Positions 1 through 64,000 of a stretch of DNA of 64,000 nucleotides are shown here, piece by piece. The stretch is from assembly GCF_002929495.1 (NCBI RefSeq), contig NZ_PJJJ01000026.1, forward strand, positions 29,256-93,255. The letters are read 5' to 3'. Numbering within the stretch: the first letter of the stretch is position 1; every line of letters starts with the position of its first letter. This stretch comes from Cryobacterium sp. Y82. Its GTDB lineage: Bacteria > Actinomycetota > Actinomycetes > Actinomycetales > Microbacteriaceae. A model generated the notes under the pieces. The model worked only from the letters and a program-made list of their open reading frames with translations, had not been told where the DNA came from and searched no databases. The translations under genes and the position numbers were made by a program.

Positions 1-42
1 ACCGGCTGGAACACCGCCGACCCCAACCCGCAACCGTTCTAA
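1..42 (+). CDS. C-terminal end of an unidentified protein (partial)
   Basis: The first 13 codons read TGWNTADPNPQPF followed by TAA, in a frame open to the left edge of the window. Codon use is high-GC and plausible. The tail is too short to name a family, and without upstream sequence this could be a chance open frame. Confidence 0.35.
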   Translation, partial: TGWNTADPNPQPF

Positions 43-69
43 CCTGCTACTCCCTGTGGTCGAGCATCG

Positions 70-106
70 GCGTCGGCGTCGGTCGGTCTGCGTCGGCGTC
101 GGTCGG
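70..106. repeat. Short imperfect tandem repeat (20-bp period)
   Basis: The 16-mer CGTCGGCGTCGGTCGG occurs twice, 20 bp apart, and is itself built from CGTCGG hexamers. It lies between the putative upstream gene end and acylphosphatase. No function can be assigned. Confidence 0.6.
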
Positions 107-268
107 CGAAAGTCGCGCGTGAGCACGATCAGAGAGACGAATCCGGCCGCGAGCCAGTTAAGGCTCACGACGAGGGCCCGCGGCGACAAGCTCGTCCACG
201 GTTAGAACGTGAGCACGACGCCCAACTCGAGACTCGCGCTGCGGCACCACTCGGCGCACAATGGTGGA

Positions 269-538
269 GTGATTCGCAAACGAGTGCTCGCCCGCGGTGA
301 GGTGCAGGGCGTGGGATTTCGGTTTCACGCTCGAGCCGAGGCCCAGCAGCTTGGGCTCGGCGGTTACGCTCGCAATCGGCCGGACGGGTCGGTGGAACTC
401 GAAGTCGAGGGGCGGGAGGCATCCGTTTCGCGCATGTTGCACTGGCTTGAATCTGGACCGCGCTACGCCGTCGTGACCGCGCTTGAGGTGAGTGACGTTG
501 CCGCGACCGGCGAAAGTGACTTTCAGATCAGCGACTAA
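269..538 (+). CDS. acyP: Acylphosphatase
   Basis: Small cytosolic enzyme that hydrolyses acyl phosphates such as acetyl or 1,3-bisphosphoglyceryl phosphate. The family signatures are visible: GEVQGVGFR near the N-terminus, carrying the phosphate-loop residues and catalytic Arg, then GYARNRPDGSVE, carrying the catalytic Asn. The GTG at 269 gives 89 residues, the usual family length. It is preceded by CACAAT and exactly 6 nt, close to the leaderless pattern seen at many starts in this window. An in-frame GTG at 209 would add 20 residues that do not look conserved. The C-terminal YAVVTALEV matches the family fold. The function is secure and the start moderately so. Confidence 0.9.
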   Translation: MIRKRVLARGEVQGVGFRFHARAEAQQLGLGGYARNRPDGSVELEVEGREASVSRMLHWLESGPRYAVVTALEVSDVAATGESDFQISD

Positions 539-563
539 GGTCGGGGGCCGCCCGGGGCTGGCG

Positions 564-569
564 TAGCGT
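564..569 (+). promoter_or_regulatory. -10 element TAGCGT for a leaderless transcript
   Basis: TAGCGT is followed by TGCATC (6 nt) and the ATG at 576, the TANNNT-N6-start geometry of actinobacterial leaderless mRNAs. No convincing -35 box is visible. Confidence 0.55.
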
Positions 570-575
570 TGCATC

Positions 576-614
576 ATGACCGCGCGCGACAGCCCCGCCT
601 GGGGACGGGAATGA
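576..614 (+). CDS. Putative 12-residue leaderless leader peptide
   Basis: The ORF encodes MTARDSPAWGRE and stops at TGA. Its start sits exactly 6 nt after the -10 hexamer TAGCGT, so a transcript starting there would begin with this ATG. The stop overlaps the ATG of the downstream Pr6Pr-family gene in an ATGA junction, which suggests translational coupling. No homology is recognisable in so short a peptide. The evidence is positional: leaderless promoter spacing plus the overlap. It could be a chance short frame inside a 5' untranslated region. Confidence 0.45.
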   Translation: MTARDSPAWGRE

Positions 615-1276
615 CGACGCGCACTGCGTTTGCTGTGGCGCGCCTCGGCCTGGCGGCGGCCGGGTTATGCGGTCTCATCGGGTATTTCTATTACACTCTC
701 GGTGTGGCATCGTTTGCGATGGCGAATTTCTTCAGCTACTTCACCGTGCAGAGCGCCATCGCCTCCGTCGCGGTGATCCTGACGGCAGCTATCGTCGCCC
801 TACGGCGACCGATCGACCCGGCCTGGCTCGACATGTTGCGTGCCATGGTGACGACCTACATTCTGGTGTCGGGCGTGGTCTACGGCATTATCGTCTGGCA
901 GTCCTCGAGCGCCAATTACTCAATCGAGGTGCCATGGTCGAGCCAGCTACTGCACTTCATCATCCCGGCCTGCGCCCTGATCGACTGGATGATCGACCCG
1001 TTCAAGGCACGCCTGCCGTGGAAATACCTGGGCTGGGCCATCGTTTTTCCGGTGTTCTGGCTGGTCTTCACGCTCATTCGGGGACCGATCGTCGGCTGGT
1101 ACCCGTACTTTTTTCTCGACGCCCGGCAGGTCAGCGGCCCCGGAGAGACGGTGTTCTATTGCCTGATCATCGTGGCCATAATTACCGGCATCGCGGCGTT
1201 GCTCACCGGAATCACCCGCCTCAAGCGGATGCCCAAACACCTGCTGCCGCCGTGGGAACCGCGCTCTGAACCCTAG
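611..1276 (+). CDS. Pr6Pr-family integral membrane protein
   Basis: A 221-residue protein with about six hydrophobic helices. The helical segments run from AVARLGLAAAGLCGLIGYFYY to ITGIAALLTGITRL. Conserved-looking features are FFSYFTVQSAI, LLHFIIPACALIDWMI and GWYPYFFLD, typical of actinobacterial Pr6Pr proteins, a FAR-17a/AIG1-like membrane group. The biochemical role is not established, so none is claimed. The ATG at 611 follows a G-rich stretch GGGGACGGGA that could serve as a ribosome binding site and overlaps the stop of the 12-codon ORF. Its TAG shares a CTAG tetramer with the stop of the convergent amine oxidase. Confidence 0.8.
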   Translation: MTTRTAFAVARLGLAAAGLCGLIGYFYYTLGVASFAMANFFSYFTVQSAIASVAVILTAAIVALRRPIDPAWLDMLRAMVTTYILVSGVVYGIIVWQSSSANYSIEVPWSSQLLHFIIPACALIDWMIDPFKARLPWKYLGWAIVFPVFWLVFTLIRGPIVGWYPYFFLDARQVSGPGETVFYCLIIVAIITGIAALLTGITRLKRMPKHLLPPWEPRSEP

Positions 1277-2688
1277 CCGGCGTCTGCAACGGCGAGGAAC
1301 GGCTCGAGCGCGGCCAGTGCCGCGGACAGGAATTCGTCATCCTGGAGCTCGGACAGCCGGGCCGCGTTTTCGGCAGCGATCATGCCCATGAGAATAGGTT
1401 CCCCGGTGAGCGGCATCATGTTTACCCACACTGGAAAGTCGGCGTCTTCGCCGACGATGGTCCACAGTCGCGCGGCAGTGTCCCAGAACGGCTCGTCGAA
1501 CTGCAACCAGATTTTGTCGACCACCCCCATGCCGAGGGCAGCAATCGCCCCGCGATGCGCAAACGGCAGTGCCGGCGAAAATTCGATCGCCGCATTCTTG
1601 AGCACACCGAGTGGCACCGTGACGATGACGCGATCCGCCGAGAGCGACTCTCCGGTGCCGAGGCGCAAACTCACACCCCGGTCGTCGTGGGCCACACGGT
1701 TGACCACGCTGGAGAGCAACACCTCGAGGCCTTCAGCGTCGCTGGTGAGCAGGGTCGAGTACCCGCCGATCACGATGTGATCGTCGTCAGTACTCGCGAT
1801 GTCGGTCGTATACCAGGCCGATTGCTGGCTCGGGGTAGCCCCGGATTCGATCTTGAGTTTCGTGGCGATTTCGTACTCGAGCCAATCGGCATCCGAGAGG
1901 CCTTCGGCGTTCGGGGTCTTCGACAGGCTGGCTTCGCCCGAATCAATCAGGGCGCGTTCGACCGAGACATCCTGCTGCTGATTTGCCGCCCAGCCGAGGG
2001 CACCGGCGACGGCCTGGGGCCCGAGTGGCGATACCTCGACGACAGCCCCGGCCCGGGTGCGCACCTCCGGCGTGCGCGGGAACGGCAAGAGCCGCACCCC
2101 GAGGGCGGTCAGTTCGTCGTCCAGAAAATTCTCCGCAGTGCCGTGTACGAACGAGGGGCCCCGTTCGATCGGGAACGGCCAGTCGCCGCTGACGGTGTCG
2201 ATACGACCGCCGATACGGTCGCGCGCCTCGATGACGACCACGTTGAAGCCGTCGTCGACAAGTTGACGAGCAGCCGTGATGCCGGCGATTCCAGCACCAA
2301 CGATGGTGATGCGTTCCCCCGGAGCCGCGACGTCCTGCACCTGGCTGGCCGCCAGCAGGCCAGAGGCGCGCGCGCCCTGCACGGTTCCGGGCTCGTCGGC
2401 CGCGGTGGCTTCACCGGCGAAGAACACCCGGGCATCGACGGCCTGACCGAGAGCCGCCCGATGCTCGGGAGTGGCTCCGACGGCGGCGTAGCTGAAGGAT
2501 CCGCGGGAGAAAGGGTCGGTCGACCAGTTGGTGCGGGAGACCGCGAGCGGCTGGGGCACCAGCGACGGTGTCAGCGTGGATGGTGCAACGGACGGCGACG
2601 GCAGCGGCTGCGGCGTCACGCACGCTGCGAGCGCCAAGACTGAAAAACCCGACGCCGTGCCGAGCAGAAAAGTGCGCCGCTTCATCAT
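1273..2688 (-). CDS. Flavin amine oxidase-like lipoprotein with circularly permuted domain order
   Basis: FAD-dependent oxidoreductase of the monoamine/polyamine oxidase superfamily. The N-terminus has twin arginines (KRRTFLLG) and a lipobox LAAC with Cys23, suggesting Tat export and a lipid anchor, followed by a Pro/Ser-rich linker to about residue 48. Residues 52-115 then carry the block that normally ends such enzymes: RTNWSTDPFSRGSFSY, the FAD-contacting FFAGEAT (89-95) and PGTVQGARASG. Only afterwards comes the dinucleotide fold ITIVGAGIAG (127-136) with EARDRIGGR. The protein ends at ALEPFLAVADAG, just where the missing block would be expected. The order is therefore permuted, not truncated, and no second FAGE motif is present. 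The substrate is unknown. Confidence 0.85.
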   Translation of the reverse strand: MMKRRTFLLGTASGFSVLALAACVTPQPLPSPSVAPSTLTPSLVPQPLAVSRTNWSTDPFSRGSFSYAAVGATPEHRAALGQAVDARVFFAGEATAADEPGTVQGARASGLLAASQVQDVAAPGERITIVGAGIAGITAARQLVDDGFNVVVIEARDRIGGRIDTVSGDWPFPIERGPSFVHGTAENFLDDELTALGVRLLPFPRTPEVRTRAGAVVEVSPLGPQAVAGALGWAANQQQDVSVERALIDSGEASLSKTPNAEGLSDADWLEYEIATKLKIESGATPSQQSAWYTTDIASTDDDHIVIGGYSTLLTSDAEGLEVLLSSVVNRVAHDDRGVSLRLGTGESLSADRVIVTVPLGVLKNAAIEFSPALPFAHRGAIAALGMGVVDKIWLQFDEPFWDTAARLWTIVGEDADFPVWVNMMPLTGEPILMGMIAAENAARLSELQDDEFLSAALAALEPFLAVADAG

Positions 2689-2768
2689 CGGCCCCGCCCA
2701 GAACGGCTAATCAGTCGGGCACCAGTCATGACACCAAACTACCGCAGACCGCCACCGCGACGAAGTTA

Positions 2769-2816
2769 TTGACATTTACGACTAAAGGTAGTTAGTTAGT
2801 TACATGACCAACTAAC
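2769..2816 (+). promoter_or_regulatory. Promoter and putative operator of the GntR/ABC operon
   Basis: A consensus -35 TTGACA (2769-2774) is followed after 18 bp by TAGTTA (2793-2798). Overlapping and just downstream is an inverted repeat, GTTAGTT (2795-2801) and AACTAAC (2810-2816), with an 8-bp spacer, inside a wider TTAG-rich tract. The position over the expected transcription start fits an autorepression operator for the GntR regulator encoded next. The operator assignment is inference. Confidence 0.6.
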
Positions 2817-2872
2817 CAGTGAACCGACTGGTGGTCAGGGGGCAGCATCCACTCAATGAAAGCAGGCAGTCC

Positions 2873-3241
2873 TTGATCGAAGCGGGCAAGCCGATCTTCG
2901 TGCAGATCGCCGAGCAGATCGAGAACGACATCATCGATGGAATCATCGAAGAAGAAACACCTGTGCCATCGACCAACGAATTCGCGGCCTTCCACCGCAT
3001 TAACCCGGCCACCGCCGGCAAGGGCGTCAACCGCCTGGTGGAAGACGGCATTCTCTACAAAAGGCGAGGAATAGGAATGTTTGTAGCAACTGGAGCCCGG
3101 CAGCGACTCGTCGGAGTTCGCACCGAGCAGTTTCGGGCCAACTTCGTCGGTCCGCTGCTGAGTGAGGCCGCCAAGCTCGGCATCACCCTCGAGCAAGTAG
3201 CCGGAATGATCAGCGAATCCGAGAGAAAGGGCAGCAATTGA
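2873..3241 (+). CDS. GntR-family (YtrA subfamily) transcriptional regulator
   Basis: A short 122-residue regulator with the GntR winged helix (PIFVQIAEQIENDIIDG, then the recognition region VPSTNEFAAFHRINPATAG and KRRGIGMFV) and only a short C-terminal helical tail. This is the YtrA architecture, lacking a large effector domain. I chose the TTG at 2873, giving MIEAGKPIFVQI, because YtrA proteins begin right before this segment; a GTG at 2819 would add 18 residues directly behind the operator. Its stop overlaps the ATG of the ABC ATPase. YtrA-type regulators usually repress their own ABC operon, often involved in cell-envelope stress or peptide export. Start uncertain, family secure. Confidence 0.85.
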   Translation: MIEAGKPIFVQIAEQIENDIIDGIIEEETPVPSTNEFAAFHRINPATAGKGVNRLVEDGILYKRRGIGMFVATGARQRLVGVRTEQFRANFVGPLLSEAAKLGITLEQVAGMISESERKGSN

Positions 3242-4155
3242 TGACTGACACCGCCGTACGTGTGTCCGGCCTCACCAAGAAGTTTGGCGCCTTCACCGCC
3301 ATCGACGATGTGAGTTTCACGGTCGAACGCAACAAGATCTACGGTCTGCTCGGCCGCAACGGCGCCGGCAAAACCACCCTGATGCAGCTTCTCACCGGGC
3401 AGCAGTTCGCCACGAGCGGCACCCTCGAAGTATTCGGTGCCTCCCCCGTCGAAAATGCGCGGGTGTTGCAGTCCCTGTGCTTCATCAAGGAGAGCCAGAA
3501 GTATCCGGACAGCTTCCGGCCGGAACACGTGTTGACGAGCGCGCCGTGGTTCTTCGCCAACTGGGACGCCGCCTTGGCGGCCCGCCTGGTCGACGACTTT
3601 CGCTTGCCGCTGATGCGCCCGATCAAGAAGCTCTCTCGCGGGCAGCTCTCAGCCGTCGGCGTGATCGTGGGGCTCGCTTCGCGCGCCCCACTCACCTTCT
3701 TTGATGAGCCCTACCTCGGACTCGATGCGGTCGCACGGCAGATCTTTTACGACCGCCTGCTCGAGGACTACGTCGAGCATCCGCGCACCATCATTCTGTC
3801 AACGCACCTCATCGATGAGGTCAGCAACCTGCTCGAGCATGTTCTCGTCATCGACGAAGGCCGCATTCTCATGGACCAGGACGCCGAGCAGCTGCGCGGC
3901 TCCGCGAGTACCGTCGTAGGCAAGCGAACGGATGTCGATGCTTTCGTCGCCGGCCGCGACATCATTTCTCGAGATGGTATCGGCGGGCTGGCTTCGGTGA
4001 CCGTCACGGGCCTCAGCCAGGCCGAACGCGCCGCCGCCCGCGCTGCCGGGCTCGAACTCTCCCCCGTATCGCTGCAACAGCTGATCGTGCAGCGCACAAC
4101 GAGTATTACCCAAGAAGCCGAGACCAAAACCGACGCCTGGAGTGCAAGCGCATGA
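3241..4155 (+). CDS. ABC transporter ATP-binding protein
   Basis: A 304-residue cytoplasmic ATPase subunit. Walker A is GRNGAGKTT (38-46), the signature LSRGQ (131-135), Walker B LTFFDEP (151-157) with DEPYLGLD, and the switch His lies in ILSTHLIDEV. The C-terminal 90 residues are a variable extension. It starts ATGA-overlapped with the GntR gene and ends ATGA-overlapped with the permease gene, so the three form one translationally coupled operon. The regulator-ATPase-permease layout is typical of YtrA-controlled exporters. The exported substrate cannot be read from the sequence. Confidence 0.9.
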   Translation: MTDTAVRVSGLTKKFGAFTAIDDVSFTVERNKIYGLLGRNGAGKTTLMQLLTGQQFATSGTLEVFGASPVENARVLQSLCFIKESQKYPDSFRPEHVLTSAPWFFANWDAALAARLVDDFRLPLMRPIKKLSRGQLSAVGVIVGLASRAPLTFFDEPYLGLDAVARQIFYDRLLEDYVEHPRTIILSTHLIDEVSNLLEHVLVIDEGRILMDQDAEQLRGSASTVVGKRTDVDAFVAGRDIISRDGIGGLASVTVTGLSQAERAAARAAGLELSPVSLQQLIVQRTTSITQEAETKTDAWSASA

Positions 4156-4934
4156 CTGCCACTGATTTCTTGACCGGCACCGCGCCATCCGTGCACCCGC
4201 GAAGCGCCCCGGAGCGCATCTGGAACGTGGTGCGGCTACACCTGGTCGACCGCCGCACCTACATCGGCATTCCCTGGCTGATCGTCGGTATGGCCTTCGT
4301 GGTCACCATTTTCATCGCGCAGATCGTTGGTTTTACGACCGGCGGCCTCGGCACCCCCGACGCGATCGAGGGCCAGCGGTACAGCTGGGCCGTACTGTCG
4401 CCGCAGTGGTATCTGGCAATCGTGGGCGTGCAGGCGATCTCGTTCGGGTTTCCGCTCGCCCTTGGATTCGGCGTGACCCGCCGGGACTTCTACCTCGGCA
4501 CCGCGCTACTGTTCGTGCTGATCTCGGCCGGCAACGCACTGGCCTTCGCCGTGCTGACGCAGCTCGAACAGGTGACGGAAGGCTGGTGGATTGACACCTA
4601 CATGTTTAACGCGCTCTGGCTCGGGCTCGATGGGTTCTGGGTCGACCTGTTCTCATTCTTCGTCATGCAACTGCTCGTGTTCTTCATCGGCGCGTCGATT
4701 GCGACCATCTACATGCGCTGGCGCATGCCCGGCATGCTCGTGTTCTGGAGCGCGCTGGCCGTAGGCCTGGTCGGCACCGTCACGATCATCACATTCACGA
4801 GCAGCTGGCCGGCGGTCGGCCAGTGGTATGGCGCGCAGGGCATCGCGGGGATCTTCGCCTGGCTGCTGGTCCCGGCCGCTGTCGCCGGCTTCGGCGGTTT
4901 CCTGGCCCTGCGCCGGGCCACCCCCAAGAACTAG
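4152..4934 (+). CDS. ABC transporter membrane protein
   Basis: A 260-residue integral membrane partner of the preceding ATPase. About six hydrophobic spans are visible, among them WLIVGMAFVVTIFIAQIVGF, QAISFGFPLALGFGV, FFVMQLLVFFIGASIATIYM and a C-terminal IAGIFAWLLVPAAVAGFGGF. GVTRRDFYLG resembles motifs in ABC-2-like permeases of YtrA operons. It overlaps the ATPase stop by 4 nt. Its stop TAG shares a CTAG palindrome with the convergent dehydrogenase gene, leaving no space for a separate terminator. Substrate unknown. Confidence 0.8.
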   Translation: MTATDFLTGTAPSVHPRSAPERIWNVVRLHLVDRRTYIGIPWLIVGMAFVVTIFIAQIVGFTTGGLGTPDAIEGQRYSWAVLSPQWYLAIVGVQAISFGFPLALGFGVTRRDFYLGTALLFVLISAGNALAFAVLTQLEQVTEGWWIDTYMFNALWLGLDGFWVDLFSFFVMQLLVFFIGASIATIYMRWRMPGMLVFWSALAVGLVGTVTIITFTSSWPAVGQWYGAQGIAGIFAWLLVPAAVAGFGGFLALRRATPKN

Positions 4935-5734
4935 CGGTCACGACGTTCCTCGGCCACGGAGTTTCCGCCATCGACGACGAGCACCTGCCCGGTGACATAG
5001 GCCGCTCCGGGCGAGGCGAGAAAGGCGATGACGGATGCGACCTCTCCCGGCGTACCGCTACGGCCAGCCGGTACGAGCGCACCTTCCAGGGCCTCGCTCG
5101 TGAGTTGGGAGCCCGTCGCGATCCAGCCGGGGGCAACGGCGTTGGAGGTGATGCCCAACTCAGCCTCATCGACGGCGAGGGCCCGGGTCAGACCGACCAA
5201 GCCGGCCTTGGCCGCGGCGTAGGCAACGTCACCGCGGCTCGCCATGATCGTTCCGCTCACGCTCGATACCGTCACGATGCGGCCCCAGCCGGCCGCGCGC
5301 ATGAAACCGATCACGACGCGCGTGGCGTGAAAGGCCGTGGACAGGTTGACGGCCAGGCCCCGATCCCATTCGGCGGGGCTGGTGAGAATGTCGCCGTGGC
5401 CCATCTCGGCGTCGCCGACGGCGACCATGCCGGCGTTGTTCACGAGAATTGTCGGCTCGTGCCCGCCCTCGGCGAGCGCCGCGTCCAACCCCGCAGCGCC
5501 CACGGCCGAGTCGAGGATGCAGATGATTCCGACGGCGTCGAGGCCGTCGGCGGTGAGTTCCCGCGCGCGGTCGAATACCCGCGCCGTCGTTCCGGTGAGA
5601 ATCACCCGGGCGCCGAGTTCACCGAGGATCCGTGCTGCAGCGAAGCCGATGCCGGTGGCGCTGCCCGCCCCGGTGACGAGCGCGGTGCGCCCGCCAAGGT
5701 CGAAGGCGGCCGGGAGCGGGCGTGCAGGAGTCAT
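4931..5734 (-). CDS. SDR-family NAD(P)-dependent oxidoreductase
   Basis: A 267-residue classical short-chain dehydrogenase. The cofactor loop is TGAGSATGIG, followed by NNAG and the catalytic S...Y-x3-K set in VSSVSGTIMASRGDVAY and AAAK. The C-terminus TGQVLVVDGGNS is typical of FabG-like enzymes. The start ATG is preceded by TAACCT and 6 nt (5741-5746), the leaderless pattern. It stands alone between convergent and codirectional neighbours. The substrate cannot be deduced. Confidence 0.9.
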   Translation of the reverse strand: MTPARPLPAAFDLGGRTALVTGAGSATGIGFAAARILGELGARVILTGTTARVFDRARELTADGLDAVGIICILDSAVGAAGLDAALAEGGHEPTILVNNAGMVAVGDAEMGHGDILTSPAEWDRGLAVNLSTAFHATRVVIGFMRAAGWGRIVTVSSVSGTIMASRGDVAYAAAKAGLVGLTRALAVDEAELGITSNAVAPGWIATGSQLTSEALEGALVPAGRSGTPGEVASVIAFLASPGAAYVTGQVLVVDGGNSVAEERRDR

Positions 5735-5763
5735 GCCGTCAGGTTAGCGCCCCGCGCGAGTGG

Positions 5764-7317
5764 CTAGGCGGGCTCGGGCAACGACAGGAAGCCGTCGACC
5801 ACGAGGTCACGCACCTTCGGCAGCAGTTCGGCGATCAGCGCCCGCTCGTCAGCGCCCAGCAGCTGGGCGAGAGCGCCGATGATGGCGCCGACGGCGAGGT
5901 CGCCGTCGCAGGCGCCGACCAGCCCGGCCAGGGCCGTGTCGAGCGGCACCGAACGGCCGAATCCGCTGCCCTGGTGCAGGGTCATGAGCGTCGGATCCTG
6001 CTGACCGGGCCAGTAGTGGCGTTCCTCGGTGACGTCGGAGGCCACGGTGAGCTGCGTGCGCAACAGGCGCGCGTCATCCGCGTGCACCTGCCAGTCGTGG
6101 GCGGCGAGGCACTCGGCGAGGTGCGCGCCGAGGCCAGCCGGGTTGTGGCCGAGGGCGTCGGGCATCCGTTCGAGGCGACGCAGCACGGGGGCGGCAAGTT
6201 TCGCGTGCGGCAGCCGCAGCAGCAGGTAGCCGAAGCCGACCCGGCGCACGCCGCGCGCGTCGAAGTCATTCAGCCAGGCGTCGTACAGCCGATCGAAGTC
6301 GGGACCGGGCCGGGTGCCGCCGTCGCGAATCCAGGTTTCGGCATATTCGCCCGGCGACTGCACTTCGCGTTCGATGATCCACGCGTCGAGCAAAGACTCG
6401 CCAGCCGCCGGCGTGAGCCAGTGCTCGAGCCGCTCGAAGGCATCCGTGTCGCCGTAGTACTCCCAGTTGCCGAGCAACTGCGCAACGCCGCCGGGAGTGA
6501 GATGGTCCACCGCCCCGCGCACGACGGCCTCGACCAGAGCGTCGCCGACCATTCCGCCGTCGCGATACTCGTAGCTCGGCACGCCCTCGGCCCGAGGCGT
6601 GATCACAAACGGTGGATTCGAGATGATGTGATCAAACCGCTCCCCCGCCACCGGCTCGAACAGGCTGCCAAACCGAAACTCGATATTGTCGATCTCGTTG
6701 AGTTTCGCGTTCAGCGCCGCGAGTTCGAGCGCCCGCACCGAGATATCGGTCGCGACGACATGCTCGGCGTGCCGGGAGGCGTGCATGGCCTGGATTCCGC
6801 AGCCGGTGCCGATATCGAGCACGCGCTCCACCTCGCGCGGCATCATGAGTCCGCTCAGGGTGAGGGACGCCCCGCCGATGCCGAGAACATGGGTTTCGCC
6901 GAGCGCATGCCCAAGCGCCAGCTCCCCCAGATCGCTCACGATCCACCAGCTGTCGGCGCCGTGGGCGTCGATGAAGCTGTACGGGCGCAGGTCGACGAGC
7001 GGGCGCATACCCGAGTCGTCGTCGGCCACAAGACCGAGCTCGAGAGCGCCGGCCGCCCCGAGCGCCGGCAGCGCGGCGTCAAGCTCAGTGCGCGACACCG
7101 GGTCGCCGAGCAGGAACAGCCGGGCCAGGGTCGCTGCGGGCTCGTTTCGGCCGAGTTTGACAGCGAGGGCGGCGAGCGCCCGCCGAGCAGGAACCCGCTG
7201 GTTGCGGTGCAGCGCAGCATCCGCTTCGATCCCCCACAAACCGGTCAGGCCGGGAACCGAGAAGTGGGCGGCAGCGAGGTCGGTGCGCAGGCGAGGAATG
7301 AGAGTTGCAGAAGTCAC
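5764..7317 (-). CDS. Class I SAM-dependent methyltransferase (HemK/RsmC-like)
   Basis: A 517-residue protein with a helical or winged N-terminal region of about 140 residues. A Rossmann methyltransferase domain follows: motif I VLDIGTGCGIQ (166-176), the acidic ATDIS, and NPPF (234-237), the tetrapeptide typical of enzymes that methylate planar or amide nitrogens. A long C-terminal domain follows. This layout is common to actinobacterial proteins annotated as N5-glutamine or rRNA methyltransferase-like; the exact substrate is not known. The GTG at 7317 is chosen because TTGAAT lies 6 nt upstream (7324-7329). A TTG at 7329 would lie inside that box. Confidence 0.8.
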   Translation of the reverse strand: MTSATLIPRLRTDLAAAHFSVPGLTGLWGIEADAALHRNQRVPARRALAALAVKLGRNEPAATLARLFLLGDPVSRTELDAALPALGAAGALELGLVADDDSGMRPLVDLRPYSFIDAHGADSWWIVSDLGELALGHALGETHVLGIGGASLTLSGLMMPREVERVLDIGTGCGIQAMHASRHAEHVVATDISVRALELAALNAKLNEIDNIEFRFGSLFEPVAGERFDHIISNPPFVITPRAEGVPSYEYRDGGMVGDALVEAVVRGAVDHLTPGGVAQLLGNWEYYGDTDAFERLEHWLTPAAGESLLDAWIIEREVQSPGEYAETWIRDGGTRPGPDFDRLYDAWLNDFDARGVRRVGFGYLLLRLPHAKLAAPVLRRLERMPDALGHNPAGLGAHLAECLAAHDWQVHADDARLLRTQLTVASDVTEERHYWPGQQDPTLMTLHQGSGFGRSVPLDTALAGLVGACDGDLAVGAIIGALAQLLGADERALIAELLPKVRDLVVDGFLSLPEPA

Positions 7318-7357
7318 CCGTCTATTCAACTCGATGCGCGGCCGGTGCCCGCACCAG

Positions 7358-8590
7358 TCATAGCCACCGCATGGTGAACGCCCGGGCGACGATCTGGTTG
7401 GCCGGCGGCAGTGTGAGGGAGCGCACGAGGGCGTTGCGGGCCCGGAGCCGCACGCCGTGGGCGGGGCGGCCCATACTCATGTTGAATCCGGCCTGCAGGG
7501 CAGCGCGACGCCCGGCACTGCGACGGCTGCGGTCGTAATGCGCCAGAACGGATGCCGCTACCGCCGGCTCGAGCAACGCCCGCTGCAGCGCCGGCCCGAG
7601 TGCAACGGCGTCGAGCCAGCCGAGATTCATGCCCTGCCCGCCGATCGGACTGATCTCGTGCGCCGCGTCGCCAACCAGCACAATGCGGCCCACAGCGGGC
7701 GGGCGGGACATCGGCCCGCCCGGAACCTGCACCGGCTTCGATTGCATACTCCGCGCCAGTCTTTGCTGCACGGCAAACGCGCTGGCGGCCCCGAGCGGTT
7801 CGGGCAGTCTCACCCCCGTTCGATGACGGATGAGCGCGGCCAGGTCGGCGCTGTCGGCATCCGTTGCGAGAAAATCGGTCATTGCCACCCATCGCCGACG
7901 ACCGCCGGGCAGCGGAAACGACTCGACCACGCCGCCACGCTCGAAATAGAGCACCGCGCCGGCATTGACCGGGGCAGTACCGATCGGGGCAGTACCGAGC
8001 GATGCCGTACCGATTGATGCCGTACCGATCGATGCCGGGTCGACGAAGTCGCCCATGAGATAGGTCTCGCTCTGTCCGAGCTGCCGCCAGTCGATGCCCG
8101 CCGCCTCCCTCACCCGGCTCCGGGCGCCGTCCGCCCCGATCACAAAGCGGGCCTCGATCGTGCCGGAATCGGTTGACACCACGACGGCGTCACCGCGGTC
8201 GCGCACCCCCATCATCGTCACGCCGCTGCGATACCGTCCGGGCCGGAGCGTCTCGAACCGCGCGCGCAATAGGGACTCCGTCTCGTACTGCGGCAGGGCG
8301 ACCACGAACGGATATCCCGGCGCTGCCCGCTCAAATGACAATTGCCCGAGCCGATGGCCGTCGGAGCGCACCTCCCCCTCGCGAATGCGCACGGCTCGAT
8401 CGAGGAGGGCGTCGGCAACGCCGATTGCTGCGAGGGCCCGCAGCGACGGCGGGTGAATGCCAATCGCCCGCGAGCGGAGAGACGGCTGTGAACGCTGCTC
8501 GAGTACCTCTACGTCGAGCCCGCCGACGGCGAGCACGCAGGCGAGCATCGTGCCAACCGGCCCTCCGCCGACGATGACAATGTCACGCAT
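7358..8590 (-). CDS. FAD-dependent monooxygenase of the polyketide operon (SrsC-like)
   Basis: A 410-residue aromatic-hydroxylase-type flavoprotein. The ADP-binding motif IVIVGGGPVG lies at the N-terminus, RSRAIGIHPPSL follows, and the second FAD motif VGDAAHEISPIGGQGMN sits near residue 305. The ATG at 8590 overlaps the end of the methyltransferase gene by 8 nt. Type III PKS, methyltransferase and flavin hydroxylase in one operon match the srsABC logic of Streptomyces griseus, where the hydroxylase oxidises a methylated phenolic lipid to a quinone. The middle of the protein carries a pentapeptide repeat encoded by 15-bp tandem DNA repeats. Confidence 0.85.
   Translation of the reverse strand: MRDIVIVGGGPVGTMLACVLAVGGLDVEVLEQRSQPSLRSRAIGIHPPSLRALAAIGVADALLDRAVRIREGEVRSDGHRLGQLSFERAAPGYPFVVALPQYETESLLRARFETLRPGRYRSGVTMMGVRDRGDAVVVSTDSGTIEARFVIGADGARSRVREAAGIDWRQLGQSETYLMGDFVDPASIGTASIGTASLGTAPIGTAPVNAGAVLYFERGGVVESFPLPGGRRRWVAMTDFLATDADSADLAALIRHRTGVRLPEPLGAASAFAVQQRLARSMQSKPVQVPGGPMSRPPAVGRIVLVGDAAHEISPIGGQGMNLGWLDAVALGPALQRALLEPAVAASVLAHYDRSRRSAGRRAALQAGFNMSMGRPAHGVRLRARNALVRSLTLPPANQIVARAFTMRWL
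7971..8030. repeat. Intragenic 15-bp tandem repeat (four units)
   Basis: Four consecutive 15-bp units, variants of GATGCCGTACCGATC and GGGGCAGTACCGATC, lie in frame inside the FAD monooxygenase gene. They encode SIGTA, SIGTA, SLGTA and PIGTA on the minus strand. A fifth degenerate unit follows in the DNA. Confidence 0.9.
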
Positions 8591-9311
8591 CCGGCGCAGG
8601 AGCTGCCAGCTGCCTCGGAGCCTCCCAGCGCAGCTCCAACCGCGAGGGGAGGCCGCGCGACACGGTCCAGTTGGCCGGCACAACCGCCCGCAATTCTTCG
8701 GCGGTGTAGCTACGTTGAATCGAGGTGAGCCCGTCGGGGCGGATATAGGAGTGCCGAAAGAATGGCGAGGTCGCCGCCGCAAACCCGAGATAGGCGAAAT
8801 TCGACCGCTTGAGGTCGGCGTGCAGTACCCGGCGACGGGCGAGCGCCTCCGAGTCCACGAGCAACCCTTTCAGCTCGTCGACGCTCAAGTGGTGCAGCAC
8901 GTGATTGGAGACCACGAAGTCGAAGCGTTCACCGTTCGCCACGAGGTCAGAGCTGAGCGCCTGCTGAAATGACAGCCCCACGATTTTAGGCTGGCTGGTC
9001 GCGAACACGTGCGCGCGGGCATCCGGATCGATGCCGGTCACCGTGAGTCGCAGACCGTCGCGCACGGCCCAGCGAGCCAGCGCCCGCGACACGTCGCCGC
9101 CCCCGGAACCGACGTCGAGCAGGGTCATCTCGGTCGTCGTCGACAGAGCGGGGCGGATGCTGCGGCGATAGATCCCCCACCAGCCAGACACGACCGCGTT
9201 CACAACGCGAAAATCCTGATAGGTGCGGGTGAGCATGGCCGGATCGCACAGCGGAGAATCCATGAGCTCCACGGCCCTGTGTGCTCGCACGCGGAGCGAG
9301 GGAAGTGCCAT
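8583..9311 (-). CDS. Class I SAM methyltransferase of the polyketide operon (SrsB-like)
   Basis: A 242-residue methyltransferase with motif I LLDVGSGGGDVS, acidic VTGIDPDA and the post-motif VSNHVLHHL, typical of small-molecule (UbiE-like) methyltransferases. It begins directly after the polyketide synthase stop (0 nt) and overlaps the hydroxylase by 8 nt, so co-translation is likely. By analogy with srsB it would methylate the phenolic polyketide ring or a hydroxyl group; this is inference from context. Confidence 0.85.
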   Translation of the reverse strand: MALPSLRVRAHRAVELMDSPLCDPAMLTRTYQDFRVVNAVVSGWWGIYRRSIRPALSTTTEMTLLDVGSGGGDVSRALARWAVRDGLRLTVTGIDPDARAHVFATSQPKIVGLSFQQALSSDLVANGERFDFVVSNHVLHHLSVDELKGLLVDSEALARRRVLHADLKRSNFAYLGFAAATSPFFRHSYIRPDGLTSIQRSYTAEELRAVVPANWTVSRGLPSRLELRWEAPRQLAAPAPDA

Positions 9312-10526
9312 TCAGCCCTCGATCACGGTCATCAGTCCGGACTCGACGGTAAGGCCGGGGCCGAACGCCATAGAGCAGACCCGTTCGCCATCGGCGGTGG
9401 CAGCGTCGTCAAGAATGTACTTCATCACGAACAAAATGGTCGCGCTGCTCATATTGCCGTTGGTGCGCAGAGTTTCCCGCGATGGATTTAGCTGGTCGGT
9501 GCGCAGTCCGAGCTTGGCTTCGGTCTTGTCGAGAATGCTTCGACCGCCAGGGTGGATCGCCCAGTGCTCGATCACCGAGCTGAGCGAGGCCGGCGGCGCG
9601 AGGGTGAGAACCCGGGCGCCCACACTGCCTCCGACAGCGCTCGTGTCCTCGGAGAGCGGGGCGGCAAGTTGCGCGGTGATCGACGCATCGCGGGCGAACA
9701 GCGGGGCGAGGGCCCCCTCGATGTGCTCGTCGATGATGTGCGGCACATAGGTGCTCAAAATCATCTCGAAGCCCTCATCGCCGATCTTCCACGCCATGTC
9801 GCCTTCGCCGACCGGGGTGATCACCGTTTCAAACAGGTCGAGGCCGAGGGCCTTCTCGCCGGGCAGCGGGGGCCTGGCGCTGACGATTCCGGCGGCGGCG
9901 CCGTCAGAGAACAGCGACGAGGCAACGATGGTGTCCGGGTCGCTCGAGGTGCGCAGGTGCAGCGAGCACAGTTCCGCGCTGACCACGAGCACGACCGCGT
10001 TCGGGTCGGCCTCGACGAACTGCTTCGCGGTGCGCAGGGCCGGCATCGCCGCGTAACATCCCATGAATCCAAGGTGGTAACGCTGGGTACTGGCTTTCAG
10101 CCCGAGCTCCCGCACCAGCATGTAGTCGGGGCCAGGCGCGTAAAACCCGGTGCAGGAGACGGTGACGACGTGGGTCACATCTTCGGGACGGATATCGGGG
10201 CAGGCGGCAAGCGCCCGGCAGCCGGCCTCAACGAAGAGTTTGGTGGCCTCGGTGATGTAGAGCTCGTTGCGCACTTTGGTGCTCGGCACCAATAGCAGCT
10301 GCTGCCGCGCATCGAAGAACTGTGCTTCGGTTGCGTCGTTGTCGAGGGTGAGTTCGGCGATGACGGTATGTCGGGTCTCGATGCCCGACACGTTGAAACT
10401 CGTGCTGACCAGCCGTTGGGCTAGTCGGCTCAGCCCCGGCTGGGCGGCGAAGATGTCGCGCACCTGTTCTTGAATCAGAATCGTCGGGGGAACTACGGTC
10501 TGGAGCGCTCTCAGAGTGACGGCCAT
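9312..10526 (-). CDS. Type III polyketide synthase
   Basis: A 404-residue chalcone-synthase-like homodimeric enzyme that condenses an acyl starter with malonyl-CoA. The complete triad is present: Cys157 in GFMGCYAAM, His325 in WAIHPGG and Asn358 in NGNMSSAT. The GFYAPGPDYMLV region and C-terminal FGPGLTVE are family-typical. Residues about 280-315 form an Ala/Ser-rich insertion before the catalytic His that many homologues lack. It is the first gene of the operon. I chose the ATG at 10526 because family members begin close to TLRALQTVVP; a GTG at 10541 is possible and neither has a clear ribosome site. The product is probably an alkylresorcinol, alkylpyrone or similar phenolic lipid. Confidence 0.92.
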   Translation of the reverse strand: MAVTLRALQTVVPPTILIQEQVRDIFAAQPGLSRLAQRLVSTSFNVSGIETRHTVIAELTLDNDATEAQFFDARQQLLLVPSTKVRNELYITEATKLFVEAGCRALAACPDIRPEDVTHVVTVSCTGFYAPGPDYMLVRELGLKASTQRYHLGFMGCYAAMPALRTAKQFVEADPNAVVLVVSAELCSLHLRTSSDPDTIVASSLFSDGAAAGIVSARPPLPGEKALGLDLFETVITPVGEGDMAWKIGDEGFEMILSTYVPHIIDEHIEGALAPLFARDASITAQLAAPLSEDTSAVGGSVGARVLTLAPPASLSSVIEHWAIHPGGRSILDKTEAKLGLRTDQLNPSRETLRTNGNMSSATILFVMKYILDDAATADGERVCSMAFGPGLTVESGLMTVIEG

Positions 10527-10576
10527 GAGCCAGTGTCGCACGTGGCTTTGATTGAGTACACCCCTCCGCGCCGAAT

Positions 10577-11497
10577 CTAGGGCAGGCGGGCGAACAGCCG
10601 GGTTCCGCTGAGAGCGAGCAGCAGACCGGCGGTCACGATGGCCGCAACTCCGCCGAGGTAGGCGATGACCGTTCCGAGCGTGCCGACGCGCTCGAACAGG
10701 CTGCTATCCAGCACGAGTGTTGCGATGAGGGCCAGGCCAGAGAGCGCACCACAACCGATCGACACCCACCGAACAACGCGAATCGTCGAGTGGCGCAGTC
10801 CGGTGAATGCCCGGCGCCGGTCCGTCGCGGCCGGGGTATCCGCTCGGCTCACGATGCCCGGGCGCGGCCAGGCCAGCACCGCACCGGCGAGGCACCCCCA
10901 CACGGCGACCCAGAGCAGGGCTGCGATGACGTCACTCGGCCGATGCCACTGGTTGGCGAGCGTTGCCACACCGGCCAGCACGGCGAAAGCTGTACCCCAG
11001 CCGGCGACCATCGGGCGCAGGCGCGGGCTCGCGACCAGAAATACCACAAGAGCGGATGCCGCCGCCACCGTCGTATGCCCCGACGGGAATGAGTTTCCGG
11101 CATACCCCTCGACCGCGAGGTCGGGGCGGGCCAGAATGCCATATTTCAGCAGTTGGGCCGAGGCCGTCGCCGCCGCGGCTGCGCCAAGCGCAACGATGAG
11201 GGTGCGCCAGTTGCGGCGCACCCCCGCAATGACCGCGGTCAAAACCACCCCGAATACCACGGCGATATCCGGCACGGAGTCGAGCACTCGGCCGGTGAAC
11301 GGCGTAATGCTGTGACGACCGAATTCGGCGCCGTCATAGGCGAGCTGGTCGGCCTCCTGGCCGGCGTGGCTACGCACGAAGAAAAGATAGAGGCCGAGGA
11401 AAGCCAGCGCGGTCACCGACGCCCCGACAAGGTACACCAGCGGCCCCTGTCTGGGGGAGCTTCGAGGAGACCGATTGCGCACATTCAAGCATGCCAC
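10577..11497 (-). CDS. PAP2-family membrane phosphatase
   Basis: An approximately 306-residue membrane protein with six or more hydrophobic helices and a PAP2 active site on the outer face. Motif 1 is KYGILARPDL, motif 2 SFPSGHT and motif 3 HRPSD. The usual Arg six residues before the motif 3 His is Thr here, as in some actinobacterial members. Family enzymes dephosphorylate lipid phosphates or undecaprenyl pyrophosphate. The start is uncertain: GTG codons at 11497 and 11482 both fit, and neither has a strong ribosome site. It lies 34 bp downstream of the codirectional reductase gene. Confidence 0.8.
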   Translation of the reverse strand: MACLNVRNRSPRSSPRQGPLVYLVGASVTALAFLGLYLFFVRSHAGQEADQLAYDGAEFGRHSITPFTGRVLDSVPDIAVVFGVVLTAVIAGVRRNWRTLIVALGAAAAATASAQLLKYGILARPDLAVEGYAGNSFPSGHTTVAAASALVVFLVASPRLRPMVAGWGTAFAVLAGVATLANQWHRPSDVIAALLWVAVWGCLAGAVLAWPRPGIVSRADTPAATDRRRAFTGLRHSTIRVVRWVSIGCGALSGLALIATLVLDSSLFERVGTLGTVIAYLGGVAAIVTAGLLLALSGTRLFARLP

Positions 11498-11531
11498 GTG
11501 TTTCGGCAAGCACGGTGTCTGCGCGTACCTG

Positions 11532-12449
11532 CTACGTGGCGGCGAGCACGACCTTACCGCGCAGGTGCCCTGCCATGAGGTACCGGTAGGCGTCCTGTAC
11601 CTGCTCGAGCGGAAAGACCCGGTCGATGGGCAACACGATCTCTCCGGCCGCAATCAGCCCGGCCAGCGAGTCGAGATCGTCGATGCTTGCAGCTTGACCG
11701 CCCACCTCGGAGATTCCGACATCCGCACGATGGCCGCGCGCGGCGATCGTGTTGATGCGGGTGCCGGGAACGCCGAGTTCGAGGGCCGCGTCGATCGTAG
11801 GGGCGCCGTTGTAGTCGAGGGCAGCCGTCACCGTCAGGCCGGTCGCCAGTACCCGGTCGACCAGGCCGTCGCCGTAGGCGATGGGAATGACGCCGAGCCC
11901 GCGCAGAAATTCGTGATTGACAGGGCTCGCGGTGCCCACAACGGTCGCCCCGGTGCGCACGGCAAGCTGGCAGGCGAGGATGCCGACACCACCGGCGGCA
12001 GCACCGATCAGCACGGTGTCGTCGATGGTCAGGCCGAGGGACGCAACGCTAGCCCAGGCGGCCCGTCCCGCAATGTCGAGACCCCCAGCCTGTTCAAAAG
12101 TGAGGGCGTCCGGCTTCTTGAGAATTCGCGTCGCGTCAACGACGACGAAGTCTGCCTGGGCGTGCATCCGCTTGCCGCCGAACACGGCGTCACCGATGTG
12201 AAAACCCGAGACACCATCGCCCACCTCATCGATGACACCGGAGAAATCGTTGCCGTTGCCGCAGGGCGGAACCGCCTCGTAACGTAATGCAGCCGGGCCG
12301 CCGTGAAAGATCTTGTAGTCGACGGGATTCAGGCCGGCGACGTGCACGCGCACCCGCACCTCACCACGCCCAGCCTGTGGTTGCTCATCGCGCACGATGC
12401 TCAACACCTCGGGTCCACCAAATTCGTCAATGCGTACGTAGCGCGCCAT
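11532..12449 (-). CDS. NADP-dependent quinone-type oxidoreductase (zinc-free MDR)
   Basis: A 305-residue medium-chain dehydrogenase/reductase. The GroES-like N-terminus has VRVHVAGLNPVDYKIF and the cofactor site is IGAAAGGVG followed by ACQLAVRTGATVVGTAS. No zinc-binding Cys cluster is visible, which places it with quinone oxidoreductases. The ATG is preceded by TAGGCT and 6 nt (12456-12461), a leaderless start. The divergent phosphodiesterase gene begins about 140 bp away. Substrate unknown. Confidence 0.9.
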   Translation of the reverse strand: MARYVRIDEFGGPEVLSIVRDEQPQAGRGEVRVRVHVAGLNPVDYKIFHGGPAALRYEAVPPCGNGNDFSGVIDEVGDGVSGFHIGDAVFGGKRMHAQADFVVVDATRILKKPDALTFEQAGGLDIAGRAAWASVASLGLTIDDTVLIGAAAGGVGILACQLAVRTGATVVGTASPVNHEFLRGLGVIPIAYGDGLVDRVLATGLTVTAALDYNGAPTIDAALELGVPGTRINTIAARGHRADVGISEVGGQAASIDDLDSLAGLIAAGEIVLPIDRVFPLEQVQDAYRYLMAGHLRGKVVLAAT

Positions 12450-12590
12450 ACCGCCAGCCTAGGGCCACCCGCCGATGCCCGATTGATGCGTGGCGTACAC
12501 CCGTTGTTCAAGAACTTCTGATCGAATAGTGGGAAGAATCGTGACGGTGTGCCAGCGAGAGTACGCCCGCGACAAACGAATGGACGCTCT

Positions 12591-13529
12591 GTGAGCATTC
12601 GAACGGCTGAATACCCCCGGCCGGACCACTTCCTGTTGCACCTGAGTGACACCCACCTGCTTGCAGGGGGCTCGAAGCTCTACGGCAGCGTCAACGCTGA
12701 AAACCATCTGGCCGATCTCTTCGCCGAGGTCGAGGCCTCCGGCGTCCGGCCCCAGGCCATCGTCTTCACCGGCGATCTCGCCGACAAGGGCGAACCGGGA
12801 GCCTACGAACTGCTGCGTGAGATCGTCGAGCCGGCCGCGGCACGCCTTGGCGCCCGCGTGATCTGGGTGATGGGCAACCACGACAACCGCTCGGCGTTTC
12901 GCGCTGAGCTGCTCGACCAGGTTTCCAGCGAGGCGCCGATTGACCGATCGTATGACCTCAACGGTTTACGGGTGATCACCCTCGACACCTCGGTGCCCGG
13001 CCACCACTACGGCGCGGTATCCGCTGAGCAGCTGCTCTGGCTAGCTGAGGAACTGCGCGTACCAGCTCCCGACGGTACGATTCTCGCCATGCATCACCCG
13101 CCGATCCCGAGCGTGCTCGACCTCGCGGCCGTTGTCGAGTTGCGCGACCAGGATCGCCTGGCCACCGTGCTTCGCGGCTCGGACGTGCGCAGCATCATCG
13201 CCGGACACCTGCACTATTCCTCGATGGCGACGTTTGCCGGCATCCCCGTATCCGTGTCGTCAGCAACCTGTTACACGCAGGACCTCAACGTTCCCGTCGG
13301 TGGCACCCTCGGTCGCGACGGCGCCCGAGCCTTTAATCTCGTGCACGTCTACCCGGGCACTGTGCTGCACTCGGTCGTGCCGCTCGGTCAGTTTCCCACG
13401 CTTGAACACGTGGATGCCGCTGAAAGCGCCAGGCGCCTGCGCGCTTCCGGCGTCGAGATCACGCCGTCGGAGACTCTGCCTGCATTGCGCGAGCCGCCAA
13501 TGACCCGGCCGATCCCGGTACTGCACTAG
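12591..13529 (+). CDS. Calcineurin-like metallophosphoesterase (CpdA-type phosphodiesterase)
   Basis: A 312-residue class III cyclic-nucleotide phosphodiesterase-like enzyme. The metal-binding series is complete: [26 protein letters not shown] and GHLHYS. The GTG at 12591 gives the expected start just before [10 protein letters not shown]; an upstream GTG at 12549 would add 14 residues without family support. A 54-nt leader is possible behind an AATAGT hexamer. Its last 71 bp overlap the convergent Stealth gene, so the C-terminal tails are encoded on both strands. cAMP or another cyclic nucleotide is a likely substrate but is not proven by sequence. Confidence 0.88.
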
Positions 13530-15255
13530 AGGCTACACTGGCCCGTTCCCACGGTGCCACGATCGGAAAGTACAGCTCGAGAAATTCGGTGACCGCGGCG
13601 CGACGCACCTCGGTAGAGATTTCCGGGTGACTGCCGTCGTTCAGGCAGAACATGTCCTGGTCGCGATGCTTGCGCAGACGATTCATTTGTCGCAGGGCGA
13701 TGCGCAGTGTCGTCTCGATATAGAGCGAGCGCACCTGCGTCTGCGCAACCGCGCGACCGGTCATCAAGGCATAGTAGTGATACAGCGAGTTGGTGACCGA
13801 GATGTCGGTCGCCGAACGGAACCGGCTGGCGGCTGTGCGACTGAAGTCCTCGGGAAACTCCTGTTCCAGTTCAATTAGCACGCTCTTGCGCATGGGCGCC
13901 GGCGTGTGTTCCAGGTGCCGCGTGGTCACCTTGCCGAAGCGCCCGCGCAACAGCGCCCGATTCACCCGAGCGGCATTCTCGAACCCGCTGCGAGTCGGAT
14001 CGTTCTCGCCCAGCCCGATACGAGTGGCCGCCTCCACGAACTTGGTCACCCCGCCCGGCGAGAAGAACAGCTCCGGGCCGACCGGGCGACCGAAGAACAT
14101 GTCGTCGTTCGAGTACAGAAAGTGCTCGGCCAGGCCCGGAATGTGATGAAGTTGGCTTTCCACGGCGTGCGAATTATGAATGGGCAGCACGCTCGTGTCA
14201 ACGAAGAAGTCTTCACTGCGCATGATCGTGACGCGTGGGTGCTCGGCCAGCCACTCGGGCGCGGGTGAATCGGTCGCGATGAAGATACGTCGAATCCACG
14301 GGGCGAACATGTAGACGCTCCGCAGCGCATACTTGAGCTCATCGATCTGACGAAAACGGGCGTCGGAATCGTCACCTTCGCCGACTACGTAAGCCTTCAT
14401 CCGCTTGGCACGTTCCCGCTGAAATTCGTCGCTCGACCCGTCGACCCAGCTGAACACAAGGTCAATGTCAAAGGAAACGTCGCTCGCCAGGTCGTCGAAC
14501 ATGTTCTGCAGGGTCAGCCAGGTGCGCCCATACATGTCGATGGTCGTTTCACGGGCTTCGGAGCGCGGCAGCCGGGTGCGCATGAGGGCGTTTTCGACGG
14601 GGGCGATGATTTCGTCTTCGCCGAAGCGCCACATTTCCAGCTGGAATGCCGTCTGGGCGCCATAGCGCAGTCGGCCGATCGGTTCGATGCGCGGCCGGTA
14701 GACGCGAAACACGGAGGACTTGCGCAGCGTCGTGAGAGCGCCGTCGGCGAGCAAAAATTGCTGGCTGACAGCGCCATCGAGCGGTTTGGCGTAGAAGGGT
14801 TCGTTGGCGAACGCCCGGCTCAAGACCCTGGTGATTTCCTTGCGCCGCTTGCGGTCGACGGCGATGACCGGCCGCTTGTGGTCGCCGCGCACGAGCAGAA
14901 AGTCGATGCCGGCAGCGGTGAGGGCGTCATAGACGGCTACGAGGTCCTTCACCATGGACTCGTGCGGCGTGTAGTGGCCGTTGATGAGGGCGATCTCGCC
15001 CTTGCGCACGACGAGATCGTCACGGTCGAAGCGACGGGTGCGGGCATCCGGTGTGATCAACACCAACTCGGGCTCACTGCTGAGGGACAGTGTCGGGATC
15101 AGCCCGGTGTTGGTGGGGGGTTCCGGGTCGCTCGAGTCGAAGCCGACGGTGTCCGGGCGAAACGCGTCGGTGTCAAAGATGTCACCGACGAAAGTATCGG
15201 CGTAGCCCTGGAGTGAAGTCTCCGGTTGTGCCTCCGGAATGTCGCGTGTCGCCAT
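13459..15255 (-). CDS. Stealth-family sugar-phosphate phosphotransferase
   Basis: A 598-residue protein with all four Stealth regions: CR1 [10 protein letters not shown] (about 263-273), CR2 from [13 protein letters not shown] through [11 protein letters not shown], the central [19 protein letters not shown] with [10 protein letters not shown]3 [10 protein letters not shown] and CR4 CLNDG. About 250 upstream residues form an N-terminal extension. Stealth proteins are hexose-1-phosphate transferases that build phosphodiester-linked capsular or wall polysaccharide. The ATG at 15255 is fixed by a strong ribosome site, AAGGAGGA, 3 nt upstream. No other capsule gene is adjacent. The 3' end overlaps the convergent phosphodiesterase gene by 71 bp. 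Confidence 0.9.
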
Positions 15256-15611
15256 GGTCCTCCTTGAGAAAAGTGGTGCACTCGATCGTGGTCCAGCCAG
15301 GGCTGACACTGCGGAGTGCGTCGAAATTACCGGCGTAAATGATTCAGAGTGTTTCGCAGCGACGATCTGCTCGAGAAGCGACGAGGTTCTCGATGAGCGA
15401 CTGGCGTTTGGTGAAACGCGGTGGCATTTGTCTTTAGTGTACGTCTCGAAGTCGTTAATTTGCTGCGGCGACCGGGCGACCGGGCCGCGCCATCAACGGA
15501 CGCTGCGGCATCCGTTTAACCGGTCTAACCGTGTCAGAGTGCGGATTTCGGGAACCACGAGGGATCCTTTCGGCGGGCCCAGGGGTGTGGGGCGAAGGTG
15601 ATATCCCGATG
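15256..15611. other. Intergenic stretch without a recognised gene
   Basis: About 356 bp between the 5' end of the Stealth gene and the 3' end of the DUF255 gene, both on the minus strand. It must hold the Stealth promoter, but no TTGACA/TATAAT pair or T-tailed hairpin stands out. A GGTTAGACCGGTTAAACGG tract (minus strand, near 15514-15532) is locally repetitive. Open frames here lack coding character. Confidence 0.5.
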
Positions 15612-17594
15612 TTAGTGCTTGTGCGGTCGAACGGTTTGTTGCTCCTCAGCGCCAATTTGGCCAAGGAGTACGGCGGTGGCGTCGAACGGCGGCAGTTTTG
15701 CTGGGTCGGTGACCGGCAGTTGGCAGACGAAGTCGCGGCAGAGGTACGCGGTGGGCTGGCCGCTCGGCGCCGTACGGGCCGCGAAAAGGTCGAATCCGGC
15801 GGCGGTGAATGCCCGCGCCTGAGATTCTGAAACGGATGCAACCACTCCCGCCAGATGGCGACGAGCGAGGTCCTGCAGGGTGACGGGGTACGGGGAAGCG
15901 GGCGCCCGGTCGTTCCGGCGCGGCTGGTCCGGCGAGACAATGACGAGTTGCTCAATCGGAGCGTTGACTTCGTCGAACAGCCGCAACACGGCGCCATAGG
16001 CGAGTGGTCGAGCGGGAGCCAGGTCGGCGACGAGGCCGAGGCTGGCCTGCGCGGCCCGTCGGTAGCGGTCATCGCCGGTGAGGCGGTGCACAAGCAGTGC
16101 GGCATCGGCACTGGCGGAAAGTCCAGAGGGGTAGGCACCCTCGGAGGGATCGATAGTGCTGACCAGACCCTGCCGACTGAGCACCGGATCTGCGCCGTGC
16201 GGCGGGCGGAAAACTGGAGTGTCGGTGGCTGCCGATAGCGTGCTGTCGAGCAGGTGACGAGCCCGAGTGGCGTAGGTCACGTCACCGGTGACCAGTGCGA
16301 GTTCGAGGAGTCCACGCGAGTACATGCCATAGTCCTCCAGGGTGGCTTTCGCGGTCGAAGTGCGCCCATCAACCGAGGCTCGCACGAGGGTGCCGTCGGC
16401 CCGCTCGTGGTGCGCGTGCAGGTAATCGGCTGCCCGGCGGGCCGCGGCTACGAGGTCGGGCTGGTCGAAGGCGAAGCCGGCTCGGGCCAGCGCTTGGATG
16501 GCCAGACTGTTCCAGCCCGTCAGCACCTTCTCATCGAGGGCCGGCGGGGTCTGCTTCGAGCGGTCGCTCTGCTCGAGGGCGTAGTAGCCACCCTCGACTC
16601 GTCGGCCATCGACGGTGCTCTCTGAGTCCTGCGCGCTCGCGAACCCGCCTCCCGGAAGCTGCATCACATCGCAGAGAAAACGTGCGATTTTCTCGGCGAC
16701 CTGACGGGCCCAAGGCTGGCCGCTGAGCATCCACGCACGGGTGTACAGGCTGAGCAGCTGAGCGTTGTCGTAGAGCATCCGTTCGTAGTGCGGGTCGCTC
16801 CAATCTCGATTGACCGCGTAGCGAAAGAAACCGCCCTCGATCGGGTCTCGCAGCGGTGACGCGCCCATAATTTTGAGGGTGCGCAGGGCGAGCGAGGGGC
16901 CGTCGCCGTCGAGCGCGTTGCCGTGCCCGAGCAGAAACGAGAGCGCAGGGGCAACCGGAAACTTCGGCGCACCGCCGAAGCCACCGAACCGGGGGTCTTC
17001 GTATCCGACCAGTTCGGCGACGGCCCGGTTGAGCGCTTCGCCGCCCAGCTGCCCGCCTGCCGCGGAGCGAGCCGCGCCGGAGGCGAGCTCCCGCGCCGAG
17101 TCGGCGAGCAGCTCGGCCACCCTGCCGGCGCCGGCCGTCACTTCGGCGCGGCGGGTCTGCCACGCCTCCGTCACCGCGGTCAGTACCCCGCGAAAGGACG
17201 GATGCGCCGCGATAGCCACCGGCGGAAAGTACGTTCCAGCGTGAAAGGCCTGGCCGTCGGGGGTGACGAACACGTTCAGCGGCCAGCCGAGCCCCTCGAC
17301 GAACGCACTTGCCGCGGCCAGGTAGCTCGCATCGACGTCGGGGTGCTCCTCCCGGTCAACCTTGACGCTCACGAAGTGGGCGTTGAGGTACTCGGCGATC
17401 GCCGGATCGCTGAAGCTCTCCCTCGCCATGACGTGGCACCAGTGGCAGGTGGAATAGCCGATCGATACCAGCACCGGCACGTCCCGCTCCCGCGCTTCAA
17501 TGAACGCGTCTTCACCCCAGCCGAACCAGTCCACTGGGTTGTCGGCGTGGCTGCGCAGGTAGGGGCTGATGGCATCGGCGAGGCGGTTGGTCAT
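15612..17594 (-). CDS. DUF255 thioredoxin-fold protein (YyaL/SPATA20 family)
   Basis: A 660-residue protein. The N-terminus [21 protein letters not shown] is diagnostic of the family, followed by a thioredoxin-like CxxC at Cys50-Cys53 (STCHWCHVM). [15 protein letters not shown] and [12 protein letters not shown] are also conserved. The rest is an alpha/alpha-barrel region resembling glycosidases and epimerases, with [12 protein letters not shown] and [13 protein letters not shown]. The true molecular function is unsettled. The start is at the family-conserved MTNRL, and pnuC ends 47 bp upstream on the same strand. Confidence 0.9.
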
Positions 17595-17641
17595 GCTCCA
17601 TTCTGCTCCCGGTTGCAGTTTCGGGCGAGCGAAACGAAAAG

Positions 17642-18307
17642 CTAGGCGGCCCCGAGCAGGGCGTTCCGCCGACGCTGCACCCGCACCCACACCACGAAGC
17701 CCACGAGGGTAAAGGCACCATAGAACAGGTAGAGAAAGGCGGAGGCATAGTAGCCGGCGCTGATCAGCAGCGGCACGCCGACGATGTCGACCGCCACCCA
17801 GATGAGCCAGAATTCGGTCCAGCCTTTGGCCATGCCGTAGGTCGCGAGCAACGAGCCGGTGAAGATCCAGGCATCCGCCCACACCGGTTCGAACGAGCCC
17901 AGGGCACGAAAGATGGGGGTGAGCACGAGGGTGCCGGCAACCAGGCCCAGGCCCAGCAGGATGCGGGTACGGTTGCCGGCCCAGCGCGGGGCCACGGCAA
18001 CATGCACGGCCGAGTTGCGGCTGCGCTGCCACTGTACCCACCCGAAGATCGACACGACGATGAACATGATCTGACGACCGGCCTGACCGAGCAGGTTGAC
18101 CGGGTTGGGCGTGCCGAACACGGCCCCGAGGAACACCGTGAACAGCAACGCATTGCCGATGATCCCCACTGGCCACGCCCAAATTTTGCGGCGCATGCCG
18201 CCGACCGCACTGGCAATACCGAAGGCATTGCCGACGATCTCGCGCCAGAGAATGGTCTGGTTACCGATCTGCAACTGGGCGTCGAACAGCCATTCAATCG
18301 GATTCAT
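17642..18307 (-). CDS. pnuC: PnuC-type nicotinamide riboside transporter
   Basis: A 221-residue membrane protein with seven or so hydrophobic segments. Signature stretches are [13 protein letters not shown] and [18 protein letters not shown], which match PnuC facilitators that import nicotinamide riboside for NAD salvage. The ATG at 18307 precedes [10 protein letters not shown], typical of this family. No NAD or TPP riboswitch is visible upstream. No kinase such as NadR is in view. The substrate assignment rests on family resemblance. Confidence 0.88.
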
Positions 18308-18427
18308 GGAGATCTTTCTGCAGGACAACGTGCCCGGTGACGCACAACGCATCCCAATCTACGCCGCTGCGTGGGGAGGTGCAGCGTGATGACGCCAGCG
18401 GCCCCACTCATCAGTGAATGCTGCGGA

Positions 18428-19270
<843 letters not shown>

Positions 19271-19362
19271 CTATTGGCTGCTGTTCAGCATCCACCCCGC
19301 TGAACACCCAATGTTCACTGACCGCGAAAGCGTTGATATGACCGACGTAATATTAAGTCTTC

Positions 19363-22300
19363 ATGGAAACGCTGAATATCACCTTCCCGCCCGAACTGCC
19401 CGTCAGCCAGCGTCGGGACGACATTGCCCGCGCGATTGCCGACAACCAGGTCGTGATCGTCGCCGGGTCGACCGGGTCGGGCAAGACTACCCAGTTGCCC
19501 AAGATCTGCCTCGAACTCGGCCGCAAAAACATCGGCCACACCCAGCCGCGCCGACTCGCCGCGCGCACCATCGCCGAACGCATCGCCGAGGAGCTCGGGC
19601 AGGAAGTCGGGCAGCTGGTCGGCTACCAGGTGCGATTCACGGACAAGGTCGGTGTTGACACCCGCATCAAGTTGATGACCGACGGCATCCTCTTGAATGA
19701 GATTCACCGCGATCGTATGCTGCGCAAGTACGACACGATCATCATCGATGAGGCGCACGAGCGCAGCCTCAATATTGACTTTCTGCTGGGCTACCTGCGG
19801 CAGTTGCTGCCCAAGCGCCCCGATCTGAAGCTCATCATCACCTCGGCCACCATCGACCCGGCCAGTTTCGCGAAGCATTTCGCGGCTGCGGACGGCACCC
19901 CGGCGCCCGTCGTCGAAGTGTCCGGCCGCACCTTTCCAGTGGAGATTCGCTACCGGCCGCTCGTCGCGGAGCCCGGAATCGACGATGACGACGACACAAC
20001 GGATGCCGCTCCCCCGGTCGACCGCGACTATATCGAGGGCATCACCGCCGCCCTCGATGAGCTCGAACGGGAGTCCAACGGCGACGTGCTCGTCTTTCTC
20101 TCCGGCGAGACCGAGATTCGCGATGCCGCCGACGCGCTGCAGGGCAAGTACGCCTCCTCGGCCAGCCGCAACCCCACCGAGGTGCTGCCACTCTACGGCC
20201 GGCTGTCGTCGGCCGACCAGCACCGGGTGTTCCAGCCGTCGACCGTGGCCGGGGTGAAACGGCGCATCGTGCTCGCGACCAACGTGGCCGAGACCAGCCT
20301 GACCGTGCCGGGCATCCGCTATGTCATCGACGCCGGAACCGCGCGCATCAGCCGGTACAGCGTGCGCTCCAAGGTGCAACGACTGCCGATCGAAGCGATC
20401 TCGCAGGCCTCCGGCAACCAGCGCAGCGGTCGCAGCGGCCGCACGAGCGATGGCATCGCGATTCGGCTGTACTCCGAAGAAGACTATATGCGCCGTCCGG
20501 AATATACCGAACCGGAGATTCTGCGCACCAACCTCGCCGCCGTCATTCTGCAGATGATCTCGCTCGGCCTCGGCGACATCGCCTCGTTCCCCTTCTTGAC
20601 CCCGCCGGACAGCCGCAACATCAAGGACGGCCTCGACCTGCTCGCCGAGCTCGGCGCCATCGAGGCCGACGGCGCCGGGCGCACCAAGAGCGGTCGCGCC
20701 GCCGCTCGGGCCACCAGCAGCGAGGCGGATACCATCGCTCCGGCCGCCGCCCCGGCGACCCCCGCGTCCCCGGCGACCCCGCGCCTCACTCGCATCGGCC
20801 AGCAGCTCGCGCAGCTGCCGATCGACCCGCGCTTTGGCCGCATGGTGATCGAGTCGAAGACGCAGGGCACCAGCCGGGAAGTCATGGCGATCGTGGCCGG
20901 GCTGACCATTCAGGACCCGCGAGAGCGCCCGCTCGAGCGTCGCGCCCAGGCCGACCAGTTTCATGCCCGGTTTGCCGACCCGACGAGCGACTTCCTCAGC
21001 CTGCTCAATCTCTGGAACTACCTCGAGAAGCAGCAGTCCGAGCTGGGTTCGAGTGCCTTTCGACGCCTGTGCAAGAACGAATACCTCAACTACCTGCGAG
21101 TGCGCGAGTGGCAGGACGTGCTGCGGCAGTTGCGGCAGCTGGCCAAGCCGCTCGGCCTGCATCTCGGTGAGCCGAGCACGAACCCCGACGGCGTGCACCG
21201 ATCGTTGCTGGCCGGGCTGCTGTCCCATATCGGCCTGAAAGACGTCGCCAAGAAGGACTACGTCGGTGCTCGTCAGCAACGCTTCGTACTCTTTCCCGGG
21301 TCGACGCTGGCGAAGAAGCAGCCGAGCGCGGTCATGAGCGCCGAACTGGTCGAGACCAGCCGGCTGTTTGCCCGCATGAACGCGGTCGTCGACCCAGCCT
21401 GGGCCGAACCCCTCGCCGGCAACCTGTGCAAGCGCAGCTATTCTGAACCGCACTGGGAAATGAAGCAGGGCGCCGCCGTGGTCTACGAACGTGTAACGCT
21501 GTACGGCGTGCCGATCGTGGCCCGCCGCCGAGTGCAGTTCTCGCGGATCGACCCTGCCTACGCCCGGGAGCTGTTCATTCGCCACGCACTGGTGGAGGGC
21601 GAGTGGGACCGCGCGTCGGGGCCGCAAACGTCGGCGGCAGAGAAGGAAGCCGATCGCGGCGCGCGGGGACCGTCCCGCAACGAACGTGTCAACATCTCGG
21701 TCGACGGCGGCACGGCTTCGGGCGGGCGCGGTTCCGGCCGCGGCGCACCGATGGTTGGCAGCAGCGCGAGCCGCGGTGGGCGGCCCGGCCAGACCGGCGA
21801 CCCCGGAATGTGGGCATTTGAGCGGGCCAACGCCAGGCTGCGGGAGGAACTGGCCGAGCTGGAGGAGCGCACCCGGCGCCGGGACATCCTCTTCGATGAC
21901 GAGGCCGTCTTCGATTTCTACCAGCGCCGCATTCCAGCCGACGTATCATCGACCAAGAGCTTCGAGGGTTGGTGGCGCGCCGCCAGGTTCGACACCCCCG
22001 ACCTGCTCACCATGACCGCCGACGCGCTCGTGGCCGAGGACTCCCCCGAGATCGATGAGGGGCTCTTTCCGCCGAGCTGGCAGCAGGGCGACCAGCGCCT
22101 GGCCCTCGGTTACCGGTTCGAACCCGGCGAAGAAGACGACGGCGTGACCGTGCGCATCCCGCTCGCGCTGCTCGCCCGTCTCTCGCCGAACGGTTTCGAC
22201 TGGCAGGTGCCCGGCCTCCGGGCCGAATTGGTGACCGCCATGATCAAGTCGCTGCCGAAGAGCATCCGCCGCAATGTCGTTCCCGCCGCCGACTGGGCCA

Positions 22301-23475
22301 CTCGACTACTGGGCGAACTGCCCGGCGAGCCCGGCATCGTCATGGCGTTGCCGACACCTATCCCCGACGCGTCGTTCGCCGAGACGCTCGCGGCGTTGAT
22401 CCAGAAGCTGACCTACGTGCCGGTGAGCGCGCGCGACTTCGAGCTCGGCCGGATTCCCGCACACCTGCGCATGACGTTTGTCGTCACCGACGAGCGCGGA
22501 CGCACCGTCGCCGCCGACAAGAACCTCAGCGACCTGCAGCGCCGGCTCGGCACCCGGGTGCGCGAGAGCGTTGCGAAGGCAACGAGCGCTGCAGCGCCGA
22601 GCAACGCGATCGAACGCGGCGGCCTCACCACCTGGGACCTCGGCGAGCTCCCCCGCTTCCTCGACACCAAACAGGGCGACAACACGATTCGCGGGTATCC
22701 GACGCTGGTCGATGATGGGGCATCCGTTTCTATTCGCATGATGAGCACCGAACTGGAGCAGGCCCGCGCGCTGCCCCGCGGGGTGCGCCGGCTGCTGCTG
22801 CTCGCGACGCCGTCGCCAGCCGCGTATGTGCAGCAGCACCTGACCGCCGCCGAAAAGCTGAGCCTTGCGACCAGCCCGTACAAGACCACGCAGGCCCTGT
22901 TCGAGGATTGCCTCGCCGCAGCGGTCGACGACGTGCTCTTTCGGGTGCGTCCGGGCGGCCAGGTGTTCATGAAGGCGGAGTTCGACACCATTCGCGATCG
23001 AGTATCGGGGGTGGTGATGGACTCCATGTTCGAAACGGTGGGTCTGGTCGCCCGTATTCTCACCGCTCAACGCCTGGCTGATAAGGCACTCAAGGCTGCA
23101 ACCAGCATGGCACTGCTGCCGGGAATCAGCGACGCGCGCCAGCAGCTCACCGCATTGGTCTATCCCGGTTTCGTCAGCGAAACCGGTCTCGTCCAGTTGC
23201 GTCATCTGCCGCGCTACCTCGGTGGCATCAGTGCCCGGGTGCCAAAACTCGTCGACAACCCGAGCCGCGACCGGGTCTGGATGAACGAAACCCAGGCTGC
23301 AACCACCCGGTTCGAGAACGCCGGCGGTACCATGCCGCTTAAAGCGGATGCTGACGTCTCCGTTCTGCGCGCCCGCTGGATGATCGAGGAACTGCGGATC
23401 AGTCTGTTCGCACAGGAACTCAAAGCGGCGGAGTCTGTCTCACTGCAACGAATCCAGAAAGTGCTTGCCGGATAA
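19363..23475 (+). CDS. hrpA: ATP-dependent RNA helicase HrpA
   Basis: A 1370-residue DEAH-box helicase, full length for HrpA. Walker A is GSTGSGKT (35-42), DEAH lies at 129-132, motif III is SATID, and motif VI lies in QRSGRSGR. Winged-helix and ratchet (HA2), OB-fold and the long HrpA C-terminal region follow. Two low-complexity insertions stand out: an Ala/Pro/Thr-rich stretch near residues 442-476 and a Gly/Arg/Ser-rich stretch near 750-809 (GGRGSGRG). TAATAT lies 9 nt before the ATG, so the 5' leader is probably nearly absent. A perfect palindrome follows the stop. Confidence 0.95.
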   Translation: METLNITFPPELPVSQRRDDIARAIADNQVVIVAGSTGSGKTTQLPKICLELGRKNIGHTQPRRLAARTIAERIAEELGQEVGQLVGYQVRFTDKVGVDTRIKLMTDGILLNEIHRDRMLRKYDTIIIDEAHERSLNIDFLLGYLRQLLPKRPDLKLIITSATIDPASFAKHFAAADGTPAPVVEVSGRTFPVEIRYRPLVAEPGIDDDDDTTDAAPPVDRDYIEGITAALDELERESNGDVLVFLSGETEIRDAADALQGKYASSASRNPTEVLPLYGRLSSADQHRVFQPSTVAGVKRRIVLATNVAETSLTVPGIRYVIDAGTARISRYSVRSKVQRLPIEAISQASGNQRSGRSGRTSDGIAIRLYSEEDYMRRPEYTEPEILRTNLAAVILQMISLGLGDIASFPFLTPPDSRNIKDGLDLLAELGAIEADGAGRTKSGRAAARATSSEADTIAPAAAPATPASPATPRLTRIGQQLAQLPIDPRFGRMVIESKTQGTSREVMAIVAGLTIQDPRERPLERRAQADQFHARFADPTSDFLSLLNLWNYLEKQQSELGSSAFRRLCKNEYLNYLRVREWQDVLRQLRQLAKPLGLHLGEPSTNPDGVHRSLLAGLLSHIGLKDVAKKDYVGARQQRFVLFPGSTLAKKQPSAVMSAELVETSRLFARMNAVVDPAWAEPLAGNLCKRSYSEPHWEMKQGAAVVYERVTLYGVPIVARRRVQFSRIDPAYARELFIRHALVEGEWDRASGPQTSAAEKEADRGARGPSRNERVNISVDGGTASGGRGSGRGAPMVGSSASRGGRPGQTGDPGMWAFERANARLREELAELEERTRRRDILFDDEAVFDFYQRRIPADVSSTKSFEGWWRAARFDTPDLLTMTADALVAEDSPEIDEGLFPPSWQQGDQRLALGYRFEPGEEDDGVTVRIPLALLARLSPNGFDWQVPGLRAELVTAMIKSLPKSIRRNVVPAADWATRLLGELPGEPGIVMALPTPIPDASFAETLAALIQKLTYVPVSARDFELGRIPAHLRMTFVVTDERGRTVAADKNLSDLQRRLGTRVRESVAKATSAAAPSNAIERGGLTTWDLGELPRFLDTKQGDNTIRGYPTLVDDGASVSIRMMSTELEQARALPRGVRRLLLLATPSPAAYVQQHLTAAEKLSLATSPYKTTQALFEDCLAAAVDDVLFRVRPGGQVFMKAEFDTIRDRVSGVVMDSMFETVGLVARILTAQRLADKALKAATSMALLPGISDARQQLTALVYPGFVSETGLVQLRHLPRYLGGISARVPKLVDNPSRDRVWMNETQAATTRFENAGGTMPLKADADVSVLRARWMIEELRISLFAQELKAAESVSLQRIQKVLAG

Positions 23476-23501
23476 CGGGCCTCTGCTGCCACGGGTTGCC
23501 G

Positions 23502-23574
23502 CCGGGCCCACCTTACGGAACCGGGCCCACGATAGATCATGGGCCCCCTTTCCGGGCCCGGGCCCGGAAAGGGG
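23502..23574. terminator. Palindrome and GGGCCC cluster between convergent genes
   Basis: A perfect 30-bp palindrome without loop (23545-23574), each arm CCCCTTTCCGGGCCC or its complement, lies between hrpA and the amino-acid ABC operon, which converge here. It could terminate both. Upstream, GGGCCC recurs at 23504, 23523 and 23541, with CCGGGCCCAC repeated at a 19-bp spacing. There is no clear T-tract. Confidence 0.6.
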
Positions 23575-23583
23575 TGAGTGGGG

Positions 23584-24351
23584 CTAGAGCACTTTGGAGA
23601 GGAAGGCCTGGGTGCGGTGGTGCTGGGGGTTGGCGAGCACCTCGGTGGGTACGCCGCTCTCGACGACGACGCCGCCGTCCATGAAGACCAGCGAATCGGC
23701 GACCTCGCGGGCGAAACCCATCTCGTGGGTGACCACGATCATGGTCATGCCGTCGCGGGCCAGGACCTGCATGACGTCGAGCACCTCGCCGACCAGCTCG
23801 GGGTCGAGCGCGCTGGTGGGTTCGTCGAACAGCATGAGCTTGGGTTCCATGGCGAGGGCACGGGCGATCGCGACCCGCTGCTGCTGTCCGCCAGAGAGGT
23901 GCGCGGGGTAGTAGTCGGCTCGTTCGGCGAGACCGACCCGGGCCAGGAGGGCGCGGGCGTTGGCCTCGACCCCTGCCCTCGACAGGCCCTTGACCCGGAT
24001 GGGCGCTTCCATCACGTTCTGCAAAGCGGTCATGTGTGGAAACAGGTTGAAGCGCTGAAACACCATGCCGATGTCTCGGCGCTGCCGCGCCGCCTCCTTA
24101 GGGCGCATCTCGTAGAGCTTGTGGTTGGCCTCGCGGTAGCCGATGAGTTCGCCATCCACGCTCAGGCGTCCGGACGAGACGACCTCGAGATGGTTGATGC
24201 ATCGCAGAAAGGTGGACTTGCCCGAGCCGCTTGGCCCGACCAGGCACATGACCTCGCCGCGCTTGACCTCGAGCGAGATGCTCTTGAGCACCTCATTAGA
24301 GCCGAAACTCTTGGAGACGCGGTCGGCGACCACCATAGGGGTGTCTAGCAT
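23584..24351 (-). CDS. Polar amino-acid ABC transporter ATPase
   Basis: A 255-residue ATPase of the GlnQ/HisP class. Walker A is GPSGSGKST, the Q-loop lies in [12 protein letters not shown], the signature is LSGGQQQR, Walker B is [12 protein letters not shown], and the switch His is in [13 protein letters not shown]. It overlaps the permease stop by 1 nt and is the last gene of a binding protein-permease-ATPase operon. [14 protein letters not shown] is typical of amino-acid importers. Confidence 0.93.
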
Positions 24352-25346
24352 CAGCGGTCTTCCTTGTGCGGGTCGGTGGGGGGCAGCACAACGGTGGGTT
24401 GACCGCTGCCGACGACCGGGGTGACCCCGGTCATGGTGCCCGTGATCGACGCCGTCGCGTCATCCGCTTTCTTATCTGGGCGGCGGTCGCCGATGCCGCG
24501 GGCGAACCGCTTCTCGAGAAAGTACTGGCCGACCATGAGGATGGAAGTGAAGAACAGGTACCAGATCGACGCGACGATGAGCATCGGCACTGTTTCGAAA
24601 GTCACGGCGGCAATGTCGCGGGAGCGCGTGTACAGCTCGAGGGTGAAAGGAATGGCCGTCACGAGCGAGGTCGTCTTGAGCATCGAGATGACCTCGTTGC
24701 CGGCCGGCGGAATGATCACCCGCATCGACTGCGGAACGATCACGCGCACCATGGTCTGGAACCAGCTCATACCGAGCGCGGTCGCCGCTTCTTCCTGCCC
24801 GCTGTCGACCGAGAGCAGGCCGGCGCGCACGATCTCGGCCATGTAAGCGGCCTCGTTGAGGGCAAGTCCCACGATCGCGAGAATGAACGCGCTCAGCGCG
24901 ACCCGGGTCGGAAAAGACACCCACGGTTCGGTGAAGGGCAACCCGATGTCGATGGTCTGGTAGATCGTGCCGATCAGGCCCCAGAATGCGAGTTGAACGT
25001 ACACCGGGGTACCACGGAAGATCCACAGGTAGACCCAGGCGATACTGCTGACGACCGTGTTGGGTGAGAGCCGCATGATGGCGAGGGTCACCCCGAGAAT
25101 GATCGCGATGACCATGGAGTAGACCGTGAGTTGCAGGGTGATGAACGCCGCCTGCGAGATGCGCTGGTCGAACAGGTACTTGCCGACCGCCGGCCAGTTG
25201 TAGGCCGGGCGCATCGCCGCATCGGCGATGAACAGCGCCACGATGAGCAGCAACACGACCGCGAAGGTATTGCGCCACGGGTGGCGCAGGCGAATGGCCT
25301 TGATACCGGGCTCTGTCTTGACGCCGGTCGCCGTCGTGTTCGTCAT
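24351..25346 (-). CDS. Amino-acid ABC transporter permease
   Basis: A 331-residue permease of the HisM/GlnP type. The core has five to six helices and the EAA-like loop [42 protein letters not shown] is diagnostic of polar amino-acid permeases. The C-terminal 50 residues are a hydrophilic Thr/Pro-rich tail. It follows the binding-protein gene by 21 bp and overlaps the ATPase gene by 1 nt. Only one permease gene is present, so a homodimer is likely. Confidence 0.92.
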
Positions 25347-25367
25347 GATGTGGGTCGCTTACTCTTT

Positions 25368-26261
25368 CTAGCCGTTGGCGGCGACGTTGATGGTGATGGT
25401 GTCGATGCCACCATCGGTGACACCCCACGCGTCGAGGATCTTGCCATAGGAACCGTCATCGACCATGGACTGCAGGGCGGCCTGCACGGCCGCCGTCAGC
25501 TCGGATCCCTTGTCGACGGTGATGCCGTACGGCGCCGTGTCGAAGCTCTCGCCGGCGGGCTGTAGCTCGCCGTCGGCCTTGGAGATGGCGTAGAGGGTGA
25601 CGGGCGAGTCGGCGCTGAGCGCATCGGCCTTGCCGAGCACGACCGCGTTGGTCGCTTCGTCCTGCGAACCGTAGGGCAGCACGTCGATGGGCTCCTTGCC
25701 GGCTGCGACGCAGGCCGCGTTCTTGGCGGGCAACTCATCGGTCTCTTCAACCGTGTTGTCCTGCACGGCGACGGTGAGGCCGCAGGCATTGTCGGGGTCG
25801 ACGGTGCTGCCAACGGGCGCGGCCCAGAGGATTCCGGCGTTGTAGTAGTTGACGAAGTCAACCTGCTTCTCGCGCTCGAGGTTATCGGTGAAGGAGGATT
25901 CACCGATATCGACGGTGCCACCGGTGATGCTTGGAATGATGGTGTCGAACGACGCGATCTGGTACTTCGTGGTGAGGCCGAGCTTGGCGGCGATACCGTT
26001 GGCGAGCTCGATACCCCAGCCGATCGGTGCCCCCGACTCGTCCTTGAACTCGTTTGGCGGGTAGGCCGCGTCGGTTCCGACGACGAGCACGCCCGCGCTT
26101 GCAATGTCCGCGGGGAGCAGCGCGACCGCTGCGGGATCCGCTTCGATGGTGCTCGCGGCATCGGGCGATGTCGTTGCGGTCGGAGTGGAGTTGTCGACAC
26201 AGCCGGTCAGCAGCAAGACGGCGGCGGCAGCGAATGCCGGAATAACGTAGCGTGCGCGCAT
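25368..26261 (-). CDS. Amino-acid ABC transporter substrate-binding lipoprotein
   Basis: A 297-residue exported lipoprotein with lipobox LLTGC and a Thr/Ser/Ala linker. The solute-binding fold (SBP_bac_3) shows VLVVGTDAAYPPNEFKDESG, FDTIIPSITGGTVDIGESSF and ALSADSPVTLYAI. It begins at an ATG preceded by the ribosome site GAAGGAAG. First gene of the operon with the permease and ATPase. Ligand identity cannot be read; polar or cationic amino acids are the family norm. Confidence 0.92.
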   Translation of the reverse strand: MRARYVIPAFAAAAVLLLTGCVDNSTPTATTSPDAASTIEADPAAVALLPADIASAGVLVVGTDAAYPPNEFKDESGAPIGWGIELANGIAAKLGLTTKYQIASFDTIIPSITGGTVDIGESSFTDNLEREKQVDFVNYYNAGILWAAPVGSTVDPDNACGLTVAVQDNTVEETDELPAKNAACVAAGKEPIDVLPYGSQDEATNAVVLGKADALSADSPVTLYAISKADGELQPAGESFDTAPYGITVDKGSELTAAVQAALQSMVDDGSYGKILDAWGVTDGGIDTITINVAANG

Positions 26262-26387
26262 GGCACTTCCTTCTCTAGGTGGTCGAAAATGCGCGGGTTC
26301 GACGATGAGCCCACACGCGGGTAAGACCTAACGAGCCTAGTGCAAGCGCGGCGCGGCAAATTCGAGCGCTAACCCGTCAGGGAAATT

Positions 26388-26416
26388 TTGACGAGCGGAT
26401 GCCGCGGATCTATCGT
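26388..26416 (+). promoter_or_regulatory. Promoter TTGACG-17-TATCGT
   Basis: TTGACG (26388-26393) and TATCGT (26411-26416) are separated by 17 bp. The GTG at 26423 follows after 6 nt, so transcription should start at the start codon. This rules out the in-frame ATG at 26399, which lies within the promoter. Confidence 0.75.
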
Positions 26417-26422
26417 CGAGAG

Positions 26423-26950
26423 GTGTCTACCGAAACCCCGAATATTTTGTACACGTCACCGACCGACCCGCTCGCGGCCGCGCTGGTGGCTGAACTCTCG
26501 CGGGAGTACGACGAGCGTTACGGCCTGAACGACGGAATTCCGTCGTCGATCGAGCTCAGCCGGTATCCGGCCCGGCGCTTTCAACCGATCGACGGTGGCA
26601 CGTTTCTCCTGCTGGTGGAGAACGGCAGCGCTGTTGCCGGCGGAGCGTTCATGCGGGCCGAGAATGCTGGTGCCGTCGAGATCAAGCGAGTTTGGACCCA
26701 CTCGGCGCACCGAAGGCGCGGCCTCGCCCGCCAAGTGATGGCCGAGCTGGAGGCCGAAGCTGCCCGGCGGGGCATCCGTTCTATTGTGCTGACCACGGGG
26801 CCGCGCCAGCCGGAGGCGGTGGCGCTGTATCTCACGCTCGGTTATGAGCCGCAGTTCGACCTTGACGCCGACCGGGAGTCGATCGGGTATCTGGAGTTTC
26901 GCAAGCAACTCGATGCTGGCGTCGCCAAACGCGGTTCTGTCGAGCCGTAG
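26423..26950 (+). CDS. GNAT-family N-acetyltransferase
   Basis: A 175-residue acetyl-CoA-dependent acyltransferase. The acetyl-CoA pyrophosphate loop is HRRRGLARQVMAELE, preceded by the beta-strand AVEIKRVWTH and followed by IRSIVLTTGPRQPEAVALY and TLGYEP. The start is decided by the promoter (GTG, leaderless). It stands alone and is closed by a terminator hairpin. Acceptor substrate unknown. Confidence 0.85.
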   Translation: MSTETPNILYTSPTDPLAAALVAELSREYDERYGLNDGIPSSIELSRYPARRFQPIDGGTFLLLVENGSAVAGGAFMRAENAGAVEIKRVWTHSAHRRRGLARQVMAELEAEAARRGIRSIVLTTGPRQPEAVALYLTLGYEPQFDLDADRESIGYLEFRKQLDAGVAKRGSVEP

Positions 26951-26986
26951 ACCGGTCGGCTAAACAGGGCGCCGGTGCACGCCACC

Positions 26987-27040
26987 GAGGCGCTGGTCGG
27001 TGCCGAGGCGCTGATCGGTGAAGAGGCGCTGATCGGTAAA
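26987..27040. repeat. Three 18-bp tandem repeats
   Basis: Three direct units variant of GAGGCGCTGATCGGTGAA, with a fourth partial GAGGCA. They lie after the GNAT stop and before its terminator. The period is a multiple of three, but the open frame across it has no start or family support. Confidence 0.85.
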
Positions 27041-27049
27041 GAGGCACAG

Positions 27050-27088
27050 GGATGCCGCAGCGAGTTGGCGCTGCGGCATCCGCTTTTT
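27050..27088 (+). terminator. Rho-independent terminator of the GNAT gene
   Basis: A 13-bp perfect stem, GGATGCCGCAGCG (27050-27062) with its complement (27069-27081), has a 6-nt loop and is followed by GC and five T residues. The stem contains the window's over-used GGATGC/GCATCC word. Confidence 0.85.
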
Positions 27089-27097
27089 AAAAGGGCC

Positions 27098-28105
27098 TTA
27101 CTTGACCGCGGCCGCGAGCAGGGCAACGTAGTCCTCGAGGCCCCAGGACAGCGAGAGTCCGGTGGGCGGGGAGACCGAGCTGATGAAGGCCGCGCCGACC
27201 GGGGACGCGACCGTGCCGGCCTGCACCTGCGGCATGGCCTGGGCGTAGCTCGCGGTAAGGAACGCGTCGGACTCTTCCTGGGTGGAACCGAAGTTCACCA
27301 GCAGGTCGCTGTCGAGCTGGTCGAGTTGCTCGTAGCTGAGCGTGTAGTAGAAGCTCGCCTCGTCGGTCGCGAGTTCGTCAACGGCGGGCGCGCTGACGAA
27401 GCCGAGGTCGAGGGTGAAGTCGACGCGCGGGTCGTCTTTCTTGTAGACGTAAAAGCTGCCGGCGCTGTCGCTCGCCAGGGCGATGGTTTTGCCGGCGAAT
27501 TCGGGGTGCGCGGCGGCCTGGTCGGCGATTTCGGTGTCGATCGAGGTTAGCAGCGCGCTCGCCTCGTCGGTCTTGCCGAGTGCGGTTCCGGTGATCTCGA
27601 TCAGATCGCGCCACGGGGTGGCCCAGGCGTCGCCCGGGTAGGCGACGACGGGGGCAATCTTGCTCAGCAGGTCGTACTCCGGTTCGGTGATACCGGAGTA
27701 GGCGGCCAGGATCACGTCGGGGGCGGCCGCGGCGATGTCCTCGTAGGGCGGCTCCTGGGTGTCTGGCAATATGACCGGCACCTCTTCGCCTTCCAGTGCC
27801 TCGCTGATCCACGGCAGCACGCCGTTCTCGTCGCCGCCGTAGCTTTGGAAGGGGATGGCCACTGGAATCACGCCGAGCGCGATCGCGTCGTCGGCGCTGC
27901 CCCAGCCCCAGGCCACGACGCGGGTCGGCTGCTGGTCGATTGTAGTTTCGCCGAAGGCATGCTCGATGGTGACGGGAAAGCTGCCGGATGCCGCGGCATC
28001 GGCAGCCGGAGCAGTCGCGTCATTGGCGGCGGCCGTGCAACCGCTGAGGCCGAGGGCGAGGATGCTCGCGGCGGCAGCGAGCGCGAGGGTAAGGCGTCGG
28101 GACAC
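27098..28105 (-). CDS. Iron-siderophore ABC transporter binding lipoprotein
   Basis: A 335-residue exported lipoprotein with lipobox LSGC. It has the FepB/FecB-type fold: VTIEHAFGETTIDQQPTRVVAWGWGSADDAIALGV at the N-terminus, IAAAAPDVILAAYSGIT, and a long backbone helix region. It begins with GTG behind a GGAG site. An IdeR-like box sits 48 bp upstream over the end of the ATPase gene, so this last gene of the locus can have its own iron-controlled promoter. Ligand: a ferric siderophore, type unknown. Confidence 0.92.
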   Translation of the reverse strand: MSRRLTLALAAAASILALGLSGCTAAANDATAPAADAAASGSFPVTIEHAFGETTIDQQPTRVVAWGWGSADDAIALGVIPVAIPFQSYGGDENGVLPWISEALEGEEVPVILPDTQEPPYEDIAAAAPDVILAAYSGITEPEYDLLSKIAPVVAYPGDAWATPWRDLIEITGTALGKTDEASALLTSIDTEIADQAAAHPEFAGKTIALASDSAGSFYVYKKDDPRVDFTLDLGFVSAPAVDELATDEASFYYTLSYEQLDQLDSDLLVNFGSTQEESDAFLTASYAQAMPQVQAGTVASPVGAAFISSVSPPTGLSLSWGLEDYVALLAAAVK

Positions 28106-28152
28106 GTGGTTCTCCAGTCGTCGGTCGCAGGCGACCTGACAGCCCTGCGTTC

Positions 28153-28171
28153 TAAGGGTAGCCTACCCTAA
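28153..28171 (-). promoter_or_regulatory. DtxR/IdeR-type iron box upstream of the binding protein gene
   Basis: On the minus strand it reads TTAGGGTAGGCTACCCTTA, matching 16 of 19 positions of the IdeR/DtxR consensus TTAGGTTAGGCTAACCTAA. It overlaps the stop codon of the ATPase gene and lies just upstream of the binding-protein gene. Confidence 0.8.
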
Positions 28172-29014
28172 TTTAAGACCTTTTCGACTTCGATTCACGG
28201 CCTCGGTGTGCGCCGTTGGCACCCGCCCGTGGAACCGGCCGATCGGCACCACCATCGGGGCGCCGCAGACCGGGTCGGGAACGATGCGCGCCTCGAGGTC
28301 GAAGGCGTGCTGCACGATCTCGGCCGTGAGCGTCTCGGCCGGCGTGCCGTTGGCGACGATGCGCCCGGCGCACATGACGACGAGGTGGTCGGCGTAGCGG
28401 GCCGCGAGGTTGAGATCGTGCAGCACCATCACGACGGTGGTGCCGCGCACACGGTTGCGCTCGAGCAGCAGGTCGAGCACCTCGATCTGGTGGGTCACGT
28501 CGAGAAAAGTAGTCGGTTCGTCGAGCAGCAGAATTTCGGGATCCTGGGCGAGCGCCATGGCAATCCAGACACGCTGGCGCTGCCCGCCGGAGAGGTCTTC
28601 GAGGCGGCGCCGAGCGAGCTCGTGGGTGTTGGTGGCGGTCATCGCTGCGGCGACGATCTCGTCGTCGGTGCTCGACCACTGCCGAAACCAGCCCTGGTGC
28701 GGGTAGCGGCCACGCCCGATGAGGTCGGCCACTGTGATGCCATCCGGGGCTACGGGCTGCTGCGGCAGGAGCCCGACGATGGTCGCGACTGTCTTACCGG
28801 GCAGGGCGGCGATGTTGCGGCCGCCGAGGGTGACCTGGCCGGCATCCGGTTTAATCAGACGCGAGAGCCCCTTGAGCAGGGTGGACTTGCCCGAAGCGTT
28901 GGCACCGACGATGACGGTGATGGCCCCGGGAATGACCTCGAGGTCGAGGTTCTCAATGATGGGTGTCTGGTCGTAGCCAAGGCTGATTCCCTCGGCGCGC
29001 AGCAGGTGGGGCAT
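28163..29014 (-). CDS. Iron-siderophore ABC transporter ATPase (FecE/FepC type)
   Basis: A 283-residue ATPase. Walker A lies in IVGANASGKSTLLKGL, Q-loop in GLLPQQPVAPDGITV, the signature in LEDLSGGQRQRVWIAMALAQ, and Walker B in ILLLDEPTTFLDVTHQ. The TFLD after Walker B and YPHQGWF are typical of siderophore importers. It overlaps the upstream permease gene by 1 nt. Its last codons lie inside the iron box of the next gene. Confidence 0.93.
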   Translation of the reverse strand: MPHLLRAEGISLGYDQTPIIENLDLEVIPGAITVIVGANASGKSTLLKGLSRLIKPDAGQVTLGGRNIAALPGKTVATIVGLLPQQPVAPDGITVADLIGRGRYPHQGWFRQWSSTDDEIVAAAMTATNTHELARRRLEDLSGGQRQRVWIAMALAQDPEILLLDEPTTFLDVTHQIEVLDLLLERNRVRGTTVVMVLHDLNLAARYADHLVVMCAGRIVANGTPAETLTAEIVQHAFDLEARIVPDPVCGAPMVVPIGRFHGRVPTAHTEAVNRSRKGLKLG

Positions 29015-30081
29015 CAGGCGCCCTTTCCGGTTTTGTTGCTGCTGGCGAGCAGCCAGAGCAGGTAGGGGGCGCCGATCGCGCCCGTGATGATTCCGGCGGG
29101 CAGTTCGAGTTGCCCGGGGAGCAGGTGTTGGGCGGTGAAGTCGGCCACGGTCGTGATGAGCGCACCGACGAGGGCCGCGGGAAGGAGGGCGAGTCCGCCG
29201 GTGCCGACAATTCGCCGGGCGATCGGCGCCGCCACGAAGGCCACGAAGGCGAGCGGACCGACGGCAGCGGTCGCCGTCGCGGCGAGCGCAACAGCAATCA
29301 CGAGCAGTATGAGCCGCGTGCCTTCAGCGCCGACACCGAGGCTCGTCGCGAGATCATCGCCGAGTTGCAGGGCGCGCAGGCGGCTGCTCAGTGCGCGAAT
29401 GACGGGCAGCAGCACCAGCAGCACGACCGCGACGACCGCAGTATCCTGCCAGCGGGCGCCGCTCACGCTGCCGACCAGCCACAGCAGGGCGCCCTGCGCG
29501 TCGTTGAGATTGGCACGGGACAGCAGGTAGCCGAGCAGGCCCTGCACCATGAACGCGATCCCCACGCCGATCAGTACGAAGCGATAACCGACCACGCCGC
29601 CGCGGCGTGCCAGCAGATAGATGGCGCAGGCGACGATGATGGCCCCGGCGAACGCGGCGAGGGAGGTGGCGACGGCACCGAAACCGAGGATGAGCATACC
29701 GAAGACGGCGGCGGCACTCGCTCCCCCGGTCACCCCGATGATGTCGGGGCTCGCAAGCGGATTGCGCAGCACGGTCTGGAACAGCGCTCCCGACAGCGCG
29801 AACGCCACTCCCACGAGCAGGGCGAGGGTCAGCCGCGGCAGCCGCAGCGAGAGCACGATGAAGTTCTCGCTCTGCGTGCCCTGCCCGGTGAGGGTGCGAA
29901 GCAGGTCGGGCACGCTGAGTGAGTACGCGCCGACGGCAAGGTTGAACGCGGCGACGACCACGAGGGCGCCGACCAGCACGAGCATGACGCTCCGGTTGCG
30001 CCTACTGCGGCCGGCGTGCACGGCGGCCAGTGAGGGGACGGCGCGGGGGGCGGCATCCGCTTTCTGCGCGCTGAACTTCAC
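29014..30081 (-). CDS. Iron-siderophore ABC transporter permease (FecD type)
   Basis: A 355-residue FecCD-family permease with about nine to ten helices. Diagnostic stretches are RLPRLTLALLVGVAFALSGA, LFQTVLRNPLASPDIIGV and VGPLAFVAFVAAPIARRIVG, plus the LVGALITTVADFTAQ segment near the C-terminus. It overlaps the preceding permease gene by 4 nt. It forms the membrane channel as a heterodimer with its partner. Confidence 0.93.
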   Translation of the reverse strand: MKFSAQKADAAPRAVPSLAAVHAGRSRRNRSVMLVLVGALVVVAAFNLAVGAYSLSVPDLLRTLTGQGTQSENFIVLSLRLPRLTLALLVGVAFALSGALFQTVLRNPLASPDIIGVTGGASAAAVFGMLILGFGAVATSLAAFAGAIIVACAIYLLARRGGVVGYRFVLIGVGIAFMVQGLLGYLLSRANLNDAQGALLWLVGSVSGARWQDTAVVAVVLLVLLPVIRALSSRLRALQLGDDLATSLGVGAEGTRLILLVIAVALAATATAAVGPLAFVAFVAAPIARRIVGTGGLALLPAALVGALITTVADFTAQHLLPGQLELPAGIITGAIGAPYLLWLLASSNKTGKGA

Positions 30082-31115
30082 AGGCCGGCCAGTTTCACGC
30101 GGCGTACGAGGGCGATGAGCACCGGAGCCCCGAGGAACGCGACGACGAGGCCCGCCTCGATCTCGCCGGGCTGGGCGATGAGGCGACCGAGCACATCAGC
30201 CGCGACGAGCAGGGTGGGGCCAAAGAGGGCGGAGAAGGCGATGATGAGGCGGTAGTCGGGGCCGGTGATCCAGCGGGCCACGTGCGGTACGGCCAGGCCG
30301 ACGAACACGATCGGGCCGGCCATCGCCGTCGCCGAGCCACAGAGCAGCACGATTGCAACAGCGCAGACGATGCGGGCGACCACGAGGTTCTGGCCGAGCC
30401 CCCTGGCGAGGTCGTCGCCGAGGGCGAGGGCATTGAGCATGCGGGCCGCCATGATGGCGAGAACCGCGCCGACCAGGATGAAGGGGGCGAGTGGCAGGGC
30501 TGCGTCAAGGCCGCGAGCCACCAAAGACCCGGCCGCCCAGAACCGGTAGCGGTCGAAGGTTTCGGTGTCGGCGAGCAGCACGATGGTGATGAGCGAGGTG
30601 AACGCGGCGGTGAGCGCGGTTCCGGCGAGCGCGAGCTTGACCGGGGTGGCGCCTTCCCGACCGAGCGAACCGATCAGGTACACGATCGTCGCGGCGACGG
30701 CAGCTCCAATAAAGGCAAACCAGACGTAGCCGAGCGAGGACGTCACACCGAACCAGGCGATTCCGGCGACGACAAACAGTGAGGCCCCGGCATTAACGCC
30801 CAGCAGACCGGGGTCGGCGAGCGGGTTGCGGGTGACGCCCTGCATCAGGGCGCCGGCCATGCCGAGGGCGAGACCGGCGAGGAGGCCGACGACGGTGCGC
30901 GGCACTCGCAGGTCGAGGATGACGGTGTGGTCCGTCACGGTGTCGTCGGGGCTGAGCAATGCCTCGACAACGGTGCCGAGGGCGATCTCCCGGGTGCCGA
31001 CCAGCAGCGAGGCGGCGATACTCAGGCCGAGCAGCACTAACGCGAGCGCGAAGCCGATGACGACGCGACGCGGACGGGTGCGGGTGGGCGTGGGGCGTTC
31101 GTGGATCAGGGTCAT
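30078..31115 (-). CDS. Iron-siderophore ABC transporter permease (FecC type)
   Basis: A 345-residue FecCD-family permease. RVPRTVVGLLAGLALGMAGA, LMQGVTRNPLADPGLLGVN and GPIVFVGLAVPHVARWI match the family. It starts in an ATGA junction with the siderophore-interacting protein gene and ends overlapping the second permease gene. The two permeases share the same motif series at clearly different sequences, as expected for a heterodimer. Confidence 0.93.
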   Translation of the reverse strand: MTLIHERPTPTRTRPRRVVIGFALALVLLGLSIAASLLVGTREIALGTVVEALLSPDDTVTDHTVILDLRVPRTVVGLLAGLALGMAGALMQGVTRNPLADPGLLGVNAGASLFVVAGIAWFGVTSSLGYVWFAFIGAAVAATIVYLIGSLGREGATPVKLALAGTALTAAFTSLITIVLLADTETFDRYRFWAAGSLVARGLDAALPLAPFILVGAVLAIMAARMLNALALGDDLARGLGQNLVVARIVCAVAIVLLCGSATAMAGPIVFVGLAVPHVARWITGPDYRLIIAFSALFGPTLLVAADVLGRLIAQPGEIEAGLVVAFLGAPVLIALVRRVKLAGL

Positions 31116-32089
31116 TGAGCTTCGGACCGGCCGAGCCGCCAGTAGCCCATGAAGGCCACCCTGGAACGGTCGATGCCCGTCTCGCTCACCAGAAAACGTC
31201 GAAGCAGTTTGATCATGCAGGATTCGCCCGCGAGCCAGGCGTAGAAACCGGTGCCGGCTTCGTCGTTCGGCGATTCCCAGAGCAGGTCGCAGTCCACGTC
31301 GACCTCGGCGAACGGCTCCGGGTGTGCAGCGACCGCCAGGTGGACGAGCGCGCCGTTGTCGGCGACCCAGTCACGCACGGCTTCGTCCAGGCGTTCTCCG
31401 TGCGGCGCTGTGTCGCGGGCCAGCCACGTGATCTCGCAACCGTTCGGCAGCACGAAGGCCAGAGCATCCGCTTCGGTGGGCACTTCGATGAAGGCGCGGG
31501 CACGGCGGCCAGCGGGCAGGCTCTCGAGGATGCTGCCGATAGCGGGGGCGGCGGTTTCATCACCGGCCAGCAGCAGGTCGGTCGCGTGGGCGGGGTGCCA
31601 GTCGAGGCCGATCGCACGACCAGGGCTGCGTTGGTCGGGGCCGACGATGACAACGTCACTCCCGATGGACGCCGCCTGCAGCCAGCGCGCGGCCGGGCCG
31701 AGGGTGTCGTGGCCGGTGTGGGTCACGAAATCCACATCGATCTCGCGTTGTTCGGGGCGCACTGCTCGAATTGTGTAGGTGCGAAACGGGTTGCGGTCGG
31801 CGTCGGGCAGCGCGCGCCAGCGGTCGTACCACGTGCCGCCGGTACCGGGGCTGTCGTCATCAGCGCCGATATCGGAAAGCCCGCAGCCGGGCAGTGGCAG
31901 CACGATCTTGACGCGCTGATCGAGCCCGGCAGTGCCGAAAATATCGAATTGCGCACCGAAGAACGTCACCCGGGTGAAATGATCACTCAGCGAGCGGATG
32001 CCGACCACGGTGGCCCGATAAGGACGGTAGGCCGGGCGGTCGGTGACCGCTGCGGCACCCAGGCTGGTCCGAATCGGTAAGGTAAGCAT
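31112..32089 (-). CDS. Siderophore-interacting protein (FAD ferric reductase)
   Basis: A 325-residue SIP-family flavoreductase (ViuB-like) that releases iron from imported siderophores. The FAD part includes RVKIVLPLPG and RTYTIRAVRPEQREIDVDF, then GPAARWLQAASIGSDVVIVGPD. The NAD(P)-side domain ends with AFMGYWRLGRSE. It heads the uptake operon. The ATG at 32089 lies inside an iron box and is preceded by CATACT plus 6 nt, so the mRNA may be leaderless; a start further inside cannot be excluded. Confidence 0.9.
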   Translation of the reverse strand: MLTLPIRTSLGAAAVTDRPAYRPYRATVVGIRSLSDHFTRVTFFGAQFDIFGTAGLDQRVKIVLPLPGCGLSDIGADDDSPGTGGTWYDRWRALPDADRNPFRTYTIRAVRPEQREIDVDFVTHTGHDTLGPAARWLQAASIGSDVVIVGPDQRSPGRAIGLDWHPAHATDLLLAGDETAAPAIGSILESLPAGRRARAFIEVPTEADALAFVLPNGCEITWLARDTAPHGERLDEAVRDWVADNGALVHLAVAAHPEPFAEVDVDCDLLWESPNDEAGTGFYAWLAGESCMIKLLRRFLVSETGIDRSRVAFMGYWRLGRSEAQ

Positions 32090-32096
32090 AACCTTA
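32078..32096 (-). promoter_or_regulatory. DtxR/IdeR-type iron box at the operon start
   Basis: On the minus strand it reads TAAGGTTATGCTTACCTTA, 15 of 19 matches to the IdeR/DtxR consensus. It spans the start codon of the siderophore-interacting protein and the expected transcription start, where a bound repressor would block transcription when iron is plentiful. Confidence 0.8.
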
Positions 32097-32207
32097 GTAT
32101 GGCATGCCTGTCCTCACAACGGGCGGTGCGGTCGAGATCGCCAGGCCCACATGGGTCACGTTGGGTGCCCCAGATTTCGACGCGCGCGACCGTAGACTGA
32201 AATCATT

Positions 32208-33416
32208 GTGAAAAGTTACTGGACCCTCCTGCGTACACCCGGCGTGTCCCGCCTGATTGGCGCGCAGCTGACGGCCCGTTTCCCGTTCGGCATGCTCTCG
32301 CTCGCCTTTCTCATTCACATCGAGCAGATCTTTGATTCCTATGGCGCTGCCGGGCTCGTTCTCGGCGCAATGAGCATCGGCCAGGCCATCGCGGGTCCTC
32401 TCACCAGTCGCCTGATGGGTCGGCTCGGCATGCGCCCGGTGATCATCGCGACCATGTTCATCTGCGCGGTGTCGATCATCGTCATGGCGCTGGTTCCGCT
32501 GTCGGTACCGAGCCTCATGCTCATCGGATTCGTGGCCGGTCTGTCGACGCCGCCGATCCAGCCAGCCGTGCGCACCATCTATCCCAAGATCGTCAACTCC
32601 CGCCAGCTCACCCCGCTGTTTTCGCTCGACGCTTCGGCGCAGGAGATCATCTGGGTACTCGGCCCCGTCATCGCGACCTTCGTGGCGCTGCAGGTGTCGA
32701 CGACGGCAGGCATCCTGCTCGCCGCATTTTTTCTGGTCGCCGGCGGAATCTGGTTCGTCTCCCTGCCGGAGGTGGGGCGGGTGCGCATCCCGCGCAGCCG
32801 CCGCAAGCTCGGTGTGGTGCTGAAGAAGCCTGAAGTGCTGCTCAGCACCATCGTCGGGTTCACCCTCGTAGCCGCCTGCGCCGCCGTAGAGGCCGGAGTG
32901 GTCGCCGTGTTCGGGCACGGCAGCGCCGATGCCGGCTGGGTGCTGGGCATCTTCGCCATCGGCTCCCTGATCGGCGGGCTCGCACTCGGCCACGCCCCGA
33001 TCGGACCGTGGGCACTCGCCGCCCGCATGCTGATCGTCACGATCGGACTCGCCCTGGCAAGCCTCTGGCTCACCTTCTGGTGGCTGTCACTGGCCTTGCT
33101 CGTGGCGGGGGTCGGTATCGCTCCCGCCTTCGCGGTCTTGTTCGGCATCGTCTCGGCGAGCGTGAAGTTCAGCGACACCGCCGAGGCCTATGGCTGGGTC
33201 GGTACCGGCCAGCTGATCGGGGCCGCCCTGGGCTCCGCCATTGCCGGGTTCTCGATCGACCAGTCCGGGCCGGTCTCGGCGATCTATGTCGCCGTGGGCT
33301 TCGCCGCCCTCGGCTGCATCATTCCCGCGCTCGGTCGTCGCTGGCACCCCGACCTCCGTGGCCGGGACATCAGCCCCATTCCCGACACCGAGCCCATCCA
33401 GGTGCAGGTCTCTTAG
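32208..33416 (+). CDS. MFS transporter
   Basis: A 402-residue major facilitator with about 12 hydrophobic helices. GAMSIGQAIAGPLTSRLMGRLGMRPVI carries the loop 2-3 type motif. TAGACT lies 9 nt before the GTG, giving a very short leader. It is divergent from the iron-uptake operon, with about 118 bp between starts, so an exporter role for a siderophore is conceivable but unproven. The C-terminus is hydrophilic (DTEPIQVQVS). Confidence 0.85.
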   Translation: MKSYWTLLRTPGVSRLIGAQLTARFPFGMLSLAFLIHIEQIFDSYGAAGLVLGAMSIGQAIAGPLTSRLMGRLGMRPVIIATMFICAVSIIVMALVPLSVPSLMLIGFVAGLSTPPIQPAVRTIYPKIVNSRQLTPLFSLDASAQEIIWVLGPVIATFVALQVSTTAGILLAAFFLVAGGIWFVSLPEVGRVRIPRSRRKLGVVLKKPEVLLSTIVGFTLVAACAAVEAGVVAVFGHGSADAGWVLGIFAIGSLIGGLALGHAPIGPWALAARMLIVTIGLALASLWLTFWWLSLALLVAGVGIAPAFAVLFGIVSASVKFSDTAEAYGWVGTGQLIGAALGSAIAGFSIDQSGPVSAIYVAVGFAALGCIIPALGRRWHPDLRGRDISPIPDTEPIQVQVS

Positions 33417-33439
33417 CCCAGTTCTCCTAGCATGAAGGG

Positions 33440-34255
33440 ATGAACTCACTCACCCTCAACGACGGCCACCTGATTCCCCAGCTCGGTCTCGGGGTCTACA
33501 AGGTAGCGGATGACCTCGCCGCCGAGACCGTGCAGGTCGCGCTCGACGCCGGGTACCGTCACGTCGACACCGCTGCGCTCTACGAGAACGAGGTCGGCGT
33601 CGGGCTGGGGCTCGCGCGTTCCGGCGTGCCCCGGGAAGACGTGTTCGTGACGACCAAGGTCTGGAATGACCGCCACGGCTACGCCGAAACGTTGAAAGCC
33701 TTCGATGAGAGCCTCGCCAAGCTGGGCCTGGACTACGTCGACCTGTACCTGATCCACTGGCCGGCGCCGAAGCAGAACCGCTATGTCGACACCTATCGCG
33801 CCCTCGAAGCGATCCGCGCCACCGGCCGGGCCCGCTCGATCGGCGTTTCCAATTTTCACCCGCACCACCTCGACCGGCTCTTGGCCGAGACCGAGGTCGT
33901 GCCCGTGCTCAACCAGGTGGAGTTGCACCCGTGGTTGCCGCAAAGCGAGGTGCGCGCGTATGACACGGCCCGCGGCATCCGTACCGAAGCGTGGTCGCCG
34001 CTGGCCCGCGGGCGGGCGATCGGCAACCCCACGCTGGATGCGATCGGAGCCAGGCACGGCAAGTCCGCCGCGCAGATCGTGATCGCCTGGCACCTGTCAC
34101 TCGGCAACATTGTCATTCCCAAGTCGGTCACGCCGGCGCGTATTCGAGCCAATATCGACGTGTTCGACATTGTGCTCGACCCGCAGGATCTTGCGGCGAT
34201 TGCGGCACTCGACAGCGGCGAGCGCACCGGCAAAGACCCCGACGACCTCGACTGA
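33440..34255 (+). CDS. Aldo/keto reductase
   Basis: A 271-residue aldo/keto reductase. Catalytic Asp and Tyr lie in YRHVDTAALYENEVGVG, Lys in TTKVW, His in LIHWPAP, with the cofactor motif IVIPKSVTPARI. TAGCAT lies exactly 6 nt before the ATG, inside the 23-bp gap after the MFS gene, so it can be transcribed leaderless on its own. It is a paralogue of the reductase at 18.4 kb. It converges with an MFS gene only 3 bp away. Confidence 0.92.
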   Translation: MNSLTLNDGHLIPQLGLGVYKVADDLAAETVQVALDAGYRHVDTAALYENEVGVGLGLARSGVPREDVFVTTKVWNDRHGYAETLKAFDESLAKLGLDYVDLYLIHWPAPKQNRYVDTYRALEAIRATGRARSIGVSNFHPHHLDRLLAETEVVPVLNQVELHPWLPQSEVRAYDTARGIRTEAWSPLARGRAIGNPTLDAIGARHGKSAAQIVIAWHLSLGNIVIPKSVTPARIRANIDVFDIVLDPQDLAAIAALDSGERTGKDPDDLD

Positions 34256-34258
34256 ACC

Positions 34259-35524
34259 CTACAGCGGCACGAGCGCGTCTGGCCCGAGGGGGTCTGGCAC
34301 ATCCTCCGGGTTGGGCAGCGAACTGACAAAGCGGTAGAACACGATGCCGAGCCCGGTCGCGACCACGCCGCCCATGGTGAAGGGCAACGCGAGATCGATG
34401 CGGCCGACCAACCCACCGAGCACACTACCCACCGGCATCGCACCCCAGAGCAGGGTACGCCAGGTGCCGTGCACCCGCCCGAGCAAACGGCCAGGAATGA
34501 TGCTCTGCCGCAGCGACATCACCAGGATATTCCAGACCGTGACGGCGCCGCTGCTCACCGCGAAGAACACGACGGTGACCCAGAGGTTCGGCCACAGTCC
34601 GACCGCGAGAAATGACAGGCCACTCAATACGAGCATGAGCGCCATAGTTGGCCCCGCGTTCAACCGGTTCTTCAGAGGTGCAGTGAAAACGGATGCGACG
34701 ATACCGCCGACCGCCCCGCTCAGCATGAACAGGCCGAACCAGAGCTCTGGAACCCCAAGCGGTCCCAGCACGAACAACACAAAGCTCGCCGTCGCGAACG
34801 AGAACGCGAGGCCGACCACGGTGCTGAGCAGCCAGAGCGTCACGAGCATGCGGCTCTTCACGATGAACCGGTAGCCATCGACGAACTGGCGGTACCAGGC
34901 CGATTCGGGCTTGGCCCCGATCAGTACGTGCTGGCGCCCCGACGCGATTTTCGGCAGTAGCAAGGCCAGCACGACGGCCACGAGAAAAGCGAGCGCGTTC
35001 ACCCCGAGCGGGATGATGACCGACACCGCGAATAACAAGGACGTGAACGGTCCGGCCAGAAAATTCTGCACGACCAGCTCGCCAGCCTCGATGCGGGAGT
35101 TGGCGCGAGGCAGGTCGCTGCGTCCGACGATGCTCGGCACCACCGCTCTGGTGGCCCCGTCGTAGACCGTCTCGAAGGCGCCATAAATGAAGATCACGAC
35201 ATAAAGCCAGACGATGCTGAGGGTGCCGGTAATCGAAAGCAGACACAGGGTGACGGCCAGGAGCATCCGTACCGTATTGGCCATCCCGAGCGCGATGCGG
35301 CGGTCGATGCGGTCGACCAGGATTCCGGCAGAAATGGCGCAGAGGAGCCAGGGCAGCATCGCCATGGCAGCGATTCCGCTGATCAGCAAGGGATCGTTGG
35401 TCAGCCGGGCGGCTAACAGTGGCAGCGCCGTGCGGGCGATTCCGTCGCCGAGGTTGCTCGCCAGGCTCGCGGTGAACAGGTTGGTGAAAGCCGGTCCCAG
35501 GCTGCCCGACGACCGCCGACGCAT
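34259..35524 (-). CDS. MFS transporter (EntS-like, MFS_3)
   Basis: A 421-residue major facilitator with 12 predicted spans. FTASLASNLGDGIARTALPLLAARLT and GILVDRIDRRIALG are typical of the EntS-like group. Its ATG overlaps the stop of the upstream aldo/keto reductase by one base (TGATG), so the two form a coupled pair; a GTG at 35527 is an alternative start one codon earlier. Some members export siderophores or drugs; no specific cargo is claimed. Confidence 0.85.
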   Translation of the reverse strand: MRRRSSGSLGPAFTNLFTASLASNLGDGIARTALPLLAARLTNDPLLISGIAAMAMLPWLLCAISAGILVDRIDRRIALGMANTVRMLLAVTLCLLSITGTLSIVWLYVVIFIYGAFETVYDGATRAVVPSIVGRSDLPRANSRIEAGELVVQNFLAGPFTSLLFAVSVIIPLGVNALAFLVAVVLALLLPKIASGRQHVLIGAKPESAWYRQFVDGYRFIVKSRMLVTLWLLSTVVGLAFSFATASFVLFVLGPLGVPELWFGLFMLSGAVGGIVASVFTAPLKNRLNAGPTMALMLVLSGLSFLAVGLWPNLWVTVVFFAVSSGAVTVWNILVMSLRQSIIPGRLLGRVHGTWRTLLWGAMPVGSVLGGLVGRIDLALPFTMGGVVATGLGIVFYRFVSSLPNPEDVPDPLGPDALVPL

Positions 35525-36510
35525 CACCAGCGCGGGTGGATCTGCTCCCGCAGGAGCCGGTCGTAGATGTCCTGCACGCCCTCGTTGAAGGTGATGCCGA
35601 GCGGCTCGGCCACGCCCGCCGCGGCATTGCCCTGCGCCTGCGCGACCGAGCGGGCCCCCGGGATGACGGCGCTCACGCCGTCAATCTGGGCGACCCAGGC
35701 CAGTGCGGCCTGGGCCGGAGTGAGGCCGGCCGGAGCCAGGGCTGCGAATTCGGTGGCGGCCTGCAGGCCCACCTCAAAGTCGACGCCGGAGAAGGTCTCA
35801 CCGACATCAAAGTGGCTGCCGTCACGGTTGAAGTTTCGGTGGTCGCTTTCGGCGAAGACGGTCTCGTGAGAATATTTGCCGGTCAGCAGCCCGCTGGCCA
35901 GCGGAACCCTGGCGATGATACCGACTCCGGCGGCGCGCGCAGCCGGCAGCACCTGATCGAGCGGCTTGAGCCGAAAAGCGTTCAAAATAATTTGTACCGT
36001 GGCGATACCCGGGTGGCTGATCGCGCCGAGGGCCTGGTCGCAGGTCTCCACGCTCACACCGTAGTTCTTCATGACGCCCTCGCCGACGAGGGTGTCGAGC
36101 GCGTCGTACACCTCGCCGGAGTCGAACACCGCGCTCGGCGGGCAGTGCAGCTGCACGAGGTCGAGGGTGTCCATGCCGAGGTTTGCCCGGGACCGGTCGG
36201 TCCACTCCCGAAAATTGGCGAGTACGAAGTTCTCGGGAACTTGTTCGACGCGGCGGCCCATCTTGGTGGCGACGGTGACGTCGGCACCAAGCGCGTCATG
36301 GGCCAGAAACTGCCCGATCAGCCGCTCGCTGCGGCCGTCACCGTAGACATCCGCCGTGTCGAAAAAGGTGACACCGGCATCAGCGGATGCCGCCAGCACT
36401 GCGGTGGCGTCGGCGTCGGACACGGCGCCCCAGTCGCCCCCGAGCTGCCAAGTGCCTAGGCCGATCACGGAAACAGTGCGGCCAGTTCGTCCGAGGGTGC
36501 GTTTTTGCAT
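35524..36510 (-). CDS. Aldo/keto reductase (YajO/Tas-like)
   Basis: A 328-residue aldo/keto reductase of the longer subfamily. It starts MQKRTLGRTGRTVSVIGLG, with TFFDTADVYGDGRSE holding Asp and Tyr, ATKMG holding Lys and VQLHCPP holding His. Cofactor-binding VIPGARSVAQAQGN is present. TAAGCT lies 6 nt before the ATG (36517-36522), so it has a leaderless start. It is distinct from the two shorter reductases in this window. Substrate unknown. Confidence 0.92.
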   Translation of the reverse strand: MQKRTLGRTGRTVSVIGLGTWQLGGDWGAVSDADATAVLAASADAGVTFFDTADVYGDGRSERLIGQFLAHDALGADVTVATKMGRRVEQVPENFVLANFREWTDRSRANLGMDTLDLVQLHCPPSAVFDSGEVYDALDTLVGEGVMKNYGVSVETCDQALGAISHPGIATVQIILNAFRLKPLDQVLPAARAAGVGIIARVPLASGLLTGKYSHETVFAESDHRNFNRDGSHFDVGETFSGVDFEVGLQAATEFAALAPAGLTPAQAALAWVAQIDGVSAVIPGARSVAQAQGNAAAGVAEPLGITFNEGVQDIYDRLLREQIHPRW

Positions 36511-36594
36511 GTCCCCAGCTTAGGCACCCGACGGGCCTTGCCGCCGGAGCACGTGCCGTCGTTCGCCCACTTACGCCGGGTGCGGGTGACGTCG

Positions 36595-37899
36595 CTAGCG
36601 GCTCCCGATGCGCTCCGCGATCAGCGGCCCGCCATACTGCACGGGCTCGCCGGGGTCGCCGATGCGCCAGGCACCAGCGACGGCCTCGAGCGCCCGGGCG
36701 AACCGCGCCGGCTCGTCGGCACTGAGTGTGAAGAGCGGCTGGCCGGCCACGACGGTGTCACCGGGCTTGGCGTGCAGGTCGATTCCGGCGGCATGCTGCA
36801 CCGGATCCTGCTTGCGCGCCCGGCCAGCGCCAAGCCGCCAGGCACCGATCCCAAACGGCAGCGCCTGCTGTTCGACCAATACGCCGCTCCGCTCAGCGAG
36901 CACGACGTGGGTTTCGCGGGCGACCGGCAGCGTGGCATCCGGGTCGCCGCCCTGTGCCCGAATCACGGCACGCCACTTGTCCATGGCCCGGCCGTCGGCG
37001 AGGGCCGCGGCCACGTCGACGCCGGTGATTCCGGCCAGCGAGAGCATTTCCTCGGCGAGGGCCACCGTGAGCTCGACCACATCGGCGGGCCCACCGCCAG
37101 CGAGCACCTCCACCGATTCGCGCACTTCGTTGGCGTTGCCGATGGCAAAACCGAGCGGCACGTTCATGTTGGTCAGCAGAGCGGATGTTGCCACCCCGGC
37201 GTCCTCACCGAGCTCGACCATCGTGCGCGCCAGCTCCCGCGACCGCTCGATGTCTTTCAGAAAAGCGCCAGAGCCGAACTTCACATCGAGTACGAGCGCA
37301 CTGGTGCCCTCGGCGATTTTCTTCGACATGATGGACGACGCGATCAGCGGAATCGACTCGACCGTGCCGGTGATGTCGCGCAGGGCGTAGAGCTTGCCGT
37401 CGGCGGGGGCCAGGCCGCTGCCGGCCGCACAGACCACCCCACCGATCTCCTGCAACTGCTTGAGCATCTCGGCGTTGGTGAGGTTGGCCCGCCAGCCCGG
37501 AATGGACTCGAGCTTGTCGAGGGTGCCGCCGGTGTGGCCGAGCCCGCGGCCGGAGAGTTGCGGAACGGCAGCCCCGAAGACCGCCACGAGCGGCATCAGC
37601 GGCAGAGTAATCTTGTCGCCGACACCGCCGGTGGAGTGCTTGTCGGTGGTCGGCTTGCCGAGGCCGGCAAAACTCATCCGCTCGCCGCTCGCAAGCATGG
37701 CCATGGTGAGGGCGCGAATCTCGCTCCGGCTCATGCCGTTCAGAAAGATGGCCATGGTCATGGCAGCCATCTGCTCGTCACCGACAAAACCACGCGTATA
37801 CGCGTCGATCAGCCAGTTGATTTGCGATTCGCTGAGTTCGCCGCGGTCGCGCTTGGTGTGGATCAGGTCGACGGCGTCGAACGCTTCGATGGTGGTCAT
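36595..37899 (-). CDS. deoA: Thymidine phosphorylase
   Basis: A 434-residue enzyme converting thymidine and phosphate to thymine and deoxyribose-1-phosphate. Diagnostic motifs are KHSTGGVGDK (phosphate binding) and SGRGLGHTGGTLDKLESI. The C-terminal PYNP-like domain has RETHVVLAERSG and GIDLHAKPGDTV. The ATG overlaps the cdd stop by 4 nt. With cdd and the nucleoside ABC genes it forms one salvage operon. Confidence 0.96.
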   Translation of the reverse strand: MTTIEAFDAVDLIHTKRDRGELSESQINWLIDAYTRGFVGDEQMAAMTMAIFLNGMSRSEIRALTMAMLASGERMSFAGLGKPTTDKHSTGGVGDKITLPLMPLVAVFGAAVPQLSGRGLGHTGGTLDKLESIPGWRANLTNAEMLKQLQEIGGVVCAAGSGLAPADGKLYALRDITGTVESIPLIASSIMSKKIAEGTSALVLDVKFGSGAFLKDIERSRELARTMVELGEDAGVATSALLTNMNVPLGFAIGNANEVRESVEVLAGGGPADVVELTVALAEEMLSLAGITGVDVAAALADGRAMDKWRAVIRAQGGDPDATLPVARETHVVLAERSGVLVEQQALPFGIGAWRLGAGRARKQDPVQHAAGIDLHAKPGDTVVAGQPLFTLSADEPARFARALEAVAGAWRIGDPGEPVQYGGPLIAERIGSR

Positions 37900-38321
37900 G
37901 GTGTGGGTCCCACAGCAGCGCGGTAGTCGGCGAGTTGGCGGGGCCCGAAGGCATCCGGCAGTACCTCGTCGATGGTTTTCACGCCGGACACCGTTTCAAG
38001 CAGCATGCCCGGCGCGGAGTGTTCGTAGAGCAGCTGTCGGCAGCGACCGCACGGCATGAGGATGTTGCCAGTGCCGTCGACGCAGGTGAATGCCACGAGC
38101 TGGCCGCCGCCGCTACGGTGCAGGGCGGAAACCAGACCGCACTCGGCGCAGAGGGTGAGGCCGTAGGAGGCGTTCTCCACGTTGCATCCGCTGATCACTC
38201 GCCCGTCCGTTACGAGCGCGGCAACGCCCACCGGAAACTTCGAGTACGGCACGTAGGCGGTCTTCATGGCAGCGAGGGCCTGCGAGCGCAACGCCACCCA
38301 GTCGATGGTCACTGTGCTCAC
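37896..38321 (-). CDS. cdd: Cytidine deaminase
   Basis: A 141-residue homotetrameric zinc enzyme that deaminates cytidine and deoxycytidine. The zinc site and catalytic Glu lie in NVENASYGLTLCAE and PCGRCRQ. The start is GTG in a GTGA overlap with the permease stop. KTAYVPYSKFPVGVAAL is typical. Co-transcribed with the importer genes upstream and deoA downstream, it handles imported pyrimidine nucleosides. Confidence 0.95.
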   Translation of the reverse strand: MSTVTIDWVALRSQALAAMKTAYVPYSKFPVGVAALVTDGRVISGCNVENASYGLTLCAECGLVSALHRSGGGQLVAFTCVDGTGNILMPCGRCRQLLYEHSAPGMLLETVSGVKTIDEVLPDAFGPRQLADYRAAVGPTP

Positions 38322-39616
38322 TTGATGTACGGCTTTCCGTCGGCGGCGGGTGCCCGCGAGCGGCCGACGAACCCGGCGACGGCGAAGATCGTCACGACGT
38401 AGGGCAGCATGAGCATGAACTCGCTCGGTACCGGCGAGCCGATGATGCCCAGCACGTTCTGCAGATTGGTCGCGAAGCCGAACAGCAGCGCCGCGAGGGT
38501 GGCCTTGATCGGATGCCACTGGCCGAAGATCACCGCGGCGAGGGCGATGAAGCCCATACCGTTGGTCATCTCCTTGTTGAACGCACCGACCGCGCCGAGA
38601 GTGAAGTACGCCCCGCCGAATCCGGAGACGACGCCGCCCAGGGTGACGGCAATGAATCGGGTGCGGTTGACGTTGATGCCGACCGTGTCGGCGGCTTGCG
38701 GATGCTCACCCACGGCCCGCACGCGTAGGCCCCACTTGGTGCGAAACAGGCCGAAGAACACCAGGGCGACAGCGACATACATGACGTAGACGATGATGGT
38801 CTGGCGAAACAGAACCGGGCCGATGATCGGGATTTCACTGAGCAGCGGAATGTTCAGCCGCGGAAAGACATCCGGTGAGTTGAGGTTGGCACTCGGGGCG
38901 AGCACCTGCGAGTAGAGAAAGCTCGTGAGCCCGATCACGAGCACGTTCAGCACGACACCGACGATGACCTGGTCGACGAGGTACTTGAGTGCGAAGGCAG
39001 CCAATACCATCGACACGAGCGCCCCGGCCACCATGGCGGCGAGCAGGCCGAGGTAGGGGTTGCCCGTGGCAGAGGCGACAACGGCGGAGCTGAAAGCCCC
39101 GGCAAGCAGCTGCGCCTCGATGGCTACGTTCACGACGCCGGCGCGTTCCGATAGCACGCCGCCTAGAGCACCGAAGATGAGCGGGGCGCTGAGGGTGACG
39201 GTGCCGATCAACAGTCCGGGAACGGGAATGGTCGAGCCGGACGCCGCCCAGGCCAGAAAGCCGATCAGGAACAGCAGCGCGAACACGATGGTCAGCACGA
39301 TCGGGATCTTGCGGTGGCGATAAACCAGCCAGGCCGACGCCACCGCCATGAGCACGAGCACAATGGCGACGACCACCCCGGTCACGAAGGTCGGCAGGGC
39401 AACCTCGGGGAGTTGGATGAAGTCACGCGCCTCCGACAGTCGGAAGGTGCTGAGCTCACCCCGCTGACCGCGTCCGAGCCCGACAAACAGGAGCACCGAG
39501 GCGATGGCAAAGGCGCCGAACGTGATCGGAATCTTCCAGCTGCGAACCTGCGCCGTCAGCTTGACGATCGGGGCCGACGAAGGCAGCGGCGCGGAATCTT
39601 GCGTGATCGTACTCAT
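38318..39616 (-). CDS. Nucleoside ABC transporter permease (NupQ type)
   Basis: A 432-residue permease of the branched-chain/BMP-linked type, with about ten helices. LSERAGVVNVAIEAQLLAGA and VGEHPQAADTVGINVNRTRFIAV are family markers. An N-terminal hydrophilic stretch precedes the first helix. It overlaps both neighbours by 4 nt. Paired with the adjacent permease and double ATPase, it forms the membrane part of a purine/pyrimidine nucleoside importer. Confidence 0.9.
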   Translation of the reverse strand: MSTITQDSAPLPSSAPIVKLTAQVRSWKIPITFGAFAIASVLLFVGLGRGQRGELSTFRLSEARDFIQLPEVALPTFVTGVVVAIVLVLMAVASAWLVYRHRKIPIVLTIVFALLFLIGFLAWAASGSTIPVPGLLIGTVTLSAPLIFGALGGVLSERAGVVNVAIEAQLLAGAFSSAVVASATGNPYLGLLAAMVAGALVSMVLAAFALKYLVDQVIVGVVLNVLVIGLTSFLYSQVLAPSANLNSPDVFPRLNIPLLSEIPIIGPVLFRQTIIVYVMYVAVALVFFGLFRTKWGLRVRAVGEHPQAADTVGINVNRTRFIAVTLGGVVSGFGGAYFTLGAVGAFNKEMTNGMGFIALAAVIFGQWHPIKATLAALLFGFATNLQNVLGIIGSPVPSEFMLMLPYVVTIFAVAGFVGRSRAPAADGKPYIK

Positions 39617-40905
39617 TTCGCCACCACCTCATTGGTCTTGCGCGTCTTGACGTCGCGAATTTCGGGTCCTTTGGTGGTGCCCGGAGTCGGCAGGTGGAAT
39701 ATGGCCCGCACCAGCGGCGGGGCTGCGATGAACAGCACGATAAGCGCCTGCACGACCACGACGATATCGATCGGCACCCCTTCAGCAGCCTGCATCGCGA
39801 ACCCGCCGGCCTTGAAAGCACCGAAGAGGATACCGGCGGCAAAGATGCCCCAGGGTTTTGAACGACCGAGCAGCGCGACGGTGATGGCGTCGAAGCCGAT
39901 GCCGGCGTCGATGCCGGCACCGAACCCGGTGGTCACCGTGCCCAGGACTTGGTTGATGCCAGCCAGGCCCACGAGCGCGCCCGAGATGGCCATGGCGTAC
40001 AGGTAGACGTTCTTCACGTTGATGCCGGCTACCCGGGCCGCGCTGGGGTTTTGTCCGACGGCGCGAAACTGAAAGCCCAGGTTGGACCGGCTGAGCAGCC
40101 ACCACACGAAGATTGTGGCCGCGATGACCGTGAGAAAGCCGGCATGGAGGTTGTAGCGCGGGCCGAACAGTTCAGGGAACACCGCCGTCGCTGCCATGGG
40201 CGGCGTCTTCGGGTTGTTGCTGCCTGGAGCCTGCAGCGCACCGGGGGTGCGCAGCAGGAACTGAATCAAGTACAGCGCCACGAAGTTCAGCATGATCGTG
40301 ACGATCACCTCGTGGGCTCCGGTGCGGGCTTTGAGCAGGCCGACAATTCCACCCCAGATCGCACCACCGAGCAGACCGGCAACAATCGCGACGATCAAGT
40401 GGATGCCGGCGGGCAGTTCCACTGCAAAGGCCACCCAGCCGGCCGCGCCGGCAGCGATGAGCATCTGCCCGCGGCCACCGATATTGAACATGCCGACCCG
40501 GAAGGCGAGGCCAACGCCGAGACCCGCCGCGATCAGCGGCGTGGCAAAGGTGAGGGTCTCGGTCAGGGGGCGAATAGCGTTGAAGAAGTTTGGGGCGCGA
40601 AAGTTATAGATGGACCCTTGAAACAACGCCGAGTATGCACCCGCAACGGCCTCCCAGACGGCCCCGACCAGGTCGGTCGGTCGGGAAAAAAAGTAGCCGG
40701 CGGTTTCCTGCACGCGATCGTTCGTGAACGCGATCAGTACCGCGCCGACAACGAGGGCGAGCACCACTGCGAGCACGGAGATCATTGCGCTGCCGCCGGT
40801 GATATCGCGCAGGGCCTGGGTCCACCGTTCGGAGCCGTCCTTCTTCACAGCGCCGGGTACCGGATCGGGACCTGGCGCCGGCGCGGCGGCTGTCGTGTCA
40901 CTCAC
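39613..40905 (-). CDS. Nucleoside ABC transporter permease (NupP type)
   Basis: A 430-residue permease partner. Markers are GVGLAFRVGMFNIGGRGQML, AHEVIVTIMLNFVALYL and RAVGQNPSAARVAGINVKN. A Pro/Ala-rich N-terminus precedes the membrane region. It starts in an ATGA overlap with the ATPase gene. The NIGGRGQ motif is typical of BMP-dependent nucleoside systems. Confidence 0.9.
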   Translation of the reverse strand: MSDTTAAAPAPGPDPVPGAVKKDGSERWTQALRDITGGSAMISVLAVVLALVVGAVLIAFTNDRVQETAGYFFSRPTDLVGAVWEAVAGAYSALFQGSIYNFRAPNFFNAIRPLTETLTFATPLIAAGLGVGLAFRVGMFNIGGRGQMLIAAGAAGWVAFAVELPAGIHLIVAIVAGLLGGAIWGGIVGLLKARTGAHEVIVTIMLNFVALYLIQFLLRTPGALQAPGSNNPKTPPMAATAVFPELFGPRYNLHAGFLTVIAATIFVWWLLSRSNLGFQFRAVGQNPSAARVAGINVKNVYLYAMAISGALVGLAGINQVLGTVTTGFGAGIDAGIGFDAITVALLGRSKPWGIFAAGILFGAFKAGGFAMQAAEGVPIDIVVVVQALIVLFIAAPPLVRAIFHLPTPGTTKGPEIRDVKTRKTNEVVAK

Positions 40906-42422
40906 CGCGCGGCCTCTGCTGCCGGGGCGGGCTCGCCAGCCATCATGAGGCCGAGCGTGGCCCGGGGGGTGTTGCCGGGAACGATGCCCACTATTTCTCC
41001 TCGATACATCACCGCGATGCGGTCGGCAAGAGCCACGACCTCGTCGAGCTCGGTGGAAACGACAATGACCGGAATGCCGGAGTCCCGGGTTTCAATGATG
41101 CGGGTGTGCACGAATTCGATCGACCCGACATCGAGCCCGCGGGTCGGCTGCGCCGCGACGAATAAGCGCAGGTTGCGGCTTAGCTCGCGCGCGAGCACGA
41201 CCTTCTGCTGGTTGCCACCGGAAAGCCGACCGGCTTCCATCTCGCTGCCCTGCGACCGAATGTCGAACTCCGCAATCTTCTCGGCGGCGAACTTGGCCCG
41301 AAATCCCAGCTGCAGGTTACCGGCCTTCACAAACGGTGCCCCCGAGCTGCGGTCGAGCATGAGGTTCTCGGCGATGCTGAAGTCGGCGACGAGACCGTCT
41401 TCGGTGCGGTCTTCGGGTACGAATCCGACGCCGGAGTCGAGAATGTGCCGCACGCTGTAGCCGCGCAGTGGTTTGCCGTCGAGCTCGATCGACCCGGTGA
41501 CGTGGTGCTGCAGGCCCAGTAGCGCTTCGGTAAGTTCCGTCTGGCCGTTGCCCTGCACTCCGGCAATGGCGAGCACCTCGCCGGCCTGCACGTCGAAGCT
41601 GACGTTGTTTACGACGATCTGGTTGCGCGAATCGACCACCGAGAGGTTCTGCACCGATAGCGCGGTGCCTCGCAACTCGGGTGAATTCTTGTGCACCGTC
41701 AGTTCGACGGCACGGCCGACCATCAGGGAGGCAAGCTCCGCGTTGGTCGCGGTCGGCGAAGCTTCACCAACCACGGTTCCCAAGCGGATGACCGTGATGC
41801 GGTCAGCGACGGCGCGCACCTCCCGCAGTTTGTGCGTGATGAACACGATCGAGGTGCCGGACTCGGCGAGCTGACGCATGATGATCATGAGCTCGTCAGT
41901 TTCCTGTGGGGTGAGCACGGCGGTGGGTTCGTCGAACACCAGCACCTGGGCGTCCTGGGATAGCGCCTTAATGATTTCCACTCGCTGCTGCACACCGACC
42001 GGAAGGTCTTCGATGAGCGCGTCGGGGTCGATGTCAAAGCCGAAACGGTCAGAGACCTCCCGCACCTTGGCCCTGGCTGCGCTCAGATCAAGTCGACCAC
42101 CGAAGGTGGTTTGCTCGTGGCCGAGAACGACGTTCTCGGCCACGGTGAATACCGGAACGAGCATGAAGTGCTGGTGCACCATGCCGATCCCGGCCTTCAT
42201 GGCGTCGCCCGGACCGGCAAACTTCTGGACCTTGTCGTCCAGCAGAATTTCGCCCTCTTCGGCGACATACAGTCCGTACAGCACGTTCATCAGGGTGGAC
42301 TTGCCAGCGCCATTCTCGCCTAGCAGGGCGTGAATTTCACCCGACTCGACGGTGAGGGAGATGTTGTTGTTGGCGACCAGCGCACCAAAGCGCTTGGTGA
42401 TGCCGCGAAGTTCGAGCTTCAT
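40902..42422 (-). CDS. Nucleoside ABC transporter ATPase with two ABC domains (NupO type)
   Basis: A 506-residue protein with tandem ABC domains. The first has Walker A GENGAGKST, Q-loop MVHQHFMLVPVFTVAENV and Walker B VLVFDEPTAVLTP; its signature region LPVGVQQRVEI departs from LSGGQ. The second has GVQGNGQTE in place of a canonical Walker A and signature RLSGGNQQK. Such asymmetry is normal for this family. It lies downstream of the BMP lipoprotein genes, separated by a hairpin. Confidence 0.93.
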   Translation of the reverse strand: MKLELRGITKRFGALVANNNISLTVESGEIHALLGENGAGKSTLMNVLYGLYVAEEGEILLDDKVQKFAGPGDAMKAGIGMVHQHFMLVPVFTVAENVVLGHEQTTFGGRLDLSAARAKVREVSDRFGFDIDPDALIEDLPVGVQQRVEIIKALSQDAQVLVFDEPTAVLTPQETDELMIIMRQLAESGTSIVFITHKLREVRAVADRITVIRLGTVVGEASPTATNAELASLMVGRAVELTVHKNSPELRGTALSVQNLSVVDSRNQIVVNNVSFDVQAGEVLAIAGVQGNGQTELTEALLGLQHHVTGSIELDGKPLRGYSVRHILDSGVGFVPEDRTEDGLVADFSIAENLMLDRSSGAPFVKAGNLQLGFRAKFAAEKIAEFDIRSQGSEMEAGRLSGGNQQKVVLARELSRNLRLFVAAQPTRGLDVGSIEFVHTRIIETRDSGIPVIVVSTELDEVVALADRIAVMYRGEIVGIVPGNTPRATLGLMMAGEPAPAAEAAR

Positions 42423-42477
42423 TCATCCTGAATTCTTGGGGTAGCGCCGGCGGGATCACTGCGCGGGGGAACGAAAT

Positions 42478-42503
42478 GGGGAGGCCGACAATTCGGCCTC
42501 CCC
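42478..42503 (-). terminator. Intra-operon hairpin after the BMP lipoprotein gene
   Basis: An 11-bp perfect stem, GGGGAGGCCGA and TCGGCCTCCCC, with a 4-nt loop. On the minus strand it follows the lipoprotein stop by 16 bp and has only a weak T-rich tail. It may be a partial terminator or a 3' stabiliser that raises lipoprotein mRNA over transporter mRNA. Confidence 0.65.
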
Positions 42504-42519
42504 AGGTCACTACAGCGTA

Positions 42520-43623
42520 TTACTGCTTGGGCGAAGCGGGCGATTCGACCGTGATCGAACCGTCGATGATGCCGGCCTTGATCGCGTCGAGCTCGTCAAC
42601 CATGGTCGCGGCAACCTTGGATTCGAAGTTGTGGAACGGAGCAACGCCCACGCCGTCGTTGTCCAGGGTCCCGACGAACGGGGTGGCGTCGAAATCGTCG
42701 GCGCCAGCCTTTGCCACCACCTCGGCCACACCGACCTTCATGCCCTTGAGGATGCTGGTCAAAAACAGGTCAGCACCGTCTGGGTAGGTCTCGTAGAGGT
42801 CGGCGTCCACGCCGATCATGGCGATGTCCTTACCCGAGCTCTTGACGGCCTCGATCGCGCTCAGGAAGATCGGTCCACCAACGGGCAGAAGCACGTCGGC
42901 GTTCTGGTCGATCAGGGCCTGAGCCTTGGCGAGCGAGTCGACTCCGGCGGCGAAGCCACCGGTGAACGAACCCGTCTGGGATGCGACGTCCCAGCCGACG
43001 GTCTGAACGGTGGTGTCGTTCTGCTCGTTGTAATATGCGACGCCGTCAGCGAAGCCATCCATGAAGATGGTGACCGGCGGGATCTGCAGCCCACCGTAGG
43101 TTCCAACGACGCCGGTCTTGCTGTAGCCAGCGGCCGCATAGCCGGCCAGGAAGGCGGCCGGAGCGGTGTCGAAGACAATGGGCTTGATGTTCGGAGCGTC
43201 GATCTCACCGTTGAAGTCGAGGTCGGCCGTGTCATCGATGATCGCGTAGTTGACCTCGGGGTTGGCCAGGGCCGACTCCACGGTCGCAGCAGCGAGGTTG
43301 AAGCCGACGGTGACGATCAGGTTGCAGCCCTGGTCGACAAGGTTCTGAACGTTGGACTGATAATCGGTCTCGGCGGCGGATTCGACCGTGATCGGTTCAA
43401 CCCCAAGGGTCTCGGAGGCCTCGGTAAGCCCCTCAAAACCGAGCTGGTTGAACGATTTGTCGTCGAAACCACCCTCGTCAGACACCATGCAGGGCAGAAA
43501 ATCGCTCGCCGCGGCGGAGTTGTTGTCGGTGGTGGCGGGGGCCTGAGCACAGGCGGCGAGCATCGCCACGGTACCGAACATTGCAAGACCGGTAAGTACG
43601 GTCTTCCGGGTCGAAATTGTCAA
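42520..43623 (-). CDS. BMP-family nucleoside-binding lipoprotein
   Basis: A 367-residue exported lipoprotein with lipobox LAAC. The PnrA/BmpA fold is shown by VSDEGGFDDKSFNQLGFEGL, VGFNLAAATVESALANPEV, FMDGFADGVAYYN, GWDVASQTGSFTGGF and PFVGTLDNDGVGVAPFH. It starts with TTG behind a GGAGG-containing site. It feeds nucleosides to the downstream importer. It is a diverged tandem paralogue of the next lipoprotein upstream. Confidence 0.92.
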   Translation of the reverse strand: MTISTRKTVLTGLAMFGTVAMLAACAQAPATTDNNSAAASDFLPCMVSDEGGFDDKSFNQLGFEGLTEASETLGVEPITVESAAETDYQSNVQNLVDQGCNLIVTVGFNLAAATVESALANPEVNYAIIDDTADLDFNGEIDAPNIKPIVFDTAPAAFLAGYAAAGYSKTGVVGTYGGLQIPPVTIFMDGFADGVAYYNEQNDTTVQTVGWDVASQTGSFTGGFAAGVDSLAKAQALIDQNADVLLPVGGPIFLSAIEAVKSSGKDIAMIGVDADLYETYPDGADLFLTSILKGMKVGVAEVVAKAGADDFDATPFVGTLDNDGVGVAPFHNFESKVAATMVDELDAIKAGIIDGSITVESPASPKQ

Positions 43624-43765
43624 GAGGACCTCCAGGGTGCTGCCCAGCGAGATCGCACGGGCGTGGTGGGGTCCACGTTACCCAATGTGAAGCTGCGCGG
43701 ATGAGCATTGTGGGTGCGCGACCGAGTCGTTACCAAGCCGCGACAATAACTAAGCGATTCTTCTC

Positions 43766-44827
43766 TTATTGGGGCGAACTGGGGCCCTCGACGACGATGA
43801 TCCCCGCTATGATCGCAGACCGTATCTGCTCGATTTCGTCGACCAATTCCACCGAGACCAGGGCGGACTGATCATGGAAATCAGCAATTTCGACGCCGCC
43901 GTTCTTGAGCGTGCCGACGAACGGCTCATTGTCGAAGTTGCCGTCCAGGTCGGCGCCGATCGCTTCCACGACCGCAGCAGACGTATTTTTTAATACGCTG
44001 GTGAGCACGACCGACTGAAACTGGGTCGGCAGGGTGACGTATCCGTCGTTGTCGACCCAAATAATGGAGACGCCCGGTGTCTCGATCGCAGCAGCGGCTG
44101 CGCCCTGCCCCACCTGGCCCGCTACCGGCAGAATGATGTCTGCGCCCAGGTCGATGAGCGACTGGGCGAGAGCCTTCCCCTTGTTGACATCTTCGAAGTC
44201 GCCGGTGAAGCTGCCGTCCTGGGTGTCCTTGTTCCAGCCAAGAACTTGCACGTCAACCTGGTGCTTGTCGTTGTACATGGCGACGCCGTCGACGAAGCCA
44301 TCCATGAACAGGGTGACGGGCGGCTGGTTGCCGCCACCGAAGGTGGCCACTATGCCGGTCTTGCTCACGCCGGCGGCGAGATAGCCGGCCAGAAACGAGG
44401 CCTGCGCGGTATCGAACACGATCGGTTTTACGTTGGGGGCTTCGACGACCTCGTCGACGATCGCGAAGTGTACGTCGGGGTTGGCGGTCGCCTCGGCGAG
44501 GGTCGCCTCGGCGAGTTCAAAGCCGACGGTGAGAACGAACTGGCATCCGGTCGCGACGGCCTGACTCACATTGGGTGCCAGGTCGGTCTCCGATGTCGAC
44601 ACGATCGCATCGGTGTCAATGCTGTACTTCGTCGCCGCCTCCTGCAGCCCCTCCCAGCTGGACTGGTTGAAGGACCGGTCGTCGAGACCGCCCGAGTTCG
44701 TGACCATGCGAGCGCAGTAGTCGGGCGCCGTCGCATCCGTTGTCGCGGTGGGTGTCGGCGCCTGCGCGCACCCGACCAGCAGCAGAGCAGATGCCGCGAG
44801 GGCAGAGACAGCAATCAAGTGACGCAT
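43766..44827 (-). CDS. Second BMP-family lipoprotein (tandem paralogue)
   Basis: A 353-residue exported lipoprotein with lipobox LVGC. It shares the block order of its neighbour: MVTNSGGLDDRSFNQSSWEGL, VGFELAEATLAEATANPDV, FMDGFVDGVAMYN and PFVGTLKNGGVEIADFH. Divergence is large, so the duplication is old. It may bind a different nucleoside while sharing the same permeases. An AAGGGAG site precedes the ATG. The 142-bp gap to the other gene could hold a separate promoter. Confidence 0.92.
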   Translation of the reverse strand: MRHLIAVSALAASALLLVGCAQAPTPTATTDATAPDYCARMVTNSGGLDDRSFNQSSWEGLQEAATKYSIDTDAIVSTSETDLAPNVSQAVATGCQFVLTVGFELAEATLAEATANPDVHFAIVDEVVEAPNVKPIVFDTAQASFLAGYLAAGVSKTGIVATFGGGNQPPVTLFMDGFVDGVAMYNDKHQVDVQVLGWNKDTQDGSFTGDFEDVNKGKALAQSLIDLGADIILPVAGQVGQGAAAAAIETPGVSIIWVDNDGYVTLPTQFQSVVLTSVLKNTSAAVVEAIGADLDGNFDNEPFVGTLKNGGVEIADFHDQSALVSVELVDEIEQIRSAIIAGIIVVEGPSSPQ

Positions 44828-44890
44828 AGAGACACTCCCTTAAGCATGAACTGGAATTCTAGTCAGTGCGAACCCAACACCGGTACGGGA

Positions 44891-46012
44891 CTAGAGCACA
44901 TCGCTCGACCCGGACAGCTTTAGCGCGTCGACGACCGCCTTGACCTTCTGGGCGTTCGCGCTCGTGGTGACCAGCAACGCGTCGGGCGTGTCGATCACGA
45001 CAATGTCTTCGACGCCGATCAACGCGATCATGCGGCCGGTGTGGCTGACCACGATGCCGCTCGACGAGTCGGCGAGCACCCGTGCTCCTTCGCCGAGGAT
45101 GGCAAGGTTAGCTTTGCGTCCGCCCGAGTGCAGCTTGGCGATCGAGGCGAAGTCACCCACGTCGTCCCAGTCGAATTGGCCGGGAATCACGACAAGCTTG
45201 CCGGCGGCGGCGGCCGGTTCGGCTACCGAGTAGTCGATGGCGATTTTCTTCAGGCGCGGCCAGACTTGATCGACGACGGCGCCACGGGCCGGGGTATCCC
45301 ACGCTGCGGCCAGTTCGAGGAGCCCGGCGTGCAGCTCGGGCTCGGCCGCCTCAATCTCGGCCAACAGGCGGTCGGCACGGGCAATGAAAATGCCGGCGTT
45401 CCACAAGTAACAGCCATCAGCGAGGTAGCGCTCAGCGACGTCGGGGCTGGGCTTTTCGACAAAGGAGTCAACGGCCAGGGCACTCGGTGCCCCCTCGATA
45501 GCCAAAGAAGCGGCGCTTTTGATGTACCCGAAGCCGATCGCGGGCTCGGTCGGCCGAATGCCGATCGTGACGATATAGCCGGCATCCGCTGCGACAACCG
45601 CCTCCGTCACCGCCGAGCGAAACAGCGCGTCGCCCTTGATGACATGGTCGGCAGGGAACGACCCGATGATCACGCCGGGTTCACGCAGCTCTAAAATGGC
45701 CGCGGCGAGACCAATCGCGGCGGTCGAGTCGCGCGGTTCGCTCTCGAGTACGACGTTCGGGTCGGTCAGTTCGGGCAACTGCTGTTCAACGGCCGCACGG
45801 TGCGCCCGCCCGGTGACGACCATGATGCGCTGTTCGTTCGAAAGCGGAACGAGGCGGTCCCACGTGTCGCGCAGCAGGGTGTGCCCTGACCCGGTGAGGT
45901 CGTGCAGAAATTTGGGGGCATCCGCTCGCGACAGCGGCCACAGCCTTGAGCCGATGCCGCCGGCGGGGATGACGCTATACAGGCGGTCGATGGGCTCAAT
46001 GGACGTAATCAT
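44891..46012 (-). CDS. manC: Mannose-1-phosphate guanylyltransferase
   Basis: A 373-residue nucleotidyltransferase making GDP-mannose from mannose-1-phosphate and GTP. The pyrophosphorylase signature VIPAGGIGSRLWPLSRADAPKF is at the N-terminus, with SFPADHVIK, FVEKP, YLWNAGIF and QFDWDDVGDF further on. TAGTCT lies 6 nt before the ATG (46019-46024), so it is leaderless. It diverges from the glycosyltransferase gene that probably uses its product. Confidence 0.93.
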   Translation of the reverse strand: MITSIEPIDRLYSVIPAGGIGSRLWPLSRADAPKFLHDLTGSGHTLLRDTWDRLVPLSNEQRIMVVTGRAHRAAVEQQLPELTDPNVVLESEPRDSTAAIGLAAAILELREPGVIIGSFPADHVIKGDALFRSAVTEAVVAADAGYIVTIGIRPTEPAIGFGYIKSAASLAIEGAPSALAVDSFVEKPSPDVAERYLADGCYLWNAGIFIARADRLLAEIEAAEPELHAGLLELAAAWDTPARGAVVDQVWPRLKKIAIDYSVAEPAAAAGKLVVIPGQFDWDDVGDFASIAKLHSGGRKANLAILGEGARVLADSSSGIVVSHTGRMIALIGVEDIVVIDTPDALLVTTSANAQKVKAVVDALKLSGSSDVL

Positions 46013-46072
46013 GGGCCCAGACTATCCGGCGCCTGCACTCCGACGGCCCGCGACCACTGTTCATGCGCCCGT

Positions 46073-46102
46073 TACTCTGCGGCAATGCTCGTTGCTTACT
46101 CT
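46073..46102 (+). promoter_or_regulatory. Two tandem -10 boxes serving alternative leaderless starts
   Basis: TACTCT occurs at 46073-46078 and again at 46097-46102. Each is followed by exactly 6 nt and an in-frame ATG (46085 and 46109). Confidence 0.6.
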
Positions 46103-46108
46103 CAAACC

Positions 46109-47293
46109 ATGCGGATCGCAGTAATCAGCGAAAGTTTTCTCCCCACCGTGAGCGGTGTGACCACGAGCGTCTGCAGGGTGCTCGAGCACCTGGCCGCCAC
46201 CGGTCACGAGGCCATGGTCATCGCCCCCTACGGCGCCCCCGCCGAGTACGCCGGTTTTCCGGTGCACACCGTCTCCGCGGTCCACTACCGCGAATTTCCG
46301 GTGGGTATGCCGAGCCCGCAGGTGCAGAAGCTGCTCGCCGACTTTCGCCCCGATGTGCTGCACGCCGCCTCGCCGTTTCTGCTCGGCGCCCAGGGCATCA
46401 GCGCCGCCAACCGGCTCGACATTCCCTCGGTCGCGATCTTTCAAACGGATGTCGCCGGCTACGCACACCGAAACCACCTCGGTCCCGCCACAGCCCTGGC
46501 CTGGCGGTTTGTGAAGTGGGTGCACGAGGGAGCCACCCGCACTCTCGTTCCATCGTCGTCGTCGATGGCTGCCCTGCTCCGCCTCGGCGTTCCCCGGCTG
46601 GCGATGTGGACTCGCGGAGTCGACCTCGCCGGGTTCCACCCAAATCTGAAGAATGACCCGGCGGTCGCCGCCCTGCGGGAACGAATTGCGCCGCAAGACG
46701 AAGCCCCCACGGGCTCCGGCGCGAAGCGTGACGTGATTGTCGGGTATGTCGGCCGTATGGCCCCGGAAAAGCAGGTGGAGCGACTGCGTGCGCTGCGCGG
46801 GGTGCCGGGCATCCGCTTGGCCCTCGTCGGAGACGGGCCGAGCGTTCCTTCTATTCGGCGCGCTCTCTCGGGCATGCCGGTCACCTGGCTGGGACGCCTG
46901 TCGGGCCGCGAACTGGCCGTTGCCTATGCGAGCTTTGACGTGTTCGTGCACGCGGGCACCGAGGAAACCTTTGGACAAACGCTGCAGGAAGCGCACTCCG
47001 CCGGCCTGCCCGTGATTGCCCCGCACGCTGGCGGACCGATCGACCTCGTGACGCACGGCGTAAACGGCTACCTGTTTCGGCCGGACGACGACGGTGACCT
47101 GCGGCACTGGGTGTGCCAACTCGTGCGTGACCCCATGCTGCGCGCACGCATGGGCGAAGCTGGTCGTCGCGCTGTGCTCGGGCGCTCCTGGCCGACGGTC
47201 TGCGCGGAACTCGTCGAGTACTACGAGCAGGCCGTCGACGAGCGTCTGGCCGTGCGCGCCGACACGCACGTGCCACCCTCGATGCAGCGTTAG
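46109..47293 (+). CDS. Glycosyltransferase family 4, MgtA/PimB-like mannosyltransferase
   Basis: A 394-residue GT-B enzyme. The N-terminus MRIAVISESFLPTVSGV, the middle FQTDVAGYAHRN and MWTRGVDLAGFHP, and the donor-site AGTEETFGQTLQEAHSAG with the E-x7-E pattern match GDP-mannose-dependent alpha-mannosyltransferases that act on glycolipids or phosphatidylinositol mannosides. I chose the ATG at 46109; an upstream in-frame ATG at 46085 adds eight residues and also carries a leaderless -10. Adjacent divergent manC supports GDP-mannose as donor. Confidence 0.85.
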   Translation: MRIAVISESFLPTVSGVTTSVCRVLEHLAATGHEAMVIAPYGAPAEYAGFPVHTVSAVHYREFPVGMPSPQVQKLLADFRPDVLHAASPFLLGAQGISAANRLDIPSVAIFQTDVAGYAHRNHLGPATALAWRFVKWVHEGATRTLVPSSSSMAALLRLGVPRLAMWTRGVDLAGFHPNLKNDPAVAALRERIAPQDEAPTGSGAKRDVIVGYVGRMAPEKQVERLRALRGVPGIRLALVGDGPSVPSIRRALSGMPVTWLGRLSGRELAVAYASFDVFVHAGTEETFGQTLQEAHSAGLPVIAPHAGGPIDLVTHGVNGYLFRPDDDGDLRHWVCQLVRDPMLRARMGEAGRRAVLGRSWPTVCAELVEYYEQAVDERLAVRADTHVPPSMQR

Positions 47294-47304
47294 GTCACCC
47301 TAAC
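47289..47304. repeat. Inverted repeat upstream of sdhC
   Basis: GTTAGG and CCTAAC with a 4-nt spacer overlap the stop codon of the glycosyltransferase gene, about 25 bp before the candidate sdh -10 element TAGAAT (47329-47334). Half-sites resemble iron-box halves, but the spacing differs from the 19-bp box. It may be an operator. Confidence 0.5.
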
Positions 47305-47403
47305 CGGCACAAGCGGGCGGAGCGCTTGTAGAATAACGTCAGGTGCGGATAGCGCATTCTCGGTCTCACTAAAGAGCCATTATTCAGCCAGGGAGGGTTG
47401 TTC

Positions 47404-47817
47404 ATGCCACAGACGGCAGGAACCCTAGATTCTCAGCAGAAGACGACGTCACGTCGCCCCGCCGGCACCCTTTATCGGGGTAACACAGGCATGTGGTCGT
47501 GGGTATTGCACCGCATCACCGGCGTCGCAATTTTCTTCTTTCTGCTCGTTCACATTCTCGATACGGCACTCGTACGAGTCAGCCCCGAAGCATACAACGC
47601 GGTCATCTCGCAGTACCAGACGCCGATTATGGGACTCGGTGAAGTCGCACTCGTTGGCGCCATCGTGTTCCACGCGTTCAACGGACTGCGCATCATTCTG
47701 ATCGACTTCTGGAACGCCAAGTACCAGCGGGTGCTGTTCTACGTCGTCATCGGCCTCTGGGTCGTCACCATGCTGGGCTTCGTGCCACGCCACCTCATCA
47801 ACGTGTTCAGCCACTAG
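47404..47817 (+). CDS. sdhC: Succinate dehydrogenase cytochrome b556 subunit
   Basis: A 137-residue membrane anchor with three helices. WSWVLHRITGVAIFFFLLVHILD carries the quinone-site Ser/Arg region and a heme-ligand His; VFHAFNGLRIILID is typical. The ATG at 47404 is set by GGAGGG seven bases upstream. It is first in sdhCDAB, complex II of the TCA cycle and respiratory chain. Confidence 0.94.
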   Translation: MPQTAGTLDSQQKTTSRRPAGTLYRGNTGMWSWVLHRITGVAIFFFLLVHILDTALVRVSPEAYNAVISQYQTPIMGLGEVALVGAIVFHAFNGLRIILIDFWNAKYQRVLFYVVIGLWVVTMLGFVPRHLINVFSH

Positions 47818-47828
47818 GGGGCGACAAA

Positions 47829-48281
47829 ATGACTTCAACAATCGAAGCTCCCCGCAGCCCGTACACCCGCTCCACCAGGAAGAGCGGTGTCAACTGGGAA
47901 AAGTGGGGCTGGATCTACATGCGCGTCTCCGGCGTCGTGCTGGTCGTGCTCATCTTCGGCCACCTGTTCGTCAACCTCATGACCGGCGAGGGCGTCAGCG
48001 CCCTAAACTTCGCGTTCGTCGCCGGCAAGCTGGCGAGCCCATTCTGGCAGATCTGGGACGTACTCATGCTTTGGCTCGCCCTTATTCACGGCGGCAACGG
48101 AATGCGCACCCTCGTCAATGACTACGCGACCTCGCGAATCAGCCGCGGCATCCTGAAGGTCGCGATTCTGGTCAGCGTCGTCTCACTGATCGTTCTCGGG
48201 ACCCTTGTGGTTTACACATTCGATGCCTGCCCGGCCGGTTCGCCCGCCGACCTTCTTCCCGCTGTCTGCTCAACCCTTTAG
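47829..48281 (+). CDS. sdhD: Succinate dehydrogenase hydrophobic anchor subunit
   Basis: A 150-residue second membrane anchor with three helices. The WIYMRVSGVVLVVLIFGHLFVN stretch holds a likely heme-ligand His, followed by LIHGGNGMRTLVNDY. It is 11 bp from sdhC and 18 bp from sdhA. The final residues CPAGSPADLLPAVCSTL form a short Cys-containing tail. Confidence 0.93.
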   Translation: MTSTIEAPRSPYTRSTRKSGVNWEKWGWIYMRVSGVVLVVLIFGHLFVNLMTGEGVSALNFAFVAGKLASPFWQIWDVLMLWLALIHGGNGMRTLVNDYATSRISRGILKVAILVSVVSLIVLGTLVVYTFDACPAGSPADLLPAVCSTL

Positions 48282-48299
48282 GAGCTGCACAAACTCATC

Positions 48300-50108
48300 A
48301 TGACGACACCTGCACCCGCGCCCACCTCCACCCTTGTGGACGGCGTTCACTACCACCAGTTCGACATCGTGATCGTGGGAGCAGGTGGGGCTGGCATGCG
48401 TGCCGCCATCGAAGCCGGCCCCCACGCCAGCACAGCAGTCATCTCCAAGCTCTACCCGACGCGTTCACACACCGGTGCAGCGCAGGGCGGCATGGCTGCG
48501 GCCCTGGCCAACGTCGAGGAAGACAACTGGGAGTGGCACACCTTCGACACGATCAAGGGCGGCGACTACCTGGTCGACCAGGACGCTGCCGAGATTCTGG
48601 CCAAGGAAGCCATCGACGCGGTCATCGACCTCGAGAACATGGGCCTGCCCTTCAACCGCACCCCAGAGGGCAAGATCGACCAGCGTCGTTTCGGCGGCCA
48701 CACCCGCGACCACGGCAAGAGCCCGGTTCGCCGCTCCTGCTACGCCGCCGACCGCACCGGCCACATGATTCTGCAGACGCTCTATCAGAACTGTGTCAAG
48801 CGCGGCATCAACTTCTTCAACGAGTACTACGTGCTCGACCTCGTCATGACCAACGTCGACGGCGTCGACCAGCCGTCGGCCGTGGTCGCCCTCGACCTGT
48901 CGAGCGGCGAGCTGCACGTGTTCCAGGGCAAGGCGTTCATCTTTGCCACCGGCGGTTTCGGCAAGATCTACAAGACCACCTCCAACGCGCACACCCTCAC
49001 CGGTGACGGTGTCGGTATCGTCTGGCGCAAGGGACTTCCGCTCGAGGACATGGAGTTCTTCCAGTTCCACCCGACCGGCCTGGCCGGGCTGGGCATCCTC
49101 TTGACCGAGGGAGCCCGCGGCGAGGGAGCCATTCTGCGGAACGCGAGCGGTGAGCGCTTCATGGAACGCTACGCGCCGACCATCAAAGACCTCGCCCCGC
49201 GGGACATCGTCTCGCGCTGCATGCTCAAGGAGGTCGCTGAGGGTCGCGGCGCCGGGCCGGAGAAGGACTACCTCTACCTCGACTGCACGCACCTCGGCAA
49301 GGAGCTACTCGAGACCAAGCTGCCCGACATCACCGAGTTCGCCCGCACCTATCTCGGCGTCGACCCGGTCACCGAACCGGTGCCGGTCATGCCGACCGCG
49401 CACTACGCGATGGGTGGAATCCCCACCAACGTGAAGGCCGAAGTCTGGCGCAATAACGAGCAGGTCGTTCCCGGCCTGTACGCCGCCGGCGAATGCGCCT
49501 GCGTCTCGGTGCACGGCTCCAACCGCCTCGGCACCAACTCGCTGCTCGACATCAACGTGTTTGGCAAGCGCGCCGGCAACAACGCGGTCGAATACGTCAA
49601 GACGGCCTCGTTCACTCCTCTACCGGAAGACCCGGCCAAGGAAGTGCGCGAACTGCTGGAAGGCATCCGTTCGTCGACCGGAACCGAACGCATTTCCGTG
49701 CTGCGCAAGATTCTGCAGGAAGAAATGGACAAGAAGGCCCAGGTGTTCCGCACCGACGAGTCTCTCGCCGAGGTCACCGAGACCATTCACCTGCTGCGTG
49801 AGCGTTACAAGAACATCGGCGTGCAGGACAAGGGCCGACGGTTTAACACCGACCTGCTCGAGGCCGTTGAGTTGGGCTTCCTGCTCGACCTCGCTGAGGT
49901 TGTCGTCTACTCCGCCCGCAACCGCAAGGAAAGCCGCGGCGGACACCAGCGTGAGGATTACCTCGTGCGCGACGACGAGAACTACCTCAAGCACACCATG
50001 GCGTACCTGAAGGGTGACGCCCTGAGCGCGGATGCCGCCGACCACATCAAACTCGACTGGAAACCGGTTGTCATCACCCGCTACCAGCCGATGGAGAGGA
50101 AGTACTAG
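48300..50108 (+). CDS. sdhA: Succinate dehydrogenase flavoprotein subunit
   Basis: A 602-residue catalytic subunit with covalently bound [20 protein letters not shown] is the dinucleotide fold and [16 protein letters not shown] holds the FAD-linking His region. FHPTGL and [12 protein letters not shown] are active-site segments. [10 protein letters not shown] and [14 protein letters not shown] follow. Its TAG overlaps the GTG of sdhB by one base. Confidence 0.97.
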
Positions 50109-50869
50109 TGAGTTCCGCCACGATTGATCAGAAGCCCATCGTTCCCGAGGAGATCAAGTCCTTCACGGTCACGCTCATTATTCGTCGGTTCAACCCGGAG
50201 GTCGACAGCGAGCCGCACTGGCAGGACTTCGACGTGCAGATGTACCCGACCGACCGTGTGCTCGACGCGCTGCACAAGATCAAGTGGGACCAGGACGGTT
50301 CGCTGACCTTCCGTCGCTCTTGCGCCCACGGCGTCTGCGGCTCGGATGCCATGCGCATCAACGGCCGCAACCGCCTGGCCTGCAAAACGCTCATGAAAGA
50401 CCTCGACATCACGAAGCCCATCTACGTGGAGGCCATCAAAGGCCTGCCGCTGGAGAAGGACCTCATCGTCGACATGGAGCCGTTCTTCGACTCGTTCAAG
50501 GCGGTGCAGCCGTTCCTCATGAACAGCGTCACCCCGGAGAAGGGTAAGGAACGCATTCAGACGGTCGCCCAGCGCGCCCGTTTCGACGACACCACCAAGT
50601 GCATCCTGTGCGCCGCGTGCACGTCGAGCTGCCCGGTGTTCTGGACCGACGGCCAGTATTTCGGGCCGGCCGCGATCGTCAACGCGCACCGTTTCATCTT
50701 CGACTCCCGCGATGAGAATGCGGCCGTGCGCCTCGACATCCTCAACGACAAGGAGGGCGTGTGGCGTTGCCGCACGACCTTCAACTGCACCGAAGCCTGC
50801 CCTCGTGGGATCCAAGTGACCCAGGCCATCGCCGAGGTCAAGCAAGCCATCATGCGCGGCAAGGCGTAA
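50108..50869 (+). CDS. sdhB: Succinate dehydrogenase iron-sulfur subunit
   Basis: A 253-residue electron-transfer subunit. The [2Fe-2S] ligands lie in SCAHGVCGSDAM and NRLACKTL, while CILCAACTSSCPVFW and CTEACPRGI hold the [4Fe-4S] and [3Fe-4S] ligands. The GTG start overlaps the sdhA stop. A strong terminator follows 21 bp after the stop. Confidence 0.97.
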   Translation: MSSATIDQKPIVPEEIKSFTVTLIIRRFNPEVDSEPHWQDFDVQMYPTDRVLDALHKIKWDQDGSLTFRRSCAHGVCGSDAMRINGRNRLACKTLMKDLDITKPIYVEAIKGLPLEKDLIVDMEPFFDSFKAVQPFLMNSVTPEKGKERIQTVAQRARFDDTTKCILCAACTSSCPVFWTDGQYFGPAAIVNAHRFIFDSRDENAAVRLDILNDKEGVWRCRTTFNCTEACPRGIQVTQAIAEVKQAIMRGKA

Positions 50870-50890
50870 CTGCCCGATCTGCTGTGAAGA

Positions 50891-50919
50891 CACCCCCGTC
50901 GATTCGACGGGGGTGCTTT
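50891..50919 (+). terminator. Rho-independent terminator of sdhCDAB
   Basis: A perfect stem CACCCCCGTCG with a 3-nt loop and its complement (50891-50915) is followed by CTTTGGTT. Confidence 0.85.
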
Positions 50920-50942
50920 GGTTAGTCGAATAAGCTGACACG

Positions 50943-52016
50943 GTGAAAGAGCTTGTAGAGCGCGTTTTTGCCTGGCGCCCCGTGCGGGTCGTGACCCATT
51001 TCAACACCGTGGGTGGTGGCATCCTGGCCGCCGGAATGTCCTACCAGGCGATCTTCGCCATCTTCGCGGCCGTCTGGGTGGGCTTCTCCGTTGCCGGTTT
51101 GTACCTGACCGCGAACCAGGGACTGCTGAATGCCCTGTACGCCATCATCAACCAGTCGGTTCCCGGCCTTATCGGTACCAACGGCATCATCGACCCTGAG
51201 CTGCTCGCTACCGCTGGCATTCTCACCTGGACCGGTGCCATCGCACTGGTCGGACTGCTCGTGACCGCACTGGGCTGGCTCTCGGCAACGGCGCAGGCCG
51301 TGCGCACCGTGTTCGACATGCCCCAGCAGACCACATTTTTTCTCTGGGTCAAGTTGCGCGAGCTCGGCCTCGGGCTGGTGTTTGGCCTCGCCCTCATTCT
51401 GTCGGCGTTGGTCTCACTCGCGAGCACCGCGCTGCTCGGCGCGTTGTTCGGAATCTTTCAGATACCCCAGGACTCGTTTTTCTACGAGGCTTCGGCCAGG
51501 GTGACCGGCCTAATCGTCGTACTTGTCATCGACACCCTCACGCTGGTCGGTCTATTCCGGGTGCTGTCCCGGGTGCGCATTCCCTTGCGGCGGCTGTTCA
51601 CTGGCGCTCTGCTTGGCGGAATCGCACTCGGCGTGCTCAAGTTTCTTGGCGGTGCCCTACTCGGCGGGGCCAGCCGCAATCCATTGCTCGCGACCTTCGC
51701 CGTGATCATCGGGCTGCTGATCTGGTTCAATCTGGTGAGCACGGTGACGTTGGTCGCCGCGTCCTGGATTGCGGTCGGCATGAACGACGCGGGAATTCCG
51801 CCCCACACGCTCCGTGCTGATGAAGCCGCCGAAAATCAGGAGCAGCGCATGCACGATGCCCTGCGGCTGACCGCGCACTCCGAACTGACCGCCGCGAGGG
51901 CCGACCTCGATGCATCGCCCTGGTATGCCCGCTGGAGCGTACGTCGACGGCTCCGCGCGGCTGAAAACGTCGTTGACGGGTATGCCAGGGCGGATGCGGC
52001 CGACGCCCGTAAGTAG
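50943..52016 (+). CDS. YihY/BrkB-family inner membrane protein
   Basis: A 357-residue protein with about six helices. GGGILAAGMSYQAIFAIFAAVW is the conserved family N-terminus, and IIGLLIWFNLVSTVTLVAASW closes the membrane domain. A hydrophilic tail of about 80 residues follows. TAAGCT lies 6 nt before the GTG (50931-50936), so it is leaderless. Despite old ribonuclease BN annotations for this family, its function is unknown. Confidence 0.88.
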   Translation: MKELVERVFAWRPVRVVTHFNTVGGGILAAGMSYQAIFAIFAAVWVGFSVAGLYLTANQGLLNALYAIINQSVPGLIGTNGIIDPELLATAGILTWTGAIALVGLLVTALGWLSATAQAVRTVFDMPQQTTFFLWVKLRELGLGLVFGLALILSALVSLASTALLGALFGIFQIPQDSFFYEASARVTGLIVVLVIDTLTLVGLFRVLSRVRIPLRRLFTGALLGGIALGVLKFLGGALLGGASRNPLLATFAVIIGLLIWFNLVSTVTLVAASWIAVGMNDAGIPPHTLRADEAAENQEQRMHDALRLTAHSELTAARADLDASPWYARWSVRRRLRAAENVVDGYARADAADARK

Positions 52017-52025
52017 ACTTGACCC

Positions 52026-52880
52026 ATGCCTCAAGCCAAACCGCTCCGCATTGCCAGCATCAACACAAACGGGGTGCGAGCCGCCTACCGCAAGGGTATG
52101 GGCGAGTGGCTGAACGAGCGCGACGTGGATATCCTTGCGATTCAGGAGGTGCGCGCCTCCACCGAAGACCTTGAAGGGTTGCTCGGGCCGGACTGGAACA
52201 TTCTGCACGACGCCGCTACGGCCAAGGGCCGGGCCGGGGTCGCGCTCGCCAGCCGTTCTGGCGCATCCATTCACCGGGTGACTCTGGGGGCAGAGGAATT
52301 CGACAGTGCCGGCCGCTGGCTCGAGGCCGACTACGAAGTCAATGGCCAGATCATTACCGTCGTGAGCACCTATGTGCACTCCGGCGAGACCGACACCCCC
52401 AAGCAGATCGAGAAGTATAAATTTCTCGACGCCATGATCGCCCGGCTGCCCGAACTGACCGCGCACAGCCCGCTCGCGCTCGTGCTCGGCGACCTCAACG
52501 TGGGCCATCGCACGCTTGACATCAAGAACTGGCGCGGTAACAAGAAACACGCGGGTTTTTTGCCGGAAGAGCGTGAGTATTTCGACCGTATCCTCGGGGC
52601 AGAAGGTGACGAGCGCTACAACGCGGGTGCCGGACTGGGTTGGGTCGATGTCGGGCGCAAGTGGGCCGGCGAGGTCGAAGGACCATACACGTGGTGGTCC
52701 CAGCGCGGGCAGGCCTTCGACAACGACACCGGGTGGCGCCTGGACTACCATCTGGCCAGCCCAGAGCTGGCGGCATCCGTTCTGAATTATGCGGTCGACC
52801 GGGCCGCCGCGTACGACCAGCGCTGGAGCGACCACTCCCCCGTCGTTGTCGACTATGACCTTTCAGGAGACAAGTCATGA
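52026..52880 (+). CDS. xth: Exodeoxyribonuclease III
   Basis: A 284-residue Mg-dependent AP endonuclease/3'-5' exonuclease of base excision repair. [19 protein letters not shown] (catalytic Glu), [25 protein letters not shown] and [11 protein letters not shown] (catalytic His) form the series. TAGACT, which contains the YihY stop codon, lies 6 nt before the ATG. It heads a coupled operon with trpS. Confidence 0.95.
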
Positions 52881-53881
52881 CCAAACCACGCTTGTATTCG
52901 GGCATGCAGCCCTCCGCCGAGTCTCTGCAGATTGGCAACTATATTGGCGCGCTCCTGAACTGGAAGTCGCTGCAGCAGACGCACGATGCGTTCTTCTCCA
53001 TCGTCGACCTGCACGCCATCACCGTCGCTCAGGAGCCGGCCAAGCTACGCGAAAACACGCGTGGCACGGCGGCGCAGTACATTGCGGCCGGGATCGACCC
53101 ATCGGCGTCGACTCTGTATGTGCAGTCGCACGTCGCCGCGCACGCCCAGCTGGCCTGGGTGCTCAACACGATCACCGGGTTCGGTGAGGCGAGTCGCATG
53201 ACGCAGTTTAAGGACAAGTCCGTGCGACACGGCGCCGACGCGACATCCGTTGGACTGTTCGCCTACCCGACGCTGATGGCGGCGGATATTCTGCTGTACC
53301 AAACTACGGTCGTGCCGGTTGGGGAAGACCAGCGTCAGCACGTGGAGCTCACCCGCGACCTCGCCCTGCGCTTCAACTCACGGTTCGGCGACACCTTCAC
53401 GATTCCCGAAGTGGCCATCGTGAAGGAGACCGCGAAGATCTACGACCTGCAAAATCCCACATCAAAAATGAGCAAGTCGGCCGAATCGCATGCCGGTATC
53501 ATCTGGCTGCTCGATGAGCCCGGCGTCACCAGGAAGAAGATCATGCGAGCCGTGACGGATGCCGATGGCGGCGTGGTCTTCGACCGCGAGAACAAACCGG
53601 GCGTGGCCAACCTGCTCACGATCTACTCCGTGCTGGCGTCGCAATCAATCGAGTCGCTGGAAAACGAGTACGCCGGGCGTGGCTACGGCGACCTGAAGAA
53701 GGGACTCGTCGAGGTAGTTCTGGGTACGTTCGATCCAATCCGCCAGCGTGTGGCCGAGCTGCTGGGTGATCCGGCCGAGCTCGACCGGGTTCTCGCATCC
53801 AACGCAGCCCGGGCCTCTAATGTCGCAAATGAAACCCTGGCCACCGTCTACGACCGCGTCGGTTTTCTGCCCCCTCGCTGA
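52877..53881 (+). CDS. trpS: Tryptophanyl-tRNA synthetase
   Basis: A 334-residue class Ic synthetase. The HIGH-equivalent is QIGN (18-21) in [10 protein letters not shown] and the KMSKS loop is at 197-201. Typical [16 protein letters not shown] is present. It begins in an ATGA overlap with xth and behind GGAG. Its stop overlaps the ATG of the acetyltransferase gene by one base. Length is normal for bacterial TrpRS. Confidence 0.97.
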
Positions 53882-54486
53882 TGCAGCCGTTCTCGCTTTC
53901 CTCACCGCTGGTGCTGCTTGATGCACCCGTGGCCAAAGACACCTACCGGGTCTTCGAGTACTGCCAGGACCCGCTCTTTGAGCGCTACCTGACCGTTCCG
54001 TGGCCCTACCGCTTGGAGCACGCCGAAGGATTCCTCGGTGAGTATGTTCCCGCCGGATGGATGTCGGATCGGGAATATACCTGGGCGTTGCGGGACCCCA
54101 CCGGGTCAGAGCTGCTGGGCGTGATCGCTCTGCGCTTGACGGGCGAATCCGTCGCTGCGGACGCCTCCGTTCACCGAATGGGATCCATCGGATTCTGGCT
54201 GGGCGCCCCGCACCGTGGCCGCGGGCTCATGCCCGAGGCGCAGCGGCTCGTCGCCGATTGGGCGTTCGCGGCGCAAATCATCAATGTGATGCACTGGGAA
54301 TGCCTGCTCGGAAACGTCGCGTCAGCCCGAGCGGCGTGGAAGTCGGGATTTCGATATTCCGGCATGGGGCCATCCGTCGCCGCCTACCGGGACGGAAGTC
54401 ACCCCGACTCCTGGCAGGGCCACCTTTGCGCGGAAGACGACCGCAGTCCGCAGCCCGGTTGGCCCGCAGAGGCCCTCGCCCGATGA
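53881..54486 (+). CDS. GNAT acetyltransferase (RimJ/RimL type)
   Basis: A 201-residue acetyltransferase. RYLTVPWPYRLEHAEGFL and IGFWLGAPHRGRGLMPEA, with the acetyl-CoA loop HRGRGLM, match the RimJ/RimL group acting on N-terminal amines. NVASARAAWKSGFRYSG is typical. It is coupled to trpS upstream and to the HAD gene downstream by ATGA. Substrate unknown. Confidence 0.87.
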   Translation: MQPFSLSSPLVLLDAPVAKDTYRVFEYCQDPLFERYLTVPWPYRLEHAEGFLGEYVPAGWMSDREYTWALRDPTGSELLGVIALRLTGESVAADASVHRMGSIGFWLGAPHRGRGLMPEAQRLVADWAFAAQIINVMHWECLLGNVASARAAWKSGFRYSGMGPSVAAYRDGSHPDSWQGHLCAEDDRSPQPGWPAEALAR

Positions 54487-55256
54487 AGCCGCCGAGGGTT
54501 GTATTGTTCGACCTCGACGACACCCTGTTCGCGCACCGCGCCGCGGTCGCTGACGGCATTCTGCTGCACCTCGACCGGGTCGGTGGCGCCTTCGCATCCA
54601 GCGACCGCACAGCGGCGACGGTGCTCTGGCATGCCCTCGAAGAGGAGCACTATCACTCGTACCTCGCTGGCGCCCTCACCTTTGCCGGCCAGCGCCGTGC
54701 CCGCGCCCAGGACTTCGCCGCCTCGTTCGAGATCGTGCTGACCGACACCGAAGCAGATCAGTGGTTCGACGAGTATTTCCAGAGCTACCGTTCTAGTTGG
54801 CGGCTGCACGACGATGCGCTCCCCTGCTTCGAGGAGCTGTCCGAGGTGATTCCCGCGGTGCGCTTTGGCCTCATCACGAACGGCGACCCTGTTTTTCAGG
54901 GCGATAAGATTCGTCGTGTCGGCTTGGGCGATCGGTTCGAGCAGGTCGTCACCTCGGGTGCGCTCGGCTTTGCCAAGCCCGACGCCCGCATCTTCGAGCA
55001 TGCCTGCGCGCTCTTCGGCGTGCCGGTCGAGGAGGCGGTTTACGTGGGAGATCGACTACGCACGGATGCCGTGGGCGCGGCCGCCGCGGGGCTGACAGGG
55101 GTCTGGCTCGACCGAGCCGGAGCATCCGCTGCCGCCGCTGCCGGCGTGGCCGCTGCCGCCGTGGCCGACACAAACGATGCCGCCCGCCTCGGAGTTCTTC
55201 GCATCGACACTCTCGCCAGCCTGTCGGGCCTGTTTGCCGCCCGTCTCGGGGCATAA
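54483..55256 (+). CDS. HAD-superfamily hydrolase
   Basis: A 257-residue haloacid-dehalogenase-like phosphatase. Motif I is VVLFDLDDTLF, motif II GLITNGD, motif III FAKPDARIF and motif IV VGDRLRTDAVGA. An Ala-rich tail (SAAAAAGVAAAAV) precedes the end. The stop codon TAA is part of the left arm of repeat element A, so the last codons LGA-stop were set by that element. Substrate unknown. Confidence 0.88.
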   Translation: MKPPRVVLFDLDDTLFAHRAAVADGILLHLDRVGGAFASSDRTAATVLWHALEEEHYHSYLAGALTFAGQRRARAQDFAASFEIVLTDTEADQWFDEYFQSYRSSWRLHDDALPCFEELSEVIPAVRFGLITNGDPVFQGDKIRRVGLGDRFEQVVTSGALGFAKPDARIFEHACALFGVPVEEAVYVGDRLRTDAVGAAAAGLTGVWLDRAGASAAAAAGVAAAAVADTNDAARLGVLRIDTLASLSGLFAARLGA

Positions 55257-55338
55257 CTCCTGCAAATTGCCAGCTGTGCTCGTCGAGGGCCCGAATTGCG
55301 GGCTTCTGTGTCGGCTCGCGCAAAATCTGCAGGAGTTA
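55254..55338. repeat. 85-bp inverted-repeat element A
   Basis: TAACTCCTGCA at 55254-55264 and its inverse at 55328-55338 bound an 85-bp element. A central hairpin GCCCG-AATTG-CGGGC sits at 55289-55303. The left TAA is the stop of the HAD gene, and the right one, on the minus strand, is the stop of the DUF559 gene. It may also act as a bidirectional terminator. Confidence 0.85.
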
Positions 55339-56340
55339 CGCGCCACGGATGCCCGCTGCCTGGGCGATGCTGAAGACTCGGGGGCTCCCATGCGGGCAAA
55401 TGTCGACGAGCTTCTGAAGGGCCCGAAGTACGCCTTCCGGATCGAACATGATGTCCTGATAGAGCACGCGGAGTGTCACATAGCCGAGGGCTGCCAACAA
55501 ACGATCTCGGGTGCGATCGCGAATGTGCTCCTCCCAGGTTTTGTGGTGACTCTGACTGTCCGCCTCAACGACTACACAGCCCTCAACCAGTATGTCGACC
55601 CGGCCGACCCTGTCGATGTACACCTGGATGTCGCAGCGGTACCCGGCGGAGCGTAACAAGTCGCGAACGACGGACTCTTGGCCTGCATCCACTCGTGCGT
55701 CGATGCGGGAACGAAGACCGCTGTGCTTATCGGGGATATGGGCGAAGATCTCATCGAGGTCGGCTAGCCGAATCTTGTGCTCGTGTAGAGCTGTGTCGAG
55801 CGCCGCCAAAGCGAAGCGAGGTTCCTGACACTGGATAATCTGGGCGAGGGCGTCACGGGGCCCGACGCAGTATTCGGTGCCATCCGCGCTGTCGATGAGC
55901 GGCCACCAGTGCAGCTCGACGCCGTCCCGCGGCGCGGCAGCCAGCGGAACGTGCCGACTTTGGGGGCTACGCAGACGGGATGCCTCCCGCGGAATGTGCA
56001 CGTGCGTAAATTGCGAATCGAAGGCAAAAAAACCGATCTCCCGGGCCGCCGATACGCACGCTTCGCGCCCACCGACGCGAACCGCCTCCAGGGTGTGGCG
56101 GTCAGTTTCCGGCAACGCATAATGATCGCGACGCACTCGGATGAGCGTGTTGCTACGCACTGCTGCCGTGATGTGTTTGGGTCGCATGCCGCTGTTCAAT
56201 AAGTCCTGTCGGCTGACGATGCGGCACTGGCCAGCCTGGGAGGTGAGAAATGGGTTCATGCAGACGATCGTCGTCATTGTCCAGTCACTGTGACCTCCCC
56301 GCAACCAATCTGGGGACAGCGCTTTGAGCCGCCTGTGCAT
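55336..56340 (-). CDS. DUF559 (Vsr-like) endonuclease-fold protein with AbiEi-like N-terminus
   Basis: A 334-residue protein. The N-terminal RIVSRQDLLNSGMRPKHI and IRVRRDHYAL resemble the winged-helix domain of AbiEi-type proteins. The C-terminus carries the DUF559 PD-(D/E)XK core: GRVDILVEG (Asp), VVVEADSQSHH (Glu, Asp, His), RDRTRDRLLAALGY and TLRVLYQDIM. Catalytic-type residues are intact. AAGGAAGA five bases before the ATG at 56340 supports this start. Base composition looks lower in GC than neighbours. Elements A, B and C flank it, and its stop lies inside A. The real role is unknown; related genes are often called type IV toxin-antitoxin or very-short-patch-repair proteins. Confidence 0.82.
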   Translation of the reverse strand: MHRRLKALSPDWLRGGHSDWTMTTIVCMNPFLTSQAGQCRIVSRQDLLNSGMRPKHITAAVRSNTLIRVRRDHYALPETDRHTLEAVRVGGREACVSAAREIGFFAFDSQFTHVHIPREASRLRSPQSRHVPLAAAPRDGVELHWWPLIDSADGTEYCVGPRDALAQIIQCQEPRFALAALDTALHEHKIRLADLDEIFAHIPDKHSGLRSRIDARVDAGQESVVRDLLRSAGYRCDIQVYIDRVGRVDILVEGCVVVEADSQSHHKTWEEHIRDRTRDRLLAALGYVTLRVLYQDIMFDPEGVLRALQKLVDICPHGSPRVFSIAQAAGIRGA

Positions 56341-56389
56341 AACTCTTCCTTGGTTACTCTTCCATTCCGCACCTAACAAGTGGGGCGCG

Positions 56390-56475
56390 TAACTCCTGCA
56401 ATCTCTGCCCCCGTTCGCAATCTGGCCCGGAAACACGCGGGTCGACCGGACCACGACATCAATTTGCAGGAGTTA
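56390..56475. repeat. 86-bp inverted-repeat element B
   Basis: TAACTCCTGCA at 56390-56400 and its inverse at 56465-56475. The central hairpin is CCCG...CGGG around GGAAACACG. Flanks on both sides read GCG before the TAA. Confidence 0.85.
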
Positions 56476-56560
56476 CGCGTTCGGGTCATCGCCGAGTGAC
56501 GCCGGTCACCCAAAGGGCCCTCGAGCCGGATTCACGGATCGCCGGGCGCACACCGGGGCA

Positions 56561-56646
56561 TAACTCCTGCAAATTGCAGGCGTTGTAGTTGAGAACCGCG
56601 AAAACACGGGCCTACAAAAATTCCACGCGGCAAATTGCAGGAGTTA
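56561..56646. repeat. 86-bp inverted-repeat element C
   Basis: TAACTCCTGCA at 56561-56571 and its inverse at 56636-56646, both preceded by GCA when read outward. The left arm extends into a small palindrome CCTGCAA-A-TTGCAGG. The central segment CCGCGAAAACACGGG aligns by position with the hairpin of element B. It lies 46 bp past the glpK stop. Confidence 0.85.
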
Positions 56647-56692
56647 TGCGGCCAGGCAGAGAAGAAGCGCCCGGCGTTCAGAGGGGTGAGGT

Positions 56693-58207
56693 CTACCGCA
56701 CGTCGTCGTCTACCCAGTCGAGGGTCTTCGTTACGGCTTTCTTCCAGTTGCGCAAGAGACGAGCGGCTTCCTCTGGATCCAGGGCAGGCTCCCAGCGGGA
56801 GTCCTCCTGCCAGTTGGCGCGGAGGTCGTCGAGCCCGCTCCAGAAGCCGACCGCGAGGCCGGCCGCGTAGGCGGCGCCGAGCGCGGTGGTCTCCGCGACG
56901 ACCGGACGAACGACGGGTACGCCGATGATGTCGGCCTGGAACTGCATGAGCAGGTCGTTGGCCGTGGCACCACCGTCGACCTTCAACTCGGTCAGCGGCA
57001 CCCCGGAGTCTGCGTTGACCGCATCGAGCACCTCGCGGGTCTGATACGCGATGGCCTCAAGCGCAGCACGGGCGATGTGGCCCTTGTTCACATAGCGGGT
57101 GAGCCCCACGAGCGCTCCGCGGGCGTCCGACCTCCAGTACGGAGCGAACAGGCCGGAGAAGGCCGGCACGAAGTAGGCTCCTCCATTGTCGGTGACCGTC
57201 TTGGCCAGCTCTTCGATCTCGGAGGCATTCTTGATGATGCCGAGCTGGTCCCGCATCCACTGCACGAGCGAGCCGGTGACGGCGATCGAACCCTCGAGCG
57301 CGTAGTGCACCGGGGCGTCGCCGAGCTTGTAGCCCACGGTGGTCAGCAGCCCGTTCTTCGAGTGGATGATGTCGGTTCCGGTGTTGAAGATCAAAAAGTT
57401 ACCGGTGCCGTAGGTGTTCTTCGCCTCGCCTTGGTCGAAGGCAGCCTGGCCGAAGGTCGCGGCCTGCTGGTCGCCGAGGATTCCGGCGATCGGCACCTCG
57501 CGCAGCAGGCTGTGTCCGCTTGCAGTGCCGTACACTTCTGAGGACGATTTGATCTCGGGCAGCATCGACTTCGGCACATTGAAGATGGCTAGGATCTCAT
57601 CGTCCCACTGCAGGGTTTTCAGGTCCATGAACATGGTGCGGCTGGCGTTGGTGACGTCGGTCGCGTGCACGCCTCCCTCGGTGCCGCCGGTCAGGTTCCA
57701 GAGAACCCAGGAGTCGGTGGTGCCAAACAGAAGGTCGCCGGCATCCGCTTTGGCGCGGGCGCCCTCGACGTTTTCCAGGATCCAGACGATCTTGGTTCCG
57801 GAGAAATAGGTGGCCAGCGGTAGGCCGACCGTCGCCTTGAACCGGTCGACGCCGCCATCCGCTGCCAACCGGTCGACGATCGGCTGGGTGCGGGTGTCTT
57901 GCCAGACGATGGCGTTGTAGACGGGCACACCGGTGGTCTTGTCCCAGACGACAGCGGTTTCGCGCTGGTTGGTGATGCCGACGGCTTCGATGTCGTGGCG
58001 GGTGATATTTGCCTTCGACAGCGCTTGGCCGATGGCCTCACGGGTGTTGTCCCAGATCTCTTTCGGGTCATGTTCGACCCAGCCGGCCTGCGGCAGAATC
58101 TGTTCGTGCTCAAGCTGACCGGTCGAAATAATCGACCCGGCCTTGTCGAAGATGATCGCGCGGGAGCTCGTGGTTCCCTGGTCGATGGCGAGGATGTACT
58201 TGGCCAT
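56693..58207 (-). CDS. glpK: Glycerol kinase
   Basis: A 504-residue FGGY kinase that phosphorylates glycerol to sn-glycerol-3-phosphate. [15 protein letters not shown] is the ATP-binding start, with [37 protein letters not shown] and the C-terminal [26 protein letters not shown] precedes the ATG. It follows glpF by 83 bp on the same strand. Confidence 0.97.
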
Positions 58208-58290
58208 GTGTAACTCCTTTGTTGTTCCAGGTGAGAAATACGGTATTGAAACGATAACGAAAGCGGATGCCGCAGACTACGTCGGCAGAC

Positions 58291-59049
58291 CTAGCCCAGG
58301 ACGGGCAGCAGCACACCCGATGAGGCGCCGGCGAGCACCCCGCCGATGATAGGACCGAGAACCGGAACCCAGGAGTAGGACCAGTCGCTGCCGCCCTTGC
58401 CCTTGATCGGCAGCAGGAAGTGCGCGATGCGGGGACCGAGGTCACGTGCAGGGTTGATGGCGTACCCGGTGGGCCCACCGAGTGAGGCACCGATGGCGAT
58501 CACGAGCAGCGCCACCGGCAGCGCGCCGAGCGCGGCGAGCCCGCCAGCCTCGCCGTTGCGACCGAAGCCGATGACGACGAAGACGAGCACGAAGGTGCCG
58601 ATGATCTCGGTGACAAGGTTCCACCCGTACGAGCGGATGGCCGGCCCGGTCGAGAAGACCCCGAGCTTGTTTGCCGCGTCCGGCTCCTGGTCGAAGTGCG
58701 GCTTGTAGGCGAGCCAGACCACAACGGCACCGAGAATAGCGCCGAGCATCTGCGCCCCGATGTAGGTCAACGTCGATACGACGTTGACCGGAACACCCGA
58801 GCCGAAGGTGTCGGTCCCACTCGCGATGAGACCGAGAGTGACGGCCGGGTTCAGGTGGGCACCGGAGTTGTAGGCGGCGATCACACCGGCATAGACCGCG
58901 AGGCCCCAGCCGATCGTGACCATGAGAAAGCCCCCGCCGACGCCCTTGTTCTTGGCGAGCGCGACGTTGGCCACCACACCACAGCCGAGTAATACAAGGA
59001 TGGCCGTTCCCACGACCTCTGACATAAAGACGACACCGAGATTGTCCAC
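58291..59049 (-). CDS. glpF: Glycerol uptake facilitator (MIP family)
   Basis: A 252-residue channel with six helices and two half-helices. The NPA boxes are SGAHLNPAVT and GYAINPARDLGPR; the Asp after the second NPAR is typical of glyceroporins over aquaporins. The start is GTG behind AAAGG. Upstream lies a palindromic operator candidate shared with the regulator promoter. Confidence 0.95.
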   Translation of the reverse strand: MDNLGVVFMSEVVGTAILVLLGCGVVANVALAKNKGVGGGFLMVTIGWGLAVYAGVIAAYNSGAHLNPAVTLGLIASGTDTFGSGVPVNVVSTLTYIGAQMLGAILGAVVVWLAYKPHFDQEPDAANKLGVFSTGPAIRSYGWNLVTEIIGTFVLVFVVIGFGRNGEAGGLAALGALPVALLVIAIGASLGGPTGYAINPARDLGPRIAHFLLPIKGKGGSDWSYSWVPVLGPIIGGVLAGASSGVLLPVLG

Positions 59050-59164
59050 ATTGACCTTTCAGATGGAGTGCTGTTCACCGCACCCAACAGTGTTGTTGAG
59101 TCCGGCTGTCGTGCGTGTTGTCTAAAACGTAGCGGCGACCGGGCCGGACTGAGCAGGTTTCTCG

Positions 59165-59178
59165 TGCACGTTCGTGCA
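59165..59178 (-). promoter_or_regulatory. Putative SorC-type operator upstream of glpF
   Basis: Palindrome TGCACG-TT-CGTGCA lies just downstream of a TTGACA (minus strand, 59187-59182) that may be a -35 box; the -10 is unclear. The same half-site CGTGCA and 2-bp spacing occur at 61049-61064 before the regulator gene. Confidence 0.55.
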
Positions 59179-59207
59179 GATTGTCAATAATCGTCAGTCC
59201 GAGCGGG

Positions 59208-60950
59208 TTAGTCGATCAGAACACCGGCTTCGGCGACCGGGGCGAGGTTGACCCCGTGCACGTCCATCAGGGTGGCGCGAGCCAGCTCGATTTCTTCAGC
59301 GCGGCGTGCGGCATCCCAGCCGAGAACAGGAGCGACAACGCGGGCGATCTCCTCGATCAGAGGAGTGGTCACGGCGCCGACGAAGGCCATGCTGGTGCGG
59401 CGCAACAGCACGTCACTCAGCCGCACGACGCCCTCGAACCCGGCCAAGAACTCGATTTCACGCCGCGTGTAGTCGGTGTTGTGCGCGAGGGGGGCATCTG
59501 CTGGACCGGCCGGATCAATGAGAAAGTCGATGACCTCGCTCGCTCTGGTGCCGTAGCGGGCGAGCAGGGCTGCGGCGCGATCGGTGCCCACCTCGTCGCC
59601 GTGGGCTGTGGCCCAAACCAGGCGGGCGGAGTCCGAGGCCGGCCAGTCGCGGCCGCCACCAATAGCGAGCCCTTCTGTAGAGACAGTGCGCGGCAGGCCG
59701 AGCAGTTTCAAGATGTCCGTGCTCAGATTCTCAGCGAGGGCGCGGAAGGTGGTCCACTTGCCGCCGACCAGGCTGAGCAGGGTGCCATCAGCGGCGTCGG
59801 TGCGGGGCAGCGGACGGGACTCGATGCGGTAGTCACGGGAAACGAAACCCGGTGTTTCATCGTCGTGTCGCGGTAGCGGACGCACGCCAGCGAAGCGGAA
59901 CACGATGTGCGAACGATCGACCGGTACCGTTGGAAAAACGTGCGCGACCAGATCGAAGAAGTAATCGATCTCATCTTCGGTGCAGCGAATGGGCTGGTGG
60001 ATGTCGTGCTCGAGGTCGGTGGTGCCGACGAGAACGCGGCCCTTGAGCGGGTAGATCAACACGATGCGGCCGTCTTCGTGCTCGAAGAAGATCTCTCGGC
60101 CTTCCGTCGCCGCGAGCAGTTCCGGATTGTCGAGCACGACGTGGGACCCCTTGGTGCCGCCCATGAAAGTGCTCGGCTGGCCGAGGGCGTCATTGGTCAG
60201 GTCGGTCCACGGCCCGCTCGTGTTGACGATGATATCCGCTCGAAAGGAGAATTCTTCACCGGTGATGCTGTTGCGAAGCAGCACGCCGTTTTCCGTTATG
60301 CCGGCCGCTTCGACATAGTTGGCGGCACGAGCGTGCGGGCCGGCATCGAGGCCGTCGCGCAGCACATCGAGGGCGAGGCGTTCGGGGTCGTGCATGGCGG
60401 CGTCATAGTAAGTGGCCGTGTATTTCAGGCCCGGGTTCAGCAGCGGCAAGGCTTCGAGTGCCTTGGTGCGGCCCCTGAATTCGTGGCGGGGTACCGTTCC
60501 GCCGTCACGGGAGAAGGCGTCGTAGATCATCATGCCGATTTTGATGAGCATCGCGCCGCGTTCGACGTGCTTGGCGCCCTGCTTGTGGGTAAGGAAACGC
60601 AGCGGCGCGGCCATCACGCCCGAAAAGGTCGAGAAGATGGGGATGGTCGTCTGCAATGGCTTGACGTAGTGCGGCGCGATCTTGAGCAGGCCGTTGCGTT
60701 CCTCGACCGACTCCTTGACCAGGCGAAATTCGCCATTTTCGAGGTAGCGCACGCCGCCGTGAATCATGTGCGAGCTGGCCGACGAGGCTCCGGAGACGTA
60801 ATCGTTCTTCTCAACGATGACCACATCGACGCCCTGCAGGGCTAGATCACGAAAGGTGGCAATGCCGTTGATACCGGCACCGATGATGAGCACCTGGGCG
60901 CTCGGGCGATCGGCGATTGCGGTCGAAGTCTGTGAGTTGAGGAACGACAT
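59208..60950 (-). CDS. glpD: Aerobic glycerol-3-phosphate dehydrogenase
   Basis: A 580-residue FAD enzyme oxidising glycerol-3-phosphate to dihydroxyacetone phosphate at the membrane. VLIIGAGINGIATFRDLALQG is the FAD fold, with SSHMIHGGVRYLE, NTSGPWTD, GTKGSHVVLDNPEL and GGKWTTFRALAENL. AAGGTGA precedes the ATG at 60950. It completes the glycerol pathway with glpF and glpK, and diverges from the regulator gene. Confidence 0.96.
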   Translation of the reverse strand: MSFLNSQTSTAIADRPSAQVLIIGAGINGIATFRDLALQGVDVVIVEKNDYVSGASSASSHMIHGGVRYLENGEFRLVKESVEERNGLLKIAPHYVKPLQTTIPIFSTFSGVMAAPLRFLTHKQGAKHVERGAMLIKIGMMIYDAFSRDGGTVPRHEFRGRTKALEALPLLNPGLKYTATYYDAAMHDPERLALDVLRDGLDAGPHARAANYVEAAGITENGVLLRNSITGEEFSFRADIIVNTSGPWTDLTNDALGQPSTFMGGTKGSHVVLDNPELLAATEGREIFFEHEDGRIVLIYPLKGRVLVGTTDLEHDIHQPIRCTEDEIDYFFDLVAHVFPTVPVDRSHIVFRFAGVRPLPRHDDETPGFVSRDYRIESRPLPRTDAADGTLLSLVGGKWTTFRALAENLSTDILKLLGLPRTVSTEGLAIGGGRDWPASDSARLVWATAHGDEVGTDRAAALLARYGTRASEVIDFLIDPAGPADAPLAHNTDYTRREIEFLAGFEGVVRLSDVLLRRTSMAFVGAVTTPLIEEIARVVAPVLGWDAARRAEEIELARATLMDVHGVNLAPVAEAGVLID

Positions 60951-60973
60951 TGTTGTCACCTTTGTCTCGGGGA

Positions 60974-60998
60974 TTGCCCCAAAATTTGCATGGGGCAA
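60974..60998. promoter_or_regulatory. Inverted repeat in the glpD-regulator divergent promoter
   Basis: TTGCCCCA and TGGGGCAA, 8-bp perfect arms with a 9-bp spacer, lie 24 bp upstream of glpD. A regulatory role is inferred from position. Confidence 0.5.
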
Positions 60999-61048
60999 GC
61001 CGTATGAATACCTGTAGTCTGACAGTCCGACACAATTTCTCAACTGGA

Positions 61049-61064
61049 TTGAACATACGTGCAA
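61049..61064 (+). promoter_or_regulatory. Putative operator upstream of the SorC-family regulator
   Basis: Imperfect inverted repeat TTGAACA-TA-CGTGCAA, overlapping the ribosome site region of the regulator gene. It shares the CGTGCA half-site and 2-bp spacer with the glpF-upstream palindrome. Confidence 0.5.
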
Positions 61065-61072
61065 GGAGCCCC

Positions 61073-62047
61073 GTGATCTTCGAGACCGATCCCGCACAGT
61101 CTGATCGCAGCCGCGACGCCCTCACGGCCGCGCACCTGTATTACATTCAGGACCTCACGATGGATGCCATCGCTCAGGAGCTGCACACCTCCCGTTCCTC
61201 GGTCTCTCGCCTGCTCAGCCACGCGCGCGAGACCGGCCTGGTCGATATTCAGATCAAGTCTCCACTGGATGCCCCGAGTCACCTCGAGCAGCAGATCGAG
61301 GCTCGATTTCAGATCACCGCTCACGTCGTTCCGGTTCCGGACAGCGCGAGTGACGTCGATCGGCTTGAGCGTGTCGCCCTGTCGGTTGCACGGATTCTCG
61401 GACAGTATTTCGACTCAAACATGACCATGGGCATCGCCTGGGGGTCTACCATGAACGCCATCAGCCGGCACATCACCCCAAAACAGACCCACAATTCCCA
61501 AATCGTGCAACTGAACGGTGCCGGAAACATGCGCACCACCGGCCTGGGTTACGCGAGCGAAATTCTCGGCCGTTTCGGCACGGCGTTCGGCGCGCACGTG
61601 CAGCAGTTTCCGGTGCCCGCCTTCTTCGACGACCCGGCGACCAAGCACGCATTGTGGCGGGAGCGCAGCGTCAGCCGCCTGCTTGAGATGCAGGCCATCA
61701 TGGACATCGCCTTATTCGGTCTCGGTTCTCCCTTCTCCGGCGTGGTCAGCCGCGTCTACGCGGGCGGCTACCTTGAACAGGCCGAATTCGATGCGCTCGG
61801 CGCAGCCGGCGTGGTCGGCGACGTGGCGACAGTGTTCTACCGCGCCGACGGTTCAGCCGACGGTATCGCTCTGAACGAGCGGTCCACCGGCCCGGACTTC
61901 ACCGTGCTGCGCCGCACACCGCGCCGCATCTGCGTCGTGGCTGGCCGCTCCAAGCTCGCTAGTCTGCGCGGCGCCCTCGCCGCGTCGCTCATCACCGACC
62001 TATTCGTCGATGAGAGCACCGCCCGCGCGTTGGTCGAGGCACCCTGA
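61073..62047 (+). CDS. SorC-family sugar-binding transcriptional regulator
   Basis: A 324-residue regulator. The N-terminal helix-turn-helix is LYYIQDLTMDAIAQELHTSR then SSVSRLLSHARETGLV, followed by a SorC sugar-phosphate-binding domain (MGIAWGSTMNAISRHI, IVQLNGAGNM, VGDVATVFYRADGS, CVVAGRSKLASLRGAL). The GTG at 61073 follows AAGGAG. It is divergent from glpD and near glpF/glpK, so the effector is likely a glycerol-related phosphate. SorC control of glycerol genes is less familiar than GlpR or GylR control. Confidence 0.88.
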   Translation: MIFETDPAQSDRSRDALTAAHLYYIQDLTMDAIAQELHTSRSSVSRLLSHARETGLVDIQIKSPLDAPSHLEQQIEARFQITAHVVPVPDSASDVDRLERVALSVARILGQYFDSNMTMGIAWGSTMNAISRHITPKQTHNSQIVQLNGAGNMRTTGLGYASEILGRFGTAFGAHVQQFPVPAFFDDPATKHALWRERSVSRLLEMQAIMDIALFGLGSPFSGVVSRVYAGGYLEQAEFDALGAAGVVGDVATVFYRADGSADGIALNERSTGPDFTVLRRTPRRICVVAGRSKLASLRGALAASLITDLFVDESTARALVEAP

Positions 62048-62134
62048 CGTCATTATCACGACAGCGCTTGTCGCCGGGAATAACACGTCACGCAGGCTGT
62101 TGCACTATAACTAGAAGAAGAACTTGCAATACAC

Positions 62135-62272
62135 GTGCTCCGGGGTCGGCGTAATTCCGAACCGGCGGTTAGAGTCCGCGACCCGCTAGTTTCTCGGCAC
62201 CATCGAGGGACCAGCGGTTGAGCTGGTGAAACTCCAGCACCGACGGTCAAAGTCCGGACGGGAGGCGCACGA
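62135..62272 (+). ncRNA. FMN riboswitch (RFN element)
   Basis: The conserved RFN landmarks appear in order: GGGGTCGGCGTAATTCCG, ACCGGCGGTTAGAGTCCG then CGACCC, and AGTCCGGACGGGAG near the 3' end. The closing helix pairs CGTGC (62135-62139) with GCACG (62268-62272). A TATAAC hexamer at 62107-62112 may belong to the promoter. It precedes ribD by about 90 bp and should repress riboflavin synthesis when FMN is abundant. Confidence 0.93.
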
Positions 62273-62360
62273 GTTGGTTGGCCCCTACGGTTGACCGACG
62301 GGTTTGTGCATGATGTACACCCACACCCCCCGGAGCTCGTCCGATACGGATGAGGGCGGG

Positions 62361-63404
62361 ATGACCAACAACGCGGCAGTCGGCCCTGACCGCCCTATCT
62401 TGGCCAGCGCAATGCGCCGTGCCCTCGAACTCGCCGCCCGCGGTCCGGCCACCGGCTTGAACCCACGGGTCGGCTGCGTCATCCTGAACGCCAACGGCGA
62501 GACGCTCGCCGAAGGCTGGCATCGCGGCGCCGGCAGCCGGCACGCCGAAGTCGATGCGCTCTCCCAGCTCGCCCCCGGCCTGTCCCGCGGCAGCACCGTC
62601 GTCGTCACCCTCGAACCGTGCAATCATTTCGGCCGGACCAGTCCGTGCGCCCTCGCCCTCATCGACGCCGGCGTCGAACGCGTCGTCTACTCCGTGACCG
62701 ACCCCGGCGAGCACGCCTGCGGCGGTGCCAAGCGGCTGCGCACGGCCGGAATCACGGTGGAGGGTGGCCTGCTCGCGGATGACGGCGAGGCCCTTCTCGG
62801 CGACTGGCTTGTCGCCGCCCGCCTTGGCCGCCCCTTCATCACACTGAAGTGGGCCTCAAGCCTCGACGGTCGCGCGGCCGCTTTCGATGGCTCCAGCCGT
62901 TGGATCACGGGCGCGGCGGCACGCGTTGACGTGCACCGGCGTCGTGCCGCCAACGACACGATCCTGGTCGGCACCGGCACCGTGCTTGCCGACGACCCGG
63001 CGCTGACTGCCCGCGACTCCGCTGGCGACCTCCTCGCCCGGCAGCCCATTCCCGTGGTCGTCGGCCGACGAGCACTGCCGGCATCCGCTGCGGTGCACAC
63101 ACACCCGCACTCACCACTGTTTTTCGACGGCTTTGACCTGCCTGGCCTGTTGGCCGACCTGCACAGCCGGGGCCTGCGCAGCGTGTTCATCGAGGGCGGG
63201 CCTACCGTGGCGAGCGCCTTCGTCGCCGCTGGCTTGGTCGACGAGTACCTCATCTACCTCGCACCAACGCTCCTCGGTGGCCCCCGGCTGGCTCTCGGCG
63301 ATTTCGGCGTGACCACCATCGGCGACCAGCGCCGTCTCTCCATCCATTCCCTCGATCGGCTTGGCGACGATATTCTCATCGTCGCCAGACCCCTCACTAC
63401 CTAA
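62361..63404 (+). CDS. ribD: Bifunctional riboflavin deaminase/reductase RibD
   Basis: A 347-residue two-domain enzyme of riboflavin synthesis. The deaminase zinc site has HAE (61-63), then PCNHFGRTSPC (86-96). The reductase domain includes TLKWASSLDGRAAAFDG, SRWITGAAARVDVHR, LVGTGTVLADDPALTAR and FIEGGPTVASAFVAAGLVDE. The ATG at 62361 lies behind GAGGGCGGG; upstream ATGs lie in the riboswitch 3' region. ribE begins 8 bp after its stop. Confidence 0.95.
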   Translation: MTNNAAVGPDRPILASAMRRALELAARGPATGLNPRVGCVILNANGETLAEGWHRGAGSRHAEVDALSQLAPGLSRGSTVVVTLEPCNHFGRTSPCALALIDAGVERVVYSVTDPGEHACGGAKRLRTAGITVEGGLLADDGEALLGDWLVAARLGRPFITLKWASSLDGRAAAFDGSSRWITGAAARVDVHRRRAANDTILVGTGTVLADDPALTARDSAGDLLARQPIPVVVGRRALPASAAVHTHPHSPLFFDGFDLPGLLADLHSRGLRSVFIEGGPTVASAFVAAGLVDEYLIYLAPTLLGGPRLALGDFGVTTIGDQRRLSIHSLDRLGDDILIVARPLTT

Positions 63405-63412
63405 GGAACCCC

Positions 63413-64000
63413 ATGTTCACTGGAATAATCGAGGAGCTCGGCCAGATCGAGCGCATCGAGCACACAGCGGATGCCGCCCGCTTCACCATCCGTGGCGCGC
63501 TCGTAGTCGATGGCGCCGGCCATGGCGACTCGATCGCCGTCTCGGGGGTCTGCCTCACCGTGGTCGAGCGAACCGCAGAGACTTTCACCGCCGACGTGAT
63601 GGCGCAGACCCTGCACATGTCGACACTGTCCGACGCTCACGTCGGCTCCCCGGTCAACCTCGAACGTGCAGCGCTCGTCGGCGGGCGCCTCGGCGGTCAC
63701 ATCGTGCAGGGCCACATCGACGGCACGAGCACCGTACTTGCTGTTACTCCGGGCAACGCCTGGCGGGTGCTGCGATTCAGCGTCTCTGCCCAGCTTGCCA
63801 AGCTCGTCGTCGACAAGGGCTCGATCGCAATCGACGGCGTCTCGCTTACTGTGAGCAACATCAGCCCGGCCACCGACGAGGCCCAGTGGTTCGAGGTGTC
63901 ACTCATACCCGAAACCCTTGCCGCCACGACCCTCGGCGAGCGCCGGGTCGGCGATCTCGTCAACATCGAGACCGACATTCTGGCCCGCCACGTTGAACGA
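63413..64000 (+). CDS. ribE: Riboflavin synthase alpha subunit (partial, runs off the window)
   Basis: The first 196 residues of the enzyme that dismutates two lumazine molecules to riboflavin. The start MFTGIIEELG is diagnostic, and the two lumazine-synthase-like barrel repeats show VSGVCLTVVE and IDGVSLTVSN, and GGHIVQGHIDG. AAGGAACCCC precedes the ATG. The frame stays open to the window edge, near the usual full length of about 200-210 residues. Confidence 0.95.
   Translation, partial: MFTGIIEELGQIERIEHTADAARFTIRGALVVDGAGHGDSIAVSGVCLTVVERTAETFTADVMAQTLHMSTLSDAHVGSPVNLERAALVGGRLGGHIVQGHIDGTSTVLAVTPGNAWRVLRFSVSAQLAKLVVDKGSIAIDGVSLTVSNISPATDEAQWFEVSLIPETLAATTLGERRVGDLVNIETDILARHVER

Follow-up and report, generated by a model that had tools for sequence, protein, structure and literature searches.

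A lineage-specific, apparently selected partnership between an AbiEi-HTH/DUF559 protein and dispersed palindromic elements in Cryobacterium

In a stretch of 64,000 nucleotides from Cryobacterium sp. Y82, of a cold-living genus (hereafter the window), three short palindromic elements lie around a gene for a putative nuclease. The locus raises the question of whether gene and elements are partners. Among nuclease genes that coexist with non-autonomous palindromes, REPIN/RAYT is the best known, and a preliminary description of the locus drew that comparison, with proximity as its only link between the elements and the DUF559 gene. The features concerned are the following.

55254..55338, no strand: element A, palindromic, 85 bp, with the nuclease gene on one side and the convergent HAD-like gene on the other
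55289..55304, no strand: central GC-rich palindrome of element A (approximate), equal to positions 35-50 of the 86-bp consensus
55336..56259, reverse strand: nuclease gene, 307 aa from the ATG at 56259, with an AbiEi_4-like N-terminus and an MTES_1575/DUF559 PD-(D/E)XK-type C-terminus
56390..56475, no strand: element B, 86 bp, upstream of the nuclease gene
56561..56646, no strand: element C, 86 bp, 85 bp past element B on the glpK side
56693..58207, reverse strand: glpK (glycerol kinase, name read from the translation), a locus marker in other Cryobacterium and outside the system

The arms of the elements are formed by the 11-mer TAACTCCTGCA. An exact-match search confirmed the six invariant copies reported in the window, in number and place, and one more site, at 5723, has a single mismatch. 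None of 100 shuffles reached these seven sites at up to one mismatch (shuffle mean 0.30). The three inverted pairs of 85, 86 and 86 bp, with the bounds listed above, the 85-bp spacing between elements B and C, and the AAACACG common to both were likewise as described. Each end of element A supplies a TAA stop codon, so that the HAD-like and nuclease reading frames both end there.

In the whole genome, TAACTCCTGCA occurs 50 times, 25 forward and 25 reverse (exact search), and a reversed-TAACTCCTGCA control gave 0 and 1 matches. Pairing with a permitted total length of 61-151 bp yielded 35 pairs, six of which were dropped as secondary pairings. The remaining 29 elements, 26 of them beyond the window, comprise 18 of 86 bp, nine of 87 bp, one of 85 bp and one of 75 bp. 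Since single 11-mers were sought with no length limit and the pairing range was 61-151 bp, a narrow search pattern does not account for the fixed length, and the constant length that was claimed from three elements holds for 28 of 29 (85-87 bp). Exact-arm pairs of 22-220 bp from all loci in hand measure 74-77 bp (29), 81 bp (1), 84-90 bp (174), 96-98 bp (3) and 128 bp (1), a distribution whose tails are under-sampled because many loci were fetched with patterns permitting only about 66-100 bp. Element lengths thus group near 75, 86 and 97 bp, in steps of about one helical turn, and the fixed length appears to be selected.

In the elements of this genome the arms extend into AATTTG-like sequence inward and GC(A/G) outward. 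Elements of the 86-bp class are palindromic at their centre (positions 35-50, consensus cCgCG.aATt.CGgGg), and a similar centre lies in the same place in 19 non-redundant 86-bp elements with the B-type arms introduced below. The 75-bp class is without a central palindrome and has A/T-rich blocks about 10 bp apart, as judged by eye. An assignment of strand polarity to the elements of genome G000 was dropped once the centre proved symmetric.

The hairpin proposed at the same offset in each element survives as a motif, namely the palindromic centre at positions 35-50 of 86. As a selected structure it is not supported, since the paired positions revealed no covariation in interior or centre (covariation test, five length sets). 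Over 89 non-redundant 86-bp elements, symmetric interior positions pair at 0.307 versus 0.298 expected, and the centre at 0.511 versus 0.516. Bases adjoining the arms (positions 11-17) pair slightly above expectation (0.571 versus 0.527, a value reached by 3 of 400 permutations), and this excess is confined to the A-86 and B-86 sets, two of the five length sets. With no Rfam match to the elements up to E 1 in addition, a selected hairpin or RNA was set aside; the nearly invariant arms could still pair with each other. In our reading the element is a site on double-stranded DNA whose two arms and centre keep helical register, rather than a hairpin under selection over its whole length.

The nuclease gene lies between glpK and a gene for a HAD-like hydrolase (names read from translations), and an alternative upstream start, a GTG at 56454, would give 372 aa. 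In a Pfam scan up to E 1 the only matches of the protein were MTES_1575, DUF559, AbiEi_4 and UPF0102; the HUH/Y1 tyrosine nuclease domain (Y1_Tnp) was absent from that scan. The C-terminus scores 28.2 bits for DUF559 (above the cut-off of 20.6) and 37.9 bits for MTES_1575 (just under the cut-off of 38.2), and the N-terminus reaches 22.0 bits for AbiEi_4, below the curated cut-off of 25. Throughout the alignment of 11 proteins E195, D222, E232, D234 and H239 do not vary, and we take these five to be the putative catalytic residues. An AlphaFold model built from the 11-sequence alignment is good in the C-terminal half only and poor in the HTH half. Its nuclease topology (helix 193-204, three strands, helix 242-257, strand, helix) is alpha-beta-beta-beta-alpha-beta. 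The folds nearest to the predicted C-terminus are the endonuclease-like 3hrl and the Vsr-like/EDxHD homing endonuclease I-Bth0305I (3r3p), none of the Foldseek matches reaching E 0.001; the modelled likeness gives target-normalised TM scores of 0.78 for I-Bth0305I and 0.73 for 3hrl. The Cryobacterium protein differs from both in its fused HTH and its link with dispersed palindromes. Plasmids and phages rarely have a relative of the nuclease, which is found in 3 of 72,556 plasmid records (29-30% identity) and in 1 of 50,697 phage records (25.5% identity), and some relatives are annotated as AbiEi-family antitoxins.

To go beyond proximity, we collected 99 nuclease-type loci by protein match rather than by repeats (orthologous loci among them are not independent) and searched them, blind to motif, for inverted pairs of 66-104 bp with arms common to both sides of the gene within 2 mismatches. 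Such pairs flank the gene at 67 of the 99 loci: 20/22 of the clade closest to the Y82 protein (clade A), 20/27 at 230-300 bits, 20/31 at 140-230 bits and 7/19 below 140 bits. The 32 loci without them include 12 of the 19 most distant. Among controls, the same search succeeded for 2 of 255 other genes, drawn from an 800-kb part of G010, and for none of 375 base shuffles made from the first 75 loci. The association of elements with DUF559-type genes is thus far above background. Both control-gene matches are a separate repeat family, GAGCCGTGAG; a 294-codon frame (the second longest there) between two other GAGCCGTGAG copies matches MTES_1575 weakly (16 of 38.2 bits, E 0.013). At the 67 loci the two flanking elements differ in length by 0-2 bp in 60 cases, by 9-12 bp in seven and never by 3-8 bp, where the pair closest in length was taken among equally good arm matches. 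With up to five mismatches over two arms, A-type (TAACTCCTGCA) elements stand on both sides of all 22 clade A genes, 20 of which also pass the strict search, with one element upstream of the start and another downstream.

Does the motif follow the gene? Across a panel of 57 Cryobacterium genomes (coded Gnnn), a clade A nuclease is present in 22 (397-691 bits) and a clade B nuclease in 15 (270-297 bits, 47-55% identity); G001 has both, and the next match beyond both clades scores 135 bits. The two clades, about 50% identical, have mostly different arms, TAACTCCTGCA versus TAACTCAGGA, but equal element lengths. Arms near clade B genes are GGCTAACTC-type (GGCTAACTCAGGA in full) for 9 of 15, with a close relative of that type in G021, and five genes have variants: CTAACTCCGG in G001, GGCTAATTC in G014 and G074, and GTTGCTACTTC in G016 and G017. 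These clade B-associated arms mostly keep the 86-87 bp geometry. Exact A-type pairs average 13.7 in genomes with a clade A gene (n=22) versus 3.2 in those without (n=35; MWU p 5.6e-6), and exact B-type pairs 3.9 with a clade B gene (n=15) versus 0.26 without (n=42; Fisher p 2.9e-4), and these A-type and B-type figures should not be compared with each other, as the B-type search pattern had longer arms. Having A-type elements at all is only weakly tied to the clade A gene (20/22 versus 24/35, Fisher p 0.06), since the elements occur without the gene too: G068 and G063 have no clade A or B gene, yet keep 15 and 8 A-type elements. Of two sister species, G008 with allele A has 27 A-type pairs and none of B-type, and G064 with allele B has 8 B-type pairs and none of A-type.

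A motif read from the flanks of a gene could also be used for prediction. The G016/G017 motif GCTACTTCAGGA forms 10 pairs in G016 and a single one in G017, and occurs in 0 of the 55 other genomes. The G014/G074 motif GGCTAATTCAGGA is commonest in those two (14 and 8), and ten other genomes have 1-4. On these sequence comparisons, the arm motif tends to follow the nuclease allele more than the species, and the scattered elements tend to match the resident allele.

A GlpK match adjoins the nuclease at 31 of 37 clade A or B loci (20/22 clade A, 11/15 clade B), for which reason the gene was set aside as a cargo of the elements. In a 28-row GlpK tree, from which rows with no match or one shorter than 200 residues were left out, the A/B label changes 9 times, 6 of them forced by well-supported branches, and shuffled labels need 8.5 changes on average. 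This agreement with shuffled labels points to repeated exchange of alleles, and with alleles so patchy on the tree shared ancestry alone does not suffice for the match between motif and allele. The nuclease alleles thus seem to have been exchanged repeatedly at the glpK locus, their element sets going along.

We therefore favour, with a probability of roughly 0.6, a REPIN/RAYT-like system on an unrelated nuclease, in which the resident gene and the genome-wide palindromic elements would be a cognate pair. The lineage-specific partnership between an AbiEi-HTH/DUF559 protein and its palindrome is, judged from sequence, real and apparently selected, and the mechanism we infer is as follows. An AbiEi-type HTH of two or more protomers would bind both arms on double-stranded DNA in helical register, with the protomers meeting at the central palindrome; the Vsr-like DUF559 domain may nick or cut the element or its target, and this could permit rare copying into new intergenic sites. 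A wider claim, which we advance tentatively and at slightly less than even odds, is that AbiEi-HTH/DUF559 proteins are a separate class of repeat-managing nuclease with its own palindrome in each lineage, whole-turn spacings, and both dispersal and maintenance, and that replacement of an allele turns over the element set. Of the preliminary description as a whole, the fixed length, the DUF559 association and the likeness to REP/RAYT with another nuclease class are supported, and the selected interior hairpin is not.

Where the elements lie bears on an unlikely alternative, that they are operators: two-arm sites at which an AbiEi-type HTH regulator loops DNA over a fixed number of turns, the nuclease domain being structural or release-dependent. 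According to PMC7319586, the promoters of AbiEi and Rv2827c contain inverted repeats that the proteins themselves bind, the repeats being separated by 3 and 13 bp, a difference of 10 bp. The protein studied here resembles such antitoxins in its AbiEi_4-like N-terminus (below the curated cut-off) and differs from AbiEi and Rv2827c in its DUF559/MTES_1575 nuclease-type C-terminus. It differs from AbiE also in its surroundings, since no AbiEii nucleotidyltransferase toxin gene was found among the neighbouring ORFs, which are glpK and the HAD-like gene, and in having sites genome-wide. The upstream element of clade A genes and the conservation of arms at single sites would suit operators. Against them, the gene has elements on its downstream side too, and none of the 11 aligned proteins departs from the putative nuclease residues E195, D222, E232 and H239. 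Furthermore, among 211 distinct elements with flanks (174 intergenic and 37 overlapping ORFs predicted by a simple GC-frame ORF caller), the same caller places 92 of the intergenic ones in tandem, 64 in convergent and only 18 in divergent gaps. Control gaps of at least 100 bp (n=305) are tandem in 150 cases, convergent in 81 and divergent in 74, and the elements are under-represented in divergent gaps.

The same deficit would fit a second reading, about as unlikely as operators, in which the elements are host-functional sites (terminators, insulators, or nucleoid or supercoiling sites) and the nuclease became their binding partner without spreading them. Two single loci are informative here. 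For L036, a DNA search matched 57 of 57 genomes; 30 loci were fetched, 29 with both flanks, and the element is in 19 of the 29 and not in the other 10. Arms are perfect in 15, have one mismatch in three and three mismatches in one, and the remaining 10 have at least 6 mismatches or no match, so that few decaying forms are seen, as expected of host sites. Lengths are 86-87 bp in 17 of 19 (the others are 78 and 98 bp). After loci with more than 500 bp between flanks or with a missing flank were dropped, identity among 14 filtered 86-bp elements was 97.4% in the arms, 73.1% in the centre and 48.5% in the interior. At L028 the corresponding values for six elements are 98.5, 79.6 and 63.0%. Arms conserved while the interior drifts at nearly constant length argue for selection on arms and length, and count towards the favoured partnership as well.

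By eye, the gap at 4 of the 10 L036 loci without an element contains a hairpin terminator of the ordinary A/T-tract kind, which also speaks for host sites; against them, no U-tract was found after the arms, which are bordered mostly by TGC/CGC and not by T runs (27 of the 29 elements of the Y82 genome were tabulated). Presence is patchy among close species. L028 is occupied in six (G000, G009, G031, G013, G014 and G035) of the 18 of 30 fetched loci that have both flanks, and the 12 unoccupied include G010 and G036. The variation in occupancy that was anticipated between species is thus seen at both loci. Within the favoured partnership the elements may have a use for the host as well, such as standing in for terminators at gene ends.

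Related interiors at unlinked sites, which suggest spread and so weigh further against purely host-functional sites, were found in G065, G061 and G008. Neighbouring elements reach a best interior score of 0.90 and unlinked ones 0.64-0.74, versus shuffled maxima of 0.59-0.64. Nine related pairs include seven without matching flanks, one with a 102-bp flank match and one neighbouring pair, and by eye the similarity ends at the element ends. G000 has one related pair, inverted and separated by about 5 kb, with an interior identity of 0.71 (mean 0.33 over 406 pairs, centre excluded). We take the elements to have dispersed as whole units some time in the past. The locus alignments, between species too diverged for the purpose, show no target-site duplication or precise empty site; at the clearest absences (G010, two loci) more than the element is gone. 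Nearly identical copies in G016 were ruled out as a fresh burst and are no evidence of an element moving alone, because they lie within a 1.84-kb repeat with a DUF222 gene. Integron attC-like sites were also set aside, as the elements are mostly single and scattered. The linked nuclease may have mobilised the elements, as suggested; related copies occur at unlinked sites. The gene itself does not look like cargo and mostly resides beside glpK.

Improbable in our view, and more so than operators or host sites, is an addiction or decoy arrangement in which free nuclease is harmful, many cognate sites titrate it or mark self DNA, and loss of sites is selected against. Conserved arms at scattered sites would agree with it, and the HTH-nuclease fusion may resemble antitoxin-type and toxin-type domains joined; relatives with the same allele differ several-fold in sites, however (21 exact pairs in G000 versus 6 in G010). 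Ordinary MITEs of an unrelated DNA transposon, with the nuclease as a bystander, would likewise be short, dispersed, mostly intergenic inverted-repeat elements, but this is hardly credible when the arm motif tracks the nuclease over four motif types in Cryobacterium, interiors within a genome are mostly unrelated despite near-perfect arms (the mean of 0.33 in G000) and no target duplication was seen.

The favoured REPIN/RAYT-like partnership can be set against known systems. RAYT genes are flanked by their own repeats, and the Cryobacterium nuclease gene is also repeat-flanked at its resident locus. Ssn GIY-YIG nucleases pair with dispersed Neisseria repeats and act on single strands; they share with the present case the combination of nuclease and dispersed repeat, and the nuclease fold in Cryobacterium is another one. 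As portrayed in PMC8049555, REPIN/RAYT consists of a single resident nuclease gene and dispersed palindromes that are commoner with the gene and persist without it, and here too there is one resident gene with elements commoner in its presence yet persisting in its absence. The comparison with REP/RAYT is thus supported, with a different nuclease class: the Cryobacterium protein is without the HUH/Y1 domain, and its elements exceed those of REP/RAYT in length (mostly 75 or 85-87 bp) and have a central palindrome between arms in helical spacing. REP palindromes have an adjoining GTAG/CGTC tetranucleotide tag, according to the title of PMC3733652. TnpA-REP reads folded single strands according to PMC8266576, whereas nothing in the Cryobacterium elements points to a single-strand hairpin under selection. 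For RAYTs, PMC8049555 describes vertical inheritance, whereas the Cryobacterium alleles look exchanged between species.

Published DUF559 work on repeats was not found, going by titles and abstract openings, and searches on actinobacterial REP/RAYT, palindromes of Cryobacterium or Microbacteriaceae, MTES_1575, and repeats linked to nucleases, Vsr-like proteins or AbiEi turned up nothing relevant; the available parts of two REP surveys contain no passage on the relevant nuclease or on Microbacteriaceae. The nuclease-repeat partnership looks undescribed within a search that lay outside subscription papers and most preprints. If true, it would be an independent counterpart of REPIN/RAYT with another nuclease fold and another DNA architecture, and it would offer a job for a large protein family of so far unknown function that is common in actinobacteria. 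The recognition sequence of each nuclease would be predictable from its flanks, and sister-species pairs with swapped specificity would provide a natural setting for studying the turnover of repeat populations.

The exact arm pair occurs in 0 stretches of IMG/VR contigs. In a scan of named genomes for TAACTCCTGCA pairs, the matches listed (the best 80 of 116 stretches) are mostly from Cryobacterium, with a few in Lacisediminihabitans, Rhodoglobus, Microbacterium and other Microbacteriaceae or Actinomycetota. Among those same listed matches, a C. suzukii record has the same three elements as the window.

At what appears, from flank matches (L020, L068, L226, L040, L094, L119, L108, L062, L137, L046 and L049), to be one intergenic site, different species carry an 86-bp A-type, a 75-bp A-type or a 75-bp B-type element, the types being named for the arm motifs of nuclease clades A and B. 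Such differing types at an apparently shared position suggest reinsertion or recoding in place. At the L036 locus, an orthologous intergenic site compared across species, the element of the Cryobacterium genome G012 (L370) has B-like outer bases (GTGGCTAACTC) followed by A-like bases (CTG), and is possibly an intermediate in recoding.

By eye, the 75-bp elements (L040, L041, L085, L094 and others) lack the CCGCGG centre and have A/T blocks every ~10 bp, a spacing that suggests bent or wrapped DNA. Also by eye, a GCACTGGTCC-like centre replaces GGAATTCC in many B-type elements (L402, L410, L411, L416 and others), which could constitute a subfamily.

On visual inspection, the site in several species that lack the element holds a hairpin resembling a terminator, with tracts of A and of T:

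L036 locus (L359, L360, L364, L368): terminator-like hairpin, element absent
L028 locus, a second orthologous intergenic site (L328): terminator-like hairpin, element absent

Because three of these loci (L328, L364 and L368) have GCGAGAGCGCAAAAAGTGCCCGATTGA in common, the hairpins that contain it may be a repeat family in their own right.

An additional lone arm (CATAACTCCTGCAA / CATAACTCCTACAA), likely a remnant, immediately adjoins a complete element at L348 and L349. Similarity between the source genome (G000) and genome G010 stops ~50-60 bp from two other elements on one side (L033, L035), and in the G010 sequence compared it is not regained beyond the other side of the element. In genome G016, four loci (L444-L447, L454-L457) carry a 1.84-kb repeat with 93-96% identity, which contains the start of a DUF222 gene; the palindromic element lies at one end of the repeat or close to it.

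A repeat family distinct from the A- and B-type elements is present on contig C10 of G010:

~87,290-88,890 and ~100,150-101,340 (L311, L312): composite elements, each with up to four GAGCCGTGAG half-sites

The half-sites lie at offsets 0, 21, 65 and 96 or 0, 31, 75 and 96, so that here too the variants differ by steps of ~10 bp. Between two of these composites sits a reading frame weakly resembling MTES_1575, the profile family matched by the C-terminus of the element-linked nuclease.
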